Below are positions 1-41,803 of a DNA stretch of 41,803 bases, piece after piece (the first letter of the stretch is position 1; every line of letters begins with the position of its first letter). The notes beneath the pieces are model-generated. The model made no database searches. It worked only from the letters and a program-made list of their open reading frames with translations, and was not told the origin of the DNA. The DNA is from a virus. The DNA is taken from positions 1 to 41,803 of IMG/VR virus record IMGVR_UViG_3300021197_000274, one strand, 5' to 3'. A program made the translations under genes and the position numbers.

Positions 1-1244
1 GGTCTGCTGCGACACAGACTGTAGCAACACAGTTACGAATCTGGAGTCACGATAATTTTGGTGAAGATCTGTTAATAAACCCTCGTGATGCAGGCATATT
101 TTACTGGGACAAGAGTGATGGTCTTACTGCAAGAGCGGTAAATTTAACGAGTTTAGGAGGGGCTGACGGAGTTCCTACAATAGCTAAACAGGTAATGGTT
201 TCTGACAATAATCGACATGTGATTGCTTTTGGTGCAGACATAATAGACGTAAATGAACAAGATCCTTTGTTGATACGCTTTTCCTCTCAAGAGTCTCCAG
301 TAGACTGGAGGCCAAAATCTACTAATACAGCGGGTGATTTAAGGATTGGTACTGGTTCAGAGTTTGTTCGAGCCATAGAGACTAAACGTGAAATAATTAT
401 ATTTACTGACAGCTCTTTGCATTCAATGCGTTTTATAGGCCCTCCATTTACTTTTGGAATATCACCTCTATCAACCAATATAACAATTATGGGGCCTAAT
501 GCGGCAGTTGCCGTTGATGATGCTATTTTCTGGATGGGTAGGCAAAACTTTTATGTCTACACAGGCAAAACACAACAAATCCCATGCACTGTTAAAGAGA
601 GAGTTTTCTTTGACTTTGATTATGATCAAGCAGATAAAACATATGCTTCTGTCATATCAGAATTTAGTGAGATAATTTGGTTTTATACGTCTAACACAAA
701 CTCTTTAGCGAATGGTGGCACAGGTGAAAATGACCGTTATGTAATTTACAACTACGCTGAAAAAGTCTGGTATTACGGTAATTTATCAAGAACAGCTTTT
801 TTAGACAGAGGCATTCGCACTTTCCCTATCGCTGCAGCAGACAATTATCTCTACAATCATGAGTCAGGATATACTGATGATGGATCTGTTATGGCCTCTT
901 CAATAGAGTCTAGCGCCATTGATCTTGGTGATGGAGACAGGTTTGCTTCAATAAGAAGAATTATACCTGATTTTACTTTTAATGGATCTACGTCTACAGC
1001 TCCAAAAGTTGATTTGACTGTAAAAGCTAATGAGTATCCTGGATCTAACTTTTTGCAATCTGACGCTGAAACAATAACTAGATCATCCACATCTACAACC
1101 GTGCCTTTTGAACAATACACAAGTAAAGCAGACATAAGAGTTCGTGGCAGAGCTTTTGCTATTAAGATTGACTGTAATACTGGAGGCGTGAGATGGAGGT
1201 TGGGGAATCCAAGGGTTGATCTTAGACAGGATGGAAGACGCTAA
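1..1244 (+). CDS. P22 gp10-like packaged-DNA stabilisation / tail accessory protein, 5'-truncated
   Basis: The reading frame is open from base 3 with no start in context, so the gene begins before the window; at least 413 residues are present. The product is rich in beta-strand-like repeats containing Trp, Tyr and Gly (for example WRPKS, WMGRQNFYVY, YNYAEKVWYYG) and ends in a basic tail with RWRLGNPRVDLRQDG. This resembles the beta-propeller-like accessory proteins of podoviruses that close the portal channel (P22 gp10 type). It is followed with a one-base overlap by a small virion-region gene and then by internal protein genes, as expected in a late operon. The family assignment rests on overall appearance and context, not on a catalytic motif; another tail or head-completion protein is possible. 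Confidence 0.6.
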   Translation, partial: SAATQTVATQLRIWSHDNFGEDLLINPRDAGIFYWDKSDGLTARAVNLTSLGGADGVPTIAKQVMVSDNNRHVIAFGADIIDVNEQDPLLIRFSSQESPVDWRPKSTNTAGDLRIGTGSEFVRAIETKREIIIFTDSSLHSMRFIGPPFTFGISPLSTNITIMGPNAAVAVDDAIFWMGRQNFYVYTGKTQQIPCTVKERVFFDFDYDQADKTYASVISEFSEIIWFYTSNTNSLANGGTGENDRYVIYNYAEKVWYYGNLSRTAFLDRGIRTFPIAAADNYLYNHESGYTDDGSVMASSIESSAIDLGDGDRFASIRRIIPDFTFNGSTSTAPKVDLTVKANEYPGSNFLQSDAETITRSSTSTTVPFEQYTSKADIRVRGRAFAIKIDCNTGGVRWRLGNPRVDLRQDGRR

Positions 1245-1534
1245 TGGCTGGCAACGTAGCTGCATTTCCACGGCTGCCTACTCCTCAAGAAGAAGTAGAC
1301 GTTGAATACTTAGTTGATTTAGTCAGAGCATTGGAAGTTGTTATAAATCAATTACAAAACCCGCAGCTAAACTTTCAAGAAGTTCCTGCAAATGGCAACA
1401 ATAACCTTCTTCAGCAAGGGGATATATACATTGCTGATGGTGGATTTTTAAAAGTGGTTGGCAAAACAGAGATATTTAGTGGATCAATAGAAGGCACTGG
1501 ATCAGTGGGGACTGTAACGGTATCTGTTTCTTAA
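1244..1534 (+). CDS. small hypothetical virion-region protein
   Basis: A 96-residue protein starting at a TAATG junction with the preceding gene, so translational coupling is likely. The N-terminal half is helical and acidic; the C-terminal half is Gly/Val/Ser/Thr rich, ending in short beta-like repeats (GTGSVGTVTVSVS). I do not recognise a family. Its position between the gp10-like gene and the internal protein genes suggests a minor structural or fibre-associated role, which is inference only. Confidence 0.75.
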   Translation: MAGNVAAFPRLPTPQEEVDVEYLVDLVRALEVVINQLQNPQLNFQEVPANGNNNLLQQGDIYIADGGFLKVVGKTEIFSGSIEGTGSVGTVTVSVS

Positions 1535-1583
1535 TGACCAAATGCTTGTGAATAACGCTTAATAATGATAATGTTTAAAACAC

Positions 1584-1595
1584 GAACAATTGTTC
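1584..1595. promoter_or_regulatory. perfect 12-bp palindrome GAACAATTGTTC upstream of internal protein genes
   Basis: The 80-base gap 1535-1614 holds a perfect palindrome, GAACAATTGTTC. An identical copy lies at 41636-41647, just after the capsid gene. A weak promoter-like pair (TTGTGA at 1546, GATAAT at 1567, only 15 bases apart) precedes it. The core is shared with the GTACAATTGTTCG repeats near 22.8-25.2 kb. A regulator binding site is the most economical reading; function is not shown. Confidence 0.4.
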
Positions 1596-1614
1596 TGACT
1601 CAAAGGATTGAATT

Positions 1615-2487
1615 ATGGGCTTCCTTGATGATCTAGTAAAAGCGGCAATACCCGTAGCGGCTGGCGCATTTCTAGGGCCTGCGGCTGGTGGTTTAGCTGG
1701 CGCTGGTAGTATATTTGCTAATCCTGCTATATCTGGAGCCTTAGTGAGTGGCGGTCTTGGATTGCTCACAGGCCAAAAGCCTAAAGACGCTCTGAAGTCT
1801 GCATTGCTTGGCGGTCTTGGTGGATACGGCAGTCAAGCCTTTAGCGCGGCTGGGACACCTGCTGGTGGCGCTCCAACTGGCATATTTGGTGCAGGGCCAC
1901 AAAGTCGTCCTGGATTTCCAACTACTGCTGGTTCAGCAGCTTCAAATGTTGCACAGACAGCCGCTACTGGTGGCAGTGCTGTAAATCCTGTGACTGCCAA
2001 AGCGAATACCATGTCAGGAGAATTATTGAAAAGTCTCGGAGTCGCTGGTGACACTGCTGAAGGCAATTTGTTATTTAAGGCTTTGAACACCAATATGGGT
2101 GAGGGCATAGCCGCTGGATTAATTGCACAGTTACTTGCTGGCGATGAAGATGAGGACGAAGATAGTCAAGGTTCTTTTGAGCGTCGTCCATATGGTGCTG
2201 GCGGTCCTGGAGGTCAACTTGGTGGTATAAATTACAATCAAGGCGGCATTGTGCAGCATCTTAACCAAGGTGGTATGTCACAAAGTTACCCAGACAATCC
2301 GCCCAGACGCGATGGGCCTATTGCTCCGTATGAAGGTTCTGGCACAAAAGATGATGTGCCAGCGTTGTTGACTGCTGGTGAATTTGTAATGACTCGTGAT
2401 GCTGTTAAGGGAGCTGGTGGTGGTGATTTAAATCAAGGTCTTAACAGAATGTACAGTATGATGGATAAATTTGAGGGGATGGCGTAA
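1615..2487 (+). CDS. Gly/Ala-rich internal or tail-associated virion protein
   Basis: A 290-residue Gly/Ala-rich protein with hydrophobic low-complexity stretches at the N-terminus, an acidic tract near residue 178 (DEDEDED) and a C-terminal segment GSGTKDDVPALLTAGEFVM. That last pattern is common in phage tail and tape-measure-like proteins (the GTGTSDSIPA-L-GEFV type motif). GG-[IV] motifs (NQGGIVQH, NQGGMSQS) link it to the small GG-V proteins encoded around 31 kb. It starts with its own ATG after a short gap and overlaps the next gene by one base. Probably an internal or ejected virion component; exact role unknown. Confidence 0.7.
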   Translation: MGFLDDLVKAAIPVAAGAFLGPAAGGLAGAGSIFANPAISGALVSGGLGLLTGQKPKDALKSALLGGLGGYGSQAFSAAGTPAGGAPTGIFGAGPQSRPGFPTTAGSAASNVAQTAATGGSAVNPVTAKANTMSGELLKSLGVAGDTAEGNLLFKALNTNMGEGIAAGLIAQLLAGDEDEDEDSQGSFERRPYGAGGPGGQLGGINYNQGGIVQHLNQGGMSQSYPDNPPRRDGPIAPYEGSGTKDDVPALLTAGEFVMTRDAVKGAGGGDLNQGLNRMYSMMDKFEGMA

Positions 2488-3383
2488 TGTCTACACAAAC
2501 AGTAGAGCAAATACAACGTCTTGCGCCTTTTCTTGAAGGACTTGAAAAAAGATTACTTGGCACAGCTTTTGGCGAGTTTAGTGGTGCAACTCAAACAGCC
2601 CCTGGCCTTTTAGATACGCCTCTTAACTTACCGCAACAACAAGTAGCGGGACTTGATCCTTTACAGCAACAAGCCTTTGCTATGGCTCCTGGAATGGTTG
2701 GCTCTTATGCTCCGTTTGTAATGGGCGCTTCTGGGCAGACTTTAGGCGGTCAAGCGGCGTTAGGCGGTGGTCTTGGTCTTTTAGCGGATCCAGCCGCCGC
2801 AGTTCAAACATACATGAATCCATACCAGTCTAGTGTGATTGATGAAATCAACAGGCAGGCACAAATTGGTAAGCAGCAACGTGATGCTCAAGCTGTAAGC
2901 AAAGGTGCTTTTGGCGGTTCAAGACAGGGCATACAGGATGCCGAGGCAGAGGGGCGTAGATTAGCCGCTGTTGGCGAAGCGCAACGTCAGGGGTACTCTG
3001 ATGCCATAAAGCAGTCACAGCAAGCGGCGCAGCTTATGGGCGGCATAGGTCAGGCATACGGACAACTAGCAGGCACCACAGCAGATATTGGTCGAGTCCA
3101 ATCAGAACTGGGTCGAGCAGATCTTGGCATGTTGTCTGGTCTTGGTGAAACTGGCAGAACTTTCCAACAACAACAATTAGAAGCGCAACGACAAAATCAG
3201 TTACAAGCATCTCAAGAGCCGTTTACTCGTTTGGAAATAGGTCAATCATTGCTTAAAGGAATACCTAGTTCTGGTTTGTCATCTACATTTAAATCCGCGA
3301 CTACACCGTCAACTAATCCGTTCTTGGCTGGCATTGGAGCCTACAGTGCGCTTCAGGGCATTAGCCCCAGCACAAGCGCATAG
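2487..3383 (+). CDS. internal virion / injection-type protein, Gln/Ala-rich
   Basis: A 298-residue protein starting at a TAATG overlap. It is rich in Gln, Ala and Gly, with a central segment MNPYQSSVIDEINRQA followed by AFGGSRQGI, a pattern I associate with internal or tail proteins of marine podoviruses and siphoviruses. The middle is strongly helical with many Gln residues, fitting a coiled-coil ejection protein. It forms a block with the genes before and after it. I cannot assign a biochemical activity; the structural role is inferred from composition and position. Confidence 0.7.
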   Translation: MSTQTVEQIQRLAPFLEGLEKRLLGTAFGEFSGATQTAPGLLDTPLNLPQQQVAGLDPLQQQAFAMAPGMVGSYAPFVMGASGQTLGGQAALGGGLGLLADPAAAVQTYMNPYQSSVIDEINRQAQIGKQQRDAQAVSKGAFGGSRQGIQDAEAEGRRLAAVGEAQRQGYSDAIKQSQQAAQLMGGIGQAYGQLAGTTADIGRVQSELGRADLGMLSGLGETGRTFQQQQLEAQRQNQLQASQEPFTRLEIGQSLLKGIPSSGLSSTFKSATTPSTNPFLAGIGAYSALQGISPSTSA

Positions 3384-3393
3384 GAGAGCGTAG

Positions 3394-5541
3394 ATGGCGA
3401 TAACTCCAGCAACAGGTTCACCAATTGGTGCAGTCAGAGTAGGCACGACTGACGATTTCTTTACTGATGATTATCAGACAAGGCAAACGGGAATGTCTCC
3501 GTTAAAAGGCACTACTCCACAAAGCCAAGTAATAGACAAAGATGGGAATGTTCTTGGCACAGTAGCTGACTTCATGCCTCCCCCTACAACTTTAGACAAG
3601 GTTATGGCTCTTGGATTAAGATCAGGAGGAATATCAGATGCACTGTCTCCTTTAGGAGATGCCATAATGGGTAGGAGCAGTAATTTAGGCATACCTCCAT
3701 TATCTCCATTGAGAGGTGACAGAGACACAGTTGGTGGAGAACTTCTTCAAGGATTAGGCAACATAGGATTGGCTGGATTAGAAGGAATTAGAAGAACTGC
3801 TGAGACTGTTTCAGAAGTGCCTTTTGCTCTTGGCAGAGGTTTAGGCACTGAATCAGAATCAGCATATATGCGCAGAATGCAACAGCTTGCAGATGACCCC
3901 AGAAAGCCGGGAGAGGGTGTTCCTGATTTTGTTGGTGGATCTCTTCAACCAGCTATGAGCATTGCAGATCCCACCAGCATAGTTGGCGGACCTAGCTATC
4001 AACAGACTCCAACTGATGTGGATCAAGATGCGGCTATTAGAAGTCAGATTAGAGATGCTCAAAACATAACAGATGAGACAGGCATCTTTGGTGATATAAG
4101 AGAACCTGGTATGGGTGCTCCTGATTTTGTTGGTGGTGTGCCAGCAGATCAAGATGAAATAACACAGGCTTTAGCTGCGGCATCTGGTCAAGATGCAGAA
4201 GCATTCCGCGAAGAAGAAAGAAAAAGAGCTTTAGCGCAAGGCATGCAAGAAGGCACTGCTTCACCAAGCGTAGAGGGCGCAGATACAGCAATCAAACAAT
4301 CTACGGTAGAAGCTATTGACGATGTGTTAAAACAGGTCAAACCAGACGCAAAGCCTAAAGATTATGATGATTACATGAAAGAATTTGCAGACTTAACTGG
4401 TTTGGATGTTTCTGGTCAGCCAGATAACAGTCAGGCTTTGATGGCGTTTGGCTTGGCTCTCATGCAGAACAAGGCTGGTAAAGGATTTAACGTAGGTCAG
4501 ATGCTTTCCGAAGTTGGTGCGGCTGGTGAAAAGGCTATGCCAGCATTAGCTGCGGCTCGTAAAGAAGCCAAAACAACTAGAATTAAAGCGGCTGAGTTTG
4601 CTATTAGTCGCAAAGATAAAGACGAAGCAAAAATGCTTAACAGACAACAATACTTTGTGCTTCCAAAAGACGGTAAAGGATTTGCCTCTAATCTTGACAA
4701 AGCTGAATCAGAGTATCTTAATCCCCTTGAATTAAATGCTATGGTGACAGACAAAGCATTCACTGATAAATTTGAAGTTATACCCGGCGCACAATTTAGT
4801 TCTATTTATAAGGAGGCCATGAAAGGCACAGAGTTAGGCGATAAATATAGAGATAAGCCTGAAATGATTCCGTTGTTAGCAGGAGCAAAAGATCTTTTAA
4901 AAGTTCCTGTGTTTTATGAAAGCCCTAATTATAAAGGTGCTAAAACAGGGGTTAGTTATGTGCCGCAAGATGCAGCTAAAAGATCTTTAGGCGAAATAAA
5001 TAGAATGAACAATAATTTAAATAGAGCAGAAAATCAAATTACTGAGTTGGTTGAAACTATCAATTCTAAAGGATTAACTTCAAGTGGAGGAGCTGTTACT
5101 ATTTTTGATCAAACTAAAGATGGTTTAATTTCCTTTGGTAGATCAATTGGTATTAATGCTGGAGAGCTAGGTGAGCTTACCAAAAGTCAGAAAATATCTC
5201 TTATATTTGATCGCATTCAAGCACAGTATGCTCCGGCAATTCTTCAAGAAGCTGGCAAGACCATATCTGATGCAGATAGAGCGCGTGTTGAACAAATTGT
5301 CGGTGGGTTAAGCGCTGTAACATCACCAGAACAATTGACAGATAAAATAAGAAGAATACACGAAGACATTATTGGTTTAGGTAGAGCGAATGTTAAACAG
5401 GCTTATGATAATCTACAAGGCATGACTGATTATGATATAGCTAACTTAGCGCCAAGAACTCAAACCACAGCGAATCAGGCATTAACTGAAGATGAAAAAG
5501 AAGAATTAGCAGCTCTCCGTAAAAGACAAGGTAGCACCTAA
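3394..5541 (+). CDS. large hypothetical internal virion protein
   Basis: A 715-residue protein starting 10 bases after the preceding stop with a GGAG sequence upstream. The N-terminal third is Gly/Pro/Asp-rich and repeats a peptide: VPDFVGGSLQP near residue 176 and APDFVGGVPAD near residue 243, which suggests internal duplication. The central and C-terminal parts are helical and charged and end in a Lys/Arg tail (LAALRKRQ). No enzymatic motif was seen. The stop overlaps the next start (TAATG). Its size and its place between other internal-type proteins and the lysozyme suggest an ejected capsid protein or tail component. Confidence 0.7.
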   Translation: MAITPATGSPIGAVRVGTTDDFFTDDYQTRQTGMSPLKGTTPQSQVIDKDGNVLGTVADFMPPPTTLDKVMALGLRSGGISDALSPLGDAIMGRSSNLGIPPLSPLRGDRDTVGGELLQGLGNIGLAGLEGIRRTAETVSEVPFALGRGLGTESESAYMRRMQQLADDPRKPGEGVPDFVGGSLQPAMSIADPTSIVGGPSYQQTPTDVDQDAAIRSQIRDAQNITDETGIFGDIREPGMGAPDFVGGVPADQDEITQALAAASGQDAEAFREEERKRALAQGMQEGTASPSVEGADTAIKQSTVEAIDDVLKQVKPDAKPKDYDDYMKEFADLTGLDVSGQPDNSQALMAFGLALMQNKAGKGFNVGQMLSEVGAAGEKAMPALAAARKEAKTTRIKAAEFAISRKDKDEAKMLNRQQYFVLPKDGKGFASNLDKAESEYLNPLELNAMVTDKAFTDKFEVIPGAQFSSIYKEAMKGTELGDKYRDKPEMIPLLAGAKDLLKVPVFYESPNYKGAKTGVSYVPQDAAKRSLGEINRMNNNLNRAENQITELVETINSKGLTSSGGAVTIFDQTKDGLISFGRSIGINAGELGELTKSQKISLIFDRIQAQYAPAILQEAGKTISDADRARVEQIVGGLSAVTSPEQLTDKIRRIHEDIIGLGRANVKQAYDNLQGMTDYDIANLAPRTQTTANQALTEDEKEELAALRKRQGST

Positions 5542-8522
5542 TGCAAGACTTTGAAGAGTTGCAGATAAGAAAAGCTCTTGGGTCTGGGAATCTTGATGCA
5601 AGAACAGAACTTGCAGCAAGAAAAGCTTTAGACTCTAATCCTGATGATGTTAGTTCAGTATTAGCAGCTTTATCTCCACAAGAAGATTATTCTGGGATTA
5701 CTGATCTTAGAACAGGAAATCCTTTAGACTCTATACAGGTAAGTCAAAAAGCAACTGGGTTCAAAGGCTTTTCATCAGAAGATGTGGACACAAAGTCTGG
5801 CATCCAGAGGGCTGGATTCCGCGCAGAGCTGTCTTTAGCAGAAACAGACGATGATCAAGTTGCCGTGTTGAGAAGGTATGGACTGGATCAGACTGACTTT
5901 GCTCGTGACAATCGAGGTCGTTTAGCCGTAACCCCAGCAGGAGCAGCAAAACTCGGAGTTGATGCAGAAAAGCTGACTTTAATTGATGAAGAAGGCTTCA
6001 GCATGAATGATCTCTCTGACTTGGCTGGCATAGCTCCAGAGGTCATTGGTGCTATCGGCGGTGCCATAACTGGTCAGGCACTTATACCTATTCCGATTCT
6101 TGGTGCAGCGTTAGGTGCTGGATTTGGTGCTGGTGGAGGTCAAGCCGTTGAAGAAGTGTTTGAAGCTGTTCGCGGAACACAAACACAGACAGATGAAGAA
6201 GTGTTAAAAGACGTTGCTACAGAAGCAACAATAGGCTTCTTAGCTGATGCTACCTTTGGCGTACTTGGCGCTGGTATAAGGGGCGTAAAAGGCACTGTAA
6301 AGCCTGGTAAAGGGCTTTCTGATGAGGAGCTTAAAACTGTTGGCGAATCTCTTGAAGCAGGTATTGTTCCAAGCTTGGGTGCTATTAGAGCGCCAGCCCT
6401 TATCGCCAGACAACAGGCGATAGCTGAAAAGACGTTTGGAACATCAAAGCGTTTAAAGCAAAACAACGAAATATTACAGACCAAAATTGCGGATTTAAGG
6501 GCAAGAGTTGGCGCTGCCTCTGATGAAGAGGTTGGTGAGATTGTGCTAAACGCCACAGGTAAAGAGGCTGCTGGGCTGAAACAAGCTGAGAGAGAGGCAC
6601 AACAAGCTGTGCTTAAAACTCTTGATGATTTAGCGCAGGACATTGGTGCGGCGGCTGAAAAGAATTTAAATATTGAAGATGAAACATTTAGAATATTAGC
6701 TGGCGCACAAAAAGCTTTTGATGATCAAATGACATCATTGTTCAGACCAATTGATGAGGCTTTAGAAAGCGCTGCTGGTACAAATCAAATTATCCCTGTA
6801 GATACTATTAAAAATTTGGCGAAAGAAGCGAAAAGAATAGAAGCTTCAGGCATAGCTGGCGGCACTATGAAAGAGCTTGATTCTGCAATCAAAGCAGTCA
6901 ACACATTGGGCAGTTCAGAATCTTTTGAACAAATATATAAGACTCGAAAAACTCTCAATGATATTTTAATGAGAGCGCAAGGCACAGAGGCTAAACACAT
7001 ATCTAGGATGATTGATGACCTAGATTCTAAATTAACTGTTGGCAACATTGACAACATTGTTGCGACATCTGGCAAAACTCTTACACCAGACAGCGCAGAC
7101 ATTTTACGCCGTGCTTCAGAAAGACTAGATATAGCGCGTGGTCAATACAAACGTGGAGCAGATGTATTTGATCAATTAGAGTCGGCGGGTGTTATAAAAA
7201 GACTGAGACAAAAAACAGCGGACGGTCAAAGAGTTGGTGTTGATGACGTTCGTATGGATAAGATTATCAGAAATGATAAACCTCAAGTCCTTGCTAGAAC
7301 TCTAAAAGCCGTTAGATTTGCGGCTGGTGGGACTGGCAGAGAAGCAGACGCAGCGGCTGAACAATTTAGACAAAATCTAGCTGGTCAGTGGTTACGAGAC
7401 TCTTTGGACAGATCAGGGATCAGTTCATTAGACAATTACACTCCAGACAAGTTTAAGGGTGCGGCCTTTGCTAAATCAGTCAGAGATCTTGGACGCACGG
7501 CTGACACATTGTTTGGTGCTGATGCAGCAAAGATAAGGCAACTAGCTAATCAAATTGAAAGAACATCTTTGTCCAAAATGGATCAAAGAGTTGTTGGTGA
7601 AATATTACAAGAGGGCGGTGATCAAAATATTGTTGGCATGATGCAAGGTTTGGTTAACGCACAGAAACAAATATTTCAAGCAGACAAAAGCGCTGCTTTC
7701 CAAAAGCTTGCGTCTGGTAGGTTAAACTCTATTGAAGCCGCAGATCTGATAGCTCATAGATCAACCAGTGCAGCAGACATTAGTAAAATAGTTAAAAGTT
7801 TTGAGGGTGATAAAGCCGCGTTAGATAAGATACGCGGCAACTATATGGAAAGGTTGATTGAAGATTTTGGTGATGGTCTAACCACTGACGGAAAAGCTCT
7901 TGGTGATTTTGCTAAACGTATATTAGATGCAGATGAAAGCGGAAAATTAAAAGCTATCTTTGATGAGGGCATGGCTGATGACATGGTGTCTTTTGCAAAG
8001 ATATTAGAGTTTAATGCTAGAACTACAAAAGGTGGTGACTTGGTTGCAGCTAACATTGCGGCAAGCCCTCTTCAAAATATAGATAAGTTGTTAAAATTGT
8101 CTCTCGTTGGAAGAGTGTTTTCATCTGGCGGATATTACGATGATATTTTAAAACAGTATAAAAAGCAGATTAAAGGTGAAAACCCAGAAGAGAGAGCTAG
8201 AACTTTGGGTAGGCTCATGTCTCAAGCTTTCACAAACGCCTCTATTCAGACTCCTCCACAAGTTATACAAGAGGGCGCTCGTGAGGCCGAAAGACAGATC
8301 TCATCTCTCGTTGATACTTCTGGCATAGGCGAACAATTGTCCGCAATACAAGGGCAGATGACTCAACCAAACGCAGCATCTGGTCTTGGATCAGTAAACG
8401 TAACACAACCCACAGCTCCAGCAGGAACCAGTACAATTCAACAGCAAGCAGCCGCGAATCCTGGTGTAGCTCAAGCTCTGGGCATACGAGGATCAACGGC
8501 GGGTCTGTTAGGAAATCCATAA
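5541..8522 (+). CDS. very large internal virion / DNA-ejection-type protein
   Basis: A 993-residue protein, the longest in the window. Residues about 164-205 form a hydrophobic Gly/Ala-rich stretch (IGAIGGAITGQALIPIPILG and following) that could insert in a membrane; the rest is mostly helical and charged. The last 60 residues are Gln/Pro/Ala/Gly-rich. Such architecture is typical of podoviral ejection proteins that enter the envelope with the genome, but no hydrolase motif is visible. It overlaps the preceding gene by one base and abuts the lysozyme gene, which fits a late entry and lysis block. Function is inferred from size, membrane segment and neighbours. Confidence 0.7.
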   Translation: MQDFEELQIRKALGSGNLDARTELAARKALDSNPDDVSSVLAALSPQEDYSGITDLRTGNPLDSIQVSQKATGFKGFSSEDVDTKSGIQRAGFRAELSLAETDDDQVAVLRRYGLDQTDFARDNRGRLAVTPAGAAKLGVDAEKLTLIDEEGFSMNDLSDLAGIAPEVIGAIGGAITGQALIPIPILGAALGAGFGAGGGQAVEEVFEAVRGTQTQTDEEVLKDVATEATIGFLADATFGVLGAGIRGVKGTVKPGKGLSDEELKTVGESLEAGIVPSLGAIRAPALIARQQAIAEKTFGTSKRLKQNNEILQTKIADLRARVGAASDEEVGEIVLNATGKEAAGLKQAEREAQQAVLKTLDDLAQDIGAAAEKNLNIEDETFRILAGAQKAFDDQMTSLFRPIDEALESAAGTNQIIPVDTIKNLAKEAKRIEASGIAGGTMKELDSAIKAVNTLGSSESFEQIYKTRKTLNDILMRAQGTEAKHISRMIDDLDSKLTVGNIDNIVATSGKTLTPDSADILRRASERLDIARGQYKRGADVFDQLESAGVIKRLRQKTADGQRVGVDDVRMDKIIRNDKPQVLARTLKAVRFAAGGTGREADAAAEQFRQNLAGQWLRDSLDRSGISSLDNYTPDKFKGAAFAKSVRDLGRTADTLFGADAAKIRQLANQIERTSLSKMDQRVVGEILQEGGDQNIVGMMQGLVNAQKQIFQADKSAAFQKLASGRLNSIEAADLIAHRSTSAADISKIVKSFEGDKAALDKIRGNYMERLIEDFGDGLTTDGKALGDFAKRILDADESGKLKAIFDEGMADDMVSFAKILEFNARTTKGGDLVAANIAASPLQNIDKLLKLSLVGRVFSSGGYYDDILKQYKKQIKGENPEERARTLGRLMSQAFTNASIQTPPQVIQEGAREAERQISSLVDTSGIGEQLSAIQGQMTQPNAASGLGSVNVTQPTAPAGTSTIQQQAAANPGVAQALGIRGSTAGLLGNP

Positions 8523-8975
8523 ATGAACAAAGATAAATTACGCGAAGAAATCGCTGAAGATGAAGGATGTAAATATGAGATATATCTGGATCATCTCGGT
8601 CTTCCTACTTGTGGAATTGGTCATCTCATAACTGAGTCTGACGAAGAACACAGTAAGCCTGTTGGCACAGTCGTGGAGCAAGAGCGTGTAAAGCAGTTAT
8701 TTGCTCTTGATATGATGGTAACTATTGATGAGTGCAAAGTATTGTACCCGGACTTTGATGACCTGCCCGAAGAGTGCCAGCATATCATTGCAAACATGAT
8801 GTTCAACATGGGTAGACCCAGACTCACCAAGTTCAAAGGCATGAAGGCTGGAGTCGATGCCCGTGATTGGAACGCCGCAGCCGATGAAATGGTTGACTCT
8901 CGTTGGTACACCCAGGTTACAAACCGTGCAAGGCGCTTGGTGGACAGAATGAGAGCATTAGCTGAAGATGCGTAA
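8523..8975 (+). CDS. T4-type lysozyme (GH24 muramidase), endolysin
   Basis: A 150-residue peptidoglycan hydrolase that cleaves the N-acetylmuramate-N-acetylglucosamine bond during lysis. The T4 lysozyme catalytic triad is visible with the family's exact spacing: Glu14, Asp23 and Thr29 in a segment resembling EGxxxxxYxDxxGxxTxGIGH. The C-terminal NMMFNMG and SRWYTQVTNRARR match the conserved helices. There is no signal peptide or SAR helix, so it needs a holin; a candidate is at 37663-38049, far away in the head cluster. Translation starts immediately after the preceding stop. Confidence 0.95.
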   Translation: MNKDKLREEIAEDEGCKYEIYLDHLGLPTCGIGHLITESDEEHSKPVGTVVEQERVKQLFALDMMVTIDECKVLYPDFDDLPEECQHIIANMMFNMGRPRLTKFKGMKAGVDARDWNAAADEMVDSRWYTQVTNRARRLVDRMRALAEDA

Positions 8976-9135
8976 ACAAGAAGACGGGCCAATAAAGCAG
9001 GCATTGGACAATAATCAATGCCCTCGTTGTCTCTGCTCACTACCACCAGTAGATGTTCATGGTCATTTACAATGCTCTGTTTGTCACATGGTCATAAACG
9101 AGTGCTGCCAAGGCGAAACATGTTCTAACTCTTAG
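8968..9135 (+). CDS. Cys-rich zinc-ribbon-like mini-protein
   Basis: A 55-residue frame overlapping the end of the lysozyme gene by 8 bases. It contains CPRC near residue 18 and CSVC near residue 36, plus CC and C later, the layout of a small zinc ribbon with two CxxC knuckles. Its last 11 bases overlap the end of the convergent minus-strand gene. There is only a weak ribosome-binding sequence (GAAG before the ATG), so coupling to lysozyme translation is likely. Function unknown; zinc binding is inferred from the cysteine pattern. Confidence 0.65.
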   Translation: MRKQEDGPIKQALDNNQCPRCLCSLPPVDVHGHLQCSVCHMVINECCQGETCSNS

Positions 9136-9313
9136 GCGCAGATCCTATGCCTGAGTTGCTAACCATATCCCCATATCTATTTGAATACTCGTCAGCAGTT
9201 AACTTGCTTATCTGTTGACGAATATTTCTATGCTCATCAAGACTAAGTTTTTTTAATTTATTGTAAGTGGAAATATCCACTGCAACTGACTTGTATTGAC
9301 TTGTATCTGGCAT
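9125..9313 (-). CDS. ribbon-helix-helix (Arc/CopG-like) DNA-binding protein
   Basis: A 62-residue minus-strand protein beginning MPDTSQYKSVAVDIST. A short strand (KSVAVDI) followed by two helices (TYNKLKKLSLDEHRN and IRQQISKLTADEY) is the ribbon-helix-helix pattern of small dimeric repressors. I chose the start at 9313 because GGAG lies 7 bases upstream; a longer frame starting at 9337 lacks this. It is one of only two minus-strand genes in the window and is divergent from the nuclease gene at 9356, with 42 bases between them. This suggests autoregulation or control of the early module, by inference. Confidence 0.75.
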   Translation of the reverse strand: MPDTSQYKSVAVDISTYNKLKKLSLDEHRNIRQQISKLTADEYSNRYGDMVSNSGIGSAPKS

Positions 9314-9355
9314 TATACTGCTCCCAGTTATAACCATAAAGAGCCATATACTAAC

Positions 9356-9709
9356 ATGTATAACTATAAACGCAAGTCAAACAAATTCGGTGCTAGAAAA
9401 ACAAAATTCATGGGATACACCTTTGATTCCATGTGGGAAGCGGAGCGTTGGGGCGAGTTATCAGCCATGCAGAGAGCTGGAGTTGTGAAGGATCTGGAGC
9501 GTCAAGTCAGATATGACCTTGTGATAAATGATCAGAAGATTTGTGCTTACATTGCAGACTTTCGATACAAATTAATTGATGAAGATGGGTTTGAGAAAGA
9601 AATTGTTGAGGATGCCAAAGGCGTAGAAACCGCAGAGTTCAAGCTAAAAAAGAAGATGATGAAAGCAATACTGGGCATTGATGTAATTATTTCTAAAAAA
9701 AGGCGTTGA
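9356..9709 (+). CDS. DUF1064-type PD-(D/E)XK nuclease (Holliday-junction resolvase-like)
   Basis: A 117-residue protein beginning MYNYKRKSNKFGARKT. Family signatures are clear: FDSMWEAERW with a helix Glu near 28, then IADFRY with Asp68, then VEDAKG with Glu85/Lys88, forming the PD-(D/E)XK active site. DUF1064 proteins are small phage nucleases thought to resolve branched DNA. The start at 9356 is preferred because the family motif begins a few residues later; upstream in-frame codons fall in the intergenic region shared with the divergent repressor gene. It opens the DNA metabolism region. Confidence 0.85.
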   Translation: MYNYKRKSNKFGARKTKFMGYTFDSMWEAERWGELSAMQRAGVVKDLERQVRYDLVINDQKICAYIADFRYKLIDEDGFEKEIVEDAKGVETAEFKLKKKMMKAILGIDVIISKKRR

Positions 9710-9741
9710 CAAATACTTCTCAAGTTCTTACTTCTATAAAT
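9706..9741 (+). promoter_or_regulatory. possible promoter for the recombination/replication operon
   Basis: A perfect -35 hexamer TTGACA at 9706-9711 overlaps the stop of the nuclease gene. The -10 is unclear: TACTTC at 17-base spacing is poor, and TATAAA at 9735 is 23 bases away. A tandem TACTAACTAACGTACTAAC stretch follows. It precedes the first gene of the DNA metabolism operon, so some promoter is expected here, but the call is weak. Confidence 0.3.
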
Positions 9742-9777
9742 ACTAACTAACGTACTAACAGAACATGGAGACTTAAG

Positions 9778-10209
9778 ATGGGTGCAACACCTATTTATAA
9801 CGACCTGACTTTGCTGCACGACCGCCGCGAAGATATCAAAAACAAAATTAATGATCTCAATCGTGAATTGAAGGTTATTAATAATTCATTACAACAGATG
9901 TTTGAGGATCAAGCACGGATCAAGCTTGCTGAGAAGGGCAAGGATTTTGGTCAGGCTACAGTTGTCTCTGGTGATCATAAGGTCACTATTGATATTCGTA
10001 GGCGTGTTGAGTGGGATCAGGAATTGCTGACCACTCTGCTTAACCAGATGGATCCTTCGGATGCTCAACACTATGCAACAGCAAAGTATTCAATTGCTGA
10101 AGCTAAGTTTCAAAACGCTACACCAGAAGTAAAGGCGGCTTTGTCAGAGGCTCGTACCGTATTTCTGCAAGGCATTTCTGTAGACATTAAGGAGGTGGAG
10201 AATGCTTAA
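9778..10209 (+). CDS. coiled-coil hypothetical protein of the recombination operon
   Basis: A 143-residue protein. Residues about 10-55 form a charged coiled coil (REDIKNKINDLNRELKVI and onward); the middle has a beta-like segment (HKVTIDIRRRVEWDQ) and the end is helical. It has a good GGAG start signal and overlaps the following Sak4-like gene by 8 bases. I do not recognise a named family. Its fixed position just before the ATPase and the DUF669 protein suggests an accessory role in single-strand DNA handling or recombination, which is inference. Confidence 0.8.
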   Translation: MGATPIYNDLTLLHDRREDIKNKINDLNRELKVINNSLQQMFEDQARIKLAEKGKDFGQATVVSGDHKVTIDIRRRVEWDQELLTTLLNQMDPSDAQHYATAKYSIAEAKFQNATPEVKAALSEARTVFLQGISVDIKEVENA

Positions 10210-11074
10210 AATTATTAGTGCAGAAGAACGCCTTGCCGAGAAACGTGGTCATAAGATCGTGGTTATCGGTAAGAGCGGGATTGGCAAAACCAGTCTTGTA
10301 AGGACTCTTGATCAAGCTAAGACTTTGTTCATGGATCTTGAGGCTGGCGATGCCGCAATCGAGGGCTGTCCTGTGGATGTTATTCGTCCACGGACATGGC
10401 CTGAGTGTCGTGACTTTGCATGTTTCTTGGGTGGCGGTAATCCAGCTTTGCCTGATGACGCTGTGTACAGTATGGCTCACTATCAATCTGTGTGTCAGGT
10501 TTACGGTGATCCAACTCCTGTACTTGAGAAGTACGATACGATCTTTATTGATAGTATTACAGTCGCTGGTCGGTTGTGCTTCTCTTGGGGTCAGAACCAG
10601 CCAGAGTGTCGCTCTGACCGCACTGGAAAGCTAGACACTAGAGCTGTGTATGGCATGCAAGGTCGTGAGATGATGTCATGGCTAACACAGTTGCAACATA
10701 TTCGTGAAAAGAATGTGATCTTTGTCGGCATCCTTGATGAAAAGACAGACGATTATGGAAGGGCTACTTTTGATCTACAAATCGAAGGTGCAAAGACTGG
10801 CAGGGAATTGCCAGGAATTGTTGATGAAGTAATTACGATGACTCATCTGAACAGTGATGAAGGGCAGCAGTTTCGTGGTTTTGTTTGTCATACAATAAAC
10901 CAGTGGGGATACCCTGCTAAAGACCGTAGTGGACGCTTGGATATGATTGAAGAGCCACACTTGGGTAAACTAATGCAAAAAATGTCTAGTGGCGTTCCTC
11001 AAGTTGAGCGTCCTATGGCTTTTACTAATCCTGCTGAAGTCAGCATTGCAGAAGGAGATAATAACAATGCTTAA
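10202..11074 (+). CDS. Sak4-like RecA-fold ATPase (AAA_24), single-strand annealing/recombination
   Basis: A 290-residue nucleotide-binding protein. Walker A is VIGKSGIGKTS at residues 21-31 and Walker B is TIFIDS at about 113-118, followed by a Gln/Arg-rich region typical of phage AAA_24 proteins. This family (Sak4) is a short RecA-like recombinase that promotes annealing with the help of a single-strand-binding partner. The next gene encodes a DUF669 protein, its usual partner. The start has a strong AGGAGGTGG sequence and overlaps the previous gene. The family is confident; activity is inferred. Confidence 0.88.
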   Translation: MLKIISAEERLAEKRGHKIVVIGKSGIGKTSLVRTLDQAKTLFMDLEAGDAAIEGCPVDVIRPRTWPECRDFACFLGGGNPALPDDAVYSMAHYQSVCQVYGDPTPVLEKYDTIFIDSITVAGRLCFSWGQNQPECRSDRTGKLDTRAVYGMQGREMMSWLTQLQHIREKNVIFVGILDEKTDDYGRATFDLQIEGAKTGRELPGIVDEVITMTHLNSDEGQQFRGFVCHTINQWGYPAKDRSGRLDMIEEPHLGKLMQKMSSGVPQVERPMAFTNPAEVSIAEGDNNNA

Positions 11075-11708
11075 TCTAAATAACGTCCCCGATGACGATA
11101 ACAATCGTGAGTTTGACCTAATTCCTGATGGAACTGTTGTTCGTGCTTTTATTAAGTTGGAAGGCGGATCTACTGAGTTGCCAGAATATGGTGCTGGTTC
11201 ATTCTTTGAAGTTTCACAACAAACCAACGCAAAATGGTTGCCTATTGAATTGACCATTATTGGTGGTAACTTCGACAAGCGTAAGATCTGGCATAGGATT
11301 TTTGTAGATGGTACCAAGATGGGTGCGTCTGGTATGCCAATCGCAAAAGAGATTGGCTTGCGTACAATGAAGTCTATTATTGATAGTGCTTTTGGTCTTG
11401 ACCCAAAAGATCAATCTGAAGCGTCACAGCAGAAGCGTAACTTGCAAGGTGTTAATCAGCTTAATGGCATGGAGTTCTGTTTTAAAGTTGGTATTGAAAA
11501 AGGCACTAATGGCTATGCTGATAAAAATAAAATCAAGGTTGTATTGACACCAGACATGAATGGATTTATTGCTGGGTCTGCAACACAGTCAGCACCAGCT
11601 AGTGCGCCACCTATGCAACAGCCTGTGGCAACACAGACAGCGCCACAGCAAACTGCTACAGCAGGAGTGGTTCCACCTTGGGCAAGTAACCCAGGAGCTG
11701 GACAATGA
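11067..11708 (+). CDS. DUF669 protein, single-strand-DNA-binding-like partner of Sak4
   Basis: A 213-residue protein beginning MLNLNNVPDDDNNREFDLIPDG, the usual DUF669 opening. A beta-rich core (FEVSQQTNAKWLPIELTI, IWHRIFVDG) is followed by a disordered Gln/Pro/Ala tail ending PPWASNPGAGQ, like the flexible tails of single-strand-binding proteins. I chose the start at 11067 because AAGGAG lies 9 bases upstream and it overlaps the ATPase stop by 8 bases; a longer frame starting at 10989 would lie inside the ATPase gene. Likely coats single-stranded DNA for recombination and replication. Confidence 0.85.
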   Translation: MLNLNNVPDDDNNREFDLIPDGTVVRAFIKLEGGSTELPEYGAGSFFEVSQQTNAKWLPIELTIIGGNFDKRKIWHRIFVDGTKMGASGMPIAKEIGLRTMKSIIDSAFGLDPKDQSEASQQKRNLQGVNQLNGMEFCFKVGIEKGTNGYADKNKIKVVLTPDMNGFIAGSATQSAPASAPPMQQPVATQTAPQQTATAGVVPPWASNPGAGQ

Positions 11709-11983
11709 ACTGGTTGAAAAAGATTCTAGCGGCAACCCTCCATGTGGTCGTTAGTCCGAGTTTGGGGGGTACTCGGGCCGCAAATCCCCCCATCCCAAAT
11801 TACTGTGACGCTTTGCGAGGTCTTTTACAGGCTAGATCTTATACGCTGTCAGAGTTGGAAAGTGTGCTTACTAAGAAGCGCAGCACTTTGTATCAAGAGA
11901 TGAGCGAATTGCGTAAGGCTGGCTACAAGATCAAAAAGTCTTATGACAAAGACTTATCTCAATACAAGTACATGATTGTCTAG
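11705..11983 (+). CDS. small winged-helix DNA-binding protein
   Basis: A 92-residue protein overlapping the DUF669 stop by 4 bases (ATGA). Residues about 34-92 form a winged helix: LRGLLQARSYTLSELESVL, then KRSTLYQEMSELRKAGYKI as the recognition helix, then a wing ending YKYMIV. The first 33 residues are unusual (Pro/Gly/Ala-rich) and are encoded by a stretch with strong competing hairpins (11756-11791). Winged-helix modules like this sit in many phage replication operons; it may be a regulator or a helicase accessory factor. No closer assignment is possible. Confidence 0.8.
   Translation: MNWLKKILAATLHVVVSPSLGGTRAANPPIPNYCDALRGLLQARSYTLSELESVLTKKRSTLYQEMSELRKAGYKIKKSYDKDLSQYKYMIV
11756..11791 (+). 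other. two mutually exclusive hairpins inside the winged-helix gene
   Basis: CCGAGT (11756-11761) pairs with ACTCGG (11771-11776) around a loop of TTGGGGGGT. Alternatively, the GGGGGG of that loop (11764-11769) can pair with CCCCCC at 11786-11791. The two folds cannot coexist because the G-run is the loop of one and the stem of the other. It lies about 50 bases into the gene, so it could affect translation or transcription of the operon. Seen in sequence; function unknown. Confidence 0.5.
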
Positions 11984-11985
11984 TC

Positions 11986-13668
11986 ATGTTACTCCGCAAA
12001 TATCAGGAGGTGGCAGTTGATGCCGCCTCCACAGCCTTAGACGATAAAGGCAACACATTAGTTGTAGCACCAACAGGTGCTGGCAAGACTATTATGTTGT
12101 CCGCTCTTATTGGTAAGAGATTTAAAAAAGGCGAACAAGTTCTAGTGCTGCAACACAGGGATGAACTTGTTTCACAAAATTCCACAAAATTTCATCGTGT
12201 GAATAAAGACATTACAACAAGTGAAGTCAATGCGTCTGGCAAAGACTGGAGCGCAGACACTGTATTCGCAATGGTGCAGACTCTATCTCGTGAGAAAAAC
12301 CTAGAGCAAATGCCGAAGGTTGATTTGATCGTAGTTGATGAGGCGCACCACACGGTAGCAGACACATATCAACGTATCATTAACGCCGCTAGGGAGGCCA
12401 ATGAGGGGGTTAAGATCGTTGGCTTTACCGCAACCCCCAATCGAGGCGATAAGGCTGGTCTAAGGGACGTATTTAACAATTGCAGTCATCAAATTGAAAT
12501 ATCCACATTGATTGATGAGGGTTTCTTGGTGCGTCCAAAAACATTCGTTATTGACGTTGGTGTGCAAAATGAATTGCGTGAGGTCAGAAAAACAATCGCT
12601 GACTTTGATATGGAAGCAGTTGAAAAAATCATGAACCGCCGCGCTGTTAACGTGAAGGTGGTTGAGGAATGGCAGCGTAGATGTATTGGACGTAAGACCA
12701 TTGCATTCTGCTCCACAATAAAACATGCAACAGATTTGTGTGAGGAGTTTCATATCGCTGGTGTTAACGCAGAGATGGTTACTGGCGATACTCCTAAACA
12801 TGAACGTGAAGATATACTGTATGAGCTGGCTCATGGTGACGTTGAAGTAGTTGTGAATGTGGCAGTATTGACTGAGGGCTTTGATGCTCCACCTGTATCC
12901 TGCATAATCCTGACTCGTCCATGTTCGTACAAGTCCACTATGGTTCAGATGATTGGGCGTGGTTTACGCACAATAGATCCAGAAGAGTATCCTGGTGTAG
13001 TTAAAACAGACTGCACGGTACTGGACTTCGGTACGTCAATACTGACTCACGGATCATTAGATGACCCAGTTAATTTAGATGGCGGTCAAGTTGATTCAGA
13101 AGCGGGGCCATTCAAGATATGTCCTAACTGCGATTCTTCAGTGCCGTTAGCGGCAAAACAATGCCCTATTTGCAACCATGAGTTTTCTTCTGAAGGTTCT
13201 GTTGATGCTGAAGAATTAGAACATTTTGAACTTACTGAAGTAGATTTAATGAACCGATCTCCGTTTCGCTGGATTGATTTGTTCGGGAATGGCGCATGTA
13301 TGTCCGCAGCAGGGTTTAACTGCTTTGCTATGGTAGCTGATGTTAATGGTCTTTCGGTTGCTCTGGTTAAGAAACAAAAGGGCGATGTCAGGCTTATCAG
13401 CGTGGGGACAAAACGTCAGGCAATGGCAGCGGCTGATGACTTCATGAGAATCAATGAGGATAGTGATAGTGCCAAGAAAACTAAGCGTTGGCTTGATGAA
13501 CGCATCACAGATAAACAACGTAATGCACTGAATCTACATGGCACAACAATAAGTGCTTTTGACTTCGGGTGGACTAAATATAAAGGGGCATGTATGCTCA
13601 ATTACGTTTGGAATAAACGAACCATAGACAAGATGGTTTATGACGTAGTTGAGAGAGAAAGCGCATGA
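11986..13668 (+). CDS. SF2 DEAH-box DNA helicase (ResIII/RecG-like)
   Basis: A 560-residue ATP-dependent helicase. Motif I is APTGAGKT (28-35), motif II DEAH (118-121), motif III GFTATPNR (147-154), and the second RecA-like domain carries motif V (LTEGFDAPP) and motif VI (QMIGRGLR). A C-terminal zinc ribbon CPNCDSSVPLAAKQCPIC lies near residue 378. It starts two bases after the winged-helix gene and overlaps the next gene by 4 bases. Likely remodels branched or duplex DNA in replication and recombination with the Sak4, Cas4-like and primase-helicase products. Confidence 0.93.
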   Translation: MLLRKYQEVAVDAASTALDDKGNTLVVAPTGAGKTIMLSALIGKRFKKGEQVLVLQHRDELVSQNSTKFHRVNKDITTSEVNASGKDWSADTVFAMVQTLSREKNLEQMPKVDLIVVDEAHHTVADTYQRIINAAREANEGVKIVGFTATPNRGDKAGLRDVFNNCSHQIEISTLIDEGFLVRPKTFVIDVGVQNELREVRKTIADFDMEAVEKIMNRRAVNVKVVEEWQRRCIGRKTIAFCSTIKHATDLCEEFHIAGVNAEMVTGDTPKHEREDILYELAHGDVEVVVNVAVLTEGFDAPPVSCIILTRPCSYKSTMVQMIGRGLRTIDPEEYPGVVKTDCTVLDFGTSILTHGSLDDPVNLDGGQVDSEAGPFKICPNCDSSVPLAAKQCPICNHEFSSEGSVDAEELEHFELTEVDLMNRSPFRWIDLFGNGACMSAAGFNCFAMVADVNGLSVALVKKQKGDVRLISVGTKRQAMAAADDFMRINEDSDSAKKTKRWLDERITDKQRNALNLHGTTISAFDFGWTKYKGACMLNYVWNKRTIDKMVYDVVERESA

Positions 13669-13943
13669 ACAGAGGGGAAATAAAACTCATCGTAAATTTT
13701 ACTGATCACTCAAGAATTGACGTTAATTGCTTTGTTAATTTTAAGGATCCAAGGGATAAAGAAGAGATCATAGATGTGGTCATGGGGGCTTTCGATGCAA
13801 TTGTTGAAGACAACAGCGACACCTCTCTGTTGAGCGGTTCTGCTGAAATAGATTTTTTTGAAGGTCTTTTGGTATACAAAGTTTGTTTTGAAGATGTAAT
13901 GGAGAAGGCTTCATGGGACTGGTCAAGAGAGACACTGCATTAG
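13665..13943 (+). CDS. small hypothetical protein in the replication operon
   Basis: A 92-residue acidic protein overlapping the helicase stop (ATGA). It alternates beta-like segments (KLIVNFTDHSRIDVNCFVNF) and an acidic helix, ending in an aromatic segment (ASWDWSRETLH). No recognised family. The following gene starts 31 bases before its end, so the three small frames here are tightly packed and probably co-translated. Confidence 0.65.
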   Translation: MNRGEIKLIVNFTDHSRIDVNCFVNFKDPRDKEEIIDVVMGAFDAIVEDNSDTSLLSGSAEIDFFEGLLVYKVCFEDVMEKASWDWSRETLH

Positions 13944-14146
13944 AGAAGATAGGGCAAGCGTTTGGCAATATTGGCTGGGATAGAAAATTAAGTGATCTTA
14001 GTCAGGAAGACGCAATCGGGTTAGTTGTTGTATTAAAAAGTATAGAAGGGTTAGACGATGAGTTCTCTGGGGAATACCTTACAGACCTTTACTTCAAATA
14101 TGGAGGCGGCAGAATCGGCCTCCAACCCGAAGACATCCCATTCTGA
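13913..14146 (+). CDS. small hypothetical protein, helical
   Basis: A 77-residue protein beginning MGLVKRDTALEKIG and ending IGLQPEDIPF. It is mostly helical with an acidic middle. It has a GGAGAAGG start signal and overlaps both neighbours: 31 bases with the gene before and 89 with the nuclease gene after, if the latter starts at 14058. Such long overlap is unusual but each frame is open with a plausible start. No family recognised. Confidence 0.6.
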   Translation: MGLVKRDTALEKIGQAFGNIGWDRKLSDLSQEDAIGLVVVLKSIEGLDDEFSGEYLTDLYFKYGGGRIGLQPEDIPF

Positions 14147-14864
14147 AACTTCAGAGTATATAATCCAAGAACTGGATCGGGGCATAAAGGAAAAAGAGAA
14201 CAAGCAACCAAGGCGCAAATACCTTGGCGCTTCATCCTTGGGTGAGGAATGCGCTAGAAAAATTCAGTATAGATACATGGGGCAGCAGGTTGATGAGGGC
14301 AAAGGATTTCCAGCCAAGACATTAAGAATATTTTCATTGGGTCACACTATTGAGGACTTGATGATCATGCACTTCCGTGATGCTGGGTTTGATCTGCGTA
14401 CAGAAAAAGGAGGCGAACAATTTGGTTTCGCTATAGCTGATGGTGAGGTTCGAGGGCATATTGACGGTGTTATTACGTCAGGTCCTCTTAACATACCCTA
14501 CCCGATGCTTTGGGAATGCAAGTCAGCTAACGATAGAAAGTTCAATGAATTTGTTCGTAAAGGTGTGTCTTTAGCCAACCCAGTGTACGCAGCACAAGTG
14601 GCTATGTATCAAGCCTACATGGATTTGACAGACAATCCATGTTGCTTCACGGTGTTAAACAAAAACACAAGTGAGATATACATTGAGCTGATTCCGTTTA
14701 ATCAGGAGCTTGCTCAATCAACAAGTGATAAAGCAGTTAATATAATTAAAGCGACTCGGGGTAACGATATGTTACCGCGTATCGCACAGAATGATGATTT
14801 CTTTATGTGCAAGTGGTGCGAGTTCCGCGATACTTGCTGGGATAAAAAGGAAAGGGTGGCCTGA
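14058..14864 (+). CDS. Cas4/RecB-like PD-(D/E)XK exonuclease with iron-sulfur-type cysteines
   Basis: A 268-residue nuclease. The PD-(D/E)XK site is GHIDG (about 133-137) followed by LWECKS with Glu153 and Lys155. Four cysteines have the Cas4/AddB layout for a 4Fe-4S cluster: Cys65 (EECARK) near the N-terminus and Cys251, Cys254 and Cys260 (CKWCEFRDTC) at the C-terminus. QVAMYQAYM matches the RecB-family motif after the active site. Proposed role: 5'-3' resection of double-stranded ends for Sak4-mediated annealing. ATG at 14058 has AGAAGGG upstream; 14100 is an alternative without one. This is a replication-operon enzyme, not evidence of a CRISPR system. Confidence 0.88.
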   Translation: MSSLGNTLQTFTSNMEAAESASNPKTSHSETSEYIIQELDRGIKEKENKQPRRKYLGASSLGEECARKIQYRYMGQQVDEGKGFPAKTLRIFSLGHTIEDLMIMHFRDAGFDLRTEKGGEQFGFAIADGEVRGHIDGVITSGPLNIPYPMLWECKSANDRKFNEFVRKGVSLANPVYAAQVAMYQAYMDLTDNPCCFTVLNKNTSEIYIELIPFNQELAQSTSDKAVNIIKATRGNDMLPRIAQNDDFFMCKWCEFRDTCWDKKERVA

Positions 14865-14874
14865 TGAGCCACCC
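14854..14874 (+). other. 7-bp perfect hairpin over the nuclease stop codon
   Basis: GGGTGGC (14854-14860) pairs with GCCACCC (14868-14874) around the loop CTGATGA, which contains the TGA stop of the nuclease gene. It lacks a T-tract, so a classical terminator is unlikely; mRNA stabilisation or modulation of coupling to the primase gene is more plausible. Confidence 0.5.
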
Positions 14875-14910
14875 TAAAAGTTTAAACAATGCTTGATGGG
14901 GTACAATATA

Positions 14911-17076
14911 ATGAGTGTAGTGAGGTTTGGCAATACTACATCTAGTGGTTCTTCTCATAATTTAGTTGAAGAGATTTCTACTAGGGTTCCGAAAAGCGAA
15001 CAAATCAGGGTGCTGCAAGACACGTTCCCTGCTGGTCGCATTCATGGCAAAACATTTTATATCGGATCATTACTTGGTGATCCGGGGCAATCGTTGAAGA
15101 TTGACATTGATCCTAGTTCTAGTCACTTCATGCGTGGTCAGGATTTCAATGGTGGTGTCGGTATCGGGGGCATTGTCAAGATATTGATGGAATCTCGTGG
15201 CATGAAGTTGTCAGAGATTAAGGAGATGTTTTCGCAATATCTTGGTGACAGTCCAAGAATTGTTCGTGATAACGCCCCAGTCGAAAATCCTATTAAGCCG
15301 CAGTATAATGCAAACAGTCCGTATGATGCGGAGTATGTATACACTAATGCTGATGGCGAGGTGCTTGTTTCTGTCAGGCGGTATAACGTCAAGGACATTG
15401 CTGGCAATCCCATGCTCAATACCAAGGGCAAGCCCAAGAAAGAGTTCCGTCCGTTTATTGAGGGTTCGCCATATTCTAGGTTTCCTGATGTCAGGCCATT
15501 GTATAATATCCCGAACATTTTGGCATCTGAGCGTGTCATATGGGTTGAGGGTGAGAAGTGCGCTGATGCTCTTAATCATGCTGGTTACACAGCAACATGT
15601 ACAATTGGCGGAGCTGGTGCGCTAACCAAGAAGACTGCGCCGCAGTATGACTTCTCTCCGTTTCATGGCAAAGAGTTAATCATATGGCCTGATAATGATA
15701 ATGCTGGCAAAAAGCTGGCTGATCTTATACAGGACTTGGCTCTTGCTGCTGGTGCCAAGTCAGTAACAATGTTGACTCCGCCACAAGGTAAACCTGATCA
15801 ATGGGATGCCGCTGATGCTTTGTCAGAGGGCTTTAACATTGCTGATTTCGTTCATACAAAATCAAATGTTACGAAAAGTAACATTAATTTACTTGATGAA
15901 AGTTTGTTGATTAATAGGTTCACAGGGCCAGCACCAGAACAAAAGTTCTTGATTGATGGTACGTTTCCGCTCGGGGTGCCGATTTTGTTCGCCGCAGCAG
16001 GAGATGCTGGTAAGGGTATGATGACACTGGACATGGGCATGAAGATCGCCTCGGGTGCGCCTATGTCTAATGCTTTTGGTGGCATGGTACAGGAGTTCGG
16101 TAACGTAGTCATCTTCACGGCAGAGGATGATGAAGCAGAGATGCACAGAAGAATTGACAGACTCGATCCATTCGGGGCTAGGTTTGATTACAAGTATCAG
16201 ATTCGGATTGTGCCATTACCTAATGTCGGGGGTGTATTTCCTATTCTAACAGAGGCTGGCGGAGAGTTCAGAACCAGCGACATCTTTGATCGCATTTACG
16301 AACAAATGTTACAGATGCAGGATTTGAAGTTAATTATCTTTGATCCGTTGGCATCATTCGTACATGCCGATGTTAATGCTGATCCAGCGGCTGGTGCTGC
16401 GCTTACTGGTTTGCTTGCCAAGACCGCAACAGAGACAGGGGCATCGGTGCTAGTATGTCACCATATGACAAAGATTAAGGATGATGCAGTGGTCAAGACT
16501 CCAGAACAGGCTCGTAATCTGATTCGGGGTACTACTGCATTGGTTGATGGTGTCAGGTCTTCGTTTGCATTGTGGCAAGTTGATGCGGCTCGGGGTCAGA
16601 AAACATGTGAAAAGCTGGGAGTTCCGTATCAGCGCAACACATGCTTTGATGGCGCTGTTGTTAAATCCAATGGCCCGGCAAGTAGAATTGTTCGGCATTT
16701 TGTCAGAGATCCAATGACTGGACTGTTGGAAGATCGAACAGAAGCAATTGAAGCGTTGGAGCGCGGTAGTGCAAGAGAGATTAAATTAGAGGCCATGTAT
16801 GATTGGATTGTCGAATCAGAGCGTAATGGTGTGGCTCTAACGCATATGAGCGGTAACAATGGAGTTTACAAGCGGTCAGAAGATGCTGATGCTCCTGAGT
16901 CACTGCAAGGTCTTAGCAAGCGTGTGTTAGAAGAATATGTTCGTAATTTACAATCTTTGAATCGCATCAATAAGTTTCAGTTGTCGGCAGCAGGGGGCAA
17001 GATCTGGCTTGGTGCTGCTGATGGTTCTATGTCTAGGGGTGAGTACGAAGCTGTTACAGCTAGGGATAATGTGTGA
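14911..17076 (+). CDS. TOPRIM primase fused to RepA-like (AAA_25) replicative helicase
   Basis: A protein of about 721 residues. The TOPRIM domain shows VIWVEGEKCADAL (about 209-221) and IIWPDNDNAGKK (about 256-267), supplying the Glu and Asp-x-Asp metal ligands for primer synthesis. The helicase domain has Walker A AAAGDAGKG (about 361-369) and Walker B LKLIIFDPLAS (about 473), with CHHMTK as a later RepA-like motif. The start at 14911 has GGGG 10-13 bases upstream; 14896 is an alternative at a TGATG junction. Primes and unwinds DNA at the phage fork. No polymerase gene is in the window, so the host replicase may be recruited. Confidence 0.9.
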   Translation: MSVVRFGNTTSSGSSHNLVEEISTRVPKSEQIRVLQDTFPAGRIHGKTFYIGSLLGDPGQSLKIDIDPSSSHFMRGQDFNGGVGIGGIVKILMESRGMKLSEIKEMFSQYLGDSPRIVRDNAPVENPIKPQYNANSPYDAEYVYTNADGEVLVSVRRYNVKDIAGNPMLNTKGKPKKEFRPFIEGSPYSRFPDVRPLYNIPNILASERVIWVEGEKCADALNHAGYTATCTIGGAGALTKKTAPQYDFSPFHGKELIIWPDNDNAGKKLADLIQDLALAAGAKSVTMLTPPQGKPDQWDAADALSEGFNIADFVHTKSNVTKSNINLLDESLLINRFTGPAPEQKFLIDGTFPLGVPILFAAAGDAGKGMMTLDMGMKIASGAPMSNAFGGMVQEFGNVVIFTAEDDEAEMHRRIDRLDPFGARFDYKYQIRIVPLPNVGGVFPILTEAGGEFRTSDIFDRIYEQMLQMQDLKLIIFDPLASFVHADVNADPAAGAALTGLLAKTATETGASVLVCHHMTKIKDDAVVKTPEQARNLIRGTTALVDGVRSSFALWQVDAARGQKTCEKLGVPYQRNTCFDGAVVKSNGPASRIVRHFVRDPMTGLLEDRTEAIEALERGSAREIKLEAMYDWIVESERNGVALTHMSGNNGVYKRSEDADAPESLQGLSKRVLEEYVRNLQSLNRINKFQLSAAGGKIWLGAADGSMSRGEYEAVTARDNV

Positions 17077-17528
17077 TGGGCTTGGGAATAGTTCCTATGA
17101 CTTTACGAGAGGCTAATGAGTTTGTGAATAACTTTCATCGTCATAATAAACCCACTCATGGAGGAAAATTTTCTGTAGGCGCAGTTCAAGGTGAAGATTT
17201 GGTTGGCGTTGCCATAGTGGGTAGGCCAGTGGCTAGAATGCTAGACGATGGCTTTACTGCCGAAGTCACTAGAGTTTGCGTTCCTGATAGCGCACCTAAA
17301 AACACATGCAGTTTTTTATATGGTCGATGTTGGCGCATATGGCAACAAATGGGTGGTAAGCGCATGGTCACTTACACTTTGCAGGAAGAGTCTGGATCTT
17401 CATTGCGTGGAGCTGGTTGGAAGATCGTAGGAGAAGTAAAGCCTACTGAATCTGGTTGGGATCGTGAAAATCGTAAACGGGATTGGCAGCCAATATACGG
17501 GCAGTTAAAATTTAGGTGGGAAGCATGA
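17076..17528 (+). CDS. XF1762-family protein (GNAT-like fold)
   Basis: A 150-residue protein starting at a TGATG junction with the primase-helicase gene. Conserved features are LREANEFVNNFHRHNKP, a GVAIVGRPVAR segment, EVTRVCVPD, and the CSFLYG...TYTLQEESGSSLRGAGW block, which resembles the acetyl-CoA-binding and C-terminal strands of GNAT N-acetyltransferases. XF1762 proteins are common in phages; a substrate is not established, and a link to DNA-base modification of the Mu Mom kind is a hypothesis. The neighbouring early region also encodes a cytosine methyltransferase. Confidence 0.8.
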   Translation: MGLGIVPMTLREANEFVNNFHRHNKPTHGGKFSVGAVQGEDLVGVAIVGRPVARMLDDGFTAEVTRVCVPDSAPKNTCSFLYGRCWRIWQQMGGKRMVTYTLQEESGSSLRGAGWKIVGEVKPTESGWDRENRKRDWQPIYGQLKFRWEA

Positions 17529-17538
17529 GTTTATTTTA

Positions 17539-17778
17539 ATGAAAAACATATTTGACCATCATAAAGATTTATTTGGTGACTATGCTGATCCGTGGCGTAA
17601 GAAAAAACTAAAGAATCTGGTAGAAAAAGAACAACCGAAGGAGGCAGCTGCTGGTCCTGTTACGCACATTTGTTCGTATTGTGGATCGCAGCAAGCCTGG
17701 TATAGCAGTGATCATGGAGCCACATGGCAGTGCTTCGAGCATCAATCAGTCGTAAGTTCCCCACCACAAGCCAAGTAG
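17539..17778 (+). CDS. small zinc-binding hypothetical protein
   Basis: A 79-residue protein with a charged N-terminal helix (DPWRKKKLKNLVEKEQ) and a C-terminal CSYC near residue 45 followed by C and H (QCFEHQ) about 20 residues later, a possible zinc site. Its ATG overlaps the TAA of a four-codon frame (17525-17539) that itself begins on the stop of the previous gene, suggesting translational reinitiation. Its last 37 bases overlap the convergent minus-strand gene. Function unknown. Confidence 0.65.
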   Translation: MKNIFDHHKDLFGDYADPWRKKKLKNLVEKEQPKEAAAGPVTHICSYCGSQQAWYSSDHGATWQCFEHQSVVSSPPQAK

Positions 17779-18005
17779 CCACAGCCGTCAGCCCAATTGT
17801 CGGCGTGTCTTTTGTTTGATTTAATCCTAGCAAGTTTAAGCAGTGTCATCATGACGGCTACGTCATGAGCTGATACCTGTGTCCCGAGATGCGTTGTCCA
17901 GTACGCAGCAATGGTGGAAAAGTTATCTTCCATGTCACCATGATCTGCCGCCCGGTCAACAGTCACTTTCTGTTTTGCATCATCTAAAATCTCTGCCCTG
18001 TTCAT
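17742..18005 (-). CDS. DUF6378-like phage protein
   Basis: An 87-residue minus-strand protein beginning MNRAEILDDAKQ, with DRAADHGDMEDNFSTIA, then HDVAVMMTLLKLARIKS and HADNWADGCGYLACG. These are the signature segments of the phage DUF6378 family: a His/Asp-containing helical domain with invariant DNW-D--GY. An AAGGG sequence precedes its start. The many conserved acidic and His residues recall nucleotide pyrophosphohydrolase-like folds, but no activity is known to me. It is transcribed against the rest of the early region and shares the 18006-18082 gap with a + strand gene. Confidence 0.8.
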   Translation of the reverse strand: MNRAEILDDAKQKVTVDRAADHGDMEDNFSTIAAYWTTHLGTQVSAHDVAVMMTLLKLARIKSNKRHADNWADGCGYLACGGELTTD

Positions 18006-18014
18006 TTTTTTCCC

Positions 18015-18043
18015 TTTACAATGCGGCTATCAATTACTATCTT
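18015..18043 (+). promoter_or_regulatory. candidate sigma70-type promoter
   Basis: TTTACA (18015-18020) and TATCTT (18038-18043) are separated by 17 bases, upstream of the small gene at 18083. An alternative -10 (TATAAA at 18051) lies further downstream. The 77-base gap is divergent and should also hold the promoter of the minus-strand gene. Confidence 0.4.
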
Positions 18044-18082
18044 TTTGTGTATAAATATTAGCACATAAATAGAGAGGGTGAC

Positions 18083-18271
18083 ATGACAATTAGGTATGAA
18101 ATTAAAAAAATGGCATCAAAGCACAATCAAGTTTCTGATGATGGCGTTACGTTTCTTTACAGTTTTGGAAAGCACAAGTGGCTAACTTATGAAGAGGCTG
18201 TTGCGTTAAAACAAAAGTATGATATTTGCAAAAGTCAGTTGTGGGAGAACGAGATTTTAATTTGTTATTAA
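18083..18271 (+). CDS. small hypothetical early protein
   Basis: A 62-residue protein beginning MTIRYEIKKMASKHNQ, with GAGAGGG upstream. It contains WLTYEEAVALKQKYD, a short helix-turn pattern of unknown meaning. It is the first + strand gene after the minus-strand DUF6378-like gene and is followed by the first operator-bearing promoter (18277-18305). No family recognised. Confidence 0.65.
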   Translation: MTIRYEIKKMASKHNQVSDDGVTFLYSFGKHKWLTYEEAVALKQKYDICKSQLWENEILICY

Positions 18272-18276
18272 AGTTG

Positions 18277-18305
18277 TTGACAACCAGGCAATGATTGCTT
18301 ATGTA
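18277..18305 (+). promoter_or_regulatory. sigma70-type promoter with palindromic spacer site GCAATGATTGC
   Basis: TTGACA (18277-18282) and TATGTA (18300-18305) are 17 bases apart. The spacer holds a perfect palindrome GCAATGATTGC (18288-18298). Closely related sites occupy the same spacer position in the promoters at 23196, 24193, 25280 and 26756. It should drive the early operon from 18338 to about 21670. Confidence 0.75.
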
Positions 18306-18337
18306 GGAGTTACAGGCACAAAAACATGGAGGTTAAA

Positions 18338-18634
18338 ATGGCTGTAAAAAAAGATAAGTATGAAATCGCCGCTGAAAAGCGTGAGGCAGATCGTCTTGAG
18401 AAAGTCGAGGCTTTAGAGCAGGTATTAACTCAAGAGCAGATGCAGGCAATCCTAGATGCGGCACAGGCTATTCAAGAGTTTGTATGTGACTATACCGAGT
18501 GTGAGGACTTTGAGTTATCGGATGCTCGTATCTTGCCAAAGCTGGCAAAAGCCAAAAGTTCTTTGGAAGATCAGTTCAGCATGACAGGTGGCTGGGGTTA
18601 TCAATTGCCAATGTTCAAGAAGGGGGGTGAGTGA
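18338..18634 (+). CDS. hypothetical early protein, helical
   Basis: A 98-residue protein with a strongly charged helical N-terminus (KYEIAAEKREADRLEKVEAL) and a C-terminal GGWGYQLPMFKKGGE. The start at 18338 is preferred over an in-frame ATG at 18326 because GGAGG sits 6 bases before it. First gene after the operator promoter; overlaps the next gene by one base (TGATG). No family recognised. Confidence 0.75.
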   Translation: MAVKKDKYEIAAEKREADRLEKVEALEQVLTQEQMQAILDAAQAIQEFVCDYTECEDFELSDARILPKLAKAKSSLEDQFSMTGGWGYQLPMFKKGGE

Positions 18635-18861
18635 TGACTAATTACGAAAGACATGGTGATACTGAATATTGGCAAAAATATTATGGTCAGTTGAAAGGCG
18701 GTAAAATTACTCATTTTGAAATGAGTGATGATGGCTTTCCTGTATTCAAGATTTTGCATCCTGTTCATGGGTTATTGAATATTGAGGTCAGTTGTGATCC
18801 AGAAGGCAATGATGCAGGGTTTTTGTTTATCGAAAGTGGTTATGAGGAAAAAAAACAATGA
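18634..18861 (+). CDS. small hypothetical early protein
   Basis: A 75-residue acidic protein beginning MTNYERHGDTEYWQKYY, with beta-like segments (FPVFKILHPVHGLLNIEV). It starts at a TGATG junction with AGGGGGG upstream and overlaps the next gene by four bases. No family recognised. Confidence 0.7.
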   Translation: MTNYERHGDTEYWQKYYGQLKGGKITHFEMSDDGFPVFKILHPVHGLLNIEVSCDPEGNDAGFLFIESGYEEKKQ

Positions 18862-19151
18862 GTGAAGAAGGTAACATTATTTACACATGTGATAAGCATG
18901 GGCTAGAGGCTTACAGGAAGATCAAGAACAATCCTGCTGTTCCCAAAACACATGTGTACGCATACTTCCCACCAGTCAAGCTAGAGGATGGCAGACAGGT
19001 GATGGAGAAGATGTGGATCAGGATTACCAAGGGCAATCGCAAAAGTGGTAAGGGTGTGCTGGATAACGAGCCAGCGCACAACTACAATTACAAATTGCAT
19101 CAAGTGGTTCATTACGAAACTGATGAAGATGATATTACGAGGGCGTTGTGA
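18858..19151 (+). CDS. hypothetical protein, possibly DUF2314-like
   Basis: A 97-residue protein overlapping its neighbours by four bases on the left (ATGA) and four on the right (GTGA). The segment MEKMWIRITKGNRKSG, then GVLDNEPAHNY and HQVVHYETDE, is reminiscent of DUF2314 proteins, small phage and bacterial proteins of unknown function with MWVxV and GxLxNxP motifs. The match is by eye and tentative. Confidence 0.7.
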   Translation: MSEEGNIIYTCDKHGLEAYRKIKNNPAVPKTHVYAYFPPVKLEDGRQVMEKMWIRITKGNRKSGKGVLDNEPAHNYNYKLHQVVHYETDEDDITRAL

Positions 19152-19447
19152 GCGTTTGGTTTTATCATAACGTGTTAGCACCGAAACAGGTCAAGTCAGC
19201 CGAAGAGGTTGGCTTGTCTGTATTTCGTCATTGGGATGGATTGTATCTTGATGTTGATATTCTTGAGCAAGAGATGCAAGACACTATTGAAGCTGTTCAG
19301 CAACAATTCTGTCGTGAGGGCAGGATCTGGCAAGGGCAAAGGTATCAGGGCAATCCAACTTTAGGGTCAGATAACAATACGGTTATTCGTGGCGGTAGCT
19401 TGCCGCCGCAAACAAACAATTATGTTAAGAAGAAGGACAGACACTGA
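19148..19447 (+). CDS. hypothetical early protein (GTG start)
   Basis: A 99-residue protein using GTG at a GTGA overlap with the previous stop; no in-frame ATG lies nearby. It begins SVWFYHNVLAPKQVKSAEEVG and ends in a basic KKKDRH. The tail is polar and probably flexible (TLGSDNNTVIRGGSLPPQTN). It overlaps the methyltransferase start by one base (TGATG), implying coupled translation. Function unknown. Confidence 0.7.
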   Translation: MSVWFYHNVLAPKQVKSAEEVGLSVFRHWDGLYLDVDILEQEMQDTIEAVQQQFCREGRIWQGQRYQGNPTLGSDNNTVIRGGSLPPQTNNYVKKKDRH

Positions 19448-20694
19448 TGGAGCATAATTTTGGTAATGTCGTCAGCCTATTTGATGGCATGTCGTGTACA
19501 CAGATCGCTTTGCAGAGGATGGGAATTGTTCCTAAACGATACTTTGCCAGTGAGGTTGACAAGTATGCAATCACAGTTGCCAAGGCTAATTTCCCCGACA
19601 CGATACATGTGGGCGATGTTCGTAACGTAATATGGCCTGAGATATTTGACGGTGAGCCAATTGACTTGTTGATCGGCGGCAGTCCGTGTCAGGGATTTTC
19701 GTTTGCAGGGGGTCAATTGGCGTTTGATGACCCGCGCAGCAAATTATTTTTTGAATTTGTTCGTGTTCTGAAAGAATGCAAGCCGAAGTATTTCCTGTTG
19801 GAAAACGTAAATATGAAACAGGAGTTCCAAGATGTCATAAACGAACAATTGGGATGTAAGCCTGTGGATATAAATTCTAATCTTGTCAGCGCACAGAACA
19901 GGCGCAGGTTGTATTGGACAAACATTCCAGTCAGGTCGTTGCCAGAGAATAAGCGCATATACCTAAAGGACATATTGGAAGATGGCTTTACAGACCGCGA
20001 TAAGGCGCATTGTGTGGACGCTAATTACTTCAAGGGCGGCAATCTGAAGTCGTACTTTGAAAAACACAGGCGGCAGTTGATATTTGACTTTGCCGAAGAA
20101 GAAGAAACAGAAGGCACGGTTCTGGCTGGTCATGCTGATCTGAAGGGGCATGATTATAATAGACGCGTGTATCACCCAGATGGCAAAGCACCAACGCTTG
20201 CAGCGGCCTCTGGCGGCAATCTTGAGCCGAAGATATTACAGATCGCTCGAGGCGCTAATGAAGGTGGGATCAGGGCAGAGGATGGCAAGGTTCCGTCAAT
20301 GACAAGTTCATCATGGGAGCATAACAATTTGTTGCTTTACCCAGCGTCTATCGTAGGACGTAGGCTCAATAATGGTGTGCGTGATGATTACAATAAAGAT
20401 GTTCCTGTTAGTCAGTGCCTAGAGGTGCATGACACCAAGGGCAAGGCTAGGTGCCTGTCAACGGTGGAGAAAGATACGCTCGTATCGCCATTGCCAGAGG
20501 GTCGCTATCCAGATGCGTACAATGACGAAATGCGGCTTATGTGGCGCAAATTAACGTGTGTGGAGTGCGAAAGACTCCAGACTGTTCCAGATAATTATAC
20601 CGCACATGTGAGCAATACACAGAGGTATAAGATGTTGGGCAATGGATTCACGGTGGATGTAATCCGCCATTTGTTAGGAGGTATGGACAGATGA
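19447..20694 (+). CDS. DNA (cytosine-5) methyltransferase
   Basis: A 415-residue enzyme that transfers a methyl group from S-adenosylmethionine to cytosine. Motif I is VVSLFDGMSCTQIAL (8-22), motif IV GGSPCQGFSFAG with catalytic Cys81, motif VI ENV (119-121), motif VIII QNRRRLYW (150-157), and motifs IX/X lie at the end (ECERLQTVP, KMLGNGFTVDVIRHLL). The LFDGMSCxQIAL form is common in phage DNMT3-like enzymes. No restriction endonuclease lies next to it, so it is an orphan enzyme probably protecting phage DNA or affecting its regulation. Target sequence cannot be read from the protein. Confidence 0.95.
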   Translation: MEHNFGNVVSLFDGMSCTQIALQRMGIVPKRYFASEVDKYAITVAKANFPDTIHVGDVRNVIWPEIFDGEPIDLLIGGSPCQGFSFAGGQLAFDDPRSKLFFEFVRVLKECKPKYFLLENVNMKQEFQDVINEQLGCKPVDINSNLVSAQNRRRLYWTNIPVRSLPENKRIYLKDILEDGFTDRDKAHCVDANYFKGGNLKSYFEKHRRQLIFDFAEEEETEGTVLAGHADLKGHDYNRRVYHPDGKAPTLAAASGGNLEPKILQIARGANEGGIRAEDGKVPSMTSSSWEHNNLLLYPASIVGRRLNNGVRDDYNKDVPVSQCLEVHDTKGKARCLSTVEKDTLVSPLPEGRYPDAYNDEMRLMWRKLTCVECERLQTVPDNYTAHVSNTQRYKMLGNGFTVDVIRHLLGGMDR

Positions 20695-20891
20695 GTGCAA
20701 AAATTCCGACTATGGAAGAGCTGAAGTGGGCTTTGCGTATACCAGAGGTAGAGCATAAGTTAGACAGACTGGGCAGAGTCGTTACAAAAAAGAACGTCAA
20801 TTACCAGAGAGGAAAACAGGTATTTCCTGGAAAAACGTCAGAACAAGAAGTCAGACGAGCAAAAACTTTTCTTTATGGGAGAAAGTCGTGA
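20691..20891 (+). CDS. small basic hypothetical protein
   Basis: A 66-residue Lys/Arg-rich protein overlapping the methyltransferase stop (ATGA). It begins MSAKIPTMEELKWALRIPEVEHK and carries KKNVNYQRGKQVFPGKT. Its basic character would suit nucleic acid binding, but no family is recognised. Confidence 0.65.
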   Translation: MSAKIPTMEELKWALRIPEVEHKLDRLGRVVTKKNVNYQRGKQVFPGKTSEQEVRRAKTFLYGRKS

Positions 20892-21058
20892 ATGAAGAGT
20901 TGATGATCGCATATGATCTAAAGCACCAGATTGAATGCTTGCCGCAGGAATATAAGAGTTCCTCTGTCATTGATAATGTAACTACAGAACACACAATGCT
21001 GGAGAGAATAGCTATGATAATTCATGTGCTGGAGAGTAATAGTAAAGATGTCAGTTAA
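20888..21058 (+). CDS. very small hypothetical protein (GTG start)
   Basis: A 56-residue frame starting GTG at a GTGA overlap with the previous stop; an in-frame ATG at 20903 is an alternative. The product is helical (NEELMIAYDLKHQIECL, then MLERIAMIIHVLESN). It fills the gap between two clearly coding genes and continues the overlap chain, which supports it. Function unknown. Confidence 0.55.
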   Translation: MNEELMIAYDLKHQIECLPQEYKSSSVIDNVTTEHTMLERIAMIIHVLESNSKDVS

Positions 21059-21070
21059 CCTAGAGGGCAA

Positions 21071-21670
21071 ATGATGAACGGATTTGAATCGTTACAAAAA
21101 GTAAAAGATGACATGATGCGTCCAATGTATGAGAAACGGCGTCACCTTGGTTGTCAATTATGTGGTAATACGTTTCATGGACATTATCAAAAGACTGGTT
21201 ATCAGTCAGATAAAGTACCAACACATGAAGATGTATTTTATCCTGATTGTCCCACTTGCGGTGTTGCTTTCACTGTAAGACCCGCCAATGAGGCTGTTTC
21301 CATTTATGAGCATGAGCAGGAAAAAAAGCGAAAGAATAAAGCGGCTGCTGAAAAACGTAAGGCAACAAGAGAGCGCAAGATAAAGGAGTATTGGGATAGG
21401 GTCAGACATGTCAGAGCAAATCCACATGATGCAACGCCAGAGGAGTTGCATAGCTTTAACTTTGTGCAAGCCTTACTTTGTATGCCCTATTACGGTGGCT
21501 ATGACAAAAGAGAGAAGCCTTGTTGGGAGAAAGGTCTAAATGGTCAATATGAGGTAAAGTTTAACTATGTTGACCAAGGCACCAGTAGATCAGGAAAGAC
21601 CCATTACACTAGACAATGGTTTGATATTACCAACACAGATACAGGTGAGACTTGGGAGGCTAAACGGTAA
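21071..21670 (+). CDS. zinc-finger-like hypothetical protein
   Basis: A 199-residue protein with two CxxC knuckles, CQLC near residue 28 and CPTC near residue 60, separated by a spacer containing His, so a zinc ribbon is likely. A long Lys/Arg/Glu helix follows (EHEQEKKRKNKAAAEKRK and more). The C-terminal part resembles a small beta domain (QYEVKFNYVDQG, HYTRQWFDITNTDTGE). Tandem ATGs at 21071 and 21074 follow a GAGGG sequence. It is the last gene before the iteron region. DNA or RNA binding is plausible by inference. Confidence 0.75.
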   Translation: MMNGFESLQKVKDDMMRPMYEKRRHLGCQLCGNTFHGHYQKTGYQSDKVPTHEDVFYPDCPTCGVAFTVRPANEAVSIYEHEQEKKRKNKAAAEKRKATRERKIKEYWDRVRHVRANPHDATPEELHSFNFVQALLCMPYYGGYDKREKPCWEKGLNGQYEVKFNYVDQGTSRSGKTHYTRQWFDITNTDTGETWEAKR

Positions 21671-21671
21671 G

Positions 21672-21912
21672 TTAACCTGTTATTGGTTAATATTTAGTTA
21701 CATGGTTACATGGTTACGGCATGTAACTAAAATCGCATGTAAGTAGGAAGTTGTTGTAATTGTTTAGTAAATCGGGTTAGTTACATGTGGTTACATTTGT
21801 AATATCGGAAGTTAATTGTGGTGTGTAAGTCATTGAAAACAATCGTGGTTACATGGTTACATGAGGTTCCCTATATATATATAGGTATAGGTATATGTAA
21901 CCTATACCTATA
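21672..21912. repeat. non-coding iteron region: GTTACATG repeats, AT tract and hairpins (candidate origin or packaging site)
   Basis: No gene is visible in 21671-21930. It holds five exact direct copies of GTTACATG (21697, 21705, 21780, 21848, 21856), one exact inverted copy (21720-21727) and several imperfect ones (21736, 21790, 21895). Two pairs are in perfect 8-base tandem. A short inverted repeat TTAACC/GGTTAA (21672-21690), an alternating TA tract (21872-21883) and a long hairpin (21880-21912) complete the region. Iterons, an AT tract and hairpins suggest an origin. The position just upstream of the small terminase also allows a packaging site or operator array. Confidence 0.6.
21880..21912 (+). 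other. perfect 13-bp hairpin in the iteron region
   Basis: TATAGGTATAGGT (21880-21892) pairs perfectly with ACCTATACCTATA (21900-21912) around the loop ATATGTA. The right half of the loop and stem also contains an inverted partial copy of the GTTACATG iteron. There is no T-tract, so it is not a terminator. It ends 18 bases before the next start codon and could also act as an mRNA leader structure. Confidence 0.75.
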
Positions 21913-21930
21913 CTGGAGTTCGGGGGCGGG

Positions 21931-22188
21931 ATGAATTGTTCGCAATGTAATGAAGAAATAGTGAAGGGCATGGAGCTGTATTTGAACACAGATGTAATCT
22001 GTTTGGGGTGCGCGGTTATGGAGTCCAATGACAAAATGGAAGAGGACGTATATTTGTTCGCAAAAGAGCTGGCAGAGAAAACGAAGGAATATATCGAGCG
22101 TATGGATGTCGGGATAAAGGTAACGAGAAATGGTGGGTTGTATTATCAAGACGATGAACACCAGAACATATATCATATTGTTAGTTAG
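21931..22188 (+). CDS. small two-knuckle zinc protein
   Basis: An 85-residue protein beginning MNCSQCNEEIVKGMELY, with CLGC near residue 24; the two CxxC pairs resemble a small LIM- or zinc-ribbon-like knuckle. The rest is a charged helix and a short C-terminal strand (GGLYYQDDEHQN). A very G-rich sequence (GGGGGCGGG) directly precedes the ATG. Placed between the iteron region and the small terminase gene; a DNA-binding helper is possible but unproven. Confidence 0.7.
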   Translation: MNCSQCNEEIVKGMELYLNTDVICLGCAVMESNDKMEEDVYLFAKELAEKTKEYIERMDVGIKVTRNGGLYYQDDEHQNIYHIVS

Positions 22189-22197
22189 GAGAGCGTA

Positions 22198-22725
22198 ATG
22201 CCAAAGGTCGGTGAAGACTTGTCCAAAGTGCAGAGACACGCAGGACAGCGAAGGCTAAAGCCAGTACAACAGAAGTTCCTAGATTTTTATCTGCATAAGG
22301 ATATGACACAGACAGAAGCAGCAAGACAGGCAGGGTATAAGAACGCCTCAGTGTCCGCTGTAAGGCTGTTGCGTAATCCTGTGGTGGCAGAACGCCTACA
22401 GGAGATGAGGCTGGAGGCACAGGCTAGGTTCGGGGTCAGCGTAGATAAGTCTGTTCGGGATCTGAAAAAGATGCGTGACCAAGCGTGGGAAATGGGTAAG
22501 TTCAGCGAAGCTATCCGTGCTGAAGAGCTGAGACTAAAAGCATCGGGACTACTTATCAACAAGCAGCACGTTATCAAGGAGGACATTACCGCAGCGACAA
22601 AGGAGGATATTGCGAACAAATTGGCTGAGTACAAGCGTTTGGCTGAGTCGCGCATGAAGAATGTAACACCAGATGTAGTGGCTATTGATCATGAAGACCT
22701 AGATATAGTTGAGGATAAGATGTAA
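22198..22725 (+). CDS. terS: terminase small subunit (Terminase_2-like)
   Basis: A 175-residue DNA-recognition subunit of the packaging motor. The N-terminal helix-turn-helix is recognisable: KPVQQKFLDFYLHKDM, then TQTEAARQAGYKNASVSAVRLLRNP, typical of Terminase_2 proteins. A central oligomerisation helix and a disordered acidic tail (DHEDLDIVEDKM) follow. It has a GGAGAG start signal. The large subunit lies 6.6 kb downstream (29326), an unusual separation filled by accessory cassettes and one virion gene. The iteron region 21672-21912 just upstream could contain its recognition site. Confidence 0.88.
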   Translation: MPKVGEDLSKVQRHAGQRRLKPVQQKFLDFYLHKDMTQTEAARQAGYKNASVSAVRLLRNPVVAERLQEMRLEAQARFGVSVDKSVRDLKKMRDQAWEMGKFSEAIRAEELRLKASGLLINKQHVIKEDITAATKEDIANKLAEYKRLAESRMKNVTPDVVAIDHEDLDIVEDKM

Positions 22726-23190
22726 CGGCGAATTTGTGGGTGGACTTCTAGCGCGGGGGGATCGGGCTTGCTCCTCGGGCTTTTATAGAAATTGTTCGGG
22801 ACTGGATGATCGGGGTCGGGGTTCTTCGGGGTCTTCGGGGTCGGGTTTCCGGGGTTAGTATAGTCTTTTCTCCGATTATCGGGGTTTCGGGGTGATCGGG
22901 ACTCCAGTACCCGTATAATTGTTCGGGAACTGGGCTGCGCCTCCCAGGGCAGCTGCAGCCTCTTCGGGGTTTAATCAGTACAATTGTTCGGGATCGGGCT
23001 TGACTGGGCTGCATAAGCCAGGGAATCATGAGCTGTCCCAGGTAGAAAGTTGTTCCTCCCTTGCTTTTTACCTGGGCGCAGCACCGGGGGAGGCCGGGCA
23101 TAACCAGTACAATTGTTCGTTAATCGCCTCCTTTGCTGCAGCCCCCAGTTTCCTGGTCAAGTCTCAAAAAAAATAAAAAAAGTGCATTTC
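22726..23190 (+). repeat. GC-rich repeat island A: TCGGGG runs, GTACAATTGTTCG copies, G-quadruplex motif
   Basis: About 470 non-coding bases follow the small terminase gene. AATTGTTCGGG-type motifs occur at 22789, 22913 (GTATAATTGTTCGGG), 22978 (GTACAATTGTTCGGG) and 23107 (GTACAATTGTTCG), all in + orientation. The copy at 22913 is flanked by CCAGT-A-CCCG and CGGG-A-ACTGG, forming a stem-loop. About fifteen TCGGG or CCGGG units cluster in 22759-22995. Four GGGG runs at 22812-22840, with loops of 2, 6 and 5 bases, make a canonical G-quadruplex pattern. GCTGCAGC-type palindromes also recur. Frames through it are repeat translations, not genes. Confidence 0.7.
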
Positions 23191-23195
23191 ATCCC

Positions 23196-23224
23196 TTGCA
23201 TGTTGTGCAGTGATTGCTTATATT
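23196..23224 (+). promoter_or_regulatory. promoter with spacer site GCAGTGATTGC
   Basis: TTGCAT (23196-23201) and TATATT (23219-23224) are 17 bases apart. The spacer contains GCAGTGATTGC (23207-23217), one base from the perfect palindrome at 18288. It lies directly after repeat island A and drives the 23255 and 23604 genes. Confidence 0.7.
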
Positions 23225-23254
23225 AATATCACTAACAACGAATGGAGGCACAAA

Positions 23255-23593
23255 GTGGCTGAGAAATTAGTAGACACACAAAATGAATTGTTTCAGCAAT
23301 GTAGACATATTGCAGATCAAATTGAATCTGGCGAATATGAGTCTAGTGATGAGGAAGAGAAAGGCGCTTTTGATTATCTCTCTGACGCACTTGACATTGA
23401 ATACACAGTTGACAGCAAAGGTGAGTATTTAGGTGCAAGAGTTCTAGTAGCTTTTGGAGGTCCAAATATTTGGATTAATACAAGATACAAAACTGTTGAG
23501 GGTTATTGGTGGTCTGATAGAGCAGAGGCTAATTATCACAATGACGAACTAGGTTTAGATGACGCATTAAAAGAATTATGGAATATGCGTTAA
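23255..23593 (+). CDS. conserved-looking phage protein of unknown function (GTG start)
   Basis: A 112-residue protein. I place the start at GTG 23255 because GGAGG lies 6 bases upstream; an in-frame ATG at 23210 lies inside the promoter. An acidic helical N-terminus is followed by a beta-like core (GARVLVAFGGPNIWINTR, VEGYWWSDRA) and a C-terminal GLDDALKELW. The strongly patterned core looks like a conserved phage family, but I cannot name it or its activity. First gene of a promoter-driven cassette. Confidence 0.75.
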   Translation: MAEKLVDTQNELFQQCRHIADQIESGEYESSDEEEKGAFDYLSDALDIEYTVDSKGEYLGARVLVAFGGPNIWINTRYKTVEGYWWSDRAEANYHNDELGLDDALKELWNMR

Positions 23594-23603
23594 GGGGGGA
23601 GCA

Positions 23604-24014
23604 ATGATTTATTTTGCATATGGGTCAAATTTAAACAAACGACAGATGAGCATGCGGTGTCCCAAGGCAAAAGCCTTGGGCGCTGGCTATCTCACAGGGT
23701 GGCGGTTGGTCTTTCGGGGCGTGGCTGACATTGAAGAGAACCACACAGATCCAACAGTAATGTTGCCAGTCGGGTTCTGGGAGATTACAGACGACTGTTT
23801 GCAAGCGTTGGATTTCTATGAGGGCTATCCTCGGCTTTATCGGAGAGTCAACATCAACGGGATGATGACCTACCGCATGAACAGTTCGGGGTATTCAGCA
23901 CCTCATGAGTCCTATTTCAACGCAATCCGTCAGGGGTATCATGACTTCGGGCTTGACGAGTCGGAGTTATACCATGCTCAAGATTGGGCGGACGAGCTGG
24001 AGGAGGCTATGTAA
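23604..24014 (+). CDS. gamma-glutamylcyclotransferase-like (GGCT/AIG2 fold) protein
   Basis: A 136-residue enzyme of the fold that cyclises gamma-glutamyl groups to release 5-oxoproline and an amine. The substrate-binding YGSN motif is at residues 6-9 (YFAYGSNLN) and the catalytic Glu is Glu73 in LDFYEGYPRLYRR. Length and motif order fit a minimal AIG2-like member. It sits in the same accessory zone as the amidoligase at 25345, an enzyme type that makes amide bonds, so a shared pathway is possible. The gene itself uses TCGGG-containing codons like the surrounding islands. The real substrate is unknown. Confidence 0.88.
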   Translation: MIYFAYGSNLNKRQMSMRCPKAKALGAGYLTGWRLVFRGVADIEENHTDPTVMLPVGFWEITDDCLQALDFYEGYPRLYRRVNINGMMTYRMNSSGYSAPHESYFNAIRQGYHDFGLDESELYHAQDWADELEEAM

Positions 24015-24190
24015 TGCAAATTGTTCGGGTTGAATCGAGGGCTGCAGCCGTGCGCTGCGGCCCATTTTTTTTGCCCGGGCCGTCCGGGTACTGGGAAAAA
24101 CCCGTACAATTGTTCGTATACTGGGTACTGGCGCTGCAGCCCAGTTCGTCTTCAGCTCGTGAAAAAAAAGTATCAAATAGTTCTTTTTGT
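24015..24190 (+). repeat. repeat island B with AATTGTTCGGG and GTACAATTGTTCG copies
   Basis: Non-coding bases between the cyclotransferase gene and the next promoter. Motif copies lie at 24016-24029 (GCAAATTGTTCGGG) and 24104-24116 (GTACAATTGTTCG). A stretch of 23 bases around the second copy (24096-24118) is identical to 25175-25197 in island C. A terminator (24039-24072), a CCCGG/CCGGG hairpin just after it and two GCTGCAGC-type palindromes are also present. Confidence 0.7.
24039..24072 (+). terminator. Rho-independent terminator after the cyclotransferase gene
   Basis: GGGCTGCAGC (24039-24048) pairs with GCTGCGGCCC (24054-24063), with one G-T wobble and loop CGTGC, followed by A and eight T. 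Strong intrinsic terminator closing the 23255-24014 cassette. Confidence 0.85.
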
Positions 24191-24192
24191 TG

Positions 24193-24221
24193 TTGATTCT
24201 TGTGCAGTGATTGCTTACTCT
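24193..24221 (+). promoter_or_regulatory. promoter with spacer site GCAGTGATTGC
   Basis: TTGATT (24193-24198) and TACTCT (24216-24221) are 17 bases apart, with GCAGTGATTGC at 24204-24214. Twelve bases of the spacer (TGTGCAGTGATT) are identical to the 23196 promoter. It drives the run of tiny genes 24245-24955. Confidence 0.65.
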
Positions 24222-24244
24222 ATATATACAAGGTAGGGGAAGCG

Positions 24245-24307
24245 ATGACCGCCGACCAGACATGCGAACAGCACCTCTACCTTGTACTAACAACCTTTGG
24301 AGGGTGA
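24245..24307 (+). CDS. possible 20-residue leader peptide
   Basis: A short frame, MTADQTCEQHLYLVLTTFGG, directly after the operator promoter with GGGGAA upstream. Its stop lies within the ribosome-binding region of the next gene (GTG at 24309), so translating it could modulate that gene. No family; may not be expressed. Confidence 0.3.
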   Translation: MTADQTCEQHLYLVLTTFGG

Positions 24308-24308
24308 A

Positions 24309-24464
24309 GTGAAACACAATGTTAAAAAAGATATTTTAGCTGGCAAATCTACTGATTTCATCGTTAGCAAATATCTATCAAAAGAAACAAGCAAAGACGA
24401 TGTTTTGAAAATAGTGCGTATGATTAAGTATATGCACTACAAAACAACAGGTGAAAAATTGTAG
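24309..24464 (+). CDS. very small basic hypothetical protein (GTG start)
   Basis: A 51-residue Lys-rich protein starting GTG, 5 bases after GGAGG. The sequence KHNVKKDILAGKSTDFIVSKYL, then KDDVLKIVRMIKYMHY, suggests two or three amphipathic helices. It is part of a run of five tiny frames under the 24193 promoter. Function unknown; small size and promoter context make it a candidate host-takeover or inhibitor protein. Confidence 0.55.
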   Translation: MKHNVKKDILAGKSTDFIVSKYLSKETSKDDVLKIVRMIKYMHYKTTGEKL

Positions 24465-24482
24465 AAATATGTGGAGATTAAG

Positions 24483-24689
24483 ATGACTGAGCAGGAAACT
24501 AAAAACAACTTGTCAATTATCTGGGATGCGTTGCATGATTATAGAGAGAATTGTATTCCACAGTATAACGACAATGATTTTACAAAAGATGAAGTAACGT
24601 ATGACGAGCAGTGGGATGAGATTTGTGGAGCAATGGCAAATATCACAGAGCAACTCGGTTTAGATAGTGGAGCTGACAATGATGTTTGA
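24483..24689 (+). CDS. small acidic hypothetical protein
   Basis: A 68-residue acidic protein beginning MTEQETKNNLSIIWDALHDY. The start at 24483 has GGAG 7 bases upstream and overlaps the TGA of a five-codon frame starting at 24469. An in-frame ATG at 24471 is less likely. High negative charge (DNDFTKDEVTYDEQWDE) is a feature of DNA-mimic inhibitors, but that is only a suggestion. No family recognised. Confidence 0.65.
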   Translation: MTEQETKNNLSIIWDALHDYRENCIPQYNDNDFTKDEVTYDEQWDEICGAMANITEQLGLDSGADNDV

Positions 24690-24792
24690 AGAATGGATTG
24701 ATGAATTACAAACTAGATTTATCTTTAATATCCGTAACGATAAATCACTCATGGAAAAATTGCGTAAGTTGTGGGAGAAAAACAATGCGTAG
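24679..24792 (+). CDS. tiny hypothetical protein
   Basis: A 37-residue frame starting with tandem ATG codons after GGAG, overlapping the previous gene by 11 bases and the next by 8. Sequence includes MMFEEWIDELQTRF and MEKLRKLWEKNNA, an amphipathic helical pair. It is supported by the overlap pattern and start signal but is very short. Confidence 0.45.
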   Translation: MMFEEWIDELQTRFIFNIRNDKSLMEKLRKLWEKNNA

Positions 24793-24955
24793 ATTTTGTA
24801 ACTTTATGACGGGAGTTTGCTTTCTCGGTGTGGTTATGTTGGCGGCAATCGAGCCGCATGACACGACAGCGTTCTATATCCACGCGGGGATGATTACAAT
24901 CATGACTCTCGGGATGGCTTTCTTCGCAATCACAGCTCGCAGCATTCAAGATTAA
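24785..24955 (+). CDS. small membrane protein, two transmembrane segments
   Basis: A 56-residue protein starting after GGGAGA. Two hydrophobic segments are evident: FMTGVCFLGVVMLAAI (about 7-22) and GMITIMTLGMAFFAITA (about 35-51), separated by EPHDTTAFYIHA, with basic residues at the start. A holin or antiholin-like, or superinfection-exclusion, role is possible. A longer in-frame extension upstream to 24686 overlaps the preceding small genes and lacks a ribosome-binding site. It is last in its cassette, right before a strong terminator. Confidence 0.65.
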   Translation: MRRFCNFMTGVCFLGVVMLAAIEPHDTTAFYIHAGMITIMTLGMAFFAITARSIQD

Positions 24956-24976
24956 CCAGAACAATTTTTCCAACTG

Positions 24977-25000
24977 CCCGGCTTCGGCCGGGTTTTTTTT
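24977..25000 (+). terminator. Rho-independent terminator, TTCG loop
   Basis: CCCGGC (24977-24982), loop TTCG, GCCGGG (24987-24992), then eight T. A textbook intrinsic terminator ending the 24193-driven cassette. Confidence 0.95.
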
Positions 25001-25270
25001 CGCCCAGTCCCGGTGACTGGCGTACAATTGTTCGGGTTATCGCCAGTCCGGGGAGGAACTGGGCAGCGCAGCGCCCAGGTGAATCGGGGAATTGTTCGGG
25101 TTCGGGATCGGGATTCGGGGCAGCAGCTGCAGCTCGGGTCTGGGATTCGGGTTCGGGGTCGGGCTTTCCCAGTAAAAAACCCGTACAATTGTTCGTAATT
25201 GGCTGCCCAGGCCCTGGCCCGGCGCCCGGATTTTTTCAAAAAAAACGCTGCTTTTCTGCCAAAAAACGCA
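25001..25270 (+). repeat. GC-rich repeat island C with GTACAATTGTTCG copies and two G-quadruplex motifs
   Basis: Non-coding. Motif copies at 25022-25036 (GTACAATTGTTCGGG), 25090-25100 (AATTGTTCGGG) and 25183-25195 (GTACAATTGTTCG); a degenerate one lies just before the terminator at 24958. Nine TCGGG units lie in 25084-25163. Two canonical G-quadruplex patterns are present: GGG runs at 25098-25120 (loops 3, 3, 4) and at 25142-25163 (loops 4, 3, 2). An inverted repeat CTGGGC/GCCCAG is seen at 25058-25077. A weak terminator-like CCGG-CGC-CCGG followed by T6 ends it. Confidence 0.7.
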
Positions 25271-25279
25271 CAATTGCAC

Positions 25280-25308
25280 TTGAATTATGTGCAATGAGTG
25301 CTTATTTT
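25280..25308 (+). promoter_or_regulatory. promoter with spacer site GCAATGAGTGC and flanking inverted repeat
   Basis: TTGAAT (25280-25285) and TATTTT (25303-25308) are 17 bases apart, with GCAATGAGTGC at 25291-25301. In addition TTGCAC (25274-25279) and GTGCAA (25289-25294) form an inverted repeat around the -35. It drives the amidoligase gene. Confidence 0.65.
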
Positions 25309-25344
25309 AATAGGACAACGACGAAACAAATGGAGATTAAGACA

Positions 25345-26529
25345 ATGACAACGATTTTTAGAAGTGACGTATATCCTACATTTGGTCATGAGGCGGAATG
25401 CGCTAATGGTGGCGCATCTCGCAATTGGTCAATTAGCAGATGGCAGGATGAATTGAACGATGCTGGCTATAATTGGGTAAACGCAATTCATGATGGCACC
25501 TGTGAAGTAGACGTTGAGTTTATCATTCCGCCTTTCCCATTATGTGATGCCGCAAAAAGTGACATTGCCGAATTGTTCGCGTGGATTGAAAGCAAAGGCG
25601 CGATAGTTGGCCGTCATAAACTAGGCGGCCATGTTCATATGGGAAATCGCCTAGTACATACCAATATAAGCAAGTCTGATTTTTGGCGTGCATCCAAGGC
25701 CGAATACGCAACGCATAGACGCTATTATAATCCATCAGCATCCATGACGGCACCATTGCCATTGGCATTGGTAAAAGACGTTGTTTGCCGCTATGCCGAG
25801 CATAGACAAGATATTGATAGCATTCTTCCGCAATCACGCCGCAATGGGCGCAACACTATGATACAGAATATAGATCATGTTGCGCCCAATGGGCGCGACT
25901 ATTCCGCTTTTATGCAGGCTGAAAATGCTAGTCGTATGAGTAATATATTAGGCGGTAAATTTCGCGTTGTTAATCTTGAAACATGGTCACGACTAAACAC
26001 TATTGAATTTCGCCAGCATCAATCAACATTGGACGCCCAAAAACTTTTTGGATGGTGCCGCCTTATTGCTAATATGTTTCAGCATTCCGACTGGCATAGA
26101 ATGGATTATAACGCACCATCATCAATAATAGTTGATACGCCAGAAAATCCATTCAGGCGTGGGTCACGCATTGGCGTTTTATATACAGCCATGCGCGTTG
26201 ATGGTGGCGCGACTACTCGCGATCTAATGAATGCAACCGGATGGTCAGCGGATACAATACGCGCTCGCGTTTCCGAAATACGCAATCGTGACGACATAGG
26301 ACAAGGCGGTGTGTTATGCCATACGCAACAGGCATACGGCAATTCATACGGCGATAGCCAAGGCAATCATGATCTCAATGGTTATGAAGTTGTCCGCACA
26401 ATTGAAACACAAGTGGCAGGTGGAGTAGGTTTAATGCCAGAAAACAGGCGCGGTATGACAAGCATATGGGCGGGTTTATCAGATGAATTGTTTGAATACT
26501 TTAATGCAAGGCGCGAACAATTACGATAA
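25345..26529 (+). CDS. amidoligase-family enzyme fused to a C-terminal winged helix
   Basis: A 394-residue protein. The amidoligase_2-like (glutamine-synthetase-related carboxylate-amine ligase) signatures are FGHEAECAN near residue 14, CEVDVEFIIPP near 53, GGHVHMGN near 94, and the hallmark TIEFRQHQSTLDAQKLFGW near 220. These enzymes are predicted to form amide bonds using ATP. Residues about 273-325 look like a winged helix (LYTAMRVDGGATTRDLMNAT, then SADTIRARVSEIRN). I chose ATG 25345, with GGAG 9 bases upstream. Arg is mostly CGC here, unlike the CGT/AGA-rich neighbours, suggesting separate acquisition. The gene has its own promoter and terminator. Substrate unknown. Confidence 0.82.
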   Translation: MTTIFRSDVYPTFGHEAECANGGASRNWSISRWQDELNDAGYNWVNAIHDGTCEVDVEFIIPPFPLCDAAKSDIAELFAWIESKGAIVGRHKLGGHVHMGNRLVHTNISKSDFWRASKAEYATHRRYYNPSASMTAPLPLALVKDVVCRYAEHRQDIDSILPQSRRNGRNTMIQNIDHVAPNGRDYSAFMQAENASRMSNILGGKFRVVNLETWSRLNTIEFRQHQSTLDAQKLFGWCRLIANMFQHSDWHRMDYNAPSSIIVDTPENPFRRGSRIGVLYTAMRVDGGATTRDLMNATGWSADTIRARVSEIRNRDDIGQGGVLCHTQQAYGNSYGDSQGNHDLNGYEVVRTIETQVAGGVGLMPENRRGMTSIWAGLSDELFEYFNARREQLR

Positions 26530-26548
26530 ACCCACACAAAAACAAACT

Positions 26549-26576
26549 AGGCTGGCATCTGCCAGCCTATTTTTTT
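26549..26576 (+). terminator. Rho-independent terminator after the amidoligase gene
   Basis: AGGCTGGC (26549-26556), loop ATCT, GCCAGCCT (26561-26568), then A and seven T. An outer T-A pair extends the stem. Strong intrinsic terminator. Confidence 0.95.
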
Positions 26577-26755
26577 GCGTACAATTTGACTAGGTACCCT
26601 AGCAGCCGAGACTGGCGCGAAAATCGGGACACGGGTATGTATGGTACCCCTCCGCAAAAAAAACTTGACAGCGCGACACGCTGCGCCAAGTTCCCCACAA
26701 ACAACCCCCAGTAAAAATAACAACCACTACCCCAAAAAATTTTATATAAAAATCA
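26577..26755. other. non-coding gap with a partial GTACAATT motif and a large hairpin
   Basis: No gene is visible. GTACAATTTG at 26579-26588 is a degenerate copy of the island repeat. CTAGGTACCCTAG near 26591 is nearly palindromic. A larger hairpin pairs AACTTG and CAGCG (26662-26673) with CGCTG and CAAGTT (26679-26692), with an uneven bulge and loop CGACA. The remainder before the promoter is A/C-rich. Confidence 0.5.
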
Positions 26756-26784
26756 TTGACAGTTTAAGCAACCATTGCCATATT
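26756..26784 (+). promoter_or_regulatory. promoter of the XRE regulator operon with site GCAACCATTGC
   Basis: TTGACA (26756-26761) and CATATT (26779-26784) are 17 bases apart; TATTAT two bases later is an alternative. The spacer holds GCAACCATTGC (26768-26778), whose arms GCAA and TTGC match those of the 18288 site. This promoter drives the small gene and the XRE regulator, so the site is a natural autoregulation point. Confidence 0.7.
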
Positions 26785-26812
26785 ATATGTACTGACAAAA
26801 AGGAGAGATAAA

Positions 26813-27052
26813 ATGAAACAATACAGACTTAAAATTGGTGGTGATCCGATTGATTTCTTCGCGGAGAACCCAGAGGGCTTCTTGGATGCTTGGCGTTCTG
26901 TCAATCTTCGAGCCAGCTCTGACGACAAGGAATGGCTAAGACAGGCTGCGATGTCTGCATGCGACTGGGCAGGTGGTCCTATTCGTTACGACAATGCAAC
27001 TGTGTTTGCACAGGACATGATGAGCAAGGGCATGCTGGAGGAGATAGGGTAA
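26813..27052 (+). CDS. small hypothetical protein upstream of an XRE regulator
   Basis: A 79-residue protein beginning MKQYRLKIGGDPIDFFAEN, with AAGGAGAG upstream. It contains EGFLDAWRSVNLRASSDDKEW and FAQDMMSKGMLEEIG. No family recognised. It is the first gene of a two-gene operon whose second gene encodes a helix-turn-helix protein and whose promoter carries an inverted repeat, an arrangement seen in anti-CRISPR/aca operons and in toxin-antitoxin or repressor pairs. That is context only. Confidence 0.75.
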   Translation: MKQYRLKIGGDPIDFFAENPEGFLDAWRSVNLRASSDDKEWLRQAAMSACDWAGGPIRYDNATVFAQDMMSKGMLEEIG

Positions 27053-27411
27053 TGCAGAAATCTATGACATCTTACAGCATGATGAAGGGCAAGGAGTTGT
27101 CGAACATGCGGTCTAAGATAGGCAAGAGCCAAGAGGCTTTTGCAGATGCTTTGGGCGTAAGTTTGCGTATGTACAGCTATTACGAGTGTGACAGGAAGCC
27201 CGTACCGAAGACAGTTGAGTTTTCTGCTCGTTACATTTTGTCAAAAAAGGATGGTGAGATGCCCACTTCTGGACTGTCTGACTTTGACAGGGACAGGATT
27301 GGTCGTTTGCAGTACGCTTTGAGGGGTGTTGAGGGTTTTGACCACAAGTCAGACCAGATTTTAAGGCAGTTGGCAGATGAGATCGAATATCTGTTGTCAA
27401 AGTTTGACTAA
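27052..27411 (+). CDS. XRE-family helix-turn-helix regulator
   Basis: A 119-residue DNA-binding protein starting at a TAATG overlap with the preceding gene; GGAGGAG lies upstream. Residues about 14-65 are a lambda-Cro/XRE helix-turn-helix (ELSNMRSKIGKSQEAFADALGVS, then RMYSYYECDRKPVPKTV). The C-terminal part is helical (ILRQLADEIEYLLSKFD) and may dimerise. It probably binds the palindromic spacer sites in its own promoter and in the four related early promoters. The assignment to those sites is inference; the HTH call is strong. Confidence 0.88.
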   Translation: MQKSMTSYSMMKGKELSNMRSKIGKSQEAFADALGVSLRMYSYYECDRKPVPKTVEFSARYILSKKDGEMPTSGLSDFDRDRIGRLQYALRGVEGFDHKSDQILRQLADEIEYLLSKFD

Positions 27412-27455
27412 TAACATATCATTGGCTCCATGTATCTTTATAGAAGGGACTGGGC

Positions 27456-29321
27456 ATGAACAATTTCATGGGGCCAATGGCACCGCCTCCGGCGGCACCT
27501 GGACAACCGCAGAAGCTGGAAATACGCACAAATCCTAATCAGAGAGCTAATTTCAAGCAATTTATGCGACAGCGCACGGCACCCATGATGCCGATGCAGC
27601 AACAGCCTCAACCCATGCCTCAACCCATGCCCATGATGCAACCACAGATGCCGCTTCGCATGGAGATGGGTGGTAGTGTTGATATATTTGATCCCATGTA
27701 TTCTGCTCCGATGATGGCACCGCCAGCCCCTATGGGTTTTGATGACGGTGGTGCAGTTCCGCCGCGCCGTACAGACATTCGTGGTCAGGATCATATGCTG
27801 TCGTACATTACGCCTGACGAGGCCGACATCTTGGAGGCTTTAGGTGGCAGTGGCGAGGCTGGTCCTATGGGTATTCCGACATTCATTGGAGGTGGTGGCG
27901 GTGCAATGGGTGGTTTTGGTGGCACAAAGTCTTCATACGATGGCCCTGACAATGATAAGGATAACGATAAAAGTCAAGGCAGGCTTGAAGACGCGGATGC
28001 TGCCGCAGCCGAGAAACAGAAGGCTAAAGAAGAGTCAGACAAGGAGGCGGCAAAAGCTACCTCTGATGAGATCAATCGTATGCAGGACAGGCTTGAAGCT
28101 GGCCTTATTGATACCGCTGGAACAGGCCAAAGACCTGAAGTAAGCATGAGCAGAAAAAGCGAAGCTGAAATTAATCAAGATAGATTAGTTGATATAGCCT
28201 CTATGGGAACTGGGCAACAACCCACTGACATTTCTGGCATACCTGGCATTAGCAATGTTGATATAACCCAGCCTGACGATGCTGTTGATTCAGGTGCATT
28301 TGACATTGACTTGGATGACACTGAATTGGATTCAACAGAAGTTGCTGCTGCTGAACAGAAGGCAAAAGCGGATCTTGCCTCAAGTATTGCGGCTCTTGGC
28401 ATGCCTGATGAGTATGATCCTGTTACCACTACTGACGCTCAAGGCAAAAAAACAACAGTTAGCTTTGATGAAGGAGAGACTCCAGACTACGATGATCCAA
28501 ATCGTGCTGGATATGAGCGTGGTTTACCAACAGGACTAAAGTTTGTAACCACACCCACAGGCACAAAGATAACACAGAATCTCGCTGGTCTGACAGCGGC
28601 GCAAAGGAAGTCTTTGCCCGGTTACATGAACCCTACACAGAACACAGGATTTTTCGCTGGTCTTCAAAATTTTTTAGGGGAGGATCCTATGGCGGATCCT
28701 TTAGGGTTTGAAGTAGATGAAACCACAGGTCAGGTAACTGGCGTTATTAATGAACCCTCTCTTCCCGGAATGATGGGCGCTGTTACTGATATTTTTACAA
28801 ATTCGTTTTTCCCTGATCCTTCAACATTTACATCAGACGAACAGTTATTTACACAGAGGCCAAGTGTTTACACAGGTTTTGGCCCCGGATCGCTTCAGCA
28901 ATCTGGCTCTAAGAAAGATCAATCTGGTGATCCAGTAAAACAGCCATTTGATCCGTGTCCTGAAGGTTTTTCTCTGGTTAATGGTGTTTGCACACCTATT
29001 GAACAGACGGATACAGGGGGCGGCACTCCGAATCAATTAGGCGGAGGAGCAGCAACGCCTGCATCTCCTCTTGCACCGCAACCTGTACTTGTTCCATCTA
29101 CTAGAGTTAGTCCACCTGTTTCTGGTCAGATGCCTGTTGGATATGGTTCACCATTTACTGGCGTGGCGAATCCTTCTGTTGCAAGCAACGCGGCTTTATA
29201 CCAGAACATGTTGAATCAGCAGGCCATGACTCCATTGCGGTTGCAGGACGGTGGCCCTGTATCATCACGGCTGGATCAGGCGGCTGGCAATTTCTTGAAA
29301 GCCATACAACCAGCGGCGTAG
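27456..29321 (+). CDS. large low-complexity virion protein next to the large terminase
   Basis: A 621-residue protein with AGAAGGG upstream of its ATG. The N-terminus is Pro/Met/Gln-rich with near-repeats (PQPMPQPMPMMQPQMP). GG-V motifs recur (MGGSVDIF, DDGGAVPPRR, DGGPVSSR), and a DIRGQDHMLSYITPDEADIL segment resembles the GEFV-type motif of tail proteins. A Gly-rich patch, an acidic middle and a CPEGFSLVNGVCTP mini-motif follow. No enzymatic motif. Start of the packaging/head transcription block; an internal or portal-associated virion protein is likely. Confidence 0.7.
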   Translation: MNNFMGPMAPPPAAPGQPQKLEIRTNPNQRANFKQFMRQRTAPMMPMQQQPQPMPQPMPMMQPQMPLRMEMGGSVDIFDPMYSAPMMAPPAPMGFDDGGAVPPRRTDIRGQDHMLSYITPDEADILEALGGSGEAGPMGIPTFIGGGGGAMGGFGGTKSSYDGPDNDKDNDKSQGRLEDADAAAAEKQKAKEESDKEAAKATSDEINRMQDRLEAGLIDTAGTGQRPEVSMSRKSEAEINQDRLVDIASMGTGQQPTDISGIPGISNVDITQPDDAVDSGAFDIDLDDTELDSTEVAAAEQKAKADLASSIAALGMPDEYDPVTTTDAQGKKTTVSFDEGETPDYDDPNRAGYERGLPTGLKFVTTPTGTKITQNLAGLTAAQRKSLPGYMNPTQNTGFFAGLQNFLGEDPMADPLGFEVDETTGQVTGVINEPSLPGMMGAVTDIFTNSFFPDPSTFTSDEQLFTQRPSVYTGFGPGSLQQSGSKKDQSGDPVKQPFDPCPEGFSLVNGVCTPIEQTDTGGGTPNQLGGGAATPASPLAPQPVLVPSTRVSPPVSGQMPVGYGSPFTGVANPSVASNAALYQNMLNQQAMTPLRLQDGGPVSSRLDQAAGNFLKAIQPAA

Positions 29322-29325
29322 TTAA

Positions 29326-30810
29326 ATGGATGAAGCTTTTGATATTGCCACCGAGTTTCTGACCGATGCGGAGCTTGAGTCACTTGGCAAGCACTTGGAC
29401 AAGTACAAGGAGCTTCATGACAGAGACAGGCTTCAAAGTGGGTTTCTTGATTTTGTAAGGTATGTCTGGCCTTCTTTTATTGCTGGCAATCATCATAAGA
29501 TATTTGCAGATAAGTTAGAGCGTGTGGCGCGAGGCGATTTAAAGAGGCTTATTGTCAACATGCCTCCGAGACACACCAAGTCAGAGTTTGCGTCCTATTT
29601 GTTTCCTGCATGGGTTATGGGACAATCACCAGAAACAAAGATAATTCAGGCAACGCACACGGCGGAACTGGCTGTTGGTTTTGGACGTAAGGTCAAAAAT
29701 CTTCTGGACAGTGATATTTACCGTGATGTTTTTCCTAAAATGGAATTGGCTAGGGACGCGAAGGCCAGTGGTCGTTGGTCAACAAATGAGGGTGGTGAGT
29801 ATTACGCGGTTGGTGTGGGCGGCGCTTTAGCGGGTCGTGGTGCTAATTTGTGTATTATTGATGATCCTGTATCAGAGCAGGACGCTCTTAGTCCAACGGC
29901 ATTGGATAACATTTACGAATGGTACACATCAGGTCCGAGACAGCGTTTGCAGCCGGGAGGCTCGATAATAATTGTGATGACGCGGTGGAGTATCCGCGAC
30001 TTGACGGCGAAAGTATTACAGAAACAGGCCGAGGGCGGAGCCGATCAGTGGGAAGTGGTGGAGTTTCCTGCGATATTTCCCGATACAGACAACGTGTTGT
30101 GGCCCGAGTTCTGGAGCAGGGACGAATTAGACGGCGTTAAAGCGTCTATTCCTGTTGCTAAATGGAATGCACAGTATCTTCAGAATCCTACTGCTGAAGA
30201 GGGTGCGATTATTAAAAGGGAGTGGTGGAATGTTTGGGAATCTGATGATCCACCTGTCGTTGATTACGTCATCCAGTCGTATGACACCGCCTTCACCAAA
30301 TCCGAAAGGGCGGATTACTCGGCTATTACGACTTGGGGTGTGTTTTATCCTGACGAGGGTGATGATGCTGCGATCATATTGCTGGACGCGGAAAAGGGTC
30401 GATGGGAGTTTCCAGAGCTTAAAGACGCGGCATTGCGTCTGTATGAAGAATTTGAACCAGACATGGTGCTGATAGAGCAAAAAGCATCTGGTACACCGTT
30501 GACTCAGGACTTGCGTAAGATGGGTATTCCTGTGTCTGGTTTTACCCCTGGAAGGGGAGCTGATAAGTTCTCAAGAATGAATGCCTGTTCACCTGTCTTT
30601 GAATCTGGTATGGTATGGTGTCCTGAAACACGTTGGGCGGAAGAAGTTATTGAGGAATGTGCCGCTTTTCCTAATGGAGAGCATGATGACTTGGCGGATT
30701 CCATGACTCAGGCTATACTGCGTTTTAGGCAGGGCGGTTTTATACGCACCCGTTCAGATGAAGAGGACGATGATTTCTCGCATTACAAGCGCAGCAGGGA
30801 GTATTACTGA
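29326..30810 (+). CDS. terL: terminase large subunit (ATPase-nuclease packaging motor)
   Basis: A 494-residue motor that translocates and cuts concatemeric DNA. A Walker A-like NMPPRHTKSE lies at 78-87 and Walker B LCIIDD at 175-180, with the following MTRWS coupling motif (218-222). The RNase H-like nuclease is shown by SYDTAFTKSERADYSAI with Asp320, LIEQKASG with Glu384, and HDDLADSM with Asp454/455. The length is usual for a phage terminase. It follows the virion gene by 4 bases and is coupled to the next gene (TGATG). The small subunit gene is 6.6 kb upstream. Confidence 0.95.
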   Translation: MDEAFDIATEFLTDAELESLGKHLDKYKELHDRDRLQSGFLDFVRYVWPSFIAGNHHKIFADKLERVARGDLKRLIVNMPPRHTKSEFASYLFPAWVMGQSPETKIIQATHTAELAVGFGRKVKNLLDSDIYRDVFPKMELARDAKASGRWSTNEGGEYYAVGVGGALAGRGANLCIIDDPVSEQDALSPTALDNIYEWYTSGPRQRLQPGGSIIIVMTRWSIRDLTAKVLQKQAEGGADQWEVVEFPAIFPDTDNVLWPEFWSRDELDGVKASIPVAKWNAQYLQNPTAEEGAIIKREWWNVWESDDPPVVDYVIQSYDTAFTKSERADYSAITTWGVFYPDEGDDAAIILLDAEKGRWEFPELKDAALRLYEEFEPDMVLIEQKASGTPLTQDLRKMGIPVSGFTPGRGADKFSRMNACSPVFESGMVWCPETRWAEEVIEECAAFPNGEHDDLADSMTQAILRFRQGGFIRTRSDEEDDDFSHYKRSREYY

Positions 30811-31241
30811 TGACTGAAAGACAAGAAGAGAACATTGGCAATCTGAAAAATCTTAGAGCCATGATCAAAAAGGATATGAACACAGTTGCACAGGTCAACA
30901 AAGTACAAGATGAAATTGAAGGCATGACCACGGCTGGGAAAAAGGCGCTATCTTCGGAGATTGCAGACTTTAAAAAACTCAGGAAGAACGTGCTTGCCAG
31001 AAAAGAAGAGCCAAGATTTAGGGATAGAGCAATGGCTCCCAAAGAAGGTGGTCCAAAGATCCCTACAAAGCTTCCAAAGTCAAAGCCAAAGCGTCCTACA
31101 CAAGTAGCGGCAGCAAAGCCAAAGTCTTCAGGTGTTACGTTTGACACCAGTGGTACACTTCCTGGTCAGACAATTAAAAGAATGAACAACGGCGGAGCTG
31201 TCATGTCTGGACGCGGCGGTAAATTTAAGGGGACATTCTAA
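30810..31241 (+). CDS. small basic virion-region protein with C-terminal GGAV-GRGGKFKGTF motif
   Basis: A 143-residue Lys-rich protein with helical N-terminus (EENIGNLKNLRAMIKKDM and onward) and a Lys/Pro-rich middle. Its C-terminus NNGGAVMSGRGGKFKGTF is almost identical to that of the next gene, including at the DNA level. Both ends are coupled (TGATG/TAATG). The basic, motif-tagged design suggests a DNA- or head-associated protein; no family recognised. Confidence 0.7.
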   Translation: MTERQEENIGNLKNLRAMIKKDMNTVAQVNKVQDEIEGMTTAGKKALSSEIADFKKLRKNVLARKEEPRFRDRAMAPKEGGPKIPTKLPKSKPKRPTQVAAAKPKSSGVTFDTSGTLPGQTIKRMNNGGAVMSGRGGKFKGTF

Positions 31242-31450
31242 TGGGTAAGGTTAAGACGATAGCACAAGATGAGCTTGATGAGTTTCTTGACTCGTTAAAT
31301 GATGCTCGTAGAGATGTGTTTGAAAGCAGAGTTGACTCGCAAAGAGAAAGCGATCCATTTGGTGTCATGCGTGACATGAAAGCTGGCAAGTACAAGCATG
31401 GCGGTGCGGTCATGCCTGGTCGTGGTGGTAAGTTCAAGGGGACATTCTGA
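31241..31450 (+). CDS. small protein sharing the GGAV-GRGGKFKGTF tail
   Basis: A 69-residue protein with an acidic helical N-terminus and the C-terminus HGGAVMPGRGGKFKGTF, matching the previous gene. The DNA around both stops and the following ATGGGTAAG is nearly the same, indicating tandem duplication of the tail region. Overlaps its neighbours by one base each. Function unknown. Confidence 0.7.
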   Translation: MGKVKTIAQDELDEFLDSLNDARRDVFESRVDSQRESDPFGVMRDMKAGKYKHGGAVMPGRGGKFKGTF

Positions 31451-32022
31451 TGGGTAAGAAAAAAGCTAATCTTAATAAAATGAGCCTTGAAGAGTTAGAG
31501 CGTTACATACAGCAGCTAAAGGAGCCTCTCGTGGTAAAGCCAGTCAAAAAGAACAAAGGTGGCGGTCTTAATGCCGCAATTGATCGCGTTAAAAGAGTCC
31601 AAGGCATGCAAAAAGGTGGCCCCGTGCCTAAAAAGGAAAAACGTAAAAGAATTTTACCGACTGTGGACATTGCGACTCCAAAATCTATCGGTCAATCTCT
31701 TATTGATTCCCTTAACAGGAAAAGAGCTGAAAAAGCATCTGGGCTACCAAGTATGTCAGAGGATCAAATTTTTGGTCAATCTTTAAAAGAATTAAAGGAG
31801 GAAAACCCTCAAGCATTAACGCGACTTAGACAAAGAAGAAATGTGACTGGCATGGAAGAAGGTGGCGAAGTGCCTAAGAAGTTCAAAGGCTTTTCTAAGC
31901 TTCCTGAAAATGTGCAACAGAAGATGGATCCTGTTGCCGCTGCCAAGTATGAAGATGGTGGGGAAGTCCGTGGCATGGGTCGAGCTTATAGGGGTGCGCC
32001 CAGAAAGGCTAAGATAAGATAA
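31450..32022 (+). CDS. basic GG-V motif protein
   Basis: A 190-residue Lys/Arg-rich protein with three GG-V motifs: QKGGPVPKKE, EEGGEVPKKFK and EDGGEVRGMGRAYRG, ending in RKAKIR. It begins MGKKKANLNKMSLEELERYIQQL, a helical segment. The motif GGEVRGMGRAYRG resembles tails of other small phage proteins I have seen in marine phages. Probably virion-associated by position between terminase and portal. No enzymatic motif. Confidence 0.7.
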   Translation: MGKKKANLNKMSLEELERYIQQLKEPLVVKPVKKNKGGGLNAAIDRVKRVQGMQKGGPVPKKEKRKRILPTVDIATPKSIGQSLIDSLNRKRAEKASGLPSMSEDQIFGQSLKELKEENPQALTRLRQRRNVTGMEEGGEVPKKFKGFSKLPENVQQKMDPVAAAKYEDGGEVRGMGRAYRGAPRKAKIR

Positions 32023-32411
32023 TGAGCAACATGCAAAACGAAGCTCTTCTTGAGAGCCTATTTGAAGAAGGATTAGAGCTTTTTGGCGGCGATGAAGACA
32101 AAGCCGCAAAATTTGCTCGTGATCGTTTTGATCAATTGCCAGAGCCTGATTATAAAAATGAGGGCGGTGGGGTTGTTGATCAGGTCACTGAATATTTGAA
32201 AAAGCTGATCAGTGAGAGAAAAGAGGCTTTTAGCGGAGAAGTTCCAAAGAAAAAAAATAAAGAACCAAAATCTTTTGGTCATGGCGGTTTTGTTGATGAA
32301 GAGTCTCCAAAGGCTCAGATGGATAAAATAAATATTTCTATCACTTTGAATATGGGTAAGGGATCAGAGATGAATCCTTCAGATGACGGAAATCAAAGAG
32401 ATATTATGTGA
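32022..32411 (+). CDS. GG-V motif protein, acidic N-terminus
   Basis: A 129-residue protein; an acidic helical start (ALLESLFEEGLELFGGDED) is followed by NEGGGVVDQV, a basic middle and GHGGFVDEESPKAQMD. The end is polar. It starts at a TAATG junction and its stop is coupled to a 40-residue membrane frame (TGATG). No family recognised; likely structural or assembly accessory. Confidence 0.65.
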   Translation: MSNMQNEALLESLFEEGLELFGGDEDKAAKFARDRFDQLPEPDYKNEGGGVVDQVTEYLKKLISERKEAFSGEVPKKKNKEPKSFGHGGFVDEESPKAQMDKINISITLNMGKGSEMNPSDDGNQRDIM

Positions 32412-32533
32412 TGTTGTATGAATTTGGTGATATAATCATGAAGAGGCTGGTTTCTGGCTTTGCAGCCATGATTACTGCCCTTCTCATGGTTGCGCCGAAG
32501 CCAGCCTCACCAAAATGGAGATTAAATGGCTGA
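32411..32533 (+). CDS. 40-residue membrane mini-protein
   Basis: A short frame starting at a TGATG junction: MLYEFGDIIMKRLVSGFAAM, then a hydrophobic stretch (ITALLMVAP) and a short polar tail. KR followed by about 18 hydrophobic residues resembles a transmembrane anchor or lipoprotein-less signal. It overlaps the next gene by 8 bases and fills an otherwise empty 114-base gap. GAGGCTGG (32443) and CCAGCCTC (32501) within it form a wide inverted repeat. Could be lysis-related; expression is unproven. Confidence 0.45.
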   Translation: MLYEFGDIIMKRLVSGFAAMITALLMVAPKPASPKWRLNG

Positions 32534-33446
32534 TGATCAGGGAATCATGGGCGCTTTTTCTGCTCCAACCATGAGCAGTCAGATGTTTGACGCTCTGTCA
32601 GATAAAACAAATATGTTTAAAAATCCTATGGGAAGTGAGACTTTGGGTGCGGTAAACCGTGCCATTGTTAGCGCACCGATTGATGCTATTGATCTTATCG
32701 GTCGAGCTGGCGAGACTGTTCTACGCGGAGCCGCTACTGGCGCTGGAGAATTAGCGCAGGGTCTTGGCATGGGCGAGGCTATGTCTGATCGACTAAAGAG
32801 AGATGTTTATGGTCTTGGTATTTCTGCTGGAATTGTTGCGCCGATGGCTGGGCCTCGTCCACGAGGCAAGTCAAATAAGGCGTTGGTCATTGAAGCGCAA
32901 AAAGATAAGGTAAAATCACCAGTTGCCAAGCAGAAGCTAGACGAGGACTTAGAGTTTGAAGCTTTAGAGGATGCTTTGAAAGACGCAGATCTTGAGCTTG
33001 ATGACGCATTGGTTGCCCAAGTTAGATATTATAATTCATATGATGATATTCCTATGTCTACAGACACATTTAACGATGTTCTTATTAATAATTTTGCAAC
33101 CATTAGAGGAACTGGTAAAAGTCGTGGTGAATCTATGATTGATGCTATGAAAGCAACAGAGGACAGCCTTAATGTCGTTATTGACCGCCCGATACAGGAC
33201 AAGATCTTTGCCAGACTTGACGGTGACTACGGTTTTGGCGCTAATAGAGCAATTAAACGCCGTGAGGAAGCCGCTGCGAATAAAGCTGCTATAGATAGAG
33301 AGCTTGCAATGTCTAGGCAAGAACCCATGAAAACTGTTAGTTTAGAAGAAGCCACGAGAATGCAAAATGAAATTAGTGGAATGGGCATACCGCAGCCAGC
33401 GCCACAAAGACCGACATTAAGCGTTATTGAAGGCGGGAAGGAATAG
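32526..33446 (+). CDS. hypothetical virion-region protein
   Basis: A 306-residue protein beginning MADDQGIMGAFSAPTMSSQMF, after a GGAGATTAA start signal. The N-terminal third is Gly/Ala-rich and partly hydrophobic; an acidic helical region (DEDLEFEALEDALKDADLEL) follows, then a charged C-terminus ending RPTLSVIEGGKE. It lies directly upstream of the portal gene, so a portal-associated or head-assembly role is likely. No family recognised. Confidence 0.7.
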   Translation: MADDQGIMGAFSAPTMSSQMFDALSDKTNMFKNPMGSETLGAVNRAIVSAPIDAIDLIGRAGETVLRGAATGAGELAQGLGMGEAMSDRLKRDVYGLGISAGIVAPMAGPRPRGKSNKALVIEAQKDKVKSPVAKQKLDEDLEFEALEDALKDADLELDDALVAQVRYYNSYDDIPMSTDTFNDVLINNFATIRGTGKSRGESMIDAMKATEDSLNVVIDRPIQDKIFARLDGDYGFGANRAIKRREEAAANKAAIDRELAMSRQEPMKTVSLEEATRMQNEISGMGIPQPAPQRPTLSVIEGGKE

Positions 33447-33448
33447 AA

Positions 33449-35881
33449 ATGGCTATTGAAAAAGGCATAGGTTCAATAGAGGCGGCAACGCCTCAAGAGC
33501 AAGCTGAAATTGATATAATAGAATTTCCTACGCAGCCTAATGTCATGGAAATGGACGATGGTTCAGCTATTGTTGGTGAAATAGTTGAAGAAATGGCTGT
33601 GGCTCAAGACATTCCTTTTGACGCTAACCTTGCAGAATACATTGATGATGGTGATTTAGGCACTATCGCTTCTGATATTTCCAATGATATTGATGATGAC
33701 ATTGCTTCGCGTCAAGATTGGGAAGAGTCATACAAGAGGGGCATTGATCTGCTTGGCATGAACTATGAGGACAGAAGCCAGCCTTTTGAGGGTGCTACTG
33801 GTGTTGTTCATCCGTTACTTGCCGAGTCAGTCACACAGTTTCAGGCACAGGCTTATCGTGAAATGTTGCCATCTGGTGGTCCTGTGCGTACACAGACTAT
33901 GGGGGCAGAGACTCCAGAGCTTGTTCAACAGGCAAATCGTGTAAAAGACTATATGAATTACATGATTACTTACGAGATGGAAGAATACGATCCTGAAACA
34001 GATCAAATGTTGTTCTATCTGCCGATTGTAGGATCAACTTTCAAAAAGGTGTACTTTGACCCACTTATGCAAAGAGCAGTCAGCAAATTTGTACATGCTG
34101 AAGACCTTGTTGTACCTTATGGCGCGACTGATTTACTTACTGCACCGCGTATTACGCATATTATTCGCATGGACAAGAACGAAGTCCTGAAGCTACAGCT
34201 CACAGGTTTTTATAAAGAAGTTGATCTACCAAGTGGCTCTATTACCACCGAAAACAACACAAGTGTTCAAGAGGCTATTGATGACGCACAAGGCGTACAA
34301 TTGTCTGGGTCTGGTTCAGAAGAGCTTGTTCTTCACGAAGTCCACACATCTTTGGATCTAAAAGGCTTTGAGCATCTTGATGTTGAAGGTGAGGAAACAG
34401 GATTAAAAATTCCTTATGTGATCACGATATTAGAAAAAACTGGAGAAATCTTAGCCATTCGCCGCAATCATGATGAGATAGATCCGTTAATGCGGCGCAA
34501 GCCATACTTTGTGCATTACAAGTTTTTGCCCGGCCTTGGTTTTTATGGTTTTGGTCTGACACATATGATTGGTGGCTTATCTCAAGCATCAACAAGCATT
34601 TTACGTCAATTGATTGATGCTGGAACACTATCGAATCTTCCTGCTGGATTTAAAGCTCGTGGCGCTCGTATTCGTGATGAGGATGAACCGCTCCAGCCTG
34701 GTGAATTTAGAGATATAGACTCTGCTGGTATGGATATACGTCAATCCATCATGACTTTACCTTTCAAAGAGCCATCACAAACTCTGTATAGCCTCTTAGG
34801 AGGGCTTGTAGAGGCTGGTAGACGGTTTGCGTCTATGGCAGACATGAAGATAGGTGAAATGGGCGGAGACACGCCTGTAGGGACTACAATGGCGATTATG
34901 GAGCGTGGCACAAAAGTCATGTCAGCTATCCATAAGCGGTTGCATTACGCACAGAAGCAAGAATTTAAAATTCTAGCTAATATTTTCGCTAGAAACCCAG
35001 CACCTGTGTATCCTTATGCTACACCCGGCGCACCGCCACAGATAATGCAGCAGGACTTTGATGATCGCGTTGATGTTCTGCCTGTCTCTGACCCGAATAT
35101 TTTTTCTATGTCACAGAGGATTGCTTTGGCTCAGACACAGTTACAGCTTGTCCAGTCAAATCCAGAGGTTCACGGTGGGACTCAAGGTTTGTATCAGGCA
35201 TACAGAAACATGTATCAGGCTCTAGGTGTAACAAACATTGACTCTGTTCTTCCGCAGCCACCGCAACCACAGCCCATGAACCCTGCCAAGGAAAACCAAG
35301 AAGCAATGCGTGGACAAAGGTTACAGGCGTTTCCTGACCAGAATCACCAAGCGCATATTGAGTCTCACTTGGCAATTCTGTCAACACCAGTGGCACAAGC
35401 TAATGCAACCATCGTTATGACTCTGCAAGGTCATATACAGGAGCATATTGGCATAATGGCTGAAATGCAGGCTCAACAAGAAGTTATGTCGCAGCTTGAT
35501 CCAGAAGCTCAGATGGTTTTGCAACAGAACCCACAAATGGTTCAACAGCTTCAAGGTGAGATCGCCAATAAAGCAGCAGAGCTTATTGGTGAGTTGACCG
35601 AGCAGTTCGCACAAGCCGTATCTCCTGCTGACAATGTTGATCCTCTTGTTGCAATAAGGCAACAGGAACTGTCGTTGCGTGGTGCAGAAATACAACAGAA
35701 TGCAGAGCAGTTCCAAGAAAAGCAGGATCTTGAGCGTGAGAAAGAAAGAAACGATGCGCTTATAGCTCAACAGCGCATTGATTTAACAGAAGAGGCTACA
35801 GCGGAAAAGACTCGTGTGGCTGAAGAGAGAATACAGACTCAGCGGGATATTGCCGCTGCTAATTTGCAAAGGAGAATGTAA
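33449..35881 (+). CDS. portal protein (P22 gp1-like)
   Basis: An 810-residue portal subunit, the dodecameric ring through which DNA enters and leaves the capsid. Recognisable segments are YKRGIDLLGMNYEDRSQPFEG-type residues near 93-115, then HPLLAESVTQFQAQAYREML, a core strand FYLPIVGSTFKKVYFDP, and GFYGFGLTHMIGG. The last 200 residues are a Gln/Glu-rich coiled coil (barrel-like), as in large podoviral portals. It follows the preceding gene by 2 bases and is coupled to the next (TAATG). Distance from the large terminase is filled by the GG-V proteins. Confidence 0.9.
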   Translation: MAIEKGIGSIEAATPQEQAEIDIIEFPTQPNVMEMDDGSAIVGEIVEEMAVAQDIPFDANLAEYIDDGDLGTIASDISNDIDDDIASRQDWEESYKRGIDLLGMNYEDRSQPFEGATGVVHPLLAESVTQFQAQAYREMLPSGGPVRTQTMGAETPELVQQANRVKDYMNYMITYEMEEYDPETDQMLFYLPIVGSTFKKVYFDPLMQRAVSKFVHAEDLVVPYGATDLLTAPRITHIIRMDKNEVLKLQLTGFYKEVDLPSGSITTENNTSVQEAIDDAQGVQLSGSGSEELVLHEVHTSLDLKGFEHLDVEGEETGLKIPYVITILEKTGEILAIRRNHDEIDPLMRRKPYFVHYKFLPGLGFYGFGLTHMIGGLSQASTSILRQLIDAGTLSNLPAGFKARGARIRDEDEPLQPGEFRDIDSAGMDIRQSIMTLPFKEPSQTLYSLLGGLVEAGRRFASMADMKIGEMGGDTPVGTTMAIMERGTKVMSAIHKRLHYAQKQEFKILANIFARNPAPVYPYATPGAPPQIMQQDFDDRVDVLPVSDPNIFSMSQRIALAQTQLQLVQSNPEVHGGTQGLYQAYRNMYQALGVTNIDSVLPQPPQPQPMNPAKENQEAMRGQRLQAFPDQNHQAHIESHLAILSTPVAQANATIVMTLQGHIQEHIGIMAEMQAQQEVMSQLDPEAQMVLQQNPQMVQQLQGEIANKAAELIGELTEQFAQAVSPADNVDPLVAIRQQELSLRGAEIQQNAEQFQEKQDLEREKERNDALIAQQRIDLTEEATAEKTRVAEERIQTQRDIAAANLQRRM

Positions 35882-36093
35882 TGTCTGCAAGTTCTGTACG
35901 TTCAAAATTTATGGAAGTAGAAAAAGAAAAGAAACGCCAAAGACGTTTAATGAAAGAAGGTGTGCAGACTCCTGTTCAGGAAATAGCCCCTGCTGTCGAG
36001 TCAGTTCCAGTTGTTGAAGAAGTTGCTCCTGTCACAAAATCTTTTGTAAAAAAAGTGACTAAGAAGAAAGCTGCAGCTAAAAAGGCAAAGTAA
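35881..36093 (+). CDS. small protein with very basic tail
   Basis: A 70-residue protein: a Lys/Arg-rich N-terminal helix (EVEKEKKRQRRLMKEG), a Pro/Val-rich acidic middle (EIAPAVESVPVVEEVAP) and a Lys-rich histone-like tail (VKKVTKKKAAAKKAK). It is coupled by one-base overlaps on both sides. A DNA-condensing or packaging accessory role is suggested by composition only. Confidence 0.7.
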   Translation: MSASSVRSKFMEVEKEKKRQRRLMKEGVQTPVQEIAPAVESVPVVEEVAPVTKSFVKKVTKKKAAAKKAK

Positions 36094-36308
36094 TGACTGG
36101 TAAAAAAGATACACCTACTTTGAAAGAAGCCTTTCTGGCTCTTGATGACGAGCGGTTTAAAATTTTAAAGGAAGCCATAGAAGCTGGGAAGAAAGGGTTT
36201 AAATATGATACGAAAACTGGTCAACGTGATTTTGGCTTTAATGAAGGAGGCGAGGTCTGCCGTGGTCAAGGCCGTGTCTCGCGTAAAAGAAAGTTTAAGA
36301 TGTACTAA
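36093..36308 (+). CDS. small GG-V motif protein
   Basis: A 71-residue protein ending NEGGEVCRGQGRVSRKRKFKMY, another instance of the GG-V plus basic GRG/RK tail seen in the 30810-32411 genes. The N-terminus is helical (LKEAFLALDDERFKILKEAI). TAATG start. Function unknown; likely virion-associated. Confidence 0.7.
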   Translation: MTGKKDTPTLKEAFLALDDERFKILKEAIEAGKKGFKYDTKTGQRDFGFNEGGEVCRGQGRVSRKRKFKMY

Positions 36309-36311
36309 ATA

Positions 36312-36626
36312 ATGGCTCAGAAAAAATTACAAAAAGAGTCTGTCTACGCCGATTACGATGAAGATGGTGACGGCATTGTCAGTGATGCAGAACTCGCTCA
36401 TGTCAAAGAAATAAAAAAAACGGAAACTGAATTACGCAAAAACCTAGCTCAACTGCGTATGGCTAGATATACATTGATCTCAATGGGGGCGTTTACTTTG
36501 TCCATGTTCTTTATACCATTAGATAGAGTTACAGCGTTAAGTGATATTAGTAATTTGTTTTACATATCTGGCGCAGGCATTGTTGGAGCCTACATGGGAA
36601 CAACAGCTTGGATGAATAGGAAGTAA
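36312..36626 (+). CDS. EF-hand membrane protein
   Basis: A 104-residue protein with a textbook EF-hand loop at residues 16-27 (DEDGDGIVSDAE: Asp at 1, 3 and 5, Gly at 6, Glu at 12) followed by a helix and two hydrophobic segments (about 51-69 and 80-98). Calcium binding by such a loop is well established for the motif; its purpose in a phage is not. Membrane localisation and neighbours (small membrane proteins and a holin) suggest a role at the envelope, perhaps in lysis timing. Confidence 0.8.
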   Translation: MAQKKLQKESVYADYDEDGDGIVSDAELAHVKEIKKTETELRKNLAQLRMARYTLISMGAFTLSMFFIPLDRVTALSDISNLFYISGAGIVGAYMGTTAWMNRK

Positions 36627-36657
36627 ATAGGGCAACTTTTAAAATAAAGGGCAAAAA

Positions 36658-36864
36658 ATGGAAGCGATACTGTTAATTGGCGCATTGGCTTATGGAATGC
36701 ACCACTATCATCAAAATGAAAATCAACAAGATACCATCATAGACGTAGGTCAGAAGGTCGTTTTTAACGAAGGGTTAGAAGAAATCGACTGGTCAAAAGC
36801 TGGCAACTTTAGGGTATCAAGCACTGAAAACAACGTAAAGTGGGTTGTAATTAGTGATGGTTGA
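36658..36864 (+). CDS. small membrane-anchored hypothetical protein
   Basis: A 68-residue protein beginning MEAILLIGALAYGMHHYHQN, a single short hydrophobic segment, followed by a soluble domain with VGQKVVFNEGLEEIDWS and WVVISDG. AAGGGC precedes the start. It overlaps the next gene by 8 bases. Perhaps a spanin- or holin-accessory protein by neighbourhood; no family recognised. Confidence 0.6.
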   Translation: MEAILLIGALAYGMHHYHQNENQQDTIIDVGQKVVFNEGLEEIDWSKAGNFRVSSTENNVKWVVISDG

Positions 36865-37069
36865 AGAAAAGAAAAAGCCAATATCGTTAGCTGTTGGGGA
36901 GAACAGCTTTGAACTGGTGCTTCGCATATTAGGTAATGAGTTTATAGCTATACGGATAGGTTCTACTAATTTTAGCGGTAAGCTCATAGCAGGTGGAGTT
37001 TTGCTTTTGTTTTTTACTTTTATGTTGATGGAGGTTTTTGGTCTGTCACGAATAATGGGTGTTGAGTAG
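36857..37069 (+). CDS. small membrane protein
   Basis: A 70-residue protein, MVEEKKKPISLAVGENSFEL..., with a C-terminal transmembrane segment (LIAGGVLLLFFTFMLMEVFG, about 44-63). An upstream GTG at 36854 is less likely. It overlaps both neighbours (8 bases and 1 base). Function unknown; part of the membrane-protein cluster before the holin. Confidence 0.65.
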   Translation: MVEEKKKPISLAVGENSFELVLRILGNEFIAIRIGSTNFSGKLIAGGVLLLFFTFMLMEVFGLSRIMGVE

Positions 37070-37464
37070 TGGCTACCAAGCTTAGTGAAAACACAGAATT
37101 ATCTATGCCCATCCGCAATCTGATTGCGATGGTGGTTGGCGCAGCCGTAGCGACATGGGCATACTTTGGAGTTATTGAAAGACTTAATACGATTGAAAAT
37201 AAATTTATTCTTGTTGAAACAGACTTGGGTCAAAACACAGAGTTTCGTATCAAGTGGCCTAGAGGCGAAATGGGTAGTTTGCCAGCCGACAGCGAACAGT
37301 TTATGATGATCGAACATCTTGCTACTGAACTAGAAAAGCTGGCTGAAAATATAGAATCAGGTAACGCGCCACATGATCAGCAACAAAAGCTGGTGTTAGA
37401 GTTTTACGATAGGCGGCTAACCAAGATAGAGGACAACATAGAAAAGCTGACGAACAATGATTGA
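37069..37464 (+). CDS. membrane-anchored coiled-coil protein (GTG start)
   Basis: A 131-residue protein starting GTG on the previous TAG (TAGTG). A transmembrane segment (NLIAMVVGAAVATWAYFGVI, about 17-36) is followed by an extended helix and coiled coil (HLATELEKLAENIESG, RRLTKIEDNIEKL). The single anchor and long outer coiled coil resemble i-spanin-like or holin-associated proteins. No signature family seen; overlaps the next gene by 8 bases. Confidence 0.7.
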   Translation: MATKLSENTELSMPIRNLIAMVVGAAVATWAYFGVIERLNTIENKFILVETDLGQNTEFRIKWPRGEMGSLPADSEQFMMIEHLATELEKLAENIESGNAPHDQQQKLVLEFYDRRLTKIEDNIEKLTNND

Positions 37465-37666
37465 AGTTACCTTTGTTTTACTATTGATGATTGGCGATGA
37501 AAAAGTAGAATATACGCCGTATGAAAACTTGTCTCAATGTTTGACCGTGCGCCGTAAAATCAAGCGTAATACTGGACATACAATTGATTTTGATAAAAGG
37601 TGGGCATGCAAGCAGTTGAAGGTAAAAATTGAAGCAGGCGAAATAATGGAGATTATTGAGCAATGA
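37457..37666 (+). CDS. small protein with N-terminal hydrophobic segment
   Basis: A 69-residue protein, MIEVTFVLLLMIGDEKVEYT..., with a short hydrophobic N-terminus and two cysteines (SQCLTVRR, WACKQLK) that could form a disulfide if exported. It overlaps neighbours by 8 and 4 bases. An exported spanin-like partner of the preceding membrane protein is conceivable; no family recognised. Confidence 0.65.
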   Translation: MIEVTFVLLLMIGDEKVEYTPYENLSQCLTVRRKIKRNTGHTIDFDKRWACKQLKVKIEAGEIMEIIEQ

Positions 37667-38049
37667 TACAGGCACTCATAGGTCCAATTGCAAATTTAGC
37701 CAGCACTTGGATGGAAGGCAAAGTTGAAGAGAAAAAAGCTGTGGCTGGTGCAAAAGTAGCAAAAGCTAGAGCTGAAGCAGTAATTATGGAGAAAAAAGCC
37801 ACAGGTGAGATCGACTGGGATCTTAAAATGGCTGATGCTTCAGCCTCGTCTTGGAAAGACGAGTGGTTAACAATTTTGTTTTCTGTGCCATTGGTGCTTG
37901 CCTTTTGTGGTGAGTGGGGTAGAAGCATTGTCACAGACGGGTTTACTGCTTTGCAGGAAATGCCCGAATATTATAGATACACGCTTGGAGTTATCGTAAG
38001 CGCAAGCTTTGGAACACGAGCGGCAACAAAGTTTTTTGGTAAAAAATAA
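37663..38049 (+). CDS. holin-like membrane protein (3TM-holin-like)
   Basis: A 128-residue protein with a helical N-terminal half rich in Ala/Lys, then SSWKDEWLTILFSVPLVLAF (first transmembrane segment about 67-83) and YRYTLGVIVSASFGTRAATK (second about 105-121). The SWKDEW-ending amphipathic stretch followed by two hydrophobic segments is characteristic of holin-like proteins that release phage or gene-transfer-agent particles. It would permeabilise the inner membrane for the lysozyme at 8523. Co-translated with small membrane genes on both sides. Confidence 0.75.
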   Translation: MIQALIGPIANLASTWMEGKVEEKKAVAGAKVAKARAEAVIMEKKATGEIDWDLKMADASASSWKDEWLTILFSVPLVLAFCGEWGRSIVTDGFTALQEMPEYYRYTLGVIVSASFGTRAATKFFGKK

Positions 38050-38246
38050 TGGACGCAATTACACTTGCGGAATATTTGTTAAAGAACATACGCCAAGACA
38101 AAGCTGATTATACACAGCGTCTGGCTGATGGTGCGATAGAGGATCATTCCGACTATCGGTTCATGGTGGGGCAGATACGCGGCTTGACCCAGTGTGAGGA
38201 ACACATAAAGACCGCGATGAAAGGCGTAGAGCTGGAAGATGGCTAA
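38049..38246 (+). CDS. small helical hypothetical protein
   Basis: A 65-residue protein beginning MDAITLAEYLLKNIRQDK, with YRFMVGQIRGLTQCEEHIKTAM, two helices. It overlaps the holin stop (TAATG) and the GroES-like start (8 bases). Its pattern (VGQIRGL...) resembles small head-assembly accessory proteins that occur in front of capsid genes in marine phages, but the resemblance is weak. Confidence 0.65.
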   Translation: MDAITLAEYLLKNIRQDKADYTQRLADGAIEDHSDYRFMVGQIRGLTQCEEHIKTAMKGVELEDG

Positions 38247-38715
38247 AAAACTATTCGTCCCTGAGAGGATGGCAAAAAAACCTGACATCAAAGCGGTGCC
38301 AGAGGCAATACAAAAAGGATTTAGTTCTGAAGAGTCTGAATCAAAAAATACAGAAGACCCATCTGAAATGGATGTGTCTGTAATCGACAGGCTTCCTAAT
38401 CCAGTTGGATATAGGCTTCTTGTTATTCCCTATTACATGAAACAAAAGACTGCTGGAGGAATTATTATTCCTGAAGCCATTCGTGAACGTGAAAATCACG
38501 CAACTGTTGCTGCTTATGTCGTTAAGATAGGCCCTGACGCATATACTGACGCAAATAAGTTTCCCACAGGTGCTTGGTGTAATGAGAAATCATGGGTACT
38601 TATGGGCAGATATGCTGGAAACAAGTTTAAAGTGGACGGTTTAGAGGTAAGACTCATAAATGACGATAATGTTATCGCAACTATCCTTGACCCAGCAGAT
38701 ATTTCGTATGTATAG
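38239..38715 (+). CDS. GroES-like (Cpn10) co-chaperonin
   Basis: A 158-residue protein; residues about 55-158 match a Cpn10 fold: NPVGYRLLVIPYYMKQKTAG, then GGIIIPE, VAAYVVKIGPDAY, WVLMGRYAGNKFKVDGL and a C-terminal strand. The GGIIIPE mobile-loop region is the contact with GroEL in the family. The N-terminal 50 residues are a polar extension (SSEESESKNTEDPSEMD). Phage GroES homologues (such as T4 gp31) help GroEL fold capsid protein; here it lies just before scaffold and capsid genes, consistent with that use. Confidence 0.9.
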   Translation: MAKKLFVPERMAKKPDIKAVPEAIQKGFSSEESESKNTEDPSEMDVSVIDRLPNPVGYRLLVIPYYMKQKTAGGIIIPEAIRERENHATVAAYVVKIGPDAYTDANKFPTGAWCNEKSWVLMGRYAGNKFKVDGLEVRLINDDNVIATILDPADISYV

Positions 38716-38733
38716 TGTGAATGGGAGTTCATT

Positions 38734-39651
38734 ATGAATGAAAATCAATTAATGGAAAACGAATCTGAAGAAAATGTATCAATTGAGCTTGAAGACGCTC
38801 AATCTTCTTCTATTCCTGTTGAAACAGAGGTTTCTGCTGCTGAAGAGCAAACCAGTACAATTGTACAGGAAGATGATTCTGGCGAACTTGAAAATTACAG
38901 TGAAAATGTTCAAAAGCGCATAAATCAATTAACAGCTAAACGTAAGCAGGCAATTGAAGAGGCAGAAGCTGCTTATACTTACGCTCAACAAGTTCAACAA
39001 CAAAACGAAGAAATGAAACAGCGTATAGCCCAGTTAGATCAGGGGTATATTAACGAATATGGTGGTCGAGTAGAAAGTCAGTCTCAAGCGGCAGAACGTA
39101 TGTTGCAAGAGGCTTATGACAATGGCGATATGAAAAAGGTTGCTGAAGCGCAAAAAATAATTTCAAAGCTTGCAATTGAAGAAGAACGTATTCGTATTCA
39201 AAAGTCTCGCCAAGAACGTGCTGCGCAACAAGCAGAGCAAGCAGTTCAACAGCCTCAACAGCCTCAACAACGTCAACAACAAGAGCTTGATCCAAAATTA
39301 AAAAACTGGATGGGCAAAAACTCTTGGTTTGGCAGTGATATGTTTATGACTCGCGGAGCGCAAGCCATACATGAAGAATTGGTGGGTCAAGAAGGGTATG
39401 ACACATCATCAGATGAGTATTACGCGGAGATTGACAGGCGCATGCGCCAAGAGATGCCGCACAAGTTTCAGGAGAAACGGCAAAACGCCCAGACCGTTAC
39501 TCCTGCGTCCAATGGACGGTCATCAGTTAAAGGTGGGCGGAAGAAGACGGTGGAGTTAACGCCGGGACAGGTGGCTTTTGCTACTAAAATGAAAATACCT
39601 CTTGAGCGGTATGCACAAGAGGTCGCAAAGCTGGAAAGGAAAGCGACATGA
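38734..39651 (+). CDS. capsid scaffolding protein
   Basis: A 305-residue acidic then Gln-rich protein. Long helices rich in Glu, Gln and Ala (RKQAIEEAEAAYTYAQQVQQ) and a QQPQQPQQRQQQ linker are typical of phage scaffolds, which shape the procapsid and then leave. The C-terminus (GGRKKTVELTPGQVAFATKM) probably binds the capsid shell. It sits immediately upstream of the capsid genes. A 12-bp palindrome GTACAATTGTAC falls inside the gene (38855-38866). Confidence 0.85.
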   Translation: MNENQLMENESEENVSIELEDAQSSSIPVETEVSAAEEQTSTIVQEDDSGELENYSENVQKRINQLTAKRKQAIEEAEAAYTYAQQVQQQNEEMKQRIAQLDQGYINEYGGRVESQSQAAERMLQEAYDNGDMKKVAEAQKIISKLAIEEERIRIQKSRQERAAQQAEQAVQQPQQPQQRQQQELDPKLKNWMGKNSWFGSDMFMTRGAQAIHEELVGQEGYDTSSDEYYAEIDRRMRQEMPHKFQEKRQNAQTVTPASNGRSSVKGGRKKTVELTPGQVAFATKMKIPLERYAQEVAKLERKAT

Positions 39652-40106
39652 CTGATCGTGCAAGCCGGGATTCGCAAACCCGTGAAAAACAAGCGAGAGT
39701 TGCAGATTGGCGTCCGCCTTCCACTTTAGAGGCTCCAGAAGCCCCCGTTGGCTACAAACACCGTTGGATCCGTGAGTCTGTCATGGGCTACGATGACCGA
39801 AATAACATTCACAAGAAGCGAAGAGAAGGATGGGAACTGGTAAGAGCTGAAGACTATCCTGATTTTGACGCTCCTGTATTGGACGAAGGTAAAAACGCTG
39901 GCGTGATTGGCGTAGGGGGTTTGGTTTTAGCCAGAATCCCTGAAGAAATCGTGGAACAAAGAACTGCTCACTATAATAAAGTGACGCAGAATCAAATGGA
40001 AGCTGTGGATCGTGATTGGATGCGTGAAAACAATCCAAACATGCCAAAGCAAAAAGCTCAACGCTCCTCTTCCGTATCCTTTGGTGGACCAAAGGGAGGG
40101 GAATAA
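39648..40106 (+). CDS. conserved-style head-region protein
   Basis: A 152-residue protein overlapping the scaffold stop by four bases. It begins with a polar stretch, then YKHRWIRESVMGYDDRNNIHKKRREGWELVRAEDYPDF, then GGLVLARIPEEIVEQRTAHY. The central KKRREGWE pattern is frequent in head-region proteins of marine phages as I recall. Probably a head accessory or capsid-assembly protein; no catalytic motif. Confidence 0.8.
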   Translation: MTDRASRDSQTREKQARVADWRPPSTLEAPEAPVGYKHRWIRESVMGYDDRNNIHKKRREGWELVRAEDYPDFDAPVLDEGKNAGVIGVGGLVLARIPEEIVEQRTAHYNKVTQNQMEAVDRDWMRENNPNMPKQKAQRSSSVSFGGPKGGE

Positions 40107-40126
40107 TTAGTCAAGGAGACTAGATT

Positions 40127-40711
40127 ATGGCGAATAATGATGCCGCATTCGGCATGCGCCCTGTCAAAAGAGTAGGTGGAACACCCTACACTGGTGGGCA
40201 AAGCCGTTATCGTATCGCCGCTAACTATGGAACAGCCATTTTCCAAGGAGACATGGTTGCTCAAGTTACTGGTGGTGGGATTGAAGTTCACGCTGACGGT
40301 GGCACTGTGCCAATCGTTGGTGTGTTTAATGGATGTCAGTACACTGATCCAACAACAGGTGAGCAGAAGTTTTCAAACTTCTATCCTGCAAGCACTAATG
40401 CTTCTGACATTATTGCTTTTGTCATTGATGACCCTATGGTTATCTTTGAAATTCAGTGTAATGCTGCATTCCCTGTTGCTGACTTGTTTGGCAACTTTGA
40501 CATTGTTTACACTTCCGCTGGAAGCACAACAACTGGACTTTCAGGAGCCGAGTTGAATGTTTCTGATGGTGGTACAGGTACAACTTTGTCAGTTAAGGTG
40601 ATAGACATTTCAGAAGATCCAGAGAACAGCGATGTTGGATCTGACGCGACAAATGTTCTATGCGTTATTCAAAACCATATATTCGGCGTTAAAGGCGCTG
40701 GATTGGCATAA
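40127..40711 (+). CDS. capsid decoration-like structural protein
   Basis: A 194-residue beta-rich protein beginning MANNDAAFGMRPVKRVGG, with many Gly/Thr/Ser/Asp residues (YGTAIFQGDMVAQVTGG, GGTGTTLSVKVID). It has a strong AAGGAG start signal and immediately precedes the capsid gene, the usual place for decoration or head-stabilising proteins. It ends FGVKGAGLA. Decoration role is inferred from position and fold style. Confidence 0.8.
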   Translation: MANNDAAFGMRPVKRVGGTPYTGGQSRYRIAANYGTAIFQGDMVAQVTGGGIEVHADGGTVPIVGVFNGCQYTDPTTGEQKFSNFYPASTNASDIIAFVIDDPMVIFEIQCNAAFPVADLFGNFDIVYTSAGSTTTGLSGAELNVSDGGTGTTLSVKVIDISEDPENSDVGSDATNVLCVIQNHIFGVKGAGLA

Positions 40712-40723
40712 GGAGGCTGATCA

Positions 40724-41632
40724 ATGGCTATTTCTCGCGCACAACTAGCGAAAGAGCTAGAACCCGGCCTCAACGCTCTATTCGGAATGGAATATGATCG
40801 TTATGATGCCGAGCATGCTGAAATCTACGACACCGAATCTTCAGATCGTGCATTTGAAGAAGAAGTGATGCTCGTTGGTTTTGGAAATGCAAACACCAAA
40901 TCAGAAGGTGCTGGCGTTACGTTTGACTCTGCTTCAGAGGCTTACACAGCACGTTACACACATGAGACAATCGCTCTTGCTTTTGCTTTGACTGAAGAAG
41001 CGATGGAAGACAATTTGTATGACCGCCTTGGCGCACGTTATACAAAAGCTCTTGCTCGTTCTATGGCTCATACAAAGCAAGTTAAAGCTGCTGCTACGCT
41101 AAACAATGCGTTTGACAACGGCTTTACAGGTGGTGACGGTAAGGAGCTTTGCGCTACTGACCATCCACTAGCTGGCGGTGGCACTCTTCGTAACGAGCCA
41201 TCAACTGCTGCTGACCTCAACGAAACATCTCTTGAGAATGCCTTAATTGACATCTCAACATTCGTTGACGAGAAGAACATGATTATCGCTCTTCGCGGTA
41301 TGAAGTTGATTGTTCCTCCACAGCTTCAGTTCATTGCTGATCGCCTTCTTGAGTCAACACTTCGTCCAGGCACAGCCGACAACGATGTGAACGCTCATAG
41401 AAACATGGGCATGCTCCCAGAGGGTTATGTCGTTAACCACTTCCTGACTGATACAGATGCTTTCTTTATCAAGACGGATGCACCTAACGGCTTCAAACAC
41501 TTTGAGCGCACACCAATGTCAACTGGTATGGAAGCTGACTTCGATACTGGTAACATGCGGTTTAAAGCCCGTGAGCGTTACAGCTTTGGATTTAGTGATC
41601 CAAGAGCAGTATTTGGCTCACCAGGAGCATAA
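40724..41632 (+). CDS. major capsid protein (Mu gpT-like, HK97 fold)
   Basis: A 302-residue capsid protein beginning MAISRAQLAKELEPGLNALF. Mu F-head (gpT)-type segments: HETIALAFALTEEAMEDNLY, RYTKALARSMAHTKQ, LCATDHPLAGGGTLRNEP, LIVPPQLQFIADRLLES, and RYSFGFSDPRAVFGSPGA at the end. The HK97-like shell fold is established for the family. A GGAGGCTGATCA start signal gives high expression. It is followed by a palindrome and a terminator, fitting a transcript end after the most abundant protein. Confidence 0.93.
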   Translation: MAISRAQLAKELEPGLNALFGMEYDRYDAEHAEIYDTESSDRAFEEEVMLVGFGNANTKSEGAGVTFDSASEAYTARYTHETIALAFALTEEAMEDNLYDRLGARYTKALARSMAHTKQVKAAATLNNAFDNGFTGGDGKELCATDHPLAGGGTLRNEPSTAADLNETSLENALIDISTFVDEKNMIIALRGMKLIVPPQLQFIADRLLESTLRPGTADNDVNAHRNMGMLPEGYVVNHFLTDTDAFFIKTDAPNGFKHFERTPMSTGMEADFDTGNMRFKARERYSFGFSDPRAVFGSPGA

Positions 41633-41635
41633 ATA

Positions 41636-41647
41636 GAACAATTGTTC
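41636..41647. promoter_or_regulatory. perfect 12-bp palindrome GAACAATTGTTC after the capsid gene
   Basis: Four bases after the capsid stop and 7 bases before a terminator hairpin lies GAACAATTGTTC, identical to 1584-1595. Both copies sit in gaps of the late region. Possible regulator site. Confidence 0.4.
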
Positions 41648-41654
41648 TTATTAG

Positions 41655-41683
41655 AAAGAGCGGCTTCACAGCCGCTCTTTTTT
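41655..41683 (+). terminator. Rho-independent terminator after the capsid gene
   Basis: AAAGAGCGGC (41655-41664), loop TTCACA, GCCGCTCTTT (41671-41680), followed by three more T. A 10-bp stem with a T-tract ends the capsid transcript. Confidence 0.95.
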
Positions 41684-41752
41684 GTTGTATAGTCTTACTA
41701 ATCCCTGACAGTCGCATTGGGTGACTGACACTAGCCAAGACAGGAGACTCAA

Positions 41753-41803
41753 ATGGCTACTACTACTTTTACCGGAGCAGTCCGTTCCAAAGGTGGATTT
41801 ACC
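41753..41803 (+). CDS. partial gene, probable virion protein (3'-truncated)
   Basis: An open frame starting ATG after AGGAGACTCAA, running to the window end: MATTTFTGAVRSKGGFT. The short Thr/Gly start resembles small head or fibre proteins that follow capsid genes in marine phages. Only 17 residues are visible. Confidence 0.6.
   Translation, partial: MATTTFTGAVRSKGGFT

Follow-up and report, generated by a model that had tools for sequence, protein, structure and literature searches.

A phage amidoligase fused to a winged-helix domain and the operator-like palindromes that accompany its gene

The stretch of DNA analysed here (the window) is the whole of IMG/VR record IMGVR_UViG_3300021197_000274, 41,803 bases in length. 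It comes from a tailed phage, with genes for terL, portal, major head protein, primase/helicase, a Cas4-like exonuclease and a lysozyme; comparison of the large terminase places the pelagiphages HTVC027P and HTVC023P and the phages 023Pt_psg01 and DSL-LC04 (55-62% identical) among its nearest cultured relatives. The gene of interest lies among the following features.

25345..26529, + strand: amidoligase-winged-helix gene, 394 aa, a real open reading frame by translation, Pfam, conservation and AlphaFold2
25345..26130, + strand: glutamine-synthetase-like (GS-like) amidoligase core, residues 1-262 (PF12224, Foldseek matches to YbdK and GS, catalytic residues)
26146..26391, + strand: DUF3489-like winged helix, residues 268-349, with predicted recognition helix 302-313 and wing 323-349 (AlphaFold2, DUF3489/HTH_24)
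26392..26526, + strand: conserved C-terminal strand and helix, residues 350-394 (conservation, AlphaFold2)
23604..24014, + strand: GGCT/AIG2-like gamma-glutamyl cyclotransferase gene, the usual neighbour (PF06094, 3.1e-7; phrog_2520, 2.6e-25)
27052..27411, + strand: gene of an XRE-type HTH regulator, candidate ligand of site B
25280..25308, + strand: predicted sigma-70 promoter of the amidoligase gene, TTGAAT - 17 - TATTTT (sequence; repeat family D3)
25291..25301, + strand: site B (GCAATGAGTGC), in the spacer of that promoter and assigned to the XRE protein

The open frame runs upstream of 25345 as far back as 24862; conservation starts at the ATG at 25345, directly before which lies GGAGATTAAG. 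The preliminary description of this DNA had read the protein as a phage amidoligase, bearing three signature motifs, fused to a winged-helix domain, and all three motifs (FGHEAECAN, GGHVHMGN and a third) are found in it. Pfam Amidoligase_2 (PF12224) matches the window protein at 1.8e-8, with 35 bits placing it above the cut-off of 22, and matches 50 of 53 family members (E 0.01); PHROG 2443 ('amidoligase enzyme') also matches the window protein. The residues of a GS-like metal/ATP site, namely ExE (E16/E18), a second glutamate (E58), HxH (H96/H98) and EFR (E221/R223), are present and are kept across 137 distinct relatives, with E18, E58, H96, R165, E221 and R223 invariant or nearly so (136-137 of the 137). 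Hence the protein is under selection as an enzyme, and the loss of ligase active-site residues that had been named as grounds for abandoning the assignment was not encountered. The best Foldseek matches of the whole model were YbdK (probability 0.99) and glutamine synthetases, with low global TM-scores (0.34-0.38), and against viral amidoligases the whole model aligned mostly over about 260 columns. A sequence relative of the whole protein was not found in the PDB. The predicted reaction of the core is ATP-dependent amide-bond formation between a carboxylate and an amine.

In the AlphaFold2 model of the full protein (alignment of 53 sequences, mean pLDDT 89.9) the C-terminal region forms a canonical winged helix-turn-helix (helices 275-283, 291-298 and 302-313; strands 323-326 and 346-349), which sits between long strands 253-264 and 352-363, and a conserved helix (380-393) ends the protein. 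When the C-terminal part was modelled alone from 52 diverse sequences (pLDDT 87.8) the same winged helix was obtained, the three helices and two-stranded wing being present in both models. The domain expected at about residues 273-325 was therefore confirmed as a winged helix by the AlphaFold check that had been suggested for it, although its boundaries had to be moved to about 268-349. Residues 277-312 of the window protein match DUF3489 (PF11994) at 9.5e-5, the 22.9 bits being below the curated cut-off of 29.5, which four related records exceed; the HTH_24 match (E 0.24) is not significant. Family-wide, DUF3489 matches 51 of 53 members (best 4.6e-9) and HTH_24 matches 21 of 53 (best 3.1e-5). 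Foldseek searches with the C-terminal part gave weak matches (best E 0.1) to the MepR, Nur/Fur, BrxR and Lrp winged-helix regulators. The winged helix was found in every member long enough to judge, down to 33% identity. Judged by Pfam, AlphaFold2 and Foldseek together, the proposed fusion is real, its active site is intact, and it is old, in that relatives at only 33% identity keep it.

Relatives of the protein are encoded by 228 IMG/VR stretches, from which 80 loci were kept. The search for the same architecture that had been recommended found the fusion in IMG/VR phages alone, most often close to terS and a GGCT gene, and a single scan across 84,980 species genomes of bacteria and archaea confirmed no relative. 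The usual gene order is terS - GGCT - amidoligase - F3 - XRE regulator - F10 - terL, where F3 is a protein of about 80 residues and F10 is a large variable protein. A GGCT gene is present in 88 of the 105 amidoligase loci having at least 2.5 kb upstream, and in 54 of these it has the same orientation as the amidoligase gene and lies no more than 1.5 kb upstream of it.

The intergenic DNA around these genes contains a repeated palindrome, site A, which has the core GAACAATTGTTC and, over 173 sites, the consensus AACCCGWACAATTGTTCGGGTT. The shorter core ACAATTGT occurs 10 times in the window versus about one copy expected, and the near-palindrome GTACAATTGTTCG has five exact copies, all intergenic around the GGCT and amidoligase genes. 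The copies in the window are listed below.

22978..22990, + strand: putative operator A (GTACAATTGTTCG)
23107..23119, + strand: putative operator A (GTACAATTGTTCG), with a predicted promoter some 90 bp downstream, at 23196
24104..24116, + strand: putative operator A (GTACAATTGTTCG), with a predicted promoter some 90 bp downstream, at 24193
25022..25034, + strand: putative operator A (GTACAATTGTTCG)
25183..25195, + strand: putative operator A (GTACAATTGTTCG), centred at about -126, before the amidoligase promoter; loci L001, L002 and L004 are arranged alike
25267..25279, - strand: degenerate putative operator A (GTGCAATTGTGCG, 1 mismatch), centred at about -42 and directly adjoining the -35 box
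22913..22925, + strand: weaker putative operator A (GTATAATTGTTCG)
1584..1595, unstranded: distal putative operator A (GAACAATTGTTC), immediately preceding the gene at 1615
41636..41647, unstranded: distal putative operator A (AGAACAATTGTTCT), after the major head protein gene

A LexA-type box was rejected, as the centre of the GAAC-N4-GTTC element is essentially always AATT, whereas LexA boxes have variable centres. Whether a locus has GTAC or GAAC half-sites followed no clear rule with respect to its recognition-helix sequence. Several other contigs have a lone copy of site A 12-21 kb from the cluster. The G-rich intergenic stretches at 22740-22900 and 25090-25170, which adjoin site A copies, contain repeated TTCGGG/TCGGGGT words and isolated half-sites (AATTGTTCGGG).

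Measured from the predicted transcription starts, the centres of site A fall near -41, -51, -61 and further multiples, with a period of about 10.75. The helical phasing (R = 0.68; 37 positions from 86 non-redundant regions) was not equalled in any of 20,000 random sets, where the promoters are best consensus predictions and related loci are partly dependent even after thinning. A regulator that contacts RNA polymerase from one face of the DNA would give such a pattern, and activation through that contact is the mode favoured by the phasing at -41/-51/-61.

Site A accompanies the enzyme. In a set of loci fetched by protein similarity only, each with at least 2 kb upstream, ACAATTGT was found within 2.6 kb upstream in every one of the 98 distinct loci and more than once in 93, against a mean expectation of 0.053 per locus. 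A separate count over 122 loci includes loci found through the palindrome itself, and for that reason the 98-locus count is used as evidence in its place. Among terminase-bearing relatives, at least two exact sites were present in 44 of 45 with the enzyme and in none of the 14 without it (Fisher p about 1e-12 over all loci and 3e-4 for a smaller set, both of which ignore shared descent). Sampling through terS (at least 3 kb downstream) gave 40 loci with the enzyme and at least two sites, one with the enzyme and a changed site (L276) and two with neither (L263 and L252); another terS-sampled locus, L273, has six sites on a contig that stops before the position of the gene would be reached. Sampling through terL gave four loci with enzyme and sites and eight with neither. 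Four cultured relatives having terS and terL, each examined over 21 kb surrounding these terminase genes, had neither the enzyme nor site A. The most informative locus is L263, where a close terS, F3, terL and GGCT are kept, and both the enzyme and site A are absent. L276 has GAACTATTGTTC five times in place of site A, and its recognition helix and wing are strongly diverged (the domain is 29% identical to that of the window); this is the only member in which a clear operator change was seen. As the presence and absence of site A track the enzyme, the enzyme probably also controls its own gene cluster. The link is correlational, many of the loci share descent, and a second factor may have been lost along with the enzyme.

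A scan of the whole viral collection with the palindrome (AACCNGWACAATTGTTCG) returned at least 120 stretches, and the matches listed were mostly terS/GGCT/amidoligase loci. Also among the matches listed were about 16 loci without family genes, most of them single-site, where a rough estimate gives about 10 chance matches. One of these observations concerns contig 3300030116_001444 (L152), which has four cores, no family genes in the 5.6-kb stretch read, and seven GAACAATTGTTC palindromes in its 55-kb record.

A different palindrome, site B (GCAATnATTGC), lies in the spacers of sigma-70-like promoters at 23207-23217, 24204-24214, 25291-25301 and 26768-26778 of the window. At least two copies of site B were present in 28 of 40 loci with an XRE gene and in none of 10 loci lacking one, and loci L131 and L077, which have diverged winged helices, retain site B. 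These comparisons make the XRE protein the likely ligand of site B. The exact composite pattern of site A plus site B found no match in the viral collection, because the promoter-proximal copy of site A is degenerate.

Other ligands and other roles for the domain were weighed against these data. XRE dimers typically bind short palindromes and the XRE gene (27052-27411) is a conserved neighbour in many loci, so that site A could be taken as the operators of this downstream repressor, with the winged helix doing something else. This we consider highly unlikely and reject, as 10 complete loci in which XRE is absent between F3 and terL or the F10 gene still carry site A (nine with at least two copies, the tenth with a single copy), and it is site B that tracks XRE. 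Copies of site A just downstream of terS might point instead to packaging signals bound by the small terminase subunit, or to replication or recombination sites. We hold that reading to be the most improbable, given that site A precedes promoters with helical phasing and also occurs at distant genes, and terminase as the ligand was discarded in view of L263, L252 (both of which have a close terS, yet no site A) and the four cultured relatives.

A host regulator or some other phage regulator might bind site A, the enzyme-less phages infecting other hosts or having lost both; most contigs are incomplete and the sample of enzyme-less relatives is limited to 14. Site A is, however, concentrated around the amidoligase gene throughout the lineages, those at 33% identity included, its centre is essentially always AATT, unlike LexA boxes, and the changed operator occurs in L276, the phage with the strongly diverged winged helix. 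Hence we regard such a regulator as unlikely. Some winged helices bind proteins, and the domain is inserted between paired C-terminal strands and has an unusually conserved long wing, features that would suit a structural or substrate-binding ligase module, gripping a protein substrate for example, that does not bind DNA. That role is also decidedly unlikely in our estimation, since it does not account for palindromes of operator type that disappear when the enzyme does. Taken together, the tracking of the enzyme, the XRE-less loci, the tracking of XRE by site B, and L276 leave the amidoligase winged helix as the only product of the gene block that tracks site A. The suggestion in the preliminary description that the protein regulates its own locus thus has strong comparative support, the operator-like palindromes appearing and vanishing with the enzyme; no support emerged for its other suggestion, action on a DNA-associated protein.

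From this sequence evidence the protein is probably a bifunctional enzyme and transcription regulator, the winged-helix dimer of which would bind site A and control its own operon and neighbours. The GS-fold domain would join a carboxylate to an amine with ATP, and gamma-glutamyl-type or amide chemistry seems probable owing to the GGCT neighbour, in keeping with published predictions. The C-terminal winged helix, as a dimer, would bind the 12-22 bp palindrome AACCCGWACAATTGTTCGGGTT, of which 3-7 copies are spread over the terS-GGCT-amidoligase region and others precede or follow a few distant genes; the bound regulator would thereby act on its own operon and the neighbouring genes, activation being favoured by the site phasing. 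Occupancy of the active site (by substrate or an acyl-phosphate intermediate) could set the DNA affinity of the dimer through a coupling like that of BirA. Rather more tentatively, and at somewhat less than an even chance, the protein may represent an undescribed class of phage regulator in which a GS-fold ligase regulates its own operon and a few late genes, coupling transcription to a gamma-glutamyl or amide metabolite.

BirA is a group II biotin protein ligase, an ATP-dependent amide-forming ligase with a winged helix that binds palindromes at pathway promoters (PMC4016012). In the proposed model the phage protein would resemble it as an amide ligase fused to a winged helix binding palindromes, but the catalytic folds are unrelated (the core is GS-like, not of the biotin ligase fold), the winged helix is C-terminal rather than N-terminal and the operator is another one. 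The phage protein is an analogue of BirA, not a member of its group, and would add a phage BirA analogue on an unrelated fold.

Phage amidoligases have been predictions since 2009, and their role has usually been guessed to be cell-wall modification. The Amidoligase_2 members of phages phiEco32, tf and Salgado have the same core and catalytic residues and often adjoin GGCT (AIG2) genes (PMC5513430, PMC5498523), amidoligase and GGCT occur together in Arthrobacter cluster AL phages (PMC5513430), and for podoviruses with both a peptidoglycan-modification role was proposed (PMC5498523). OM43 phages pair the amidoligase with a glutamine amidotransferase (PMC10580990); this GATase_6 partner was not found in 16 records related to the window, unlike the phiEco32-type and OM43-phage cassettes. 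The known phage amidoligases match the core only, where alignments show it: matches in BFVD and INPHARED stop short of the winged helix, and the amidoligase of gut phage MT835576 ends before that region. The pelagiphages HTVC023P and HTVC027P are the closest cultured relatives by large terminase, yet are without amidoligase and site A in the 21 kb around their terminase genes. An amidoligase that is apparently its own transcription factor would tie its reaction to gene control, and site A provides a defined putative operator for direct binding tests. The consensus AACCCGWACAATTGTTCGGGTT can also serve as a sequence marker for a widespread marine phage group.

To our knowledge DUF3489 has no known function; here the domain is fused to an enzyme, which offers a first testable function for the family. 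Five related records (G003:18522, G004:32843, G005:14883, G008:12912 and G011:11854) encode a further DUF3489 protein, which stands alone, is about 150-165 residues long and has no counterpart in the window. A Mom-like protein is encoded at 17073-17528 of the window (PF25680, E 2.6e-5, just under the cut-off), and in three of 40 related records such a protein scores above it. With a Mom-like gene in only four of the 40, not tied to the amidoligase, a part for the enzyme in Mom-type DNA modification was rejected. Between the XRE gene and terL, 27456-29321 encodes a 621-residue proline/methionine-rich protein without a family match, the counterparts of which differ greatly in length. Upstream of terS, 19447-20694 encodes a C5-cytosine DNA methyltransferase, and several relatives have homologues at the same place.
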